This document shows positions 1 to 37,993 of a stretch of DNA of 37,993 nucleotides, piece by piece. The DNA is from Nitrospira sp. (GTDB lineage Bacteria > Nitrospirota > Nitrospiria > Nitrospirales > Nitrospiraceae), in contig PLBR01000160.1 of the NCBI GenBank assembly GCA_003135435.1, positions 21,327-59,319 on the forward strand. Direction: 5' to 3'. The translations under genes were made by a program, and so were the position numbers. A model generated the notes under the pieces. It had not been told where the DNA came from and searched no databases. It was given only the letters and a program-made list of their open reading frames with translations. Within the stretch, counting starts at the first letter, position 1. Each line of letters starts with the position of its first letter.

Positions 1-105
1 GATCGCCTGTTCGGGACCTATGTGGATCCGGAGACGGTGAAGGAAGAACTCTCGTTTGGAATTGGCGAGAAAGTTCCGCTTGTCCGACTGGCGTTAGGCG
101 TCTAG
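1..105 (+). CDS. C-terminal end of an unidentified protein (5' truncated by window)
   Basis: Open frame 1 from the window edge: DRLFGTYVDPETVKEELSFGIGEKVPLVRLALGV*, stop TAG 103-105. Confidence 0.6.
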   Translation, partial: DRLFGTYVDPETVKEELSFGIGEKVPLVRLALGV

Positions 106-120
106 GCCGATCCTGGACGA

Positions 121-936
121 CTACGTTCTGCGCACTGCATCAGCACAGTCCACTTGAAACACCTGTCTGTCTTTCAGCCTGATTGCCGTCAATTGCCTTC
201 CCCAGACGCAGCCACTGTCGATGGCTAACAGGTTGGGCTCGGTGTGCAATCCCAACGCAGCCCAGTGGCCGCAGATGACCGTTGCATCGGCATTTTTACG
301 GTTTGGAATGCGGAACCAGGGAAAATATCCTGCGGGAGCCTGTTCCGGCGGGCCGGAGAATCCCGACATTTCACCGGTAGGGGTGCAGGTTCGGAGTTTG
401 GTCAACACACGAGCGATACTCACGAGCCTCTCCGGCCCTGTCAGCGATGGATCCCACTGTGGAGCTGGTCCATGAAAGAGGCTGTGGAGGAACGTCCGAT
501 AGTCCGGGCCTGCCAGCACCGCCTCGACCTCACGCGCAAAGCCGACTGACTCGTCAATGGTCCACTGCGGGAGTAGTCCCGCGTGGATCATCAGGAACGA
601 TCCCTCGCGATGATGGAATGGTTGGCGACGAAGCCAGGCGAGCAGTTCACCGCGGTCTTCCGCTTCCAAGACGTTGTGAATCGTATCCTTGTGTCGTACC
701 GTGGCGACGCCTTCCGCTGCCGCGAGCAAGAAGAGATCATGATTGCCCAGCACAATGCAAATGGCGTCGCCGAGACTTCGCACGAATCGGAGGAGGGCGA
801 GAGAGTCCGGGCCACGATTGACGAGGTCGCCGGCTAGCCACAATCGATCCGCCTGTGGATCGAATGAAATTCGATCGAGGAGTCGTCTGAATGGATCGAA
901 ACAGCCTTGGATGTCGCCAATTGCGTAGGTAGCCAT
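121..936 (-). CDS. apaH: Symmetrical bis(5'-nucleosyl)-tetraphosphatase
   Basis: MATYAIGDIQGCFDPFRRLLDRI, GDLVNRGPDSL, LGNHDLFLLA, HAGLLPQW: PPP-family phosphoesterase motifs characteristic of ApaH. Confidence 0.93.
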   Translation of the reverse strand: MATYAIGDIQGCFDPFRRLLDRISFDPQADRLWLAGDLVNRGPDSLALLRFVRSLGDAICIVLGNHDLFLLAAAEGVATVRHKDTIHNVLEAEDRGELLAWLRRQPFHHREGSFLMIHAGLLPQWTIDESVGFAREVEAVLAGPDYRTFLHSLFHGPAPQWDPSLTGPERLVSIARVLTKLRTCTPTGEMSGFSGPPEQAPAGYFPWFRIPNRKNADATVICGHWAALGLHTEPNLLAIDSGCVWGRQLTAIRLKDRQVFQVDCADAVRRT

Positions 937-983
937 CAGAGCGGGAGTCTATCAGGCGCAGAGACATGAATGACGGTTGAGGC

Positions 984-1400
984 TCACGGGTACTTTGCCT
1001 CAATGATGCTTCGGAGCCCGCCACGCGCGGCGAAGGTGCCAGTCACTCTGGCCCACACAGGCTGGCAGGCCTTCACGACGTCGTACAGGATGCGGTTGAC
1101 CGCGTTCTCGTAAAAGATGCCGAGATTTCGGTACGCATGGAGATACATTTTCAACGACTTCAGCTCCAGGCACTCTTTGTCCGGCATGTAGTGCAGCGTG
1201 ATGGTGCCGAAGTCCGGAAGGCCGGTCTTCGGGCAGATCGCGGTATATTCAGGGATCTCGATGGTGATTTCGTAGCCCTTGTATTGGTTCGGGAATGTTT
1301 CAATGTCCGACAGTGGAGCGGTAATCCCGCTCTTTGCATGGTCTTCGTTGTAGCCAAGTTGTGCAGTCTTCGATTTTTTTCTTGCCGTTTCACGTTTCAC
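984..1400 (-). CDS. queF: NADPH-dependent 7-cyano-7-deazaguanine reductase QueF (GTG start lies in a period-7 tract)
   Basis: EYTAICPKTGLPDFGTITLHYMPDKECLELKSLKMYLHAYRNLGIFYE matches the QueF active-site region; ORF 138 aa. Confidence 0.93.
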   Translation of the reverse strand: MKRETARKKSKTAQLGYNEDHAKSGITAPLSDIETFPNQYKGYEITIEIPEYTAICPKTGLPDFGTITLHYMPDKECLELKSLKMYLHAYRNLGIFYENAVNRILYDVVKACQPVWARVTGTFAARGGLRSIIEAKYP

Positions 1401-1420
1401 GTTTCACGCCTCACGTCTTA
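1387..1420. repeat. Period-7 tract
   Basis: GTTTCAC GTTTCAC GTTTCAC GCCTCAC GTCTTA. Confidence 0.85.
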
Positions 1421-1421
1421 C

Positions 1422-1670
1422 CTAGACTTGTTTCATCCACTCTACTTGACCGATTTTTTCCAGTTGAATATAGAGGGTCACCCAGGGGCAAGCCATTTCG
1501 GGGTACACCTCACACAAGCCCCCTTTTCGCACGCCTCCGCAGGGGCCGTGGCTCATGAATTTCGGGCACTCGGCTTTGAGCGAATTGTCGGGAATCGGGG
1601 GGCGCTTATGGATCCCACCGGCGTGCTGAGCGCCTTCGTCTTCACCAGGGATGATCACGCGAGTTGACAT
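1422..1670 (-). CDS. Stand-alone methylenetetrahydrofolate reductase C-terminal (Cys-rich) domain protein
   Basis: MSTRVIIPGEDEGAQ...AECPKFMSHGPCGGVRKGGLCEVYPEMACPWVTLY; CGGV/Cys pattern typical of the MTHFR_C domain; start chosen at the internal Met of the 116-aa ORF. Confidence 0.7.
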   Translation of the reverse strand: MSTRVIIPGEDEGAQHAGGIHKRPPIPDNSLKAECPKFMSHGPCGGVRKGGLCEVYPEMACPWVTLYIQLEKIGQVEWMKQV

Positions 1671-1918
1671 AGGGTCTAGTCTAGAGAGGTTTTGTGAAAT
1701 CGGCAATCTCTCTTTCCAATGCCATGAAGTCGGTCGCGCGATCGGCAGGTATGAAAACATCGCGAAACGCAAGTTTTTAGGGCGAATGGCCTACGGGCTT
1801 GGGGTGTGCTAGGGCTTCTTTCTGGCAGGGTGGGCCTTCTGAGAAGTTGCGTTGATTATCAGGAAGTTATAGTATTTCACGATAAGTATGTAATTCGAGG
1901 GCGTGTCGATGTTTCTCA

Positions 1919-1948
1919 TTGACAGTCTTTTTTGGTCTTTGCTACCAT
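1919..1948 (+). promoter_or_regulatory. Candidate sigma70-type promoter for the OFOR operon
   Basis: TTGACA (1919-1924) - 18 bp - TACCAT (1943-1948), ~135 bp upstream of the 2084 start. Confidence 0.45.
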
Positions 1949-2083
1949 GCGTACTCGTGTGAACGTCTATGAGCGGGTCAGCCCAGTTCATTCAACCTCG
2001 AATTCCTGCGGGCTTGTTGCATACAACTGTGTCTTTCCGATAGGCAATGGAATTCTGTTGCCACGATAGAGGGAGGTGTTCCG

Positions 2084-2986
2084 ATGAGTCTTGATTATGT
2101 AAAATTTTCCGGTGGATTTGAGAAGTTCATGCCCAAAGAATATCGGGACATGGTTGAGCATGGCCCGTTTGGAAAGAAAATTTCGGTCTCCCAAATGGGG
2201 AGCTTCAAGGAAATTCTCGAAGAACATCCCATGTGTGCCGGTTGCGCGATGACTCTGTTCATCCGACTGGCGATCATTGCCTTCCCCAACCCAGAAGATA
2301 CGATCACTGTTGGAACAGCAGGCTGTGGACGGTTAGCGATTTCACAGGCTGCGATCCCGTTTGTGTACGGCAACTATGGCGATCAGAACGGTGTCGCGAG
2401 TGGATTGTCCCGCGGGTTGCGGCTGCGGTTCGGTGACAAGCCGAAGGATGTGGTCGTCATGGCGGGAGATGGCGGAACGGCGGATATCGGTTTCCAGCAA
2501 GTGCTCCATTCCTGGTTCCGAAAGGAACGGTTTACCACGATTATGTTGGACAACGAAGTATACGGCAACACCGGCGGGCAGGAGAGCGGGATGACCAACC
2601 GTGGCGCCGTCTTAAAGATGGCCCCATTGGGGAAGAAGTTCGAGAAGATGGACATGTTACAAATGGCAAAGGTGGCTGGCTGTGCCTATGTGGCGACGGT
2701 GGTTCCGAACAATCCCCGCCGCGTCGAGAGCGTCATCAAGAAGGCTGTGTTGATTGCCCGCGAAGTGGGTTCGACCTACATTCAGGCCTACACTTCTTGC
2801 AACATCGAGTACGCGATTCCGACCGACAAGGTGATGGAAGACGCGAAGACCGTTGAGAATGATCGGTATCAGTTCACGGAATACGTGAGCGACGAGGCCA
2901 AACAATACCTTACTGAGCGGTATGGCTACAAAGACTATCTTCCGAAGGCGGCTGCTCCTGCCGCTGCAATTCCAAACAAGACTTAA
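2084..2986 (+). CDS. 2-oxoacid:ferredoxin oxidoreductase, beta (TPP-binding) subunit
   Basis: EEHPMCAGCAMTLFIRL, GTAGCGRLAISQAA, VVMAGDGGTADIGFQ, LDNEVYGNTGGQESG: OFOR beta-subunit motifs; SD gggaggtgtt upstream. Confidence 0.93.
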   Translation: MSLDYVKFSGGFEKFMPKEYRDMVEHGPFGKKISVSQMGSFKEILEEHPMCAGCAMTLFIRLAIIAFPNPEDTITVGTAGCGRLAISQAAIPFVYGNYGDQNGVASGLSRGLRLRFGDKPKDVVVMAGDGGTADIGFQQVLHSWFRKERFTTIMLDNEVYGNTGGQESGMTNRGAVLKMAPLGKKFEKMDMLQMAKVAGCAYVATVVPNNPRRVESVIKKAVLIAREVGSTYIQAYTSCNIEYAIPTDKVMEDAKTVENDRYQFTEYVSDEAKQYLTERYGYKDYLPKAAAPAAAIPNKT

Positions 2987-3009
2987 GCGATTCGGAGGGA
3001 GGCTCGGAC

Positions 3010-3723
3010 ATGGCAAAGCGCTTCAACATTCGGATGGCGGGGGTTGGTGGTCAAGGTGTCGTGACGGGGTCACACATTCTCAGCACCGCCGTGATCCATG
3101 CCGGCGGTGAAAGCACGATCGTCCCATTTTACGGATCGGAAAAGCGGATGGCACCGGTCGAGAGCTATGTCCGTGTGTCGGATGAACCGATCTATGAGAT
3201 CGGGGAAATCACCTTCCCGCACATCATTATTATTTTCCACCCGCAGGTTATTACCCACGGCAAGTCGTATACGATGCCGTTCTACTTCGGATTGAAGGAA
3301 GATGGGATTGCACTGATCAACAACGATGGTCCAATGACCCTTCATAGGGATCAGCAGCGTGAGTTGGATGAGCGCCGTGCGAAGCTCTACTATTTCCCCG
3401 CCACCAAACTGTCCCTGGATGTTGCAGGGATGGATCTTTGTACGAATATGGCCTTGATGGGCTGCATTGGAGCGATCACGGGGCTGACCTCGGTTGACGC
3501 GCTGGAGCAGTCGGTGAAGGACCGGTTCCTTGGTAAAGGATTTGTCGTCTCCGGCGGAACCGCGGCGTTGGACAGTGTCGTCGAGCGGAAATTCAAGAAG
3601 AAGCAGGAGCTGATCGATAAAAATGTGGCGGTGATTCAGGCCGGCTGGAACTACGCGGTCGATCATGGCTGGGCTGCGCCGACGGTCAAGCGGTCGGAAG
3701 CGCCAGCGACCGTGGGTGCCTAA
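3010..3723 (+). CDS. 2-oxoacid:ferredoxin oxidoreductase, gamma subunit
   Basis: MAKRFNIRMAGVGGQGVVTGSHILSTAVIHAG: OFOR gamma-domain G-x-GGQG motif; located in the operon. Confidence 0.92.
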   Translation: MAKRFNIRMAGVGGQGVVTGSHILSTAVIHAGGESTIVPFYGSEKRMAPVESYVRVSDEPIYEIGEITFPHIIIIFHPQVITHGKSYTMPFYFGLKEDGIALINNDGPMTLHRDQQRELDERRAKLYYFPATKLSLDVAGMDLCTNMALMGCIGAITGLTSVDALEQSVKDRFLGKGFVVSGGTAALDSVVERKFKKKQELIDKNVAVIQAGWNYAVDHGWAAPTVKRSEAPATVGA

Positions 3724-3750
3724 TCCGGGACTTAGCACGAAGGAGTCACC

Positions 3751-4083
3751 ATGTATTTGGTAGCCAATATCGATGTTGAGATTTGCGCCTCGAAGAGCTG
3801 CAAGCTCTGCACGCAATATTGTCCTGAAGCAAACACCATTCAGTATAGCGAAGCCATGGGGACGGATAGGGGCTTCAAGTACGGCACTGCCTACATAGCA
3901 GTGGATCGGTGCAAGGGTTGTGCGCTATGTGTGTGGGTGTGCGACACGATGGCAAAAAATAATGCCATTAAGATGATTATGATCGATCAATTACCGCTGG
4001 CTGCCGTCACCGATAACATTCGATATGAAGAGAAAACCACCGTTGCAGTCCTGTCCAATCCAATGATTGTGATAGGTAATTAG
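3751..4083 (+). CDS. 2-oxoacid:ferredoxin oxidoreductase, delta (2x4Fe-4S ferredoxin-like) subunit
   Basis: CASKSCKLCTQYCPEA ... CKGCALCVWVCDTMAK ferredoxin-type Cys clusters. Confidence 0.88.
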   Translation: MYLVANIDVEICASKSCKLCTQYCPEANTIQYSEAMGTDRGFKYGTAYIAVDRCKGCALCVWVCDTMAKNNAIKMIMIDQLPLAAVTDNIRYEEKTTVAVLSNPMIVIGN

Positions 4084-4095
4084 GGAGGTACGGGA

Positions 4096-4857
4096 GTGGC
4101 AACGACGTCAGATACAAGAGAACGCATCATTGTTCCTGGTCCGGCCGGATTCCACCCTCCGTCGGCGGCTCAGTTGGGGGTCGCGCTGCCTGACCCAGGG
4201 CAAGGACTTTACTATGGGTTGCTGGAGGAGAATGAGGACAAGGTCATCGAAGAGATGGCCCGTAAAATGTTGACCAGCCCCAACGCCACGATCTTCCCAG
4301 GACCGTTGGTACTCTGGGCCTGGAACGAACATGCCGTTGAAAAGGCCAAGGCCGTGCTGGAAATTGCCGCCCAGATTCCTGACGTCATGATCATCCCCAT
4401 GCCGGACTATCGCCCGAAGTATCCGAAGATCGATCCGGAAGAGGTCATCAATCCGAACCATCCGAACCTCACGATTTGGGGCAACAAGATAGAAGCTTGC
4501 GTTTTCATCGGCGTGCATTGCCATTACGCCAACTTGACCTTGAAAATGATTCGTGCCGGGACGAACTGCCTGACGATGGCAATCTGTGCGGAGCAGGGGC
4601 ATGAAGATGCGATGCTGACGATTCGGGATTCGGACATCATCAAGTTGAGAAAGACCGCGCAGGTCTTCAAGCGGGTGCGTGAAGAAATGGGCATTACGTT
4701 GCCGGAGAATGGCGAGAACGTACGATTTACCGGTACGCAATCGAGAGTTCACGGCGGGAAAACTCACACCAATCCCCTCACCTTTGCGCCTGTGGCGGGC
4801 CTTGCCGGCGCGGCTGCCTTCGGCCATTCGGCTGAGCAGATGAAGCGTGAAGGCTGA
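4096..4857 (+). CDS. 2-oxoacid:ferredoxin oxidoreductase, epsilon-type subunit (ForE/PorE-like)
   Basis: GTG start after gggaggtacggga; position in the operon; 253 aa, consistent with the fifth subunit of Hydrogenobacter-type For/Por enzymes. Confidence 0.75.
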   Translation: MATTSDTRERIIVPGPAGFHPPSAAQLGVALPDPGQGLYYGLLEENEDKVIEEMARKMLTSPNATIFPGPLVLWAWNEHAVEKAKAVLEIAAQIPDVMIIPMPDYRPKYPKIDPEEVINPNHPNLTIWGNKIEACVFIGVHCHYANLTLKMIRAGTNCLTMAICAEQGHEDAMLTIRDSDIIKLRKTAQVFKRVREEMGITLPENGENVRFTGTQSRVHGGKTHTNPLTFAPVAGLAGAAAFGHSAEQMKREG

Positions 4858-4900
4858 GCAAGGTCTAACAGCACAGGCGATATAGCCAAGAGGTGTCACA

Positions 4901-6256
4901 ATGAGCGAAGCACTCGAAGCAGAACAAAAGACAAACCCGCAGGGCGATCCCATCACGAGTGTCGCGGCCCCTAAACCGGCCGAGACGACGGGCGCAAGGA
5001 AAGACCCCCATGCCGAAGCGAAACGGCAGAAGGTGGTCACGCCGGAACACTTGTTTCTCGAAGCCCCGCGAACGAAAGAGTTTATAACGGGCAGCGAAGC
5101 GGCGAAAGAGGCCGTTCGGCGCTCCAACGTGGACCTGGCCATTGCCTATCCGATCACCCCGCAGAGCGAAACGATGCAGCTCATCGGCGTGCTCTACGGC
5201 GAAGGGTACGTGAAAGAGTACTATCGTGGTGAAGAAGAAGTCGGCGTCATGGCGGCGATGGCAGGCGGATCCCGAGCCGGTGTCCGCTGTTTTACGGCGA
5301 CCGCCGGTCCCGGTACGCTCAGGGGTCTTGAAGGCATCTCGTCATGGCCCGGGCATCGGCTGCCCATTGTTGCCATGTTCACCTGCCGCGTCGTCAACGC
5401 CCCGTTGGCCATTCAGCCGGACAACATCGAAGTTGCCTATTTATTGAACTCCGGCATGATCGTCCTCCATGCGGAGAATCAGCAGGACATGTACGACTTC
5501 ATCATGGCGGGGTTTACGATCAGCGAGAAGAACGATGTGACACTCCCGGTCGGTGTCTGCTGCGACGGGTTCTTCGTGACCCATGCCCGTGGGTACGTCC
5601 GAATGCAGGACCGCAGCATGAAGCTTCCCCCTCGTGACGCATGGCGCGCCGCGGTGCCGGTACTCGATGCGGAGAATCCTCCCGCCCGCCTGTCCCGTGA
5701 CGCCCCGGTTCAAAAGTCCAACTTCATGGCCTATAACATCCATGCAGTCTGGCAGCAGGAAGTGTGGGCTGCAGTCGAACGGTCTCGCAAGTACATCAAT
5801 CAGTATATAGGTGGCTTGCTTACAGCTGAAAATGTGGACGATGCCGAGGCGGTGATCATTGCCTCAGGCAGTGCCGCGGCCCAGTCACGGGAAGCCGTTC
5901 GCATCTGCGCGGAAAAGGGCATCAAGATCGGCTTGATCAAGGTCCGGTCGATCCGTCCATTTCCGACGCAGGAGTTACGGCAGCTCTGTGGCAAGACGAA
6001 GCTCATCGTCGTCCCGGAGTTCAACTATGTCGGATGGCTGGCCAAAGAAGTGGCCACGGCGATCTACGGGTACTCTAAGGCCAAGATCATCGGTGGGCCG
6101 CGGGTGTATGGCGGTCAGTCGATGCCGGTGGAGTTAATCGTGGACGAAGTTGAGTCCGGTCTGACCGGGAAGAAGTCGAGTAATGTCGCCCAGTCTTCGA
6201 TTATGGGTGGTGCGGTCAATCAGGATGACGTCGCGCACTTCATGCGCAGCATCTAG
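4901..6256 (+). CDS. 2-oxoacid:ferredoxin oxidoreductase, alpha subunit
   Basis: ITGSEAAKEAVRRSNVDLAIAYPITPQSETMQLIG, GVRCFTATAGPGTLRGLEGISSWPGHRLPIV: OFOR alpha motifs (YPITPQ). Confidence 0.93.
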   Translation: MSEALEAEQKTNPQGDPITSVAAPKPAETTGARKDPHAEAKRQKVVTPEHLFLEAPRTKEFITGSEAAKEAVRRSNVDLAIAYPITPQSETMQLIGVLYGEGYVKEYYRGEEEVGVMAAMAGGSRAGVRCFTATAGPGTLRGLEGISSWPGHRLPIVAMFTCRVVNAPLAIQPDNIEVAYLLNSGMIVLHAENQQDMYDFIMAGFTISEKNDVTLPVGVCCDGFFVTHARGYVRMQDRSMKLPPRDAWRAAVPVLDAENPPARLSRDAPVQKSNFMAYNIHAVWQQEVWAAVERSRKYINQYIGGLLTAENVDDAEAVIIASGSAAAQSREAVRICAEKGIKIGLIKVRSIRPFPTQELRQLCGKTKLIVVPEFNYVGWLAKEVATAIYGYSKAKIIGGPRVYGGQSMPVELIVDEVESGLTGKKSSNVAQSSIMGGAVNQDDVAHFMRSI

Positions 6257-6273
6257 AACGGTTGTAGTAGCAG

Positions 6274-6319
6274 AAACACCACGGGCTCATCCGGTCATCC
6301 GGATGAGCCCGTGGTGTTT
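6274..6319 (+). terminator. Strong hairpin at the end of the OFOR operon
   Basis: AAACACCACGGGCTCATCCGG TCAT CCGGATGAGCCCGTGGTGTTT: perfect 21-bp stem with 4-nt loop, 17 bp after the stop codon. Confidence 0.8.
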
Positions 6320-6322
6320 CTC

Positions 6323-6394
6323 GGTCTGTCTCGTTCATCTGGTCTGTTTGGTTGAACAAGACAGACTGGATAGACCAGGCAAACCAAATAAACG
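6323..6394. repeat. Period-9 tract with internal strand switch
   Basis: GGTCTGTCT CGTTCATCT GGTCTGTTT GGTTGAACA AGACAGACT GGATAGACC AGGCAAACC AAATAAACG. Confidence 0.6.
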
Positions 6395-6399
6395 TTTCG

Positions 6400-6648
6400 C
6401 TACCCTTGCAGTTCGTCTTGCACCATGTCTTCACTCTCCGGCATGCCATAGGCGACATATTTGGCGTAGGAGAGGTAGATCATCGCACTGTCCCGCATCG
6501 CCTTAGAGCCTTGCGACAAGCGGAAGACTTGGTCGGGATCGTGGGATGGAGTTGCACCCATCGTCTCCACGTGGCTTTGTAAGAGCAGGGTGAATCGCTC
6601 CATCGAGTGTTCAACATCTTTGTAGGCCAATAGAATTGCGTCTGTCAT
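6400..6648 (-). CDS. Conserved-looking small hypothetical protein
   Basis: Starts MTDAILLAYKDVEHSMERF behind SD AGGAGGACAACC; 82 aa. Confidence 0.7.
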   Translation of the reverse strand: MTDAILLAYKDVEHSMERFTLLLQSHVETMGATPSHDPDQVFRLSQGSKAMRDSAMIYLSYAKYVAYGMPESEDMVQDELQG

Positions 6649-6680
6649 GGTTGTCCTCCTAATCGACATCAGCTTACACT

Positions 6681-7904
6681 ATGCCCATGCAACCCTTCAA
6701 CGAGAAGAAACCATCCAGTCTGTCACCGGAGATTCTAAGGGCCCTGGCAAAGGTGTCGTCCGAGCGAGACCTTCAGGGTGACTCCTTAGCGCAGGCGGTC
6801 GTAAACCTTTCACGTCTTTTTACGACGGCACGCGCAACATTGCCGCCGCGTTACCTGGATGATCCAGCCCACGCTTCTGCCTATCTGGCGTATTTTCTTC
6901 CTGTGAACCTCTCCAAAGTCCAAGCCCTGATGGACGAGCTGCCGAGTCCAGGCTGGACGGAAACGCCAGACCGTCCGATGGCTGTGCTCGATCTCGGCTG
7001 TGGCCAAGGGACTGGATCTTTAGCCCTGCTGGATTGGCTGTGGCATCGCAGCCCGGAGCGCGCAGGATCTGTGTCGGTCTTGGCCGCCGACACTTCCCCC
7101 GCACCATTGCAGGACTCGAAGAGGCTGTGGGAAGCCTATTGCCAGGAGGTTGGAATATCCAGCACAGGTCTCCGGTGTGTCGAGGGCAACCTGGAACATC
7201 CGCTCAAAGGCGATCTGGGTAAACAGATTGTGCGGGGCGGGCCGTATGACCTGATTATCATGGCGAACTGCCTCAATGAATTGTTTCCTGCATCGGTCGA
7301 TCCCCCAGCAGAGCGTGCTGTGGTTGTCGCGCAGCTCCTGCCGTTCCTCGCACCGCACGGCACCATCATGATCGTCGAGCCGGCACTGCGGCAGACGGCT
7401 CGGGCGCTGCATCATGTCCGTAATCACCTGCTCAAGCAAGGCGTTTGTACGGTCTATAGTCCTTGCCTACATGAAGGGGCCTGTCCGGCCTTAGACCGTC
7501 CAGACGATTGGTGTCATGAGGAGCGACCATGGCAGACGCCTCCTACGGTTGCCTCGATCGATCGGGACGTGGGGTTCATTAAAGACGCGTTGAAGTTCTC
7601 CTATCTGTTGTTGCGCACAGACGGTCGCACCATCGCGAGGCGGAGCCCGCAGACTTTCCGGGTCGTGAGCGAACTACGAAAATTGAAGGGGGAGAAGCGG
7701 GCCTGGTTGTGCAATGAAACAGGACGACCTGAAGTCGGTCGGCTGGATCGGAAGGCCTCTCCTCAAAATGCGGCTCTCGATAGTTGGCATCGCGGCGCGA
7801 TCGTCCAGATCGAACGGATCGTACGAAAAGAACGAGACGGAAAAGTCTCCCCAGTTGGAAGAATTGAGAGTGATGTGGCGGTCGAGATCGTTCGTCCCGT
7901 TTGA
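6681..7904 (+). CDS. Rsm22-like small-ribosomal-subunit SAM-dependent methyltransferase
   Basis: Rsm22-type N-terminus (ARATLPPRYLDDPAHASAYLAYFLPVNLSKVQALMDEL), VLDLGCGQGTGSLALLDWL SAM motif, PCLHEGACPAL and DWCHEERPW Cys/His motifs. Confidence 0.82.
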   Translation: MPMQPFNEKKPSSLSPEILRALAKVSSERDLQGDSLAQAVVNLSRLFTTARATLPPRYLDDPAHASAYLAYFLPVNLSKVQALMDELPSPGWTETPDRPMAVLDLGCGQGTGSLALLDWLWHRSPERAGSVSVLAADTSPAPLQDSKRLWEAYCQEVGISSTGLRCVEGNLEHPLKGDLGKQIVRGGPYDLIIMANCLNELFPASVDPPAERAVVVAQLLPFLAPHGTIMIVEPALRQTARALHHVRNHLLKQGVCTVYSPCLHEGACPALDRPDDWCHEERPWQTPPTVASIDRDVGFIKDALKFSYLLLRTDGRTIARRSPQTFRVVSELRKLKGEKRAWLCNETGRPEVGRLDRKASPQNAALDSWHRGAIVQIERIVRKERDGKVSPVGRIESDVAVEIVRPV

Positions 7905-7994
7905 AGCTCTGCAATCAGGAAAGAGGAAGCGTGCGGCCTCTCGCTTCAGCGCCTCCCGCAGCACCCTGTCCACGACGCTCTGAAGCGGAAGGAT

Positions 7995-8095
7995 GGGGAA
8001 AGAGCGGCCAGGTGCCCTTCTTGCTCGCAGAACGCGAACGGTGAAACTGTGCTCGTTCGATGCGCGCAGTAAAGGGCAGCCTCGGCCACTCCCTC
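7995..8095 (+). ncRNA. Structured element, copy A (candidate ncRNA/3'UTR motif)
   Basis: Core TTGCTCGCAGAACGCGAACGGTGAAACTGTGCTCGTTCGATGCGCGCAGTA shared with two copies at 32695-32996; enclosed by GGTGCCCTT (8011-8019) / AAGGGCAGCC (8072-8081). Confidence 0.6.
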
Positions 8096-8180
8096 TAGGA
8101 AAAAGTATAAGGAGTCGGAAGACCCTTGTTAGACGCGCGTACTTAAGGGATCAGCCCAGCCTCCCTAGTTAAAGAGTAGG

Positions 8181-8213
8181 GCGGGGACAGACCGCTGATA
8201 GGCCTGTCCCCGC
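8181..8213 (+). terminator. GC-rich hairpin downstream of structured element copy A
   Basis: GCGGGGACAG (8181-8190) ... CTGTCCCCGC (8204-8213), 10-bp perfect stem; no T-tract, so terminator function is uncertain. Confidence 0.35.
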
Positions 8214-8343
8214 GCGGAATGGAACGCAGAAAGCTTTCTTGCTACTGGAGAGCGTTGACAAGTGATTAAGCACGCGCAAGAATCACCCTCAGTTTGCAAT
8301 TTGTATTGGCGTACTTGCCGGTCAATATACTCAATAGTTCAGC

Positions 8344-9000
8344 GTGATGATTATGGGACGCATCTGCCCGAATCCAATGCCGTGGAATGAAGCTTTCCAG
8401 CGACTCGCGAGGTACGCGGAGCAGCAATCCTGTATACCACCAGCCCCGCCGACGCCTCTGATCCTTGTCGGCTGGGCGTACAGCAACGATATGGAAAAGA
8501 TTCGTCGGTGGGAGGAGACGGTAGCTCGGGCAAACGAAAACGGATACACTGAAGTCGTGCAAGCGATTCTAGACGAGGATTTCTATTTCGTTGATGAGCC
8601 GACCACTTCCGCCGTCGGTCCACTGGGCGGCCCGATGTATCGGCCGTGGGATTTCGAGAGCAAGGGTCGTCCGTCGCCAGAAGAGATGGCTCAGCACCTC
8701 GATACACTGAGGTCTCACTGGTCTGAAATTGTCGGCCCCGAACTTGCGAACGTGACCCGTCCGCTTAAATTCACGGGGACGAAAGTGCATCGGCTGCTTG
8801 TCCAGGCCGACTGTGCTGCTCGTCCCCCTTGGGGAGGCTGGGCACACATCTCTTCGCTGGAAACCGAGCGGCGCGCTTTCACTCGCTTCCGAGGCGCGAT
8901 AAACAATGCGATCGCTCTGCATGAGGTCGATCACGTTGACTTCACGACCAACGCCGAACCAGTCGCTCCAGGGGAGGCGCCTCAAGCAACACGTCCCTGA
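8344..9000 (+). CDS. Hypothetical protein, 218 aa
   Basis: Long ORF followed by a terminator at 9110; no family recognised by eye. Confidence 0.6.
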   Translation: MMIMGRICPNPMPWNEAFQRLARYAEQQSCIPPAPPTPLILVGWAYSNDMEKIRRWEETVARANENGYTEVVQAILDEDFYFVDEPTTSAVGPLGGPMYRPWDFESKGRPSPEEMAQHLDTLRSHWSEIVGPELANVTRPLKFTGTKVHRLLVQADCAARPPWGGWAHISSLETERRAFTRFRGAINNAIALHEVDHVDFTTNAEPVAPGEAPQATRP

Positions 9001-9109
9001 GCTTCTGCGTTAGCTGTTATGAAGGGACGATGTGAATAGGATAGAGCAATGGCGGGGCGGCGTATTGAGACGCGTCTCGTTCCCGTGGCAAGGCCGCATT
9101 CTTTGGGAA

Positions 9110-9151
9110 GGCGACGGGTCTGTGAGCGACTCGTCGCCTTTTTGTTTTTTT
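9110..9151 (+). terminator. Rho-independent terminator
   Basis: GGCGACGGGTC tgtgagc GACTCGTCGCC followed by TTTTTGTTTTTTT. Confidence 0.85.
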
Positions 9152-9170
9152 AAGAGCACCAGCACGTCGT

Positions 9171-9377
9171 CAGGTTGACCGCTTCTGCGTCGCGAATCGC
9201 GGAGGCGAGGGTACCGCACTTGCCGAACAGATGCGATCCGCCGAAGGCGGACGGCGAGGACTGTTTGAAGTTCCTTCCAGGCGAAGCCTAGAAAGGAACG
9301 AGTTCCACAGCCGAGCAGATGAGAGGGTTAGTGCGGTCGAGCCGAAGCGTCTGAGCAGGGCAGAAGCGGTCAGCCTG
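9171..9377. repeat. Inverted-repeat-bounded structured intergenic element
   Basis: CAGGTTGACCGCTTCTGC (9171-9188) versus GCAGAAGCGGTCAGCCTG (9360-9377), 17/18 complementary; internal hairpins TCCGCCgaaGGCGGA and GTTCCTTccAGGCgaaGCCTagAAAGGAAC. Confidence 0.75.
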
Positions 9378-9432
9378 TTCCAGGGATCAGAGGAAACGCT
9401 GAGGATTGAGGTTGGGAAGATAGGACCGGAAA

Positions 9433-9627
9433 CTAATCCGCTTCAGGCTCTGAACTCCCGTGCTGATGCGACACCCGATCTTCATCGAACATCTCCGCCA
9501 TTTCCTCGGCGATCATGTCACCATCGTCTTGAATGGTAATGAGCGGGATTTCTTTTCTCACCTTGGCCACGGGCGCTGGAACAGGAGCTTCAGAAGCCTT
9601 GGCTGGACTTTTTGGTGTCTCACTCAT
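9433..9627 (-). CDS. Small acidic hypothetical protein
   Basis: MSETPKSPAKASEAPVPAPVAKVRKEIPLITIQDDGDMIAEEMAEMFDEDRV..., TATAAT at 9634-9639 on the same strand. Confidence 0.55.
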   Translation of the reverse strand: MSETPKSPAKASEAPVPAPVAKVRKEIPLITIQDDGDMIAEEMAEMFDEDRVSHQHGSSEPEAD

Positions 9628-9665
9628 GTTGAGATTATACACCATGCAGGGGATGAAAAGGGGAG

Positions 9666-10058
9666 TTATTCAAACGCTTCAAGGGAGGAACGCTCCGGGT
9701 ATGTTTTCTGGCACGCGGTGCAGGTCAGGAAATAGATCGATTCTCGGACAGACATGGTGATACGAAAATTGAGGCTTACGCCTCGTTGATTGCAGGTCGG
9801 ACAGGACATTTCTTTAAGCCGGTAGGGAATATCCGGTTGTGTGCGAAGGTAGAATTCCATATCTGTGTAGATTGGGAAGGTGTAGTAGCATTTTCTACAG
9901 ATGCCGCGCCATTCACCGTCCGCCTGCATAAAGCGTTCATCGATCCCAAAGCTTGACCCCTTGCAAATGGCGCACTGGACGGTTGCAAGCCTGGTTTCAA
10001 CTTCTTTCACGGTTGGGTTTGGCATCGGGGAAGCTCCTTGTGCAGAGGTCGGCGGCAT
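9666..10058 (-). CDS. Zinc-ribbon-like hypothetical protein
   Basis: CAICKGSSFG, CRKCYYTF, CPTCNQRG, CTACQKTY: four CxxC knuckles; annotated ORF start at 10076 falls in a repeat TIR so a downstream Met is preferred. Confidence 0.65.
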   Translation of the reverse strand: MPPTSAQGASPMPNPTVKEVETRLATVQCAICKGSSFGIDERFMQADGEWRGICRKCYYTFPIYTDMEFYLRTQPDIPYRLKEMSCPTCNQRGVSLNFRITMSVRESIYFLTCTACQKTYPERSSLEAFE

Positions 10059-10065
10059 TGTGTGG

Positions 10066-10233
10066 TTAGCCTGCATTACTCATAAACGCTTCTGCTGCAA
10101 TCGCGGATTCGCCGCGGCTCGGTCGGTCAACATACTGTTTCAAGTATGCCTCCCTTCCTCGCGGCTCCGCGCGCCTGTCTCGCTTGGCGACTGCGCGATT
10201 TCGCGACGAACCGTCATGAGTAATGCGGGTTAG
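10066..10233 (+). repeat. MITE-like repeat family, copy 1
   Basis: TTAGCCtGCATTACTCATaA ... GTCATGAGTAATGCGGGTTAG TIRs; internal CATACTgtttcaAGTATG hairpin. Confidence 0.8.
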
Positions 10234-10283
10234 TATAGCGTTCACATGGAAGCGACTGCAACGTGACAGGGCCAGGTTTTCCC

Positions 10284-10311
10284 TTGACCTGGCGGGTGCC
10301 TCTCTTATACT
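10284..10311 (+). promoter_or_regulatory. Candidate promoter of the phosphatase gene, consistent with a leaderless mRNA
   Basis: TTGACC - 16 bp - TATACT, -10 ends 9 bp before ATG at 10321. Confidence 0.55.
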
Positions 10312-10320
10312 AAGACCATC

Positions 10321-10776
10321 ATGCACCTTATCACCGAGACTCTGTTGGTCGGGAATATCAACGACGCGAGGGAACCACCAGTAAAGATCGGCGCATTGCT
10401 CCTCGTTGCCGCTGAGTATACGTTGGAGTCCCCCGGTGGGCTGCTCTCTGGCAGGATACCATTTTCTGAGTATGCCGAAGCCGAGCCCCTCTTGTTGGAC
10501 CGAGCCGTGAGCTGGGTCGAACAGCATCATTCAGGCAATCGGGTTATGGTCTGTTGCCGCGCCGGCATGGGCCGGTCCGTGTCAGTTGTCATGGCCTATC
10601 TCTGTTGTGTTCAAGGGATGACGTATGCTGAGGTTCTGAAGTTGGTCATGACGCGCCGTCCCGGTGCCATGCCCCTCCCAAATCTCGAAGAAGCCATCAC
10701 CCAGGTTCGCCTTCTTCGCGAGGCTCGCGCGAAGGACAAGAAAAAATCCGCTTCACGCCCTGCCACTGCTGTGTAG
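10321..10776 (+). CDS. Dual-specificity protein phosphatase family protein
   Basis: MVCCRAGMGRSVSVVMAYL: CX5R(S) P-loop of cysteine phosphatases; MHLITETLLVGNINDA start typical of DSP domain. Confidence 0.85.
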   Translation: MHLITETLLVGNINDAREPPVKIGALLLVAAEYTLESPGGLLSGRIPFSEYAEAEPLLLDRAVSWVEQHHSGNRVMVCCRAGMGRSVSVVMAYLCCVQGMTYAEVLKLVMTRRPGAMPLPNLEEAITQVRLLREARAKDKKKSASRPATAV

Positions 10777-10864
10777 TCACAGCCTTACAGGGGCGCTGTG
10801 CTCCCACTTCTTTCCTCTACATGTTCCGCATGCATTGCCTTTCCTGTGCCGCCCATGGCCTAAT

Positions 10865-11047
10865 CTAGCCAGCATTATCCATGAAGCTTTTGCTACAAGC
10901 ACGGATACGCGGCTGTGACGGGCAGTCTCGCCGTTCAGCCCTTCGACATACTGCACGAGTATGCCTCAGGGCTTCACGGCTCCGAGTGCCCGTCTCGCTT
11001 CGCGTCTGCGCGTTTTCGCGACGAACCTTCATGAATAATGCTGGCTT
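10865..11047 (+). repeat. MITE-like repeat family, copy 2
   Basis: CTAGCCAGCATTATcCATGAA ... TTCATGAATAATGCTGGCTT; internal GACGGGCA/TGCCCGTC, AGCCCT/AGGGCT and CATACTgcacgAGTATG stems. Confidence 0.85.
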
Positions 11048-11093
11048 GGATCGTATGGCACAGATGCGAATACTTCACTGAGGACCTCTCTCG

Positions 11094-11933
11094 ATGCCGG
11101 AATTGCCGGAAGCCGAAGTCGTTGCCCGGCAGATACGGGCTCATCTCCTCGGGGCCCAGCTCAACGAATGTTGGGTTGGACGGGCGGATATTGTTCGGGA
11201 AGGATTAAGCACGCTCTTGTGGTATCACGGCTCGGTGCTGGAAGGGGTGGAGCGATATGGAAAGAGCGTCGCACTGGGGTTTCAAAAAGAGGGCGAGCGC
11301 AGATATGTCGTCGCGGAGCTTGGCATGACAGGCCTTCTTCTCTTTTGCGCAACGCAGACGAAACACCCGAAGCATGTGCATGCCCGCATGTCGTTCACGG
11401 GGGGCCGTGAACCGGAGCTGCGCTATTGGAATCCTCGGCGGTTCGGACGGCTGTCCTTGCTCGATCGAGGAGGGCTCGATCGCTACCGCGCTCGCCGCTT
11501 CGGGGTCGATCCCCTCACGGTAACGCGCGATGAGTTTATCAGTCTGATGGAAGCCAGGCGTGGGCGCCTGAAGCCCCTGTTGATGCATCAGCAAGTGATC
11601 GCAGGGATCGGGAATATTTACGCGAACGAAATTCTCTTTCGCGCCAGGCTCCATCCGAACCGTGAGGTGAATCGGCTGCGCGGAGCGACGATAGGCAAGC
11701 TCTATGACACGATGCAGACGGTGCTGCACGAGTCAATTTCCTGTGGCGGATCAAGCGTCAAGGATTTCTATGCACCGGATGGCACGGAAGGCCAATACAA
11801 GCGCCGCCATCTCGTCTATGGCAAAGAAGGTCAACCCTGTCCCAACCGCTGCGGACGGATGATTCGCCGTCTCCAAAGCGAACGCAGCTCGTTTTTTTGC
11901 CCAGCCTGCCAATCCAATCGCCTTCCAGGATAA
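11094..11933 (+). CDS. mutM: Formamidopyrimidine-DNA glycosylase
   Basis: MPELPEAEVVARQI N-terminus; LLMHQQVIAGIGNIYANEILF; C-terminal zinc finger CPNRCGRMIRRLQSERSSFFCPACQ. Confidence 0.95.
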   Translation: MPELPEAEVVARQIRAHLLGAQLNECWVGRADIVREGLSTLLWYHGSVLEGVERYGKSVALGFQKEGERRYVVAELGMTGLLLFCATQTKHPKHVHARMSFTGGREPELRYWNPRRFGRLSLLDRGGLDRYRARRFGVDPLTVTRDEFISLMEARRGRLKPLLMHQQVIAGIGNIYANEILFRARLHPNREVNRLRGATIGKLYDTMQTVLHESISCGGSSVKDFYAPDGTEGQYKRRHLVYGKEGQPCPNRCGRMIRRLQSERSSFFCPACQSNRLPG

Positions 11934-12071
11934 TTTTTGCCGCACGTACATGAAATGATCTGTGATGAAAAATGGTGATTGCCACACAGTTTCAATCACT
12001 TAGACTATAGTTCGCCCGCCATCGTCGCCGCTAGGCCCTTTGCGCGCTCTTAGGTTAGTCCCTCTGATGTA

Positions 12072-12100
12072 TTGAGTCCCCCAACCGATTTCGTTAGAAT
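12072..12100 (+). promoter_or_regulatory. Candidate promoter of the acl operon
   Basis: TTGAGT (12072-12077) - 17 bp - TAGAAT (12095-12100), 45 bp before the aclB ATG. Confidence 0.5.
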
Positions 12101-12145
12101 CCTCCTCCTTTCAATTGTTCTTCACCATTCTGAAGGAGTGACGTC

Positions 12146-13345
12146 ATGGCGAAGGTGCTCGAAGGTCCCGGGATGGGGCTGATGAAGAAATGGGGCATCA
12201 CGGTCCCCAACTATGTCGTCGTGACCTCGGTTGACGAATTGACGAAGCTCGGCCAAGTCAATGAATGGCTCAAGAAATCCAAGTTGGTGGTCAAGGCTCA
12301 TGAAGCGCTCGGCTCCCGTTTCAAGCTCGGCTTGGTGAAAGTCGATCTGGATCTCAAAGGGGCAGAAGCGGCAACGAAGGAGATGATCGGTCGCCAGGTG
12401 GGCAGCATCACCGTCTCGCAAGTGATCGTGTCCGAAATGGTTCCGCACAAGGAAGAATATTATTGTGCGGTGAAATCCACCCGTGAAGGGACGGATATTC
12501 TGGTCGCCAACTGCGGCGGCATTGAAGTCGAATCGAATTGGGAGCGCGTGAAGCGCCTGGCATTGGAAGTTGGGCAACAGCCCTCACCGAACGCGTTCGA
12601 GAAGGTGGCCAAGGATGCGGGCTTCACCGGTCCGCTCGTGAAGAAGATGGCTGATTTCGCGGGAAAGATGTTTACCTGTTTTGACAGCGAAGATGCGCAG
12701 TATTTGGAAGTGAACCCTGTGGTCCTGCGCGAGCAAGACAGTGAACTGATCGCATTGGATGCGGTGACGCTGCTCGATGGCGATGCCAAGTTCCGGCACC
12801 CCGATTGGAACTTTGCCTTCGCCGCGGAATTCGGCCGTGCCTATTCCGAGCACGAAATGGAAGTCATGGCAGTGGATTCCAAGATCAAGGGCTCGGTCAA
12901 ATTTATTGAGATCCCAGGCGGGGACACAGCCATGCTCCCAGCCGGCGGTGGCGCCAGCATCTATTATTCCGATGCGGTCGTCGCACGCGGTGGCAAGTTG
13001 GCTAATTATGCCGAATACTCCGGCGATCCACCGGACTGGGCGGTCGAAGTGTTGACGGATAAGGTGTGCTCGTTGCCTGGGATCAAAAACATCATCGTCG
13101 GCGGCGCGATTGCCAATTTCACCGACGTGAAGAAGACGTTCGGCGGCATCATCAATGGATTCCGCAAGGCGAAGTCCGAGGGCAAGCTCAAGGGCGTCAA
13201 GATCTGGGTGCGCCGCGGTGGCCCGCGTGAGAAGGAAGGGCTCGATGCGATGCGCGCGCTCAAGGACGAAGGGTTCGACATCAACGTCTTCGACCGCCAT
13301 ACGCCGCTCACCGACATCGTGGATAAGGCGCTTCAGGGGAAGTGA
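12146..13345 (+). CDS. aclB: ATP-citrate lyase, small (beta, ATP-grasp-like) subunit
   Basis: 399 aa, size and sequence style of Chlorobium-type AclB (SucC-like ATP-grasp N-terminus, AMLPAGGGASIYYSDAVVARGG); followed by aclA. Confidence 0.9.
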   Translation: MAKVLEGPGMGLMKKWGITVPNYVVVTSVDELTKLGQVNEWLKKSKLVVKAHEALGSRFKLGLVKVDLDLKGAEAATKEMIGRQVGSITVSQVIVSEMVPHKEEYYCAVKSTREGTDILVANCGGIEVESNWERVKRLALEVGQQPSPNAFEKVAKDAGFTGPLVKKMADFAGKMFTCFDSEDAQYLEVNPVVLREQDSELIALDAVTLLDGDAKFRHPDWNFAFAAEFGRAYSEHEMEVMAVDSKIKGSVKFIEIPGGDTAMLPAGGGASIYYSDAVVARGGKLANYAEYSGDPPDWAVEVLTDKVCSLPGIKNIIVGGAIANFTDVKKTFGGIINGFRKAKSEGKLKGVKIWVRRGGPREKEGLDAMRALKDEGFDINVFDRHTPLTDIVDKALQGK

Positions 13346-13349
13346 ATAA

Positions 13350-13436
13350 GTGAAGTGTGATGCGTGATGGTCTGAATAGCCGCCAGCGCCAGCTTCTCGC
13401 ATCTCTACCCATCACTGATCACTCGTCACCCATCAC
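13350..13436. repeat. Inverted period-7 tracts between aclB and aclA
   Basis: GTGAAGT GTGATGC GTGATGG ... CCATCAC TGATCAC TCGTCAC CCATCAC. Confidence 0.85.
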
Positions 13437-13460
13437 AGCTTTGGAAAAGGGGAGATCCCG

Positions 13461-15281
13461 ATGAGTATCCTCGCAGACAAAGATACCTATGTGGTCATTC
13501 AGGGCGGCGTCGCAGGGGTAAACGCCGCGCGCCGGATGGCCGAGTTTTGCTATCTGATCAAACGCTCTCTGAACGTTCTGGCCTTCGTCTATCCGCCTGA
13601 CGCCGGCAAGACGAACGAGATTCCCTACGGTAGTGGCTTGGTGGCCATTCCCATCTATAAGACTGTCGCGGAAGCCACGAAGCACCATCCACAGATCAAC
13701 ACCAGTCTCGTCTACATTGGCGCAGATCGGGCGATGAAAGGCGGGATGGAAGTCTTGGACGACCCGCACATCAAGGTGGTCTCCATGATCACCGAGGGTG
13801 TGCCGGAAAAAGATGCCAAGATCCTGGGCCGTCATGCGAACAAGCTCGGAAAGGTCTTCAATGGCCCTTCGTCGATCGGCATTGTCTCAGCCGGCTCCTG
13901 CCGGTTGGGTGTCATCGGCGGAGCCTTCGACAACCTTGTCCTCTCCAAGCTCTATCGCGAAGGCTCGTTCGGCGTCATCACCAAATCAGGCGGTCTCTCC
14001 AACGAGATTATCTGGATCTGCTCGCAGTTTGCCGACGGCATCACGACGGCCATCGGGATCGGCGGCGATGCCTATCCTGGAACCGACTATGTCAGCTATC
14101 TCGAAATGTTCGAGAACGACCCGCAAACGAAGGCGGTCGTCATCGTTGGCGAAATGGGCGGCGATCTCGAAGAGCGGGCAGCCGAGTGGTACGGGGCCAA
14201 GAAGCGGCGTGTGAAGTTGATTGCTGTCGTCTCCGGCTTCTGCCAGGAAAGTTTGCCGAAGGGCATGAAGTTCGGTCATGCAGGCGCCAAGGAAGGCCTG
14301 AAGGGCGAAGGATCGGCCCGTTCCAAGTCTGATGCCTTGAAGAAGGCTGGCGCGATCGTACCGGCAACATTCGGTGCCTTGGGCCCCGCCATCAAGGAAA
14401 CGTATCAAGATCTGTTGAGATCCGGCCAGGTTAAGGAACCGGTTGAACTGCTTTCACTGCCGAAGTTGCCGAGGACAATCGAAGAGGCCATGAAGGCGGA
14501 TGAAGTCATGGTCGCCCCACTGATCCGCACCACGATCAGCGACGATCGCGGAGACGAACCCTGCTACGACGGGTATCCGGCTTCCGAACTCATCAATAAA
14601 GGCTACGAAATTCCCCATGTCATTGGCCTGCTGTGGGACAAGCGGCTGATCTCCAAACAAGAAGCTGAAATCATTAAGCGCATCATGATGCTCTCCGCCG
14701 ACCATGGCCCCTGCGTCAGCGGGGCGCTGGGAACGATCATCGCGGCCTGTGCAGGGATCGGCCTGTCCCAGTCGGTTGCAGCAGGACTCATCATGATCGG
14801 CCCTCGCTTCGGCGGCGCCGTAACCGATGCCGGACGCTACTTCAAGCATGCGGTCGACAACAAGATGTCCGTCGACGAGTTCCTTACCTATATGAAGAAG
14901 AACGTTGGGCCGGTGCCGGGGATCGGCCATCGCGTCAAGAGTCTGCGCAATCCGGACAAGCGAGTGAAGGAGCTGGTCGGGTACGTCAAGAGTTTGAACA
15001 GCAAGACCCCCTGCTTGGATTTTGCGCTCGAAGTGGAAAAGGTCACATCGGTGAAGAAGGACAACCTGATTCTAAACGTGGACGGAACGATGGCAGCGGT
15101 GCTTGTCGATATCGGGTTCCCGGTTGACAGCTTGAACGGCTTCTTCATCCTCTCACGCACGATCGGATTGATCGGGCATTGGGTGGATCAGAAGCGTCAG
15201 GATAGCCGCTTGATCCGGCTGTTCGATTACCTCGTGAATTATGCGGCACCCAAAAGGCGGGAAGTGCCACCGTTGAAATAG
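13461..15281 (+). CDS. aclA: ATP-citrate lyase, large (alpha) subunit
   Basis: 606 aa; SucD-like CoA-ligase region (GVITKSGGLSNEI, FGHAGAKEG) fused to citrate-synthase-like C-terminus (SADHGPCVSGALGTIIAACAG, VPGIGHRVKS). Confidence 0.93.
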   Translation: MSILADKDTYVVIQGGVAGVNAARRMAEFCYLIKRSLNVLAFVYPPDAGKTNEIPYGSGLVAIPIYKTVAEATKHHPQINTSLVYIGADRAMKGGMEVLDDPHIKVVSMITEGVPEKDAKILGRHANKLGKVFNGPSSIGIVSAGSCRLGVIGGAFDNLVLSKLYREGSFGVITKSGGLSNEIIWICSQFADGITTAIGIGGDAYPGTDYVSYLEMFENDPQTKAVVIVGEMGGDLEERAAEWYGAKKRRVKLIAVVSGFCQESLPKGMKFGHAGAKEGLKGEGSARSKSDALKKAGAIVPATFGALGPAIKETYQDLLRSGQVKEPVELLSLPKLPRTIEEAMKADEVMVAPLIRTTISDDRGDEPCYDGYPASELINKGYEIPHVIGLLWDKRLISKQEAEIIKRIMMLSADHGPCVSGALGTIIAACAGIGLSQSVAAGLIMIGPRFGGAVTDAGRYFKHAVDNKMSVDEFLTYMKKNVGPVPGIGHRVKSLRNPDKRVKELVGYVKSLNSKTPCLDFALEVEKVTSVKKDNLILNVDGTMAAVLVDIGFPVDSLNGFFILSRTIGLIGHWVDQKRQDSRLIRLFDYLVNYAAPKRREVPPLK

Positions 15282-15342
15282 CTATCAGCCATCAGCGCTC
15301 AGCTCATGCTGACTGCTGAAAGCTGACGGCTGTGAGCTTTTA
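15280..15342. repeat. Period-7 tract with strand switch between aclA and aconitase
   Basis: AGCTATC AGCCATC AGCGCTC AGCTCAT GCTGACT GCTGAAA GCTGACG GCTGTGA GCTTTTA. Confidence 0.9.
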
Positions 15343-15354
15343 AGGAGAATAATC

Positions 15355-17601
15355 ATGTCGATGGATCTTGCCAAGAATCTCTATGCAAAGATGCCGGACG
15401 TGTTCGCCAAGGCCAGGAAGAAATTCGGGCGTGGCCTGACACTGGCGGAAAAAATACTGGTTTCACACGCCGACAATTTCGAGACCCAGACCTGGGAGCG
15501 TGGTAAGGCGATGTTGTCGCTACGGCCCGATCGCGTCGCGATGCAGGACGCAACGGCCCAAATGGCCATGTTGCAGTTCATGCAGGCCAACAAGATGCAA
15601 GTAGCCGTGCCGAGCACCATCCATTGCGACCACTTAATCCGTGCCGAGATGGGTTCTGAGAAGGATCTGCTTCGTGCGGTGGACGAGAACAAGGAAGTCT
15701 ATAATTTTCTCGCCTCGGCGGCCAAAAAGTACGGCATTGGCTTCTGGAAGCCAGGCGCCGGGATCATTCATCAAGTCGTGTTGGAGAACTACGCGTTCCC
15801 AGGCAGCTTAATCATCGGTACTGACTCACACACCCCCAACGGCGGTGGGCTCGGCGGATTGGCGATCGGCGTCGGTGGGGCCGATGCCGGTGAAGTGATG
15901 GCTGGTCTGCCATGGGAAGTCCTCCATCCGAAACTGATCGGCATCCGCCTGACCGGCAAGTTGAGCGGCTGGACCTCGGCGAAGGACGTGATTCTGTACC
16001 TCTGCGGCTTGCTCACGGTGAAGGGCGGGACGAATAAGATCGTCGAATACTTTGGGCCCGGTGCGGAAACCATCAGCGCGACCGGTAAGGGGACGATCTG
16101 CAACATGGGCGCGGAGCTGGGAGCCACGACATCGGTATTTCCCTTCGATCAGAAGATGGTCGCCTATCTGAACATCACGGATCGGGCCGATCTGGCCAAC
16201 CTGGCGATCGTCAACAAGACATTGCTTGTGGCGGATCCCGAGGTCTATCAGTCGCCGGAGAAGTACTACGACCAGATCGTCGAAGTCGATTTGTCGACGC
16301 TCGAGCCCCATGTAGTCGGGCCTCATACGCCGGATCTCGCGCGCCCCATTTCGAAGATGGCGGCGGAAGCCAAGGAGAAGGGCTATCCGGTCGAACTCAA
16401 AGCTGCGCTGATTGGGAGCTGCACCAATTCATCCTATGAAGACATCAGCCGTTCAGCCCACATCGCCCAGCAAGGGTTGAAGGCCGGGCTCAAAGCGAAA
16501 GCCTCGTTCCTCGTGTCGCCCGGCTCCGAGCGCATTTACCATACGATGAAGCGCGACGGGTTTCTGGACACATTTGAAAAATTGGGCGGCACGGTGCTGT
16601 CGAACTCCTGTGGCCCCTGCATCGGGCAGTGGAAGCGGGCCGATGGCGTGAAGGGGAAAGCGGATTCGATCGTCAGTTCTTTCAACCGCAATTTTCCTGG
16701 CCGCAACGACGGCATCAGTGAAACCCTATCATTCCTCGCGAGCCCGGAAATTGTGACCGCCTATGCCATATCGGGTGATTTGACCTTCGATCCTGTCAAT
16801 CAGAAGCTCAAGGGAGCGGATGGCAAGGAATTCAAGTTCGAGCCGCCGCAGGGTGAAGAGCTTCCGGCCAAGGGCTTTGCGAAGGCTGAGGAAGGCTTCG
16901 TTGCGCCAGCCGCCAACGGCGAGAGCTTGCCCGTTGAAATTCCGCCGACCAGCGAGCGGTTGCAGTTGCTCCAGCCCTTTCCACGTTGGGACGGCAAAGA
17001 CTTCGAGAAACTCCCGCTGTTGATCAAGACCAAGGGCAAGACGACGACCGATCACATCTCTCCGGCCGGTCCCTGGCTCAAGTTCCGCGGCCATTTGGAC
17101 AAGATCAGCGACAATATGTTCTTGGGTGCGAACAATGTATTTTCTTCCGAGCCTGGCAAGGGTACGGATGTATTGACCGGGGAGTCAGGCCTGACGATGG
17201 CCCAGATCGCCCGGCGGTATAAGGCGAAGGGGGTCGGCTCTATTGTGGTGGGCGATGAAAACTATGGGGAGGGCAGCAGCCGGGAGCATGCCGCCATGTC
17301 ACCGCGGTTCCTCAATGTGCGCGTCGTCATTACGAAGAGCTTTGCCCGCATTCACGAGACCAATTTAAAGAAGCAAGGGATCTTGGCGTTGACCTTCGCT
17401 GACCCGAAGGATTACGAGAAGATTGAGCAACAGGACCGCATCAGTGTGACGGGGCTGAGCGCATTGGCTCCCGGCAAACCGGTGCAGGTGACGATACACA
17501 AGACGGATGACACAGCGCTCACCATTCAGGCGAACCACAGCATCACCGAGCAACAGATTGCGTGGTTCAAGGCAGGTTCGGCGTTAAATGCGCTGAACTA
17601 A
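15355..17601 (+). CDS. Aconitate hydratase
   Basis: IHCDHLI, GTDSHTPNGGGLGGLAIGVGGADA, GSCTNSSYEDI, NSCGPCIGQW, GDENYGEGSSREHAAMSPR. Confidence 0.95.
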   Translation: MSMDLAKNLYAKMPDVFAKARKKFGRGLTLAEKILVSHADNFETQTWERGKAMLSLRPDRVAMQDATAQMAMLQFMQANKMQVAVPSTIHCDHLIRAEMGSEKDLLRAVDENKEVYNFLASAAKKYGIGFWKPGAGIIHQVVLENYAFPGSLIIGTDSHTPNGGGLGGLAIGVGGADAGEVMAGLPWEVLHPKLIGIRLTGKLSGWTSAKDVILYLCGLLTVKGGTNKIVEYFGPGAETISATGKGTICNMGAELGATTSVFPFDQKMVAYLNITDRADLANLAIVNKTLLVADPEVYQSPEKYYDQIVEVDLSTLEPHVVGPHTPDLARPISKMAAEAKEKGYPVELKAALIGSCTNSSYEDISRSAHIAQQGLKAGLKAKASFLVSPGSERIYHTMKRDGFLDTFEKLGGTVLSNSCGPCIGQWKRADGVKGKADSIVSSFNRNFPGRNDGISETLSFLASPEIVTAYAISGDLTFDPVNQKLKGADGKEFKFEPPQGEELPAKGFAKAEEGFVAPAANGESLPVEIPPTSERLQLLQPFPRWDGKDFEKLPLLIKTKGKTTTDHISPAGPWLKFRGHLDKISDNMFLGANNVFSSEPGKGTDVLTGESGLTMAQIARRYKAKGVGSIVVGDENYGEGSSREHAAMSPRFLNVRVVITKSFARIHETNLKKQGILALTFADPKDYEKIEQQDRISVTGLSALAPGKPVQVTIHKTDDTALTIQANHSITEQQIAWFKAGSALNALN

Positions 17602-19857
<2,256 letters not shown>

Positions 19858-19860
19858 AGG

Positions 19861-19895
19861 CAGTGAAATGTGATCTGTGATGCGTGATGGGTGGA
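19861..19895. repeat. Period-7 tract between icd and frdB
   Basis: CAGTGAA ATGTGAT CTGTGAT GCGTGAT GGGTGGA. Confidence 0.8.
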
Positions 19896-19927
19896 GCGAC
19901 CTGCCCGCACGCTGCACAAAGAGGAAA

Positions 19928-20641
19928 ATGGCACAAGAAGATAAAGAGAACGTCATCGATCAGCCGGAAGTCCTTCGGCACAAGATGGTCACCATCGAGA
20001 TTGCCGGCAAGAAGTACGAAGTGCCGGAGGGGATCACGATCATCAAGGCCTTGTGGTATTCGGGCCAGGAAGTCGTCCGTGGGGCCGGCTGTCTCGGTGG
20101 GTTCTGCGGCGCTTGCGCAGCCTACTATCGGACTAAGGACGACCCTAAAGTGAGGACCTGCCTGGCTTGCCAAATGGCGGTGCAAGACGGCATGTCGATC
20201 ACGATGATGCCGCCGTTCCCAGCCCGGAAGGCCACCTACGACATTCAGACGCTCAAAGATCCGAAACAAGACCTCTTCAATCTGTATCCCGAAGCGCCGC
20301 TCTGCCGGAACTGCAACGCTTGCACCGAAGCCTGCCCGCAGAAGATCGACGTGCGAGAGGGAGTCTGGAAAGCCGTGTTCGGTGATTTCAAGAGCGTGTC
20401 CGAGATGTTCATGGATTGTGTGATGTGCGGGATGTGCACGCCGGTCTGCATTGCGGACATCGCCCCCAATCTCGTGGCGCTGTATGTGAGCCGCGCGCAG
20501 GGGGCTCATTTCACCGAGAAGCCTCTGGGTCTGGATACGCGCATCAAGGAAATCCAAGATGGCCGCTTTAACGATGAGTGGACCAAGATCCTCAAGATGA
20601 CTGAGAAAGAACTGGCCGATCACTGCGCGACGGTCAAGTAG
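19928..20641 (+). CDS. frdB: Fumarate reductase/succinate dehydrogenase-type iron-sulfur subunit
   Basis: GAGCLGGFCGACAAYY...CLAC (2Fe-2S) and CRNCNACTEACP / CVMCGMCTPVC (4Fe-4S) clusters; start at internal Met with SD gagg. Confidence 0.82.
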   Translation: MAQEDKENVIDQPEVLRHKMVTIEIAGKKYEVPEGITIIKALWYSGQEVVRGAGCLGGFCGACAAYYRTKDDPKVRTCLACQMAVQDGMSITMMPPFPARKATYDIQTLKDPKQDLFNLYPEAPLCRNCNACTEACPQKIDVREGVWKAVFGDFKSVSEMFMDCVMCGMCTPVCIADIAPNLVALYVSRAQGAHFTEKPLGLDTRIKEIQDGRFNDEWTKILKMTEKELADHCATVK

Positions 20642-20681
20642 CGCGCGCGATTGCGCTCACTTTTACCCAGAGGTTCGAGAC

Positions 20682-22283
20682 GTGGACATCCATGCGCTTC
20701 AACAGATCGTGCACCAGACGCGGGATGCTCGACGCAAGCAGACTCTTCCCAAGTTTTCTCCCGCGGATCGCGACCAACTGATCCACAAATATCATCCTGA
20801 TTTTCGGGAGCGAGCCTATCGACCGATCCGCTTCGGTCCCAATGACGGGGATAAGACGGTTCTCGAGTTGGCGACATTGCTGGAGGGCGATAGTCCCATT
20901 GCCGACGGGTTCGATCTGACGGCCGACCACACGACCGATGTCCTGGTGGTGGGCGGCGGGGGTGCCGGCTGTGCGGCGGCGCTCCATGCGCATGCGGCGG
21001 GTGCCAAGGTCATCCTGGCTACAAAGCTCCGTCTGGGTGACTCCAACAGTGTGATGGCTCAAGGGGGCATGCAGATTTCGGTGGCGCCCGAGGACTCGCC
21101 CGTCACGCATTTCGTGGATACGCTGAAGGGCGGCCACATGCAAAATGACCATCAGCTGCTCAAGGTGATGGTCGAAGAAGGCCCCTCGATTGCGAAGTGG
21201 TTGTTGAGCCTGGGCGTGCTGTTCGATCGTGATGCGGACGGCAACCTGCATGTGAAAAAAGGCGGCGGGAGTTCGAAGCCTCGCCTCCTGACCTGTTCAG
21301 ACTACACCGGCCTTGAAATCATGCGGGTGCTCAAGGACGAGGTGTTGAATCAGAACATCCAGTTACTCGAGTTCTGCGCCGCGGTAGAGCTGACGAGTGA
21401 CGAGAAGGGAAACTGCACCGGCGCCATTTTCAAAGACCTCGACAACCATCGCCATGTCGTCGTAGCAGCCAAGTCCGTCATTCTGGCGACCGGCGGGATT
21501 GGCCGGCTCCACATTCAAGGATTCCCGACCAGCAATCACTACGGTGCGACTGGCGACGGGCTGTGCTTGGCCTATCGAATGGGCGCGAAGCTTATGCACA
21601 TCGATACGTTCCAGTATCACCCCTCCGGTGCAGTCTATCCCGAACAGCTCATCGGGGCGTTGGTGACAGAGGGCATTCGATCCGAAGGCGGACATTTGGT
21701 CAATGCGAAGGGTGAACGGTTCGTCAACGAATTGGATACCCGCGACGTCGTGTCCTCCTCGATTATTCGCGAGTGTGAAGAGGGGCGCGGCATCCGCACG
21801 ATGTCCGGCCGCATCGGCGTCTGGCTCGATACCCCGCTGCTCGATGCCGAACATGGCCCCGGCACCGTGGAGAAGCATTTCCCCGCGATGATGCTGCAGT
21901 TCGAACGATTCGGCATCGATATCAGCAAAGACCCCGTATTGATTTATCCGACGCTGCACTATCAGAACGGTGGCGTGAAGATCGATACCAATTCAGAAAC
22001 CAATGTGAAACATCTCTTCGTCGCGGGCGAGGCGTCCGGCGGATTGCACGGACGCAATCGATTGATGGGCAATTCGCTCCTCGACCTGATGGTCTTTGGA
22101 AGGCGGTCTGGGCTGACGGCCGCAGCTCGTGCCGCTACCATGCCGCAAGGGAAGTTGACGGTCGGGCATCTGAAGGGGTTCCGTGCCGAGGCCAAGAAGC
22201 ATGGCAGTGCGGGCGGAGTTGTGTCGCCCATGATCCTGCCGCCGTATACTAGAAAAGAACCAGAGCGTATGGCGAATAGCTGA
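20682..22283 (+). CDS. frdA: Fumarate reductase/succinate dehydrogenase flavoprotein subunit
   Basis: TTDVLVVGGGGAGCAAALHAHAAGAKVILATK FAD motif; SVMAQGGMQ; HPSGAVYPEQLIGALVTEGIRSEGG; GEASGGLHGRNRLMGNSLLD; GTG start. Confidence 0.9.
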   Translation: MDIHALQQIVHQTRDARRKQTLPKFSPADRDQLIHKYHPDFRERAYRPIRFGPNDGDKTVLELATLLEGDSPIADGFDLTADHTTDVLVVGGGGAGCAAALHAHAAGAKVILATKLRLGDSNSVMAQGGMQISVAPEDSPVTHFVDTLKGGHMQNDHQLLKVMVEEGPSIAKWLLSLGVLFDRDADGNLHVKKGGGSSKPRLLTCSDYTGLEIMRVLKDEVLNQNIQLLEFCAAVELTSDEKGNCTGAIFKDLDNHRHVVVAAKSVILATGGIGRLHIQGFPTSNHYGATGDGLCLAYRMGAKLMHIDTFQYHPSGAVYPEQLIGALVTEGIRSEGGHLVNAKGERFVNELDTRDVVSSSIIRECEEGRGIRTMSGRIGVWLDTPLLDAEHGPGTVEKHFPAMMLQFERFGIDISKDPVLIYPTLHYQNGGVKIDTNSETNVKHLFVAGEASGGLHGRNRLMGNSLLDLMVFGRRSGLTAAARAATMPQGKLTVGHLKGFRAEAKKHGSAGGVVSPMILPPYTRKEPERMANS

Positions 22284-22359
22284 TGGCGTATGGTCAGACC
22301 AAGATGACCTGCTTTCGGTTCCGAGCCATATGCTAATTGCCATCAGCCATTAGCTCTTA
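22265..22359. repeat. Inverted period-7 tracts between frdA and sucC
   Basis: GCGTATG GCGAATA GCTGATG GCGTATG ... GCCATAT GCTAATT GCCATCA GCCATTA GCTCTTA. Confidence 0.85.
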
Positions 22360-22368
22360 GAGGTTACG

Positions 22369-23547
22369 ATGAATGTTCATGAGTTTCAGGCGAAGCAGTT
22401 ATTCGGGCAGTTTGGGGTTCCAGTTCCGCGCGGGAAAGAGATTACCTCACCCGAGGCAGGAGCGGCCTGGGCAGACGAACTCAATACCCCGGTCTTTGTT
22501 GTCAAGGCGCAGATCCATGCAGGCGGTCGCGGCAAAGCCGGTGGCGTGAAAATTACGAAGGACAAGGCGGCTGTTCCGGGTTTGGTCAAGGAACTGATCG
22601 GCAAGACACTCATCACGCACCAGACCGGCCCGAAGGGGCGGGAAGTGCGGCGGTTGCTGGTCGAAGAAGGCGCCGCGATTGCCAAGGAATTGTATGTGAG
22701 CATCCTCGTCGATCGAGATAGCGGGTGGCCCGTCTTTATCGCGAGTACAGAAGGCGGGATGGAGATCGAAGTAGTCGCCGCCCAGACGCCGGAGAAGATC
22801 ATCCGGGAAGCGATTGACCCGGCCGTTGGGTTCCAGGCATACAACGGCCGAAACATCGCCTTCGCGCTCGGGCTTCCTGGCATGGAAGTGGCTGTCGTGA
22901 CCCCCTTCATCCAGATGCTGGGGAACCTCTATCGCCTGTTTATGGACAAGAATGCGGCAATGGTCGAGATCAATCCGCTGGTCATCACCAGCGACAAGAA
23001 ACTTATCGCATTGGACGGCAAGGTCTCGTTCGACGATAACGCGCTGTTCAGGCATGCCGATGTGCAGCAGATGCGTGACCTCCATGAAGAAGACCCGCTC
23101 GAGATCGAAGCGGGAGAAAATAATCTGAACTACATTAAGCTCGACGGGAACATTGGCTGCATGGTGAATGGCGCGGGCCTTGCTATGGCGACGATGGACG
23201 TCATCAAGCTGGCGGGGAGCGAGCCGGCGAATTTTCTGGATGTCGGCGGCGGCGCCACCAAGGAGACTGTGGCTGCGGGATTTCGGATCCTCCTCAAGGA
23301 CCCGAACGTCAAGGGCATCTTCATCAACATCTTCGGTGGGATTGTCCGTTGCGAACGGATTGCCCAAGGCGTCATCGATGCGGCCAAAGAAGTGAAGATC
23401 AATGTGTCGTTGGTCGTCAGACTGCAGGGAACGAATGCAGACGAAGGCCGCAAGTTGTTGGCCGAGTCCGGCCTTAAGCTTGAGGTGGCCAACGATCTGT
23501 GGGAAGCGGCGCAAAAGATTGTGAAGTTAACCGGAAAGGCGGCGTAG
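22369..23547 (+). CDS. sucC: Succinyl-CoA synthetase beta subunit
   Basis: MNVHEFQAKQLFGQFGVPVPRGK; AQIHAGGRGKAGGVK; FLDVGGGATKE; FINIFGGIVRCERIAQGVI. Confidence 0.97.
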   Translation: MNVHEFQAKQLFGQFGVPVPRGKEITSPEAGAAWADELNTPVFVVKAQIHAGGRGKAGGVKITKDKAAVPGLVKELIGKTLITHQTGPKGREVRRLLVEEGAAIAKELYVSILVDRDSGWPVFIASTEGGMEIEVVAAQTPEKIIREAIDPAVGFQAYNGRNIAFALGLPGMEVAVVTPFIQMLGNLYRLFMDKNAAMVEINPLVITSDKKLIALDGKVSFDDNALFRHADVQQMRDLHEEDPLEIEAGENNLNYIKLDGNIGCMVNGAGLAMATMDVIKLAGSEPANFLDVGGGATKETVAAGFRILLKDPNVKGIFINIFGGIVRCERIAQGVIDAAKEVKINVSLVVRLQGTNADEGRKLLAESGLKLEVANDLWEAAQKIVKLTGKAA

Positions 23548-23552
23548 TCCTT

Positions 23553-24161
23553 ATGCGGGTGACCATTCTATTACTCGCCTTGTTGCTGGTCAGTTCTCCC
23601 GGATGCGTGATGGTTCGAGATGGGAACGTAAAGCTGCCTGCCCAATGGCCGCCGCACTCGAGCCAGCAAGAGAAGAAAACTATCGCGCTTCACGTGACTG
23701 AGGTGGGGCGTCAAGGGGGCTCCAGTCAGGGAACAAGCCCGGATGCTTCCGAAGATTTTCTCGCGCAAGCCGTCAAAGCCTACACTGAATCAGGGCTCTT
23801 CTCTTCCGTCGTCACCACGAGTGAGCCGACAGATCTCCGTGCGGATATTACGATCATCGTGAAGGGGGGCGATGGCCTGTCATGGTCTGGGGCCATTTCT
23901 GCCCTTACGCTTACCATGATTCCCGGCGTCGTGTCGCAAGATTTGATCGCGAATACGAGTTACAAAGATCGTCAACAGAAAGTCATTGGCATCATTGAAA
24001 AGAACGAGGGGCTCGGATTCTGGATTCAGTTCTTCCTCCTCTTTGCCATGCCGTTTGTGGATGGCCCCAATACGATCATGAACGAAACGCAATACGACAT
24101 GCATCGAGTGACCATTGAGGAGGCGTACAGCAAGGGCTTTTTTAGAAACATGAGTCGGTAA
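23553..24161 (+). CDS. Putative lipoprotein located between sucC and sucD
   Basis: MRVTILLLALLLVSSPGCVMVRDG: signal peptide with lipobox-like Cys; starts 5 nt after sucC stop; ends 12 nt before sucD. Confidence 0.8.
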   Translation: MRVTILLLALLLVSSPGCVMVRDGNVKLPAQWPPHSSQQEKKTIALHVTEVGRQGGSSQGTSPDASEDFLAQAVKAYTESGLFSSVVTTSEPTDLRADITIIVKGGDGLSWSGAISALTLTMIPGVVSQDLIANTSYKDRQQKVIGIIEKNEGLGFWIQFFLLFAMPFVDGPNTIMNETQYDMHRVTIEEAYSKGFFRNMSR

Positions 24162-24173
24162 AGGTATTACGCT

Positions 24174-25046
24174 ATGTCAATTCTGGTAAACAAGCATACG
24201 CGGGTGGTGGTGCAGGGGATCACGGGCAAGGAAGGTTCGTTCCATGCGACGCAGTGCAAGGCCTACGGGACGCAGGTTGTCGCGGGCGTAACGCCTGGCA
24301 AGGCGGGGCAAGAGGTCGAGGGCATTCCGGTTTTCAATACGGTGCGCGATGCCGTGAAGAAGGCCCAGTGCGACACCTCGCTGATCTTTGTGCCTCCGCC
24401 ATTTTGCGCCGATGCAATTTTGGAAGCCGCCGATGCAGGCGTGAAGCTGATCATCTGCATTACCGAAGGCATCCCGGTCAATGACATGGTCAAGGTCAAG
24501 CGCGCGCTCTATGGCCGCGATGTTCGCATGGTCGGACCCAACTGCCCCGGCGTCATCACGGTTGATGAAGCGAAGATCGGCATTATGCCTGGCTTCATTC
24601 ATAAGAAGGGTGTTGTGGGCGTCGTGTCACGCAGCGGGACCCTCACATACGAAGCAGTACATCAGCTCTCGACGCTTGGGCTAGGTGAAACGACGTGCGT
24701 CGGCATCGGTGGCGATCCGGTCAATGGCACAGGCTTCGTCGATGTGCTGGCGTTGTTTGAGAAAGATCCTGAGACTCAGGCGATCGTGATGATTGGCGAG
24801 ATCGGTGGCGATGCGGAAGAGAAAGCCGCTGAGTTCATCAAGAAGTACGTGAAGAAACCGGTCGTCAGCTTCATTGCCGGAATCACGGCCCCGCCAGGAC
24901 GGCGCATGGGCCATGCCGGTGCCATTATTTCCGGTGGCAAGGGTACGGCAACTGAGAAGATGAAGAGCTTGGAGGCAGCGGGTGTCCGTGTGGTGAAGAA
25001 CCCGGCTGAGATCGGCAATGCGGTCAAGGTTGCGCTCGGGCGGTAG
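24174..25046 (+). CDS. sucD: Succinyl-CoA synthetase alpha subunit
   Basis: [69 protein letters not shown]. Confidence 0.97.
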
Positions 25047-25071
25047 ATAAGAACCTCCGTCCGAAGAAAAG

Positions 25072-25099
25072 AGCATATGCCATACGCTATTAGCTTCGC
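25072..25099. repeat. Period-7 tract downstream of sucD
   Basis: AGCATAT GCCATAC GCTATTA GCTTCGC. Confidence 0.65.
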
Positions 25100-25159
25100 T
25101 CTCCCGTGAGCCACGTAATATCCCTTCTCCTACCATGTTATTCATGTTAGGCTGATCCC

Positions 25160-26815
25160 ATGCGGGTATTTCTGATCCATGTTCGCGACCCCCAGTTCTA
25201 CGCCCTTCCGGCTAAAACACGCGCAAAAAACGGCCGTATCCGGGTGATGGGCTTCCCGCCCATCGGCATCATGTCCCTCTCGTCGGTGCTCAAACAGGCC
25301 GGCCACGAGTGTGTGATGTTCGATCAGGCGAACCCCGACACGCCGAACGAGGTGATCCTCGAGGAAATCAACCGGCAACAGCCGGCCCTGGTCGGTCTCA
25401 GTTTTCTCAGTACTACGAGCTATCCCTACGCGAAGATCTTGGCTCGTCAGATTCGCGCCGCCAACTCGAAGGTCAAACTGGCTTTCGGAGGCGTCTTTGC
25501 AAGTTTGAACGCTGCATTGGTCAAGCTGCAGTGTCCTGAAGTGGATTTCGTCTGCAAGGGAGACGGCGAACAGTTGCTCCTCGACCTGCTCGAACGGTTC
25601 GACGATCCGTCCGGTGTGGCCGGGCTGACCTGGGCCAAGGACGGCCATGTCGTCCAGAACTCCGGCCGGCCGATGGAGCGCCATCTCGATCAGTGGCCTT
25701 TCCCAGATCGCGAAGGCCTTCCGCTCGACTTTATAGAGTCGATGCCGCTCGACGTACCCGCAGTGCTCTCGATGGAGCGGTTCACGACGATGCAAACCTC
25801 TCGAGGCTGCCCCTGGCCCTGCGTGTTTTGCGACATTCCGATCTTCAACGAAGGCAAGTGGCGCGCGCGGAGTGCTCAACATGTGGTGAGCGAACTCAAG
25901 TATCTCGAAGAATGCGGCTACGGGTCCGTCTATTTTGTCGACGACCATTTTCTGCTGCAACCCAAGCGAATCGAGGCGATTTGCCAAGGCGTCATGGACG
26001 CAAAGCTCACGATCCAATGGGGTATCGAAGGGCGTGTGGACTCGGTTGCCCAGCACCTGTTTCCTGCCATGGCCAAGGCCCATTGCCGGACGGTCATGTT
26101 TGGGATTGAAAGCGGGAGTCAGAAGATTCTCGATCGTCTCAAGAAAGAACAGACGTTGGAGGAAGTGGCCACCGCAGTCAAGAACGCCAAGGCGGCCGGC
26201 ATCGAGATCGTGCATGGTTTCTTTACCGTGGGCAATCCCGATGAAACGGTCGAAGATATGAACGCCACGTTCGACCTGGCCTCCAAGCTGCCGCTCGACA
26301 CCTTTGGCTTCAATCGACTCTGTGTGTATCGGGGAACCCCGCTCTGGCAAGAATATGTGAAGCGCGGGTTGGTCAGTGAAACCACCGATTGGTACAAGTA
26401 TTTCAAATGTTCTGAGATCGATCCGACCTGCTTGCCCGGTGAAGTGATCAATGAGGTCCGCCGCCAAGGGCTTAAGCGACTGTTCATCTATAAGCTCCTA
26501 CACTATCCTATCCAGACCTTCCGGTTGCTGCGGCGGTTTCTTCGCTTCATGCCGGCGCGGGACGTGGCCTATCTCATCATCAAGCCGTTCCTGGGCCAGA
26601 AGAAAGGCTCCACGAAGGCAGAGGTGCTTTCGCGGGCGGTCGAACATGGCGAGATGAAAGATGCTGCGGCACAGTTGACGCAGATAACGGATGAGATGCT
26701 CCACGACGTGATGGAAGCGTCGCGGCTGGAACGGTTACACATTCAACAGGAAGCAGAAGGTTCGCGCGAACTGCCGATGGTCCCAGCCGCTAGCACCAGA
26801 GACCTCGGCGCGTGA
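25160..26815 (+). CDS. B12-binding-domain radical SAM protein
   Basis: TSRGCPWPCVFCDIP (CxxxCxxC), N-terminal cobalamin-binding-like region, FGIESGSQKILDRLKKEQTLEEV radical SAM motif. Confidence 0.9.
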   Translation: MRVFLIHVRDPQFYALPAKTRAKNGRIRVMGFPPIGIMSLSSVLKQAGHECVMFDQANPDTPNEVILEEINRQQPALVGLSFLSTTSYPYAKILARQIRAANSKVKLAFGGVFASLNAALVKLQCPEVDFVCKGDGEQLLLDLLERFDDPSGVAGLTWAKDGHVVQNSGRPMERHLDQWPFPDREGLPLDFIESMPLDVPAVLSMERFTTMQTSRGCPWPCVFCDIPIFNEGKWRARSAQHVVSELKYLEECGYGSVYFVDDHFLLQPKRIEAICQGVMDAKLTIQWGIEGRVDSVAQHLFPAMAKAHCRTVMFGIESGSQKILDRLKKEQTLEEVATAVKNAKAAGIEIVHGFFTVGNPDETVEDMNATFDLASKLPLDTFGFNRLCVYRGTPLWQEYVKRGLVSETTDWYKYFKCSEIDPTCLPGEVINEVRRQGLKRLFIYKLLHYPIQTFRLLRRFLRFMPARDVAYLIIKPFLGQKKGSTKAEVLSRAVEHGEMKDAAAQLTQITDEMLHDVMEASRLERLHIQQEAEGSRELPMVPAASTRDLGA

Positions 26816-26830
26816 AGCGCGAGGCGTGCG
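26810..26830. repeat. Short period-7 tract at the end of the radical SAM gene
   Basis: GCGTGAA GCGCGAG GCGTGCG, overlapping the TGA stop. Confidence 0.5.
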
Positions 26831-26911
26831 AGAAAAGCGCAACGTGGATAGATTGGATTTCCGCCCCATCTCGCCCGTCCCGCTCGACTATCCTGCGAGG
26901 CGGTTCTCCTG

Positions 26912-27876
26912 TTAGACCTCAATCCCCCAGATTTGTTTCGCTGCCAATCCAATCGCATAGCTCACGCTCACCACTACGGTGATAATCGCGAGATTCAGCA
27001 GGATACGGCGTTTCACGTCCATGCCGGATAGAAACGACAAGACCGTCGAAACCAGAATCACCATGAGCCCGGCGGTCAAGACCGAGAACAGCGCATCTTT
27101 TGCGCCGACTAAGACCGGCAGCACCGGTACCAATGCGCCGATAATGTAGGCGGTCCCCACCACGAGGGCCGACCCCAGGGCGATTCCTCCATCGGACTCA
27201 TCTCGGATTCCTCGCCTAAGAACACTTTCTTGGCCAGTTCCGTCGTCTTCACTTCTTTCTCGCTGTTCAGGGCCAAGAACGAACCGGCGGCCATCGACAG
27301 GGCACCAGCCACGGCTGTGGTCGATGCGGCAATCAAGACCGTCATAGCGCTGCCGAAGGCGCCGAAGAATCCGCTCACCGCATCGAGTATTTCTACCAAA
27401 CCGTTGTTGAGTCCCAGGAAAATGTTCCGGATTCTTTCCGGGTTGATCTTCCGCTTGGTCAGTTCCGTGACGAGCACATCCTCGTGCTTGAACTCGTCCA
27501 TCAAGATACCGCGTAACGCTTCGCCGAGTGGCTTGCCTTGATACTCGCGCCACAGCGCCAGATACTTGCGCACGCCATGGACCTCGATGGCTCCGAGCAC
27601 CAAATGGACGGCGGTCGAGCCGAAGATCCGGCAGACCAGCATCATGAAGGAGAGTTTGATCCGCCGGCCGAGGTTCAACTCGTTGAGCTTGAGATTGAAG
27701 AACTTCTGCCAGAAGGCCAGGTGTGAGGTTTCCACCCTGATCAGTTCATCGAGGGTGTGGTGCACATCCGGCTGCGTCACACCACGGAGCGCCTTGTAGA
27801 GCGATAGATCGAACAGCTCCTCGACCACGAGCTGTTGTGCAAGCTTCGGGTCATGGGATGTGGAGGTTGAAGCCAT
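26912..27876 (-). pseudogene. Ferritin-like/VIT1 (CCC1-like) membrane protein interrupted by a frameshift near 27193
   Basis: Frame 1 MASTSTSHDPKLAQQLVVEELFDLSLYKALRG...VKTTELAKKVFLGEESEMSP continues in another frame as DGGIALGSALVVGTAYIIGALVPVLPVLVGAKDALFSVLTAG...; one-base deletion restores the protein. Confidence 0.8.
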
Positions 27877-27957
27877 GTTGCGGCTGGGAAAGCAGCACAC
27901 ACTACCACTTCGGTCCTGAGCGGGCCGAGGGAACAAGGACCGCTCAGGCATCTCCGG

Positions 27958-28083
27958 TCAGCCGATCAGGAAGTAGGCGCCAAAGCCGATGGCCGCAAGC
28001 AGGGCCACGCTCAGCATCGCCTTCTCATGCCCGCACATCCCCGCCTGTGCCTTGCAGACCGCCAGGGAGCACATGACCGACAT
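27958..28083 (-). CDS. 41-aa Cys-containing single-TM small protein (absent from the ORF track)
   Basis: MSVMCSLAVCKAQAGMCGHEKAMLSVALLAAIGFGAYFLIG*; strong SD AAAGGAGG 5 nt before ATG. Confidence 0.7.
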   Translation of the reverse strand: MSVMCSLAVCKAQAGMCGHEKAMLSVALLAAIGFGAYFLIG

Positions 28084-28119
28084 CGTTGCCTCCTTTGGTG
28101 CAGATTGTGATTAACCTAG

Positions 28120-28333
28120 CAGGATGCTGAAAATGACTCCCTTCTCACCCGCCCACCCTGCGCGCCGAGACGCGCTTTTCCTCGAGCGTCGTTCTCAGTC
28201 GCCCGTCTCCCTGCAACGTACCCCCCCGGTGATTGAGCTGTCTTGGCAGCTCGGGGTGGGCGGGTGGAAAAGGAGTACGCTTCAGTCGCCGAGCTCCCTG
28301 CGGCCTAGCTGGGATGCCATTTTGAGCATCCTG
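28120..28333. repeat. Inverted-repeat-bounded intergenic element (CAGGATGCT family)
   Basis: CAGGATGCTgAAAATG ... CATTTTgAGCATCCTG ends; nested ACTCCcTTcTCACCCGCCCACCC / GGGTGGGCGGGTGGAAAAGGAGT inverted repeat. Confidence 0.8.
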
Positions 28334-28490
28334 CGGGATCATATAGGCAAAACGATACGCTGCTGAGAATGCGTAGTCAACGTCGATCCGGTGGACCCTC
28401 TACCGTTCACATGCCTACGCAGAAAGCCACATGCTGCCTGCCCAGCCAATAGTTCAGTAGCCGCCTATGAAGCGAGTCGGTTAGAAGGGC

Positions 28491-29693
28491 CTACTGAACG
28501 ATCGTCTGCTTCGTTTCATCGAGATGTTTCTGGAGATATGCCATGAAGGGTGTGCCGCCCGTTCCCACAGCAGTGGGGTTGCTCGCGTGGGCCTGATGCT
28601 GGCGGTGAATGTAGCTGTCGGCGTAGCCAATGTGGATCTCGCGAAATTGAGCGAGGAGATCGACGCAGGCGCAGTAGGCAGTCCAGAGATCTGGGATGCG
28701 GAGTTTCCGATCGCGAACATAGCCGGAGAGCAACGGACGTCCAAGATCGTCGGTGGCATTCTCCAACGCTTGCAGAAATGCACGGTGGCGCGGAGGCATG
28801 TAATCACGCATCTCTTGTAAATACACGGTCAAGGGATCAGGGGCATGGGCGATGCCGAGTCCGGCGTCGAGACAGGGGACAATAGAGCTTTGCGCGCCGG
28901 TCTCGCCTCGAAACTGCTGCGGCTGGCCGGCATAGGACTCGACGCCCTCGTAGGCGAGTCCGTTCGGTAAGGTAGGGCTGTTCTTCCAGCCATGGATGTA
29001 GGGCCGCACGCGATTGTAGTACACATAGGGATCGCAGCGCTCTTTCATCCTGAGCAACGTGTCGCGCATCGCCGCTTGGGCCAACGCCAAGGATTTGAGC
29101 CCAAGCAAGACCTCGTCCTCCTTGTTCTCGGCCGCACCTCTCATCGCGCGCAGGAGTCCAGCCAGCCCTGGTCCCGCTTCCCGCTCGATCTGGATGTGGA
29201 CCACGACAAACCACTCTTCATCCGAACCGCCGAGAAAATTTTGGAGCAGCACCATGTTGTCGAGCTGAATCGGCTTAGTCTGGTCGAGTCTCCGCCAGTT
29301 GTCGAGCGCATAGGACGCGTAGGAGAGAACTGGATGTCGTCCAAGCCGCTGGGCCACCTCGTGCCAGGGCTGTGCAAGTTGCGGTGGCAATGTCTCAACC
29401 GGTTGGTCCGGCACTTCCCACACATAGGCATGCCCGGCGAACGAAAGGATCCGCATCGCGGCCCGATAGTCTTCTGTGCGCCATGTTGGGGGGATGGAAG
29501 GAAGCAGTTGGCGTTGCTCGTCGATGAACCGCCGGACCGTCCGAGCGCTCAGCAATTTCGGCAACTCGCGTCCAAGATCGTTGAGGGTGGGGGAGTCGGG
29601 CAGATAGCCAAGGGGGTTTTGTGGGAGAAAGCCCTGTTCAGGCGAGATCTCGTAATCGGAGAGGTCGAGAGGAGCGAAGTTCGTTGATCTCAT
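28491..29693 (-). CDS. Indoleamine 2,3-dioxygenase family protein
   Basis: PVLSYASYALDNWRR; AQSSIVPCLDAGLGI; LQEMRDYMPPRHRAFLQALE; REIHIGYADSYIHRQ; GTGGTPFMAYLQKHLDET: IDO-family pattern including candidate heme-ligand His. Confidence 0.85.
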   Translation of the reverse strand: MRSTNFAPLDLSDYEISPEQGFLPQNPLGYLPDSPTLNDLGRELPKLLSARTVRRFIDEQRQLLPSIPPTWRTEDYRAAMRILSFAGHAYVWEVPDQPVETLPPQLAQPWHEVAQRLGRHPVLSYASYALDNWRRLDQTKPIQLDNMVLLQNFLGGSDEEWFVVVHIQIEREAGPGLAGLLRAMRGAAENKEDEVLLGLKSLALAQAAMRDTLLRMKERCDPYVYYNRVRPYIHGWKNSPTLPNGLAYEGVESYAGQPQQFRGETGAQSSIVPCLDAGLGIAHAPDPLTVYLQEMRDYMPPRHRAFLQALENATDDLGRPLLSGYVRDRKLRIPDLWTAYCACVDLLAQFREIHIGYADSYIHRQHQAHASNPTAVGTGGTPFMAYLQKHLDETKQTIVQ

Positions 29694-29891
29694 AGGAGGC
29701 TCCGGTACTGAACACCTCAGCGCCCGGCTTCACTCTACCACACCTCCGTGAGATCTCAGTCGAGAGACGACTTCCCGCTAGTGGTGGAGCAGGCCCGTCT
29801 CTATCGGACCTTCCGGCGCGACCATCACGGGCTCGGCCGGGCGGCCGCCTTCGGAAATTCCCCCGCAGACTCGATCAGTTTCCGTTTTCCT

Positions 29892-29975
29892 CCCTGGCCG
29901 CGTCTCCGGTGACCTCCGTTTCTGCAGCCCTCCTGAGATATCAGGAAATTCAGAATGTCCACGTTTTCTTATCCC
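29892..29975 (+). repeat. Direct repeat pair, copy 1
   Basis: TCCGGTGACCTCCG...CTGAGATATCAGGAAATTCAGAATGTCCACG, related to 31201-31285. Confidence 0.7.
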
Positions 29976-30135
29976 GAGAGTGGGGGAAGGGGCAGAGGGC
30001 GTATGGCAAATAGCATATTGTGCGGTCTATGGTGAGGAACGGAATGGGGAGTGGGAATCGTCTGTCGTCATCGACGGGCCTACTTTAGAAAAGACTCCCG
30101 ACCCCTTATCCTTCCCCGCCATGGACTATACCTCC

Positions 30136-30702
30136 TTAGATTTGCAACTCGGGGATAGCGGTAACAAACAGATCAAAAAGATATCCATCTCCCACAGGAC
30201 GCTCCTCGCATTTTGAGACAAACTCGACAGGGATCTCGAACAGGGATGACGCCCCTTTCTTTGGGTGAGGGGACGTGAGGATATGAAAGTTTTTTTGACG
30301 AGTCAGATATTGTTCTATCTCCTCGTCAGCGGCATACCCAACATAGAAAATAATCCCATCATGCTTCTGAATCTCTAACGAGAATGTGTTGCCACGCGTT
30401 GTGCGTAACGCAACGACGCGGCACATTGAGAAGCCGTATATTCCATCCGGCAATTCTTCTATTTTCGTTCCCTCTTCCCGTTCAGTCAGCGGTCTTAGTT
30501 GATGCTTGTGTCGTAGCCTCAGTACCTCTTCGGGGACTGCGTTCCCCTCCGGGATCTTTCCGACATCGCGGTGCGTGTTGTTTGCTTGATGGTGCCTACT
30601 CCACATGTCGGCGAAATTAATTGAAAAGTTCAATCCGACGAGGTAAACCAATACCACCAACCCAAGCGGCACAGCGATCAGATACAGAGCCCACCGTTTC
30701 AT
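30136..30702 (-). CDS. Hypothetical membrane-anchored protein
   Basis: MKRWALYLIAVPLGLVVLVYLVGLNFSINFADMW N-terminal TM helix; the longer annotated ORF start (30810) reads into a repeat copy. Confidence 0.65.
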   Translation of the reverse strand: MKRWALYLIAVPLGLVVLVYLVGLNFSINFADMWSRHHQANNTHRDVGKIPEGNAVPEEVLRLRHKHQLRPLTEREEGTKIEELPDGIYGFSMCRVVALRTTRGNTFSLEIQKHDGIIFYVGYAADEEIEQYLTRQKNFHILTSPHPKKGASSLFEIPVEFVSKCEERPVGDGYLFDLFVTAIPELQI

Positions 30703-30760
30703 GACTGGCAGGATACGCCCAAGGCCTCCCAGAAGTAAAAGTAGCCTGCACGTTAGGTGT

Positions 30761-30937
30761 ACCGCATTATTCATGAACACTTCTGCTGCAATCGCCGATT
30801 CCTGACTCAAGCGAGACGGGCGAGACAGGCGGGAAAAGCGCGACTGCAGGGACAGGGCTCACACGTCACGCGAGTCTCGCTCCTCGCGCTTGTCGCGCGC
30901 TACTCCGGGACGAACCGTCATGAATAATGCGGGCTAG
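30761..30937 (+). repeat. MITE-like repeat family, copy 3
   Basis: ACCGCATTATTCATGAAC..TTCTGCTGCAATCGC ... GGGACGAACCGTCATGAATAATGCGGGCTAG. Confidence 0.85.
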
Positions 30938-31200
30938 ACCGTCACCACTACCGGCTTATTCGGCCCAGTGTGATCGACTTGACCAGTCGAGGTGGAGCAA
31001 AGGTGTCAGACACCATCTCCTTGAGCGAGGAAAATACGGAAGTACACAAGTGGGCTGCAAGAGCTGGGGGTTGAAGATTGCGAGCCGTGACATCTCTGAG
31101 CTAATCAAAAATCTGGAGCCGCTCGTCCCGCCCGATTCCTCACCGTAGCGCCATACGGCTTTTCTTCATTTCTGAGCCTGGCCGAGCCTCGGCGGGGTCC

Positions 31201-31285
31201 ACGCGCCTCCGGTGACCTCCGCTCTCGCCAGCCCCACCACCTGCGAGATCAGGAAATCAAGAATGTCCACGGTTCTTGTTCCTGA
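31201..31285 (+). repeat. Direct repeat pair, copy 2
   Basis: TCCGGTGACCTCCG...CTGCGAGATCAGGAAATCAAGAATGTCCACG, related to 29892-29975. Confidence 0.7.
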
Positions 31286-31469
31286 GGGGATCGCTTGGCC
31301 AAGACACAAAGTTGCCGCGGGAGTGACACTAGGCGGGAGTAATAGATAAGTATATGACTGTGGGGTAAACTTGCCTGCAATGGATTGCTGAGACGGTCTT
31401 GCGATGTTGCAGGGCCGTCTCAGTAGACGTATCACTTAGAGCGAATGTCTTCTCGCTCGCAAGAGACTT

Positions 31470-32549
31470 ATGGCCGCGTCTTCGTCTACATCGACTCCAA
31501 AGACTGTCTTCATCATCGGCGCAGGTGCAAGCAAGGAAGCAGGCCTGCCCATCGGCTCAGAATTAACAAAGTCGATAGCTAGGGCACTAGACATTCGGTA
31601 CGATAGACGCACTGGAAATACTAGCGGCGACCATATCATTTATGGAGCGTTTGGCCGGATAGCTGCCCAAGATCCGACACATATCGACTTAGTGCCTTCC
31701 TTACAACACGCGGCTTGGCGGATACGTGACGCAATGCCACAGGCCATCTCCATCGACAACTTCATCGATACACATAGCGAAGACAAACAGATTGAGTTAT
31801 GCGGGAAGCTGGCAATCGTTCGTATGATCCTAGAGGCAGAGTCCAATAGCGCTCTGACTGTCGATCATTTACGGGGCAATAGGCCGATGAACTTTGAGGA
31901 GCTTGAAAGTACCTGGTTCAATGGTTTCTTTCGGCGGCTTACCGAGAACTGAAAGCCCTCAGATATTACAAAACGTCTAAATTCGGTTGTTCTCGTCATC
32001 TTCAACTATGACCGCTGTATAGAGCATTAGCTATATCACGCACTCCAGAACTACTACTTCAAGAGTGACTCGGACGCTGCCTCGCTACTTCAGAGTCTTG
32101 AGATCTATCATCCCTACGGCACTGTTGGCTCACTTCCTTGGCTTAAGCAGAACGACGCCATTGAATATGGCGCTACCCCAAATTCGGAACAACTCCTAAG
32201 GCTAACCAGTCGAACTAAGACCTTTACGGAAGGCACAGATGAATCGTTGAGTAACGTGACCGCCATCCGCTCGCACATGAAAACGTCTCTCAGACTTGTC
32301 TTTCTTGGCTTCGCATTTCACCCCTTGAATTTAGATCTCTTGCGACCCAGAGGTGCAGAGCCCATGAGTCCCCCTACGGGACGATGTGTCTTTGCAACGG
32401 CGCATGGCATCTCGGATAATGATACCAAGGCTATCTCTGATGAGTTGGCAACCAGGAGCGTGCTCTCTGCGAGGGATATTAAGATCCGCAATGACCTTAC
32501 GTGTAGTCAGCTATTTCAAGAGTATTCGCGTAGCATGTCTTTCACTTGA
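31470..32549 (+). pseudogene. SIR2-like domain protein with two in-frame nonsense codons
   Basis: TVFIIGAGASKEAGLPIGSEL...; TGA at 31950-31952 and TAG at 32028-32030 in the same frame, then VVLVIFNYDRCIEH*LYHAL...IYHPYGTVGSLPW...LRLVFLGFAFHPLNLDLL to TGA at 32547-32549. Confidence 0.8.
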
Positions 32550-32650
32550 GAGACCTCGAAATCTGCATGCATATTTTCCAGGGGCAGAAGAAACTGAGTG
32601 CCTGACACTCTTTTCTTTCCTCGCTTGAATAGGGGGGGCTCCAAGAAAAC

Positions 32651-32680
32651 AGAAAGGCCGCCTTGTAGGCGGCCTTTCTT
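32651..32680. terminator. Bidirectional intrinsic terminator
   Basis: AGAAAGGCCGCC ttgta GGCGGCCTTTCTT. Confidence 0.9.
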
Positions 32681-32694
32681 CTTCACTAGATTTT

Positions 32695-32805
32695 AGCCTA
32701 GCAGGAGTGGGTGCAGGTGCTCCCTACTGTGCGCATCGACCGAGCACATTCTGATCGTGCGCGGTTTGCGAGCAAGGGAAGCATCTTCCCCGCTCCATCC
32801 TCCTA
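32695..32805 (-). ncRNA. Structured element, copy C (candidate ncRNA)
   Basis: Minus-strand core TTGCTCGCAAACCGCGCACGATCAGAATGTGCTCGGTCGATGCGCACAGTA within stem GATGC(T)TCCC/GGGAGCACC, followed by terminator 32651-32680. Confidence 0.6.
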
Positions 32806-32845
32806 AGTTGAAAAGGCGCCCGGCACTCTTCCCTTGAGCGCAAAC

Positions 32846-32874
32846 AAAAAGGCCACCGTTTCCGGTGGCCTTTT
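32846..32874. terminator. Bidirectional intrinsic terminator
   Basis: AAAAAGGCCACC gtttcc GGTGGCCTTTT. Confidence 0.92.
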
Positions 32875-32889
32875 CATTACTCCCCCCTC

Positions 32890-32996
32890 CATTGCTGGCA
32901 GGAGTGGTGCGGGGTGGTCCACTTGCGCGCATCGGACGAGCACAGTTTTATCGTGCGCGTTCTGCGAGCACAGGGACCACCCCGCGCTGCTCCGTT
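32890..32996 (-). ncRNA. Structured element, copy B (candidate ncRNA)
   Basis: Minus strand GGGGTGGTCC-[CTGTGCTCGCAGAACGCGCACGATAAAACTGTGCTCGTCCGATGCGCGCAAGT]-GGACCACCCC, perfect 10-bp stem extended outward by GGAGyrGyGC pairing; followed by terminator 32846-32874. Confidence 0.65.
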
Positions 32997-32998
32997 CC

Positions 32999-35504
<2,506 letters not shown>

Positions 35505-35716
35505 TAGCCCCTCTGGGTTTGGGTGTGATCGGTAATCGGTCAAATGGCTGAATCCGCGCAATAGTATCTGAATGAGTCTTATTTTGTCCATTCCTCAGAA
35601 GGCAGGGGTCGACCGGGATGCTGACGCCCCGGTTGCTTGACAGCCGTTTCGGGCCACTTGTAAAATATTGAATTATTTTGGACTTACGCAGGCTTTCCCA
35701 CTCCCCATGGGACGGA

Positions 35717-35844
35717 CTAGCCGCGTTGTTCATGACGGTTCGTCGCGAAATCGCTGACCCGCGTCGCGAGCCCGCTGGCCGTAGGCCCGTCGTAGCAGTG
35801 GATCGGCGATTGCAGCAGAAGCGTTCATGTATAATGTGGGCTAG
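35717..35844 (-). repeat. MITE-like repeat family, copy 4 (inverted orientation)
   Basis: CTAGCCGCGTTGTTCATGACGGTTCGTCGCGAAA ... GGCGATTGCAGCAGAAGCGTTCATGTATAATGTGGGCTAG. Confidence 0.85.
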
Positions 35845-35937
35845 AGCTTTCCCCTTACACGGGTCCCTCACGCCAACGTTCTCGGTTCGAAGGTCCGAGG
35901 GGCGATCTTTGTGATGTGAAGAGGGATAGATGTCGGC

Positions 35938-36249
35938 ATGAACGGAAACCAAGATACGATCCCCAGCAAAGATGTCCCAGGGCCGTCCAGCCCGGGCTTA
36001 GGCTGGGACGAATTCTCGCGCGAGTTGGTTGAGTTTTTTGCCTCGATCAAGCCGGCGATGTTCTTCTTCAAACGCATGGGCGTGCCAGAAACGTTCATCA
36101 CCGATCAGCAGGGCGTCATCCGTGAGACGGTCATCGGGCCGCGTGACTGGACGAGACTCGATAGCCTGCAAGTCCTGACCAAGTTGCTCAACGTCACGCC
36201 CAAGGCGGTGGACGCTCAGCAATCGGATCGCGGAGCGAGGCAGCGATGA
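35938..36249 (+). CDS. Small protein resembling the C-terminal half of a TlpA/ResA thioredoxin fold
   Basis: GVPETFITDQQGVIRETVIGPRDWTRLDSLQVLTKLL resembles SLPMTFMVDRQGVVRHQIFGARDWGASEAQQLVQMLM of the downstream gene; no CxxC. Confidence 0.6.
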   Translation: MNGNQDTIPSKDVPGPSSPGLGWDEFSRELVEFFASIKPAMFFFKRMGVPETFITDQQGVIRETVIGPRDWTRLDSLQVLTKLLNVTPKAVDAQQSDRGARQR

Positions 36250-36785
36250 TGAGGTTCGCAATTGCTGGAACGGTTGTCTTCCTGATGGTCGCGATGGTTG
36301 GAATAGGCGGTGCGGCGGCGCCGGATATCCTGCCGGTCGCTGAGCGCAACGTCGTCAAGCTGGGTGAGCCGGCGCCGGACTTCCAGCTCCGAGATTTGAA
36401 TGGCCGTCTCGTGACGCTTTCGGACTTGCGTGGCAAAGTCGTGCTGCTGAATTTTTGGGCGACCTGGTGCGGCCCCTGCCGGGTAGAGATGCCGGCGATG
36501 GAGCAGCTCTATCGGACATTTTCGCGGAAGGATTTTGAGATTCTTGCAGTGTCCACCGACGCGCAAGGCGTGGCGATCACTAGGCCGTTTCAGCAAGAGA
36601 ACCACTTGACGTTTCCCATCCTCCACGATGCCGACTATCGCGTGGGATTGACCTATGGCGCACGGAGCCTCCCGATGACTTTCATGGTCGATCGACAAGG
36701 GGTTGTCCGCCACCAGATCTTTGGCGCGCGTGACTGGGGAGCTTCCGAAGCGCAGCAGCTAGTGCAGATGTTGATGAAATCCTAG
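36246..36785 (+). CDS. TlpA/ResA-like thiol-disulfide oxidoreductase
   Basis: LGEPAPDFQLRDLNGRLVTLSDLRGKVVLLNFWATWCGPCRVEMPAMEQLY; N-terminal signal/anchor. Confidence 0.92.
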   Translation: MMRFAIAGTVVFLMVAMVGIGGAAAPDILPVAERNVVKLGEPAPDFQLRDLNGRLVTLSDLRGKVVLLNFWATWCGPCRVEMPAMEQLYRTFSRKDFEILAVSTDAQGVAITRPFQQENHLTFPILHDADYRVGLTYGARSLPMTFMVDRQGVVRHQIFGARDWGASEAQQLVQMLMKS

Positions 36786-36819
36786 CTCGCCCGGATCATT
36801 CATGAATAACCCCGGTTAG
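36782..36819 (+). repeat. Minimal TIR-TIR palindrome of the MITE-like family
   Basis: CTAGCTCGCCCGGATCATTCATGAATAACCCCGGTTAG. Confidence 0.6.
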
Positions 36820-36821
36820 CC

Positions 36822-37568
36822 ATGTCGCAATCGATCACGAATATCTCTCTCGTGGCGGCCTTTTCGGCTGGGTTGCTGTCGTTCGTCTCGCCCTGCGTGC
36901 TCCCGCTGGTTCCCTCCTACATTTCGTACATCACCGGGCTGTCCATCGAACAACTCACCGACTCGACGGTGCGGTCGAAGTTCAAAAAAACTATTGTCCT
37001 CAACGCCCTGTTGTTTATCGGTGGATTTTCAGCAGTATTTATATCCTTCGGCGCGTCGGCCAGCTTCATCGGACAGGCCTTGATTACCTATCAAGATCTC
37101 ATTCGACGGATCGGCGGGATCCTGATCGTCATCTTCGGACTCTATTTATTGGGAATCTTGAACATCAATTTTCTGAAAATGGAGCATCGCTTCCAATTCA
37201 GAAATCGGCCGGTCGGGTATGTAGGATCGTTCTTGATCGGCGTGGCGTTTGCCGCCGGGTGGACCCCTTGCGTCGGGCCGGTGCTCGGGACCATTTTGTT
37301 GTATGCCAGCACCACCGACTCGTTGCTGAACGGGGTACTATTGCTGACGAGCTATTCGTTGGGATTGGGGTTGCCGTTGTTTCTCACGGCTCTGGGCGTG
37401 GATCGGTTCCTCGCCTACTTTAAGCAGGCACGCATGTATTTGTGGGGCGTCTCCACTGTGAGCGGGGTGTTGCTGATCGTCGTGGGCGTCATGATTTACG
37501 CCAATACCCTCACGATGATCACCGGTTTCTTGGAGCGGTATGGGATTGGCTGGTACCTCGGGCAGTGA
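36822..37568 (+). CDS. ccdA: Cytochrome c biogenesis protein CcdA family
   Basis: AAFSAGLLSFVSPCVLPLVPSYISYITG and GVAFAAGWTPCVGPVLGTIL: paired conserved Cys in TM1/TM4. Confidence 0.93.
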   Translation: MSQSITNISLVAAFSAGLLSFVSPCVLPLVPSYISYITGLSIEQLTDSTVRSKFKKTIVLNALLFIGGFSAVFISFGASASFIGQALITYQDLIRRIGGILIVIFGLYLLGILNINFLKMEHRFQFRNRPVGYVGSFLIGVAFAAGWTPCVGPVLGTILLYASTTDSLLNGVLLLTSYSLGLGLPLFLTALGVDRFLAYFKQARMYLWGVSTVSGVLLIVVGVMIYANTLTMITGFLERYGIGWYLGQ

Positions 37569-37587
37569 CGCAGGGCGGTACTGCCCA

Positions 37588-37686
37588 AGTTCTGAGTTCT
37601 GAGTTTTGAATTTGCTCAGTATTTGCAAATCCTTTTCAATCGGCATCAGTAACTCAGAACTCATAACTCAGAACTCTAAACTATTT
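37588..37686. repeat. Inverted period-7 tracts between ccdA and dapB
   Basis: AAGTTCT GAGTTCT GAGTTTT GAATTTG ... AACTCAG AACTCAT AACTCAG AACTCTA AACTATT. Confidence 0.85.
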
Positions 37687-37707
37687 TTGAATGGACCTGC
37701 ATTGACA

Positions 37708-37993
37708 ATGGTGGAGCACGGACAGCAATCTTCGGACCAAGAACATACTCTGAACCTCGCGTTGCTCGGCTACGGGAAAATGGGCAGGACGATTGCCCAA
37801 ATCGCCCCGCAGCGCGGCTTCCAGGTGCGCTTGGTGATGGATATTGACGCCAACCCGCATGCCCAGGGCATCACGCGCGAGAAGTTCGAGGGCATGGATG
37901 TTTGTCTGGACTTTACCACTCCGGACGCTGTGGTGGAAAATGCGCGTCGAGTGGCCGAGGCGGGTTGCAATCTTGTGATTGGCACCACCGGTC
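37708..37993 (+). CDS. dapB: 4-hydroxy-tetrahydrodipicolinate reductase, N-terminal part (truncated by window)
   Basis: LNLALLGYGKMGRTIAQIAPQRGFQVRLVMDID ... VCLDFTTPDAVVENARRVAEAGCNLVIGTTG. Confidence 0.93.
   Translation, partial: MVEHGQQSSDQEHTLNLALLGYGKMGRTIAQIAPQRGFQVRLVMDIDANPHAQGITREKFEGMDVCLDFTTPDAVVENARRVAEAGCNLVIGTTG

Follow-up and report, generated by a model that had tools for sequence, protein, structure and literature searches.

Genomes of the Nitrospira family harbour a lineage-specific palindromic repeat that occurs about a hundred times in each genome; the hairpin under study is one copy. The explanation that best accommodates its sequence features, and to which we assign roughly even confidence, is an orientation-locked, REP/BIME-like palindromic repeat that does not depend on RAYT, hence a DNA element whose constrained hairpin would lie on the strand opposite the gene.

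Results

Copies in the window and their flanking genes

The window, by which we mean the whole stretch of 37,993 nucleotides of Nitrospira DNA that was analysed, contains three copies (A, B and C). Folding of copy A as RNA and as DNA gives a hairpin at about 8002-8091 on the plus strand, with an outer stem of 8002-8020 paired with 8072-8091 (arms GGTGCCCTT and AAGGGCAGCC) that encloses the type-1 core TTGCTCGCAGAACGCGAACGGTGAAACTGTGCTCGTTCGATGCGCGCAGTA (8021-8071, +) with its helices, its fixed T.C and C.T mismatches and its GA bulge. The minimum free energy as RNA is -48.8 kcal/mol compared to a shuffled mean of -31.9, and 0 of 200 shuffles were as good. A first-pass annotation of the same DNA had called this a third copy with a core common to B and C, and blastn inside the window bears that out, with copy B recovered at 32687-32800 (-, E 2e-14) and copy C at 32892-33003 (-, E 6e-14). 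The upstream gene is Rsm22-like, as was claimed, and encodes a methyltransferase (6681-7904, +; Pfam Rsm22, PF09243, E 2.5e-14); copy A does follow it in the same orientation, its hairpin starting ~98 nt past the stop (~90 nt in that annotation).

As whole hairpins, copy B occupies 32702-32797 (-, core 32725-32775) and copy C 32897-32999 (-, core 32921-32971); with R1, a covariance model built from 18 copies, they score 87.3 and 82.6 bits. Both lie downstream of the S-adenosylhomocysteine hydrolase (AdoHcyase) gene (32999-34423, -; PF05221 E 1e-67, PF00670 E 3e-52), itself preceded by metK (34356-35591; PF02773 E 5e-67), and copy C begins directly at the AdoHcyase stop codon. Copy A represents the dispersed class, found at some distance from genes, and copy C the class placed directly at a stop codon. 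At 8117-8141 (+), a match to the type-2 consensus GGAAGACCCTCGTTGGACGCGCGCA identifies GGAAGACCCTTGTTAGACGCGCGTA as the 3' half of a decayed type-2 core; from this sequence relationship copy A is probably nested in the loop of a decayed type-2 hairpin, with the same nesting in other copies. The GC-rich 10-bp hairpin reported earlier at 8181-8213 (+) is present as a separate, perfect element (GCGGGGACAG/CTGTCCCCGC), and no T-run follows it.

Several further features of the window were recorded on their own account. A perfect 23-bp inverted repeat with a 4-nt loop lies between genes at 6272-6321. A further repeat family whose ends resemble TTCATGAATAATGCGGGCTAG, perhaps a MITE, occurs in direct and inverted copies at 10067-10236, 10867-11051, 30762-30937, 35721-35844 and 36779-36819. 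Foldbacks of the type AGTTCTGAGTT place the same low-complexity inverted repeat at window positions 37588-37682 and at atpG|atpD of this genome (L248, 8143-8244). An indoleamine 2,3-dioxygenase family gene in a Nitrospira genome is found at 28491-29693 (-; Pfam IDO, E 4e-88).

Core and stem architecture

The type-1 unit is a hairpin of ~90-100 nt in which a conserved core of ~50 nt is set within an outer stem that differs by site. The core consensus, TTGC-T-CGCA-GAACG-C-GCAC-GATGAAACT-GTGC-T-CGTTC-GA-TGCG-C-GCA, comprises nested covarying helices, two fixed 1x1 mismatches (T.C and C.T), a 2-nt GA bulge and a variable apical loop, and it is strand-asymmetric. Across 149 distinct rows 96.3% of the cells are paired, and 301 double-changed cells compare with 73 +/- 12 in shuffles, a count that leans towards the structure as the alignment had been fitted to the model. 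Covariation extends to the inner stem, and the core signal is lost when the pairing partner is slid. The second core type, TTGCTCGCGCAACGCGCGGTCTCGGAAGACCCTCGTTGGACGCGCGCAG, is built in the same way, and type 1 is often nested in the type-2 loop.

That a stem of unrelated sequence keeps its pairing intact, noticed originally for three copies, extends to 39 distinct outer stems: the mean duplex energy with the own partner is -28.8 kcal/mol compared to -15.1 +/- 0.6 when partners are swapped, and 0 of 200 permutations were as low. The contention that such independent stems strongly favour selection on structure is upheld by the many stems and by the core covariation, yet at less than the strength claimed. 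Template switching is reported to homogenise palindrome arms and invert the spacer (PMC8604942) and to create and maintain RNA hairpins (PMC8794818), so that arms can be kept alike without selection; moreover, the outer stem at the orthologous atpD|atpC site drifts, with 88% paired. The 4 double-changed pairs found there, against 1.2 expected, imply some true compensation together with decay.

Rfam covariance models gave no match on the type-1 or type-2 element, even below gathering thresholds; a DUF805b match at 8145-8182 (E 0.05) is below gathering. The core string was absent from the published texts searched, and a REP survey that includes N. moscoviensis counted only generic palindromes (PMC12306157).

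Distribution

The genome of origin, a Nitrospira MAG of 4.34 Mb, yields 43 matches by DNA search and 101-111 copies with R1. All 32 genomes examined in the genus carry the repeat (13-132 R1 hits each). In a sample of the phylum, counted under stricter filters than the genus, it is present in 58 of 62 Nitrospira-family genomes and in 0 of 183 outside the family. The named contigs that carry the exact core are Nitrospira or Nitrospirae MAGs, with the exception of a 7.4-Mb MAG labelled Pyrinomonadaceae bacterium SH2 (G306; L092, L103), whose six copies on five contigs suggest mis-binned Nitrospira contigs.

Placement relative to genes

With gene boundaries from a hexamer gene caller, 0 of 171 distinct copies sampled lie inside genes. 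Among copies no more than 60 nt from the edge of a gene, those behind a stop are sense in 72 cases and antisense in 0, and those before a start are sense in 21 and antisense in 1; the absence of orientation bias relative to genes, named earlier as the counter-case, is not what the tabulation gave. The 72 stop-proximal copies follow 51 distinct upstream genes, and in 61 of them the core starts at most 35 nt from the stop, leaving room for the 5' arm alone. There are 27 copies that lie after a stop and before a start on the same strand, no more than 80 nt away. Farther from genes, orientation is without clear bias. Occupied junctions, their genes named from flanking peptides (atpD and atpC by Pfam), include atpD|atpC, nuoA|nuoB, nuoD|nuoE, rpsJ|rplC, rplA|rplJ, purS|purQ, folD|metF and guaA|rluB.

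Three simple accounts of this placement were tried and set aside. Intrinsic termination is rejected by 0 of 164 copies with at least 4 consecutive T within 10 nt after the stem. The stop codons used near copies differ little from background usage, against the idea that the element supplies the stop codon. Derivation of the 3' arm as a copied inversion of the gene 3' end was not clearly above control (11.9 compared to 10.7 paired coding nt).

The constrained strand

Read on the gene-sense strand, the mismatches in 71 stems are A.C in 93 cases and G.U in 18 (p 2e-13), or 44 stems against 5 when stems are counted. Because the mismatches tolerated on the gene strand are A.C and not G.U, pairing appears to be kept on the complementary strand. 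The ratio of A.C to G.U is 51:6 in the 36 stems that differ at more than 5 of 16 positions, 16:2 in the nine stop-proximal stems that are strictly distinct and 47:9 in type 2. Where both neighbouring genes run in the opposite direction to the copy, the ratio read on the element's own strand is still 11:2, so that the bias seems tied to the element and not to transcription. Mismatches of the transversion kind are likewise rare (29), which fits purging of all but bottom-strand G.T/G.U wobble.

Folding agrees in direction, the complement being favoured in 83% of distinct stems with RNA and 92% with DNA parameters. The reverse complement folds better for all three window copies: slightly for A (-50.5 vs -48.8 kcal/mol on the plus strand), clearly for B (-54.0 vs -43.9) and most for C, whose complement has an uninterrupted outer stem of ~20 bp (-69.4 vs -57.3). 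A milder excess of A.C is seen in other foldbacks near stops too (31:16, p 0.04), and part of the strand signal could therefore be a general mutational effect; a terminator control for G.U tolerance gave A.C 4 and G.U 3 from just 7 mismatches. The kinds of mismatch point to base pairing being maintained on the complement of the gene strand. The A.C mismatches and the better folding of the window copies as complement do not support the first-pass idea of a functional 3' RNA transcribed with the gene, and selection on a sense 3'UTR RNA is only partly supported; the repeat is probably more than a regulatory mRNA hairpin.

Turnover and mobility

There are copies on different contigs that are 90-99% identical, and dispersed copies have in common stretches of roughly 150-250 nt that are 90-94% identical. 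The orthologous junctions of ahcY, atpD|atpC and nuoD|nuoE hold type 1 with differing stems, type 2 or quite different foldbacks; at some ahcY sites the 3' half of the element is retained behind another foldback. Compact gaps are seen at nuoD|nuoE only, and L268, L276 and L278 have no hairpin at this junction. In one genome (G003) the atpD|atpC site L240 has its type-2 core inverted within a kept outer stem, a clean spacer inversion in a palindrome. Near-identical dispersed copies and swaps at junctions together imply that the element moves or is converted, and that hairpins replace one another.

Unrelated large foldback families (CAGGATGCTGAAAAAG, CGGCGGGCCTGAGGCTCGC, TCGCGGGTCCTGTCGCTGACC, GTGAAACGTGAAAGG and GTCAATGGTCAATG) also begin right at stop codons, one family taking the place of another from genome to genome; their loci are L190-L205 and L215 at the ahcY 3' junction, L223, L227, L237 and L245 at atpD|atpC, and L254-L277 at nuoD|nuoE. 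A protein mobilising the repeat was not identified. The genome of origin (G000) has 33 matches to the integron-integrase model, all under the cut-off; these are probably other tyrosine recombinases and possibly the place to look for a candidate mobilising enzyme.

Discussion

On the explanation favoured here, the unit would be kept and spread as a DNA element, with the complementary ('bottom') strand folding as a single-stranded hairpin that may be recognised via the fixed G.A and A.G mismatches (T.C and C.T on the gene strand). Template switching during replication could re-make and homogenise the arms, invert cores and help to swap one hairpin type for another. Copies transcribed within operons would constitute intercistronic hairpins and, by analogy to intercistronic REPs, might adjust how stable the flanking cistrons are, or how strongly expressed, relative to one another. 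Set against this explanation are the lack of an identified mobilising protein, the milder A.C excess in other foldbacks, and the compensation and decay seen together at atpD|atpC. In addition, a DNA element by itself leaves unexplained the stop-codon preference and the single direction, for which RNA function accounts more easily.

The main rival is a cis-acting RNA of the gene strand, an intercistronic or 3'UTR hairpin serving to stabilise the mRNA upstream of it or to bind a protein, in a role such as the REP literature suggests. The strictly sense orientation directly behind stops speaks for it, as do the operons concerned, whose subunit ratios could be tuned (atpD|atpC, rplA|rplJ, nuoA|nuoB, rpsJ|rplC), the re-occupation of the same junctions by other hairpin families and the T-run result, which makes the copies non-terminators. 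It has difficulty with gene-strand mismatches of the A.C and not the G.U kind, with the preferred folding of the complement in both parameter sets and with the hairpin-free state of nuoD|nuoE in some genomes. We consider a sense RNA doubtful as the primary explanation, and possible as a secondary effect. If the complementary strand were itself transcribed, the repeat could be a structured antisense RNA, for instance one that stops or marks antisense transcripts running into the 3' ends of genes. The pairing constraint does fall on that strand, and the fixed mismatches read G.A and A.G on it, both of which are common in structured RNA. However, each of ~100 copies, many of them inside operons, would need antisense transcription, and no Rfam family was matched on either strand, leaving this proposal improbable in our estimation.

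Equally improbable is that the palindromes are passive, made and perfected around a chance core by template switching, such that covariation reflects mutation and not function. The process is a known one (PMC8794818, PMC8604942), and the spacer inversion at L240 and the decay of outer stems in orthologues are what it could produce. Left unexplained are one conserved asymmetric core in every genome of the genus, the mismatches retained in that core, the one-way orientation behind stops and the asymmetry of A.C over G.U. Somewhat less improbable than either of these, yet still unlikely, is an attC-like principle outside integrons: a stop-anchored single-stranded DNA hairpin site on the strand opposite the gene, served by a putative recombinase or transposase, would have colonised the operon junctions of the family and would swap hairpins continually.

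The repeat has importance beyond its own description. Nitrospira is central to nitrification, and its core operons for ATP synthase, complex I and ribosomal proteins are punctuated by these repeats. How palindromic repeats come to be tied to stop codons is an open question for REPs and integron attC alike, and the family offers a means of testing it, with natural replicates by the hundred that differ in stem, core, orientation and neighbour, each independently of the others. New and unexpected is the apparent preservation of stem pairing on the complement, according to A.C rather than G.U mismatches. Counting A.C against G.U is an easy way to ask, from sequence alone, which of a palindrome's strands is constrained, and here the answer goes against the obvious mRNA reading.

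Comparison with known systems

REPs and BIMEs are imperfect palindromes found extragenically in high copy number, chiefly downstream of ORFs, that are clustered and composite (PMC3116915, PMC3733652). The Nitrospira repeat resembles REP, BIME and REPIN elements in being high-copy, extragenic, palindromic, clustered, composite and for the most part placed after ORFs, and differs from the GTAG/CGTC REPs, with units of about 20-40 bp that have the unpaired tag at one end, in its ~90-100-nt unit, variable outer stem, conserved core and gene-locked orientation. REP tags were found in few 5' flanks (GTAG in 21 and CGTC in 3 of 171 copies). The RAYT domain Y1_Tnp is absent from 13 of the 32 genus genomes, including G025, G026 and G027 at 99% completeness with 93-108 copies, and R1 copies are near only 2 of 24 Y1 loci (0 of 7 in the genome of origin). 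A RAYT-dependent REP is rejected on tag, unit size and missing or unlinked RAYT.

Integron attC sites conserve structure above sequence, have fixed unpaired bases, lie behind stops in one direction and are constrained in their bottom-strand fold. The Nitrospira repeat is like them in conserved structure, fixed unpaired bases, one-way stop anchoring and, judging from mismatch types, bottom-strand constraint, and unlike them in having fixed housekeeping operons as neighbours. The boxes RYYYAAC (R'') and GTTRRRY (R'), which attC sites have at the base of the hairpin, are both present in 0 of 164 copies, and the best match to the integron integrase TIGR02249 in the genome of origin scores 77.8 bits against a cut-off of 265; without boxes and without an integrase over the cut-off, attC membership is rejected. 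ERIC, NEMIS, BOX, SMAG and similar MITE-like palindromes have a constant stem or terminal repeats. With these the Nitrospira repeat has in common that it is an intergenic hairpin restricted to one lineage, and it is set apart from them, by their general descriptions, through a stem that is site-specific around a core that is constant. Finally, arm homogenisation and central inversion connect it to template-switch quasi-palindromes (PMC8604942), from which it is distinguished by having one defined core at ~100 loci per genome, family-wide.

Follow-up and report, generated by a model that had tools for sequence, protein, structure and literature searches.

Elements of the kind analyzed here have so far been known from scattered examples, the closest being the paired sites of Geobacter and the degenerate heptanucleotide repeats of cyanobacteria. 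Among the latter, the STRR repeats attributed to Mazel et al. 1990 are said to be degenerate 7-bp tandem repeats that occur in many intergenic places. In Geobacter metallireducens, the "predicted global regulator binding sites" of classes 1-3 are composed of 4-5 tandem octa- or heptanucleotide units, mostly arranged as pairs on opposite strands at a variable distance, and were read as IHF/HU sites (PMC2700814). P6b of the cyanobacterial tRNA-Leu group I intron carries degenerate heptanucleotide repeats that base-pair into a hairpin and vary in copy number, with two repeat classes occupying the same stem in different strains (PMC3488679). Direct repeats of the word TAACTGA are found in marine Beggiatoaceae, cyanobacteria and Bacteroidetes (PMC4679880). 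Our search of the open-access literature found neither a report of such elements from Nitrospira nor one of word replacement at fixed junctions, which is weak evidence for novelty.

The stretch of Nitrospira DNA that we analyzed (37,993 nucleotides; hereafter "the window") contains such a tract at positions 15280-15342 of the forward strand, where it occupies the gap from the aclA stop codon to the Shine-Dalgarno sequence of the aconitase gene. The left arm (15280..15307) consists of four units of the word TCAGCNN (AGCTATC, AGCCATC, AGCGCTC, AGCTCAT), and the right arm (15308..15342) repeats the reverse complement, GCTGANN, five times (GCTGACT, GCTGAAA, GCTGACG, GCTGTGA, GCTTTTA), the final unit entering the Shine-Dalgarno sequence. 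The 7-bp phase is therefore unbroken over nine units, four TCAGC-type followed by five GCTGA-type, while in mid-tract the word (N)TCAGC switches to its reverse complement GCTGA(N). The stop codon TAG of aclA (15279..15281; ORF 13461-15281) overlaps the first unit. The first-pass annotation of this DNA had reported the nine heptads, their phase, the strand switch and the overlap with the stop codon, and the sequence is exactly as it stated. The tract is among the top lag-7 scores of the window (27/42 matches), with no lag other than 7 or 9 exceeding 25 matches, and the right arm has a partner score of 26, as compared to 9 in shuffled sequence.

The names aclA and aclB were taken from the same annotation together with the NCBIfam domain pattern. 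Both products resemble succinyl-CoA ligase subunits, the C-terminal part of aclA corresponds to a citryl-CoA-lyase/citrate-synthase, and the aconitase downstream matches TIGR01340 above the cut-off; it is followed by genes for a monomeric isocitrate dehydrogenase, a fumarate-reductase-like flavoprotein, sucC and sucD. Folding of the region from stop to start codon with ViennaRNA predicted an RNA hairpin at 15280..15338 (minimum free energy -31.7 kcal/mol, z -3.4), rod-like in shape and made of four helices of 4-5 bp with small internal loops between them. The aconitase Shine-Dalgarno sequence AAGGAG (from 15342) and ATG, which together span 15342..15357, were predicted to be mostly unpaired (0.83 and 0.80, respectively). 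The predicted hairpins of such elements sit between the stop codon and a mostly free Shine-Dalgarno sequence, with fold z-scores ranging from -4.6 to about 0.

Related period-7 tracts had been proposed at further positions of the window. Those at 1387, 13350, 19861, 22265, 34270 and 37588 were detected in our scan, and those at 25072 and 26810 fell below the period-7 threshold. An inverted partner was found at 13350, 22265 and 37588, and none at 1387, 19861 and 34270. The three paired elements, all given on the forward strand, lie between aclB and aclA (13346..13436, with arms 13346-13370 and 13402-13436; word GTGATNN / NNATCAC), before sucC (22262..22361, with arms 22262-22293 and 22325-22361; GCNNATR / YATNNGC), where the left arm contains the stop codon of the gene upstream of sucC, and at 37579..37682 (arms 37579-37613 and 37651-37682; AGTTCTG / CAGAACT). 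The unpaired arrays on the same strand are a CGTTTCA array at 1386..1420, with no inverted partner within 130 bp, a GTGATGN array at 19862..19896, directly after the isocitrate dehydrogenase stop codon, and a GATGAGT-type array at 34267..34301. The period-resolved count added a paired element with 9-bp units of the GCGAGANNN type at 30804..30898 (+), and further inverted pairs with 9-bp units (GCGAGANNN, TCTGGTTNN) were seen at L018 28275 and 30989 and at L125 5625-5827. A palindrome some 118 bp long (GATGCTGAAAAAGTCCGCCAGC ... GCTGGACGGCCTTTTTGAGCATC) is also dispersed through the sequence, with copies at 28123-28330 of the window, L017 4798-4915, L138 7169-7295 and many other sites (119 end-motif matches in 622 kb, allowing up to 2 mismatches); a few of its copies hold 6-, 7- or 9-bp arrays inside.

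Such tracts are genome-wide, as had been suggested: in 622 kb of the Nitrospira genome G000, 68 period-7 tracts (at least 19/28 lag matches) are intergenic and 1 lies in genes, the gene calls having been made by a simple codon-usage caller that misses genes. Together with 400 kb from each of four relatives, this sequence forms the basis of our statistics. Within intergenic segments alone, 59 period-7 and 62 period-9 tracts were counted, as compared to 0.2 each in dinucleotide-preserving shuffles, an excess of several hundred fold, so that neither of the two conditions named in the first-pass annotation as refuting (a 7-bp autocorrelation no higher than in shuffled intergenic controls, or restriction to this locus) holds; the shuffles yielded at most 0.3 tracts for any period. 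The lag-7 autocorrelation of bulk intergenic DNA is barely raised (26.7% vs about 26%), because the tracts make up a small share of it. Tract numbers differ greatly between species of one genus: per 400 kb, 39 and 12 period-7 tracts were counted in two further species of the genus, while 2 were found in another genus of the family and 0 in another family of the same order.

The emphasis that had been placed on exactly 7 bp did not hold for the class as a whole. Units of 9 bp are equally common, with 63 period-9 tracts (53 with an inverted partner) and 68 period-7 tracts (46 with a partner) in G000, and 52 period-9 tracts (50 with a partner) and 39 period-7 tracts (33 with a partner) in a second genome of our set, G020. 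The heptad is therefore not the defining property of the class, for which "inverted pairs of short-unit degenerate arrays" is a better name. Units of 5, 6 and 10 bp also occur in this genus and periods 8 and 11 are rare; G020 has 11 intergenic period-5 tracts, 7 of them with inverted partners (C8, L225-L244), and the control genome G041 has almost no tracts. A decamer pair was seen near 385274 in G020 C8. In other phyla period 7 dominates (90 vs 18 for period 9), a ratio biased by the fact that these contigs were picked by their heptad pattern. Scanning the whole collection for one paired word (GCTGANN x3, gap, TCAGC x3) retrieved 73 stretches, which span Acidobacteria, Chloroflexi, Cyanobacteria, Planctomycetes, Delta- and Gammaproteobacteria, Nitrospirae, KSB1, Armatimonadetes, one Streptomyces and others; near these matches other period-7 words are frequent (115), vs 1-11 for periods 5, 8, 10, 11, 13, 16 and 17. 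The direct word GTGAAAN occurs in 26/32 genomes of the genus, with reversed controls at 0, and outside the genus but within the phylum it is concentrated in the same family.

That the tracts usually switch strand, as the first-pass annotation had it, was evident at a looser threshold, where for 75/99 period-7 tracts an inverted array of the same word lies no more than 130 bp away and about a quarter are unpaired. Arms are typically 28-42 bp long, usually with 4-5 units, and are separated by spacers of 0-95 bp, mostly 5-60 bp. The purine-rich arm comes first in 54/69 pairs, the tract at 15280-15342 being of the rarer opposite kind. Columns that face each other in the two arms are conserved to a similar extent (r = 0.57, vs 0.14 +/- 0.05 for mismatched partners, which never exceeded 0.28 in 1000 trials) and also agree in their consensus letter (0.84 vs 0.51). 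Unit-by-unit covariation between the arms is near nil (z 2.05), as is expected if units slide. The arms match as words and not as copies, and pairing is seen at the word level only; the agreement of facing columns could also stem from one inverted duplication followed by shuffling of units. We rejected the idea that one arm had recently been copied into its partner, as there is scarcely any unit-by-unit match. We also rejected a structured spacer or apex, the spacers showing no folding beyond chance (mean z +0.10).

Tandem units in inverted pairs with a variable spacer, in which variable columns face variable columns, would also suit paired iteron-like binding sites for a nucleic-acid-binding protein, and the Geobacter authors read similar pairs as sites of this type, for IHF/HU (PMC2700814). 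For the Nitrospira elements we regard this as quite improbable, since a repertoire of about 40 distinct words among 64-69 pairs, with units of 5, 6, 7, 9 and 10 bp in one genus, ill suits one sequence-specific protein, and different words are found at orthologous junctions. The breadth of the heptad repertoire had been anticipated from the window, and stands at 39 canonical words among 64 pairs. Each pair might alternatively be a copy of a MITE-like mobile element inserted after a stop codon. Nine CGTTTCA pairs do share a GGACTGCCGAGTGCTCTTCCTCCGAA-type spacer across sites and species, forming a copied family inside the class (L023 189-288, L028 3734-3829, L142 10450-10546, G018 C69 302193 and G020 C8 264026), and some arrays are nested in the dispersed 118-bp palindrome. 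However, 47/58 spacers are unrelated to any other spacer, which speaks against a single MITE family, and such pairs occur in very few viral contigs; a mobile origin of each pair thus appears highly improbable. An origin from phages was likewise rejected, with 2 and 1 viral contigs carrying such pairs in two scans and 0 matches in a phage BLAST search.

We compared across species three junctions selected because G000 has elements there, with allele labels assigned by eye. For the aclA-acn gap we examined 30 loci from the genus and its near relatives, as well as more distant genomes; the same loci served for aclB-aclA, and 23 genomes of the genus for frd-sucC. All three junctions show the inverted-pair design again and again, with different words and sometimes different unit lengths (up to 27 species of the genus). 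At aclA-acn the words are paired TCAGCNN, GTGCTGAG, GGCGAGA or GTGAAAC, or else a weak array of the AT-rich word AATTT is present; AGCGAAT and further words occur in other genera, and in one family (f3, L075-L080) heptads are absent and a conserved ordinary GC-rich hairpin is present instead. At frd-sucC the units are of 7 bp (GCCATAN, GTGCTGAG), 9 bp (GCGAGANNN) or 6 bp (GGTTNA). At frd-sucC the element is present in 23/23 members of the genus that were read, and most have one at aclA-acn; at aclB-aclA one species has a pair with 8-bp units and four have no element. Some of the species read lack the element at aclA-acn or aclB-aclA.

Word changes at the acl junctions hardly track the gene tree, their minimum numbers being 10 and 11 among 21 and 22 species as compared to 12.1 and 12.5 with shuffled labels; at frd-sucC, 5 changes among 19 species were counted (10.5 with shuffled labels). 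Each junction has about 5-7 allele types, patchy on the gene tree, and sequences align well within a type. This pattern may suggest that whole junction alleles were swapped between species through homologous recombination in the flanking genes, the word differences being old alleles, an explanation that bears on how words change and is compatible with the one we favor below. However, the 150 bp of coding sequence flanking aclA-acn is scarcely more alike within types than between them (z 1.9 and 1.0). Because the flanks do not track allele type, any exchange would need to have involved very short tracts or to lie far back in time; flanking-gene recombination was rejected as the sole cause of word change, and we consider allele exchange of this sort rather unlikely.

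Among clean orthologues of the same word, 11/15 indels of at least 5 nt measure 7, 14 or 21 nt (the pairs not all being independent), for example 7 in G011/G016 and G024/G019 and 14 in G017/G001 and G000/G025, with exceptions of 9, 13, 15 and 20. Judged from sequence, indels of 7, 14 and 21 bp are what whole-unit slippage would give. These exact indels and the replacement of words at fixed junctions are in line with the active generating process that had been postulated from the window. Fast turnover and word replacement, together with the near absence from coding DNA, the unstructured spacers and the large differences in number between species of one genus, would also be in keeping with neutral by-products of slippage and of template switching at quasi-palindromes, kept where harmless and without function. 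Template switching has been reported to give rise to RNA hairpins (PMC8794818), but it would be expected to produce arms that are complementary unit by unit, and almost no such complementarity is seen here. A neutral origin also sits poorly with an element that every genus member read carries at frd-sucC, and most carry at aclA-acn, despite about 10 word changes on the 21-22 tips of the acl-junction trees. We therefore see neutrality as possible, if somewhat doubtful.

The position of the elements is skewed toward gene 3' ends. In tandem gaps of G000, 16/40 tracts begin between -17 and +10 nt from the upstream stop codon, and in three genomes pooled, each 10 kb of gap holds 7.1 tracts if tandem, 5.5 if convergent and 3.2 if divergent. 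In other phyla, the corresponding gaps of 23, 7 and 11 kb hold 43, 10 and 3 elements, so that divergent gaps are avoided (3/56 elements vs 27% of gap length); within the genus this avoidance is moderate, with 10/65 paired elements lying in divergent gaps. Intrinsic terminators were rejected as an explanation, as a T-run follows only 5/69 elements (baseline 3.2%) and none was called at 15280-15342, and a known RNA family was rejected since the window has no Rfam match. A tract of stop codons, in which the 7-bp step would place TGA in all three frames, was also discarded: stop codons are enriched per base in the arrays but not per distinct word (19/41 vs 17.5 +/- 2.6 in shuffles), and the enrichment is therefore due to a few abundant words.

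We give about an even chance to the explanation that the observed periodicity, inversion, 7-bp indels, position and word turnover reflect inverted short-unit arrays that grew by slippage, form a rod-like hairpin in the mRNA and persist at the 3' ends of genes. The tract between aclA and aconitase would then belong to a class in which two degenerate tandem arrays of short units face each other in inverted orientation within gaps at gene 3' ends. As each unit of one arm would be complementary to each unit of the other, the arms could pair in several registers and form a rod of short helices. They would gain and lose whole units by replication slippage, and because whole-unit growth and shrinkage keeps the pairing, the hairpin would persist while length and spelling drift. 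Words could be replaced through recombination over short tracts, by copying from elsewhere or by growth of a new array. Within operons such as aclBA-acn, an element of this kind would, if folded in vivo, be a hairpin in the mRNA between two cistrons, comparable to REPs in its effect and distinct from an intrinsic terminator, and may slow exonucleases or set the ratio of the neighboring proteins. A junction function, as suggested in the first-pass annotation, would be a putative one: position and pair design are conserved, but the element is absent in some species and the spacers have no structure beyond chance. A broader proposal is that these elements form a general bacterial gene-end class, whose architecture is inherited or re-made while word and unit length are exchanged at a fixed junction; this would imply dedicated machinery favoring 7-/9-nt units, and we hold it to be unlikely.

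For specialists, the surprising observation is that, at named operon junctions, the inverted-pair architecture persists even though the word, and in some cases also the unit length, has been exchanged. If our reading is correct, evolution preserves a structure here but not its sequence, which is completely replaced, and it does so at carbon-fixation operon junctions that are open to testing; the question of why slippage favors 7-/9-nt units can be addressed by comparing sequences of close strains.

The kinship with cyanobacterial STRR-type repeats, proposed when the tract was first noted, is supported by our data; those repeats are direct and use few words, and inversion is not known to be a stressed feature of them. 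REP/BIME elements are, similarly to those of Nitrospira, extragenic intercistronic hairpins in tandem gene gaps, but they are copies of one conserved palindrome, whereas here only the architecture is common, with many words and mostly unrelated spacers. The TAACTGA repeats also have 7-bp units, are mostly intergenic and patchy across phyla, and some sets overlap the end of the upstream gene (PMC4679880); they differ in using one word, in being almost never inverted and in lying just upstream of start codons, while the Nitrospira elements use other words, are inverted and often lie beside stop codons. With the P6b repeats our elements share degenerate 7-nt units and two arms that pair (here in the predicted fold at 15280-15338), but those repeats belong to one intron and have 7-nt units only, as opposed to many intergenic sites, many words and several unit lengths, and the element between aclA and aconitase lies in a different location (PMC3488679). 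The Geobacter sites resemble ours in their tandem units of 7-8 bp (in Nitrospira 7 bp is common, 8 bp rare and 9 bp common) and in pairing on opposite strands at variable distances, and the class 3 word MTYCTGA resembles GTTCTGA of Nitrospira elements; they comprise three fixed classes in one species with no cross-species word replacement, in contrast to the many words found here. What is new in the present elements is their breadth, their mixed unit lengths and the replacement of words at fixed junctions, and the same design in many phyla may, if our reading holds, unite the Geobacter sites, the cyanobacterial heptanucleotide repeats and the TAACTGA repeats as one class.

What the first reader, a model, noticed from the sequence alone, without database searches (positions are those of the whole stretch)
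32651..32996. Tandem structured-RNA candidates downstream of ahcY, each paired with its own intrinsic terminator
On the minus strand the region reads element B (32996-32890), terminator (32874-32846), element C (32805-32695), terminator (32680-32651). B and C share a ~50-nt core (TGCTCGCA.AACCGCGCACGAT.A.AA.TGTGCTCG..CGATGCGC.CAgT), while the stem enclosing it has different sequence in each (B: GGGGTGGTCC/GGACCACCCC; C: GATGC(T)TCCC/GGGAGCACC) with pairing preserved. A conserved loop in a covarying stem, duplicated as element+terminator units, looks like an RNA family (sRNA or 3'UTR-derived regulator) that I do not recognise. The core is the same in sense and location in all copies: just 3' of a gene on the same strand.
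Basis: partly seen in the sequence, partly recalled or inferred. Interest (0 to 1): 0.87.

Follow-up and report, generated by a model that had tools for sequence, protein, structure and literature searches.

The report
Nitrospira hairpin repeats after stop codons
The two hairpins behind ahcY are copies of a previously undescribed family of about 110-nt repeated DNA hairpins, present around a hundred times in this Nitrospira genome and across its bacterial family, which sit in one fixed orientation right behind the stop codons of genes, including core genes such as those for ATP synthase and ribosomal proteins.

Summary
In detail: two hairpins with a shared 47-nt tip and different but paired stems lie downstream of ahcY, and a third copy lies at 8002-8091. 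The reading as an sRNA or element+terminator unit is not supported. A covariance model finds about 100 copies in this genome and members in 19 of 50 genera sampled in the class, nearly all in one family (Nitrospiraceae). The terminators belong to the locus: ahcY's is conserved where element B is absent. In 79 independent Nitrospira loci, 37 of 58 copies whose nearest 5' gene is on the same strand start within 20 nt of its stop codon; on the mirror side it is 0 of 32 (p=1.5e-10). Many sit inside core operons (rplK|rplA, atpD|atpC, folD|metF). Stems covary strongly. A quarter of copies lie inside other palindromes, so the family is or was mobile, but it lacks the REP tag, RAYT dependence, attC boxes and IntI. 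Stem mismatches are mainly A.C rather than G.T, hinting that the template strand is the one kept foldable. Best reading: a new variant of REP-like hairpin repeat retained as a post-stop element; its mobilising enzyme and function are unproven.

The parts
32901..32993 (-). Element B hairpin, type I; its outer stem begins 5 nt after the ahcY stop codon (TAA 33001-32999)
   Evidence: R1 84 bits, 32892-33002
32924..32970 (-). conserved 47-nt tip of B
32704..32796 (-). Element C hairpin, type I
   Evidence: R1 99 bits, 32695-32805
32728..32774 (-). conserved 47-nt tip of C
8002..8091 (+). Element A hairpin, type I, with the commonest stem of the family (GAGCGGCCAGGTGCCCTTC type)
   Evidence: (R1 107 bits, 7992-8101)
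8022..8068 (+). conserved 47-nt tip of A
32847..32874 (-). intrinsic terminator of ahcY; a neighbour, not part of the element (conserved in relatives without B)
32651..32679 (-). intrinsic terminator downstream of C; not part of the element (kept in G006, missing in G003 and G009, which still have C)
32999..34423 (-). ahcY, adenosylhomocysteinase; its stop codon abuts element B
   Evidence: TIGR00936, 648 bits

Best explanation
A, B and C are copies of a family-wide dispersed imperfect palindrome of Nitrospiraceae: a roughly 47-nt conserved tip on a covarying stem of about 20-25 bp, often with a purine-rich tail. It is, or was, a non-autonomous mobile element: copies are nested at the apex of other palindromes, and species differ in presence at the same site. 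Many copies persist where, in one orientation, the hairpin starts right after a gene's stop codon. The most likely reason is that the hairpin then works as a cis element of the upstream gene's mRNA, as REP sequences near stop codons do: a barrier that terminating ribosomes and 3' exonucleases meet, setting the expression of the upstream cistron or insulating it from the next. Shown: dispersed family, covariation, orientation-specific stop-codon abutment, presence in core operons, presence/absence differences between species, nesting. Inferred: mobility as the source of copies, and the mRNA-level function. Unknown: the mobilising enzyme.
For: About 100 copies in this genome; 12-93 in each of 24 same-genus genomes, with 93 being the scoring limit; 19 of 50 genera in the class, almost all in family f1; all 80 listed exact-tip loci from GTDB species are titled Nitrospira, Nitrospiraceae, Nitrospirae or Nitrospirota MAGs. 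Covariation with shuffle and slide controls. Stop codon within 20 nt in 37/58 against 0/32 on the mirror side, in line with 35/54 within 3 nt in the own genome. Placement after the stop codon in rplK|rplA, atpD|atpC, guaA, folD|metF, nuoCD|nuoE, sir|cysH and livH|livM (metF, nuo, sir, cysH and liv named by eye). At orthologous sites the tip is type I or II, or another palindrome, or nothing. 61 of 247 copies nested in other palindromes. E. coli REPs within 15 nt of a stop codon are reported to stall ribosomes and REP hairpins to stabilise mRNA (PMC12306157).
Against: No expression data were available. Stem mismatches are A.C rather than G.T on the mRNA strand (cluster-weighted 143:32, derived events 64:34), the opposite of what selection on the mRNA hairpin alone would give. 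Many other copies sit far from any stop codon, in arrays. No transposase or integrase is consistently associated. Arm homogenisation during replication could produce covariation without function.
Confidence: 0.55

Rival explanations
1. The element is maintained at the DNA level: the template (bottom) strand folds into a hairpin that an unidentified single-strand recombinase recognises and moves, as with attC sites or IS200/IS605 ends. Stop-codon placement then reflects where insertions are targeted or tolerated.
For: In stems, A.C mismatches (G.T on the other strand) far exceed G.T: 71:10 in 52 stem clusters, 64:34 in derived events, p=0.003. A different palindrome family in these genomes is neutral, 29:24. 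The template-strand fold is more stable in 42 of 52 clusters. Nesting at hairpin apices. Fixed irregular positions in tip and stem.
Against: Part of the A.C excess is ancestral (positions 10-12 and 17-20); outside these it is 36:20, p=0.044. No attC boxes (0/247); IntI above cut-off in 1 of 12 genomes; Y1 transposase not found in 4 copy-rich genomes. No direct evidence of ssDNA processing.
Confidence: 0.25
2. Selfish or dead repeats only: insertions survive where they do least harm, and the space after a stop codon is such a place; pairing is kept by replication template switching, not by selection.
For: Several palindrome families share these spacers; the compact genomes G016 and G021 have fewer copies.
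Against: Copies with hundreds of free bases downstream still start within a few nt of the stop codon, in one orientation only (37/58 against 0/32). The tip stays conserved in copies with fully diverged stems.
Confidence: 0.15
3. One reading: an sRNA or 3'UTR-derived trans-acting regulator family released as element+terminator units.
For: Structured, covarying, 3' of genes; terminators follow B and C.
Against: The terminators belong to the locus and A has none; about 100 dispersed copies, many inside operons; no Rfam match.
Confidence: 0.05

Closest known systems
REP sequences / REPINs with RAYT (TnpA_REP)
   Same: Short imperfect palindromes with conserved mismatches, hundreds per genome, extragenic, often just after stop codons, in operons, clustered
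   Different: About 110 nt instead of 20-50 nt; conserved tip with variable stem; no GTAG or CGTC tag at the base; abundant in genomes without any detected Y1 transposase; G.T wobbles lie on the strand opposite to the upstream mRNA
Integron attC sites
   Same: Imperfect palindrome with variable sequence and conserved structure, bottom strand apparently the folded one, abuts the stop codon, same orientation as the gene (attC features from general knowledge)
   Different: No R' and R'' boxes at the stem base (0/247); conserved part is the tip; dispersed in core operons rather than in a cassette array; integron integrase in only 1 of 12 genomes
Bacterial MITEs and palindromic elements (ERIC, RPE, Correia, CGTC REPs)
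   Same: Non-autonomous dispersed palindromes, nested insertions, some without a dedicated transposase
   Different: No constant terminal inverted repeat (stems differ between copies); orientation-specific abutment of stop codons
Intrinsic terminators and 3'UTR stabilising hairpins
   Same: Hairpin immediately downstream of a stop codon on the mRNA strand
   Different: No T-run; often followed at once by the next gene of the operon; sequence-conserved tip

Membership tests
REP/RAYT | GTAG (or CGTC) tag at the foot of the palindrome | tested here: not met
   GTAG in a 12-nt window at the 5' base in 20 of 246 copies, where TAG stop codons may contribute; no constant tag in cluster consensuses
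REP/RAYT | a RAYT (Y1_Tnp, PF01797) in the genome, usually flanked by the repeat | tested here: not met
   7 hits in the own genome, several partial or with stops, none adjacent to a copy; none in G001, G004, G009 and G018, which are rich in copies
REP/RAYT | high-copy extragenic imperfect palindrome | tested here: met
Integron attC | RYYYAAC / GTTRRRY boxes at the stem base | tested here: not met
   0 of 247 copies with both
Integron attC | integron integrase IntI in the genome | tested here: not met
   TIGR02249 above cut-off in G020 only, of 12 genomes
Integron attC | bottom strand is the folded, recombining strand | tested here: inconclusive
   A.C:G.T bias is in line with bottom-strand folding; recombination not testable here
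MITE | constant terminal inverted repeats and target-site duplication | tested here: inconclusive
   Stems differ between clusters; short GAAGG-like identity on both sides of nested copies may be a duplication or a shared cleavage motif
Known RNA family (Rfam 15) | score above a gathering threshold | tested here: not met
sRNA with its own terminator | terminator is part of the duplicated unit | tested here: not met
sRNA | discrete transcript | not testable with these tools
   no transcriptome available

The most novel reading that the evidence does not exclude
A family of mobile elements that moves as a template-strand single-stranded DNA hairpin through an enzyme that is neither a RAYT nor an integron integrase, inserting at hairpin apices and behind stop codons in one orientation, and domesticated genome-wide as intercistronic hairpins in core operons of Nitrospiraceae.
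Probability: 0.2. Interest if true: 0.85.

Novelty: new variant of a known kind. Interest (0 to 1): 0.62.

Why it matters
Nitrospira are major nitrifiers (nitrite oxidisers and comammox), and the hairpins sit in the operons of their central metabolism, ribosome and ATP synthase, so any effect on expression would be broad. The family offers a test of why REP-like palindromes lie after stop codons: the same spacer holds type I, type II, an unrelated palindrome, or nothing in related species. It also shows that abundant REP-like repeats can exist where no RAYT is found, which leaves open what spreads them.

Tried and rejected
Rfam at gathering and at E<=10: only low-scoring matches far below gathering scores, many of them over the terminators. 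RAYT as mobiliser: rejected. IntI/attC: rejected. Recurrent neighbouring gene as a mobiliser: the recurrent neighbour groups showed no evident transposase or integrase, judged by eye on partial sequences. Element+terminator unit: rejected. Generic fold-energy survey of post-stop regions in 400 kb of G012: the threshold does not discriminate, since coding controls pass equally; only the inspected examples are used. Literature: no description of this family found in open-access papers.

Full report
What is there. On the minus strand downstream of ahcY (32999-34423, TIGR00936 648 bits) lie hairpin B, a terminator, hairpin C and a second terminator, at the stated places. B, C and a third copy A at 8002-8091 share a 47-nt tip, roughly TGCTCGCRGAACGCGCACGATnnnanTGTGCTCGTTCGAYGCGCGCA, on stems of different sequence. 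Copy A has no terminator.

It is a dispersed family. The 18-nt core occurs 85 times in the own genome with up to 2 mismatches, 40 forward and 45 reverse, against 1 and 1 for the reversed control. A covariance model (R1) from 25 copies finds 110 matches in the own genome, some of them the same palindrome read on both strands, about 100 places in all. R1 hits all 24 same-genus genomes: 12 in a 1.8-Mb genome, mostly 70-93 elsewhere, where 93 is the scoring limit. In a 198-genome sample of the class, 114 genomes in 19 of 50 genera have it. All but three of these are in the same family as the window, and those three have one hit each in that search.

Structure. Over 25 copies, 20 of 28 pairs show double compensatory changes; paired cells are 91%, against 80% in shuffles and 33-46% when slid. 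The lower stem varies on both sides at every pair, while the tip is nearly fixed: TGC, T.C mismatch, 4 bp, GA bulge, 5 bp, C.T mismatch, GCAC, loop. A sister type II tip (TGCTCGCGCAACGCGCGGYCTCRGAAGRCCCTCGTTGGACGCGCGCA) shares both flanks of the tip. No Rfam family matches.

The terminators do not belong to it. At the ahcY 3' end of relatives, B is orthologous in G009 and G012 with altered but paired stems. The ahcY terminator is present in several genomes where B is absent and another palindrome occupies the gap. C is kept in G003, G006 and G009, but its terminator only in G006.

Where copies sit. In 79 independent Nitrospira loci, the nearest gene ends within 20 nt on the 5' side in 37 of 58 cases, against 0 of 32 for the mirror arrangement on the 3' side, Fisher p=1.5e-10. 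All three stop codons are used (TAG 16, TGA 13, TAA 8), so no single stop triplet is the target. Confirmed neighbours include rplK|rplA, atpD|atpC, guaA and folD; nuoCD|nuoE, sir|cysH, livH|livM and metF were named by eye from their sequences. The stop codons at the inspected core genes are native: relatives without the element stop at the same codon.

Gain, loss and replacement. At 12 such sites in 9 relatives, the spacer holds a type I or type II tip in 54 of 99 cases; the rest hold an unrelated palindrome, a tip-deleted remnant or nothing (typing by approximate pattern). Of 247 copies with paired arms, 40 lie inside a type II tip, 2 inside a type I tip and 19 inside the palindrome family CAGGATGCTGAAAAA. 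The left boundary in type II tips is repeatedly the AGAAGG near the apex. This is the main argument for mobility; the closest case to a clean insertion is L223 (G018), a type I copy within an otherwise intact type II element. No clean filled/empty pair between close strains was available.

Which strand folds. In 52 stem clusters, mismatches oriented along the upstream gene are A.C 71, G.T 10, other 26. On the complementary strand these A.C are G.T wobbles. The fold of that strand is more stable in 42 of 52 clusters. The CAGGATGCTGAAAAA palindromes give G.T 29, A.C 24, and terminators 11:5. Counting only derived states per cluster column gives 64:34 (p=0.003), or 36:20 (p=0.044) outside the positions where irregularities are shared by descent. 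I treat this as suggestive evidence that the template strand's hairpin is the one preserved.

Known systems. REP sequences are the nearest functional analogue: palindromes near stop codons reported to stall ribosomes within 15 nt and to stabilise mRNA (PMC12306157). The family is not a REP by the tag or the RAYT test, nor an attC site by boxes or integrase. I found no description of it in open-access papers; most subscription papers were not searchable.

Verdict. The function in mRNA and the mode of spread are inferences.

Noticed in passing
L281-L300 (G012 C8), and ahcY 3' ends L083, L084, L087: Another dispersed palindrome (CAGGATGCTGAAAAAG...CCTTTTTGAGCATCCTG) also often starts exactly at the stop codon; R1 elements are inserted into it.
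   Followed up: partly
window 10193, 11008, 30897, 35804, 36779: A separate dispersed repeat (GACGAACCGTCATGAATAATGCGGGCTAG and a related 94-nt unit) with direct and inverted copies in this window.
   Followed up: no
atpD|atpC spacer, L164 and L203: The element's stem extends through the stop codon into the last codons of atpD (AAGGTATAAGCAGG / CCTGCTCATACCTT), so the 3' arm mirrors coding sequence.
   Followed up: partly
G020:C10:192882-193826 (L301); G000 C126:34419-34597 and C59:9480-9563: A full integron integrase in one relative and short matches to its C-terminal part in the window's genome, not next to R1 copies.
   Followed up: no
G016 and G021 (1.7-1.8 Mb genomes): Small genomes of the same genus carry fewer copies (36 and 12); loss with genome reduction is possible.
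   Followed up: no
several post-stop spacers, e.g. L227, L257, L179, L198: Other post-stop palindromes made of GTGAAACGTGAAACG-like or GGCGTGAGGGGTGAGG-like runs occupy the same spacers in relatives.
   Followed up: no
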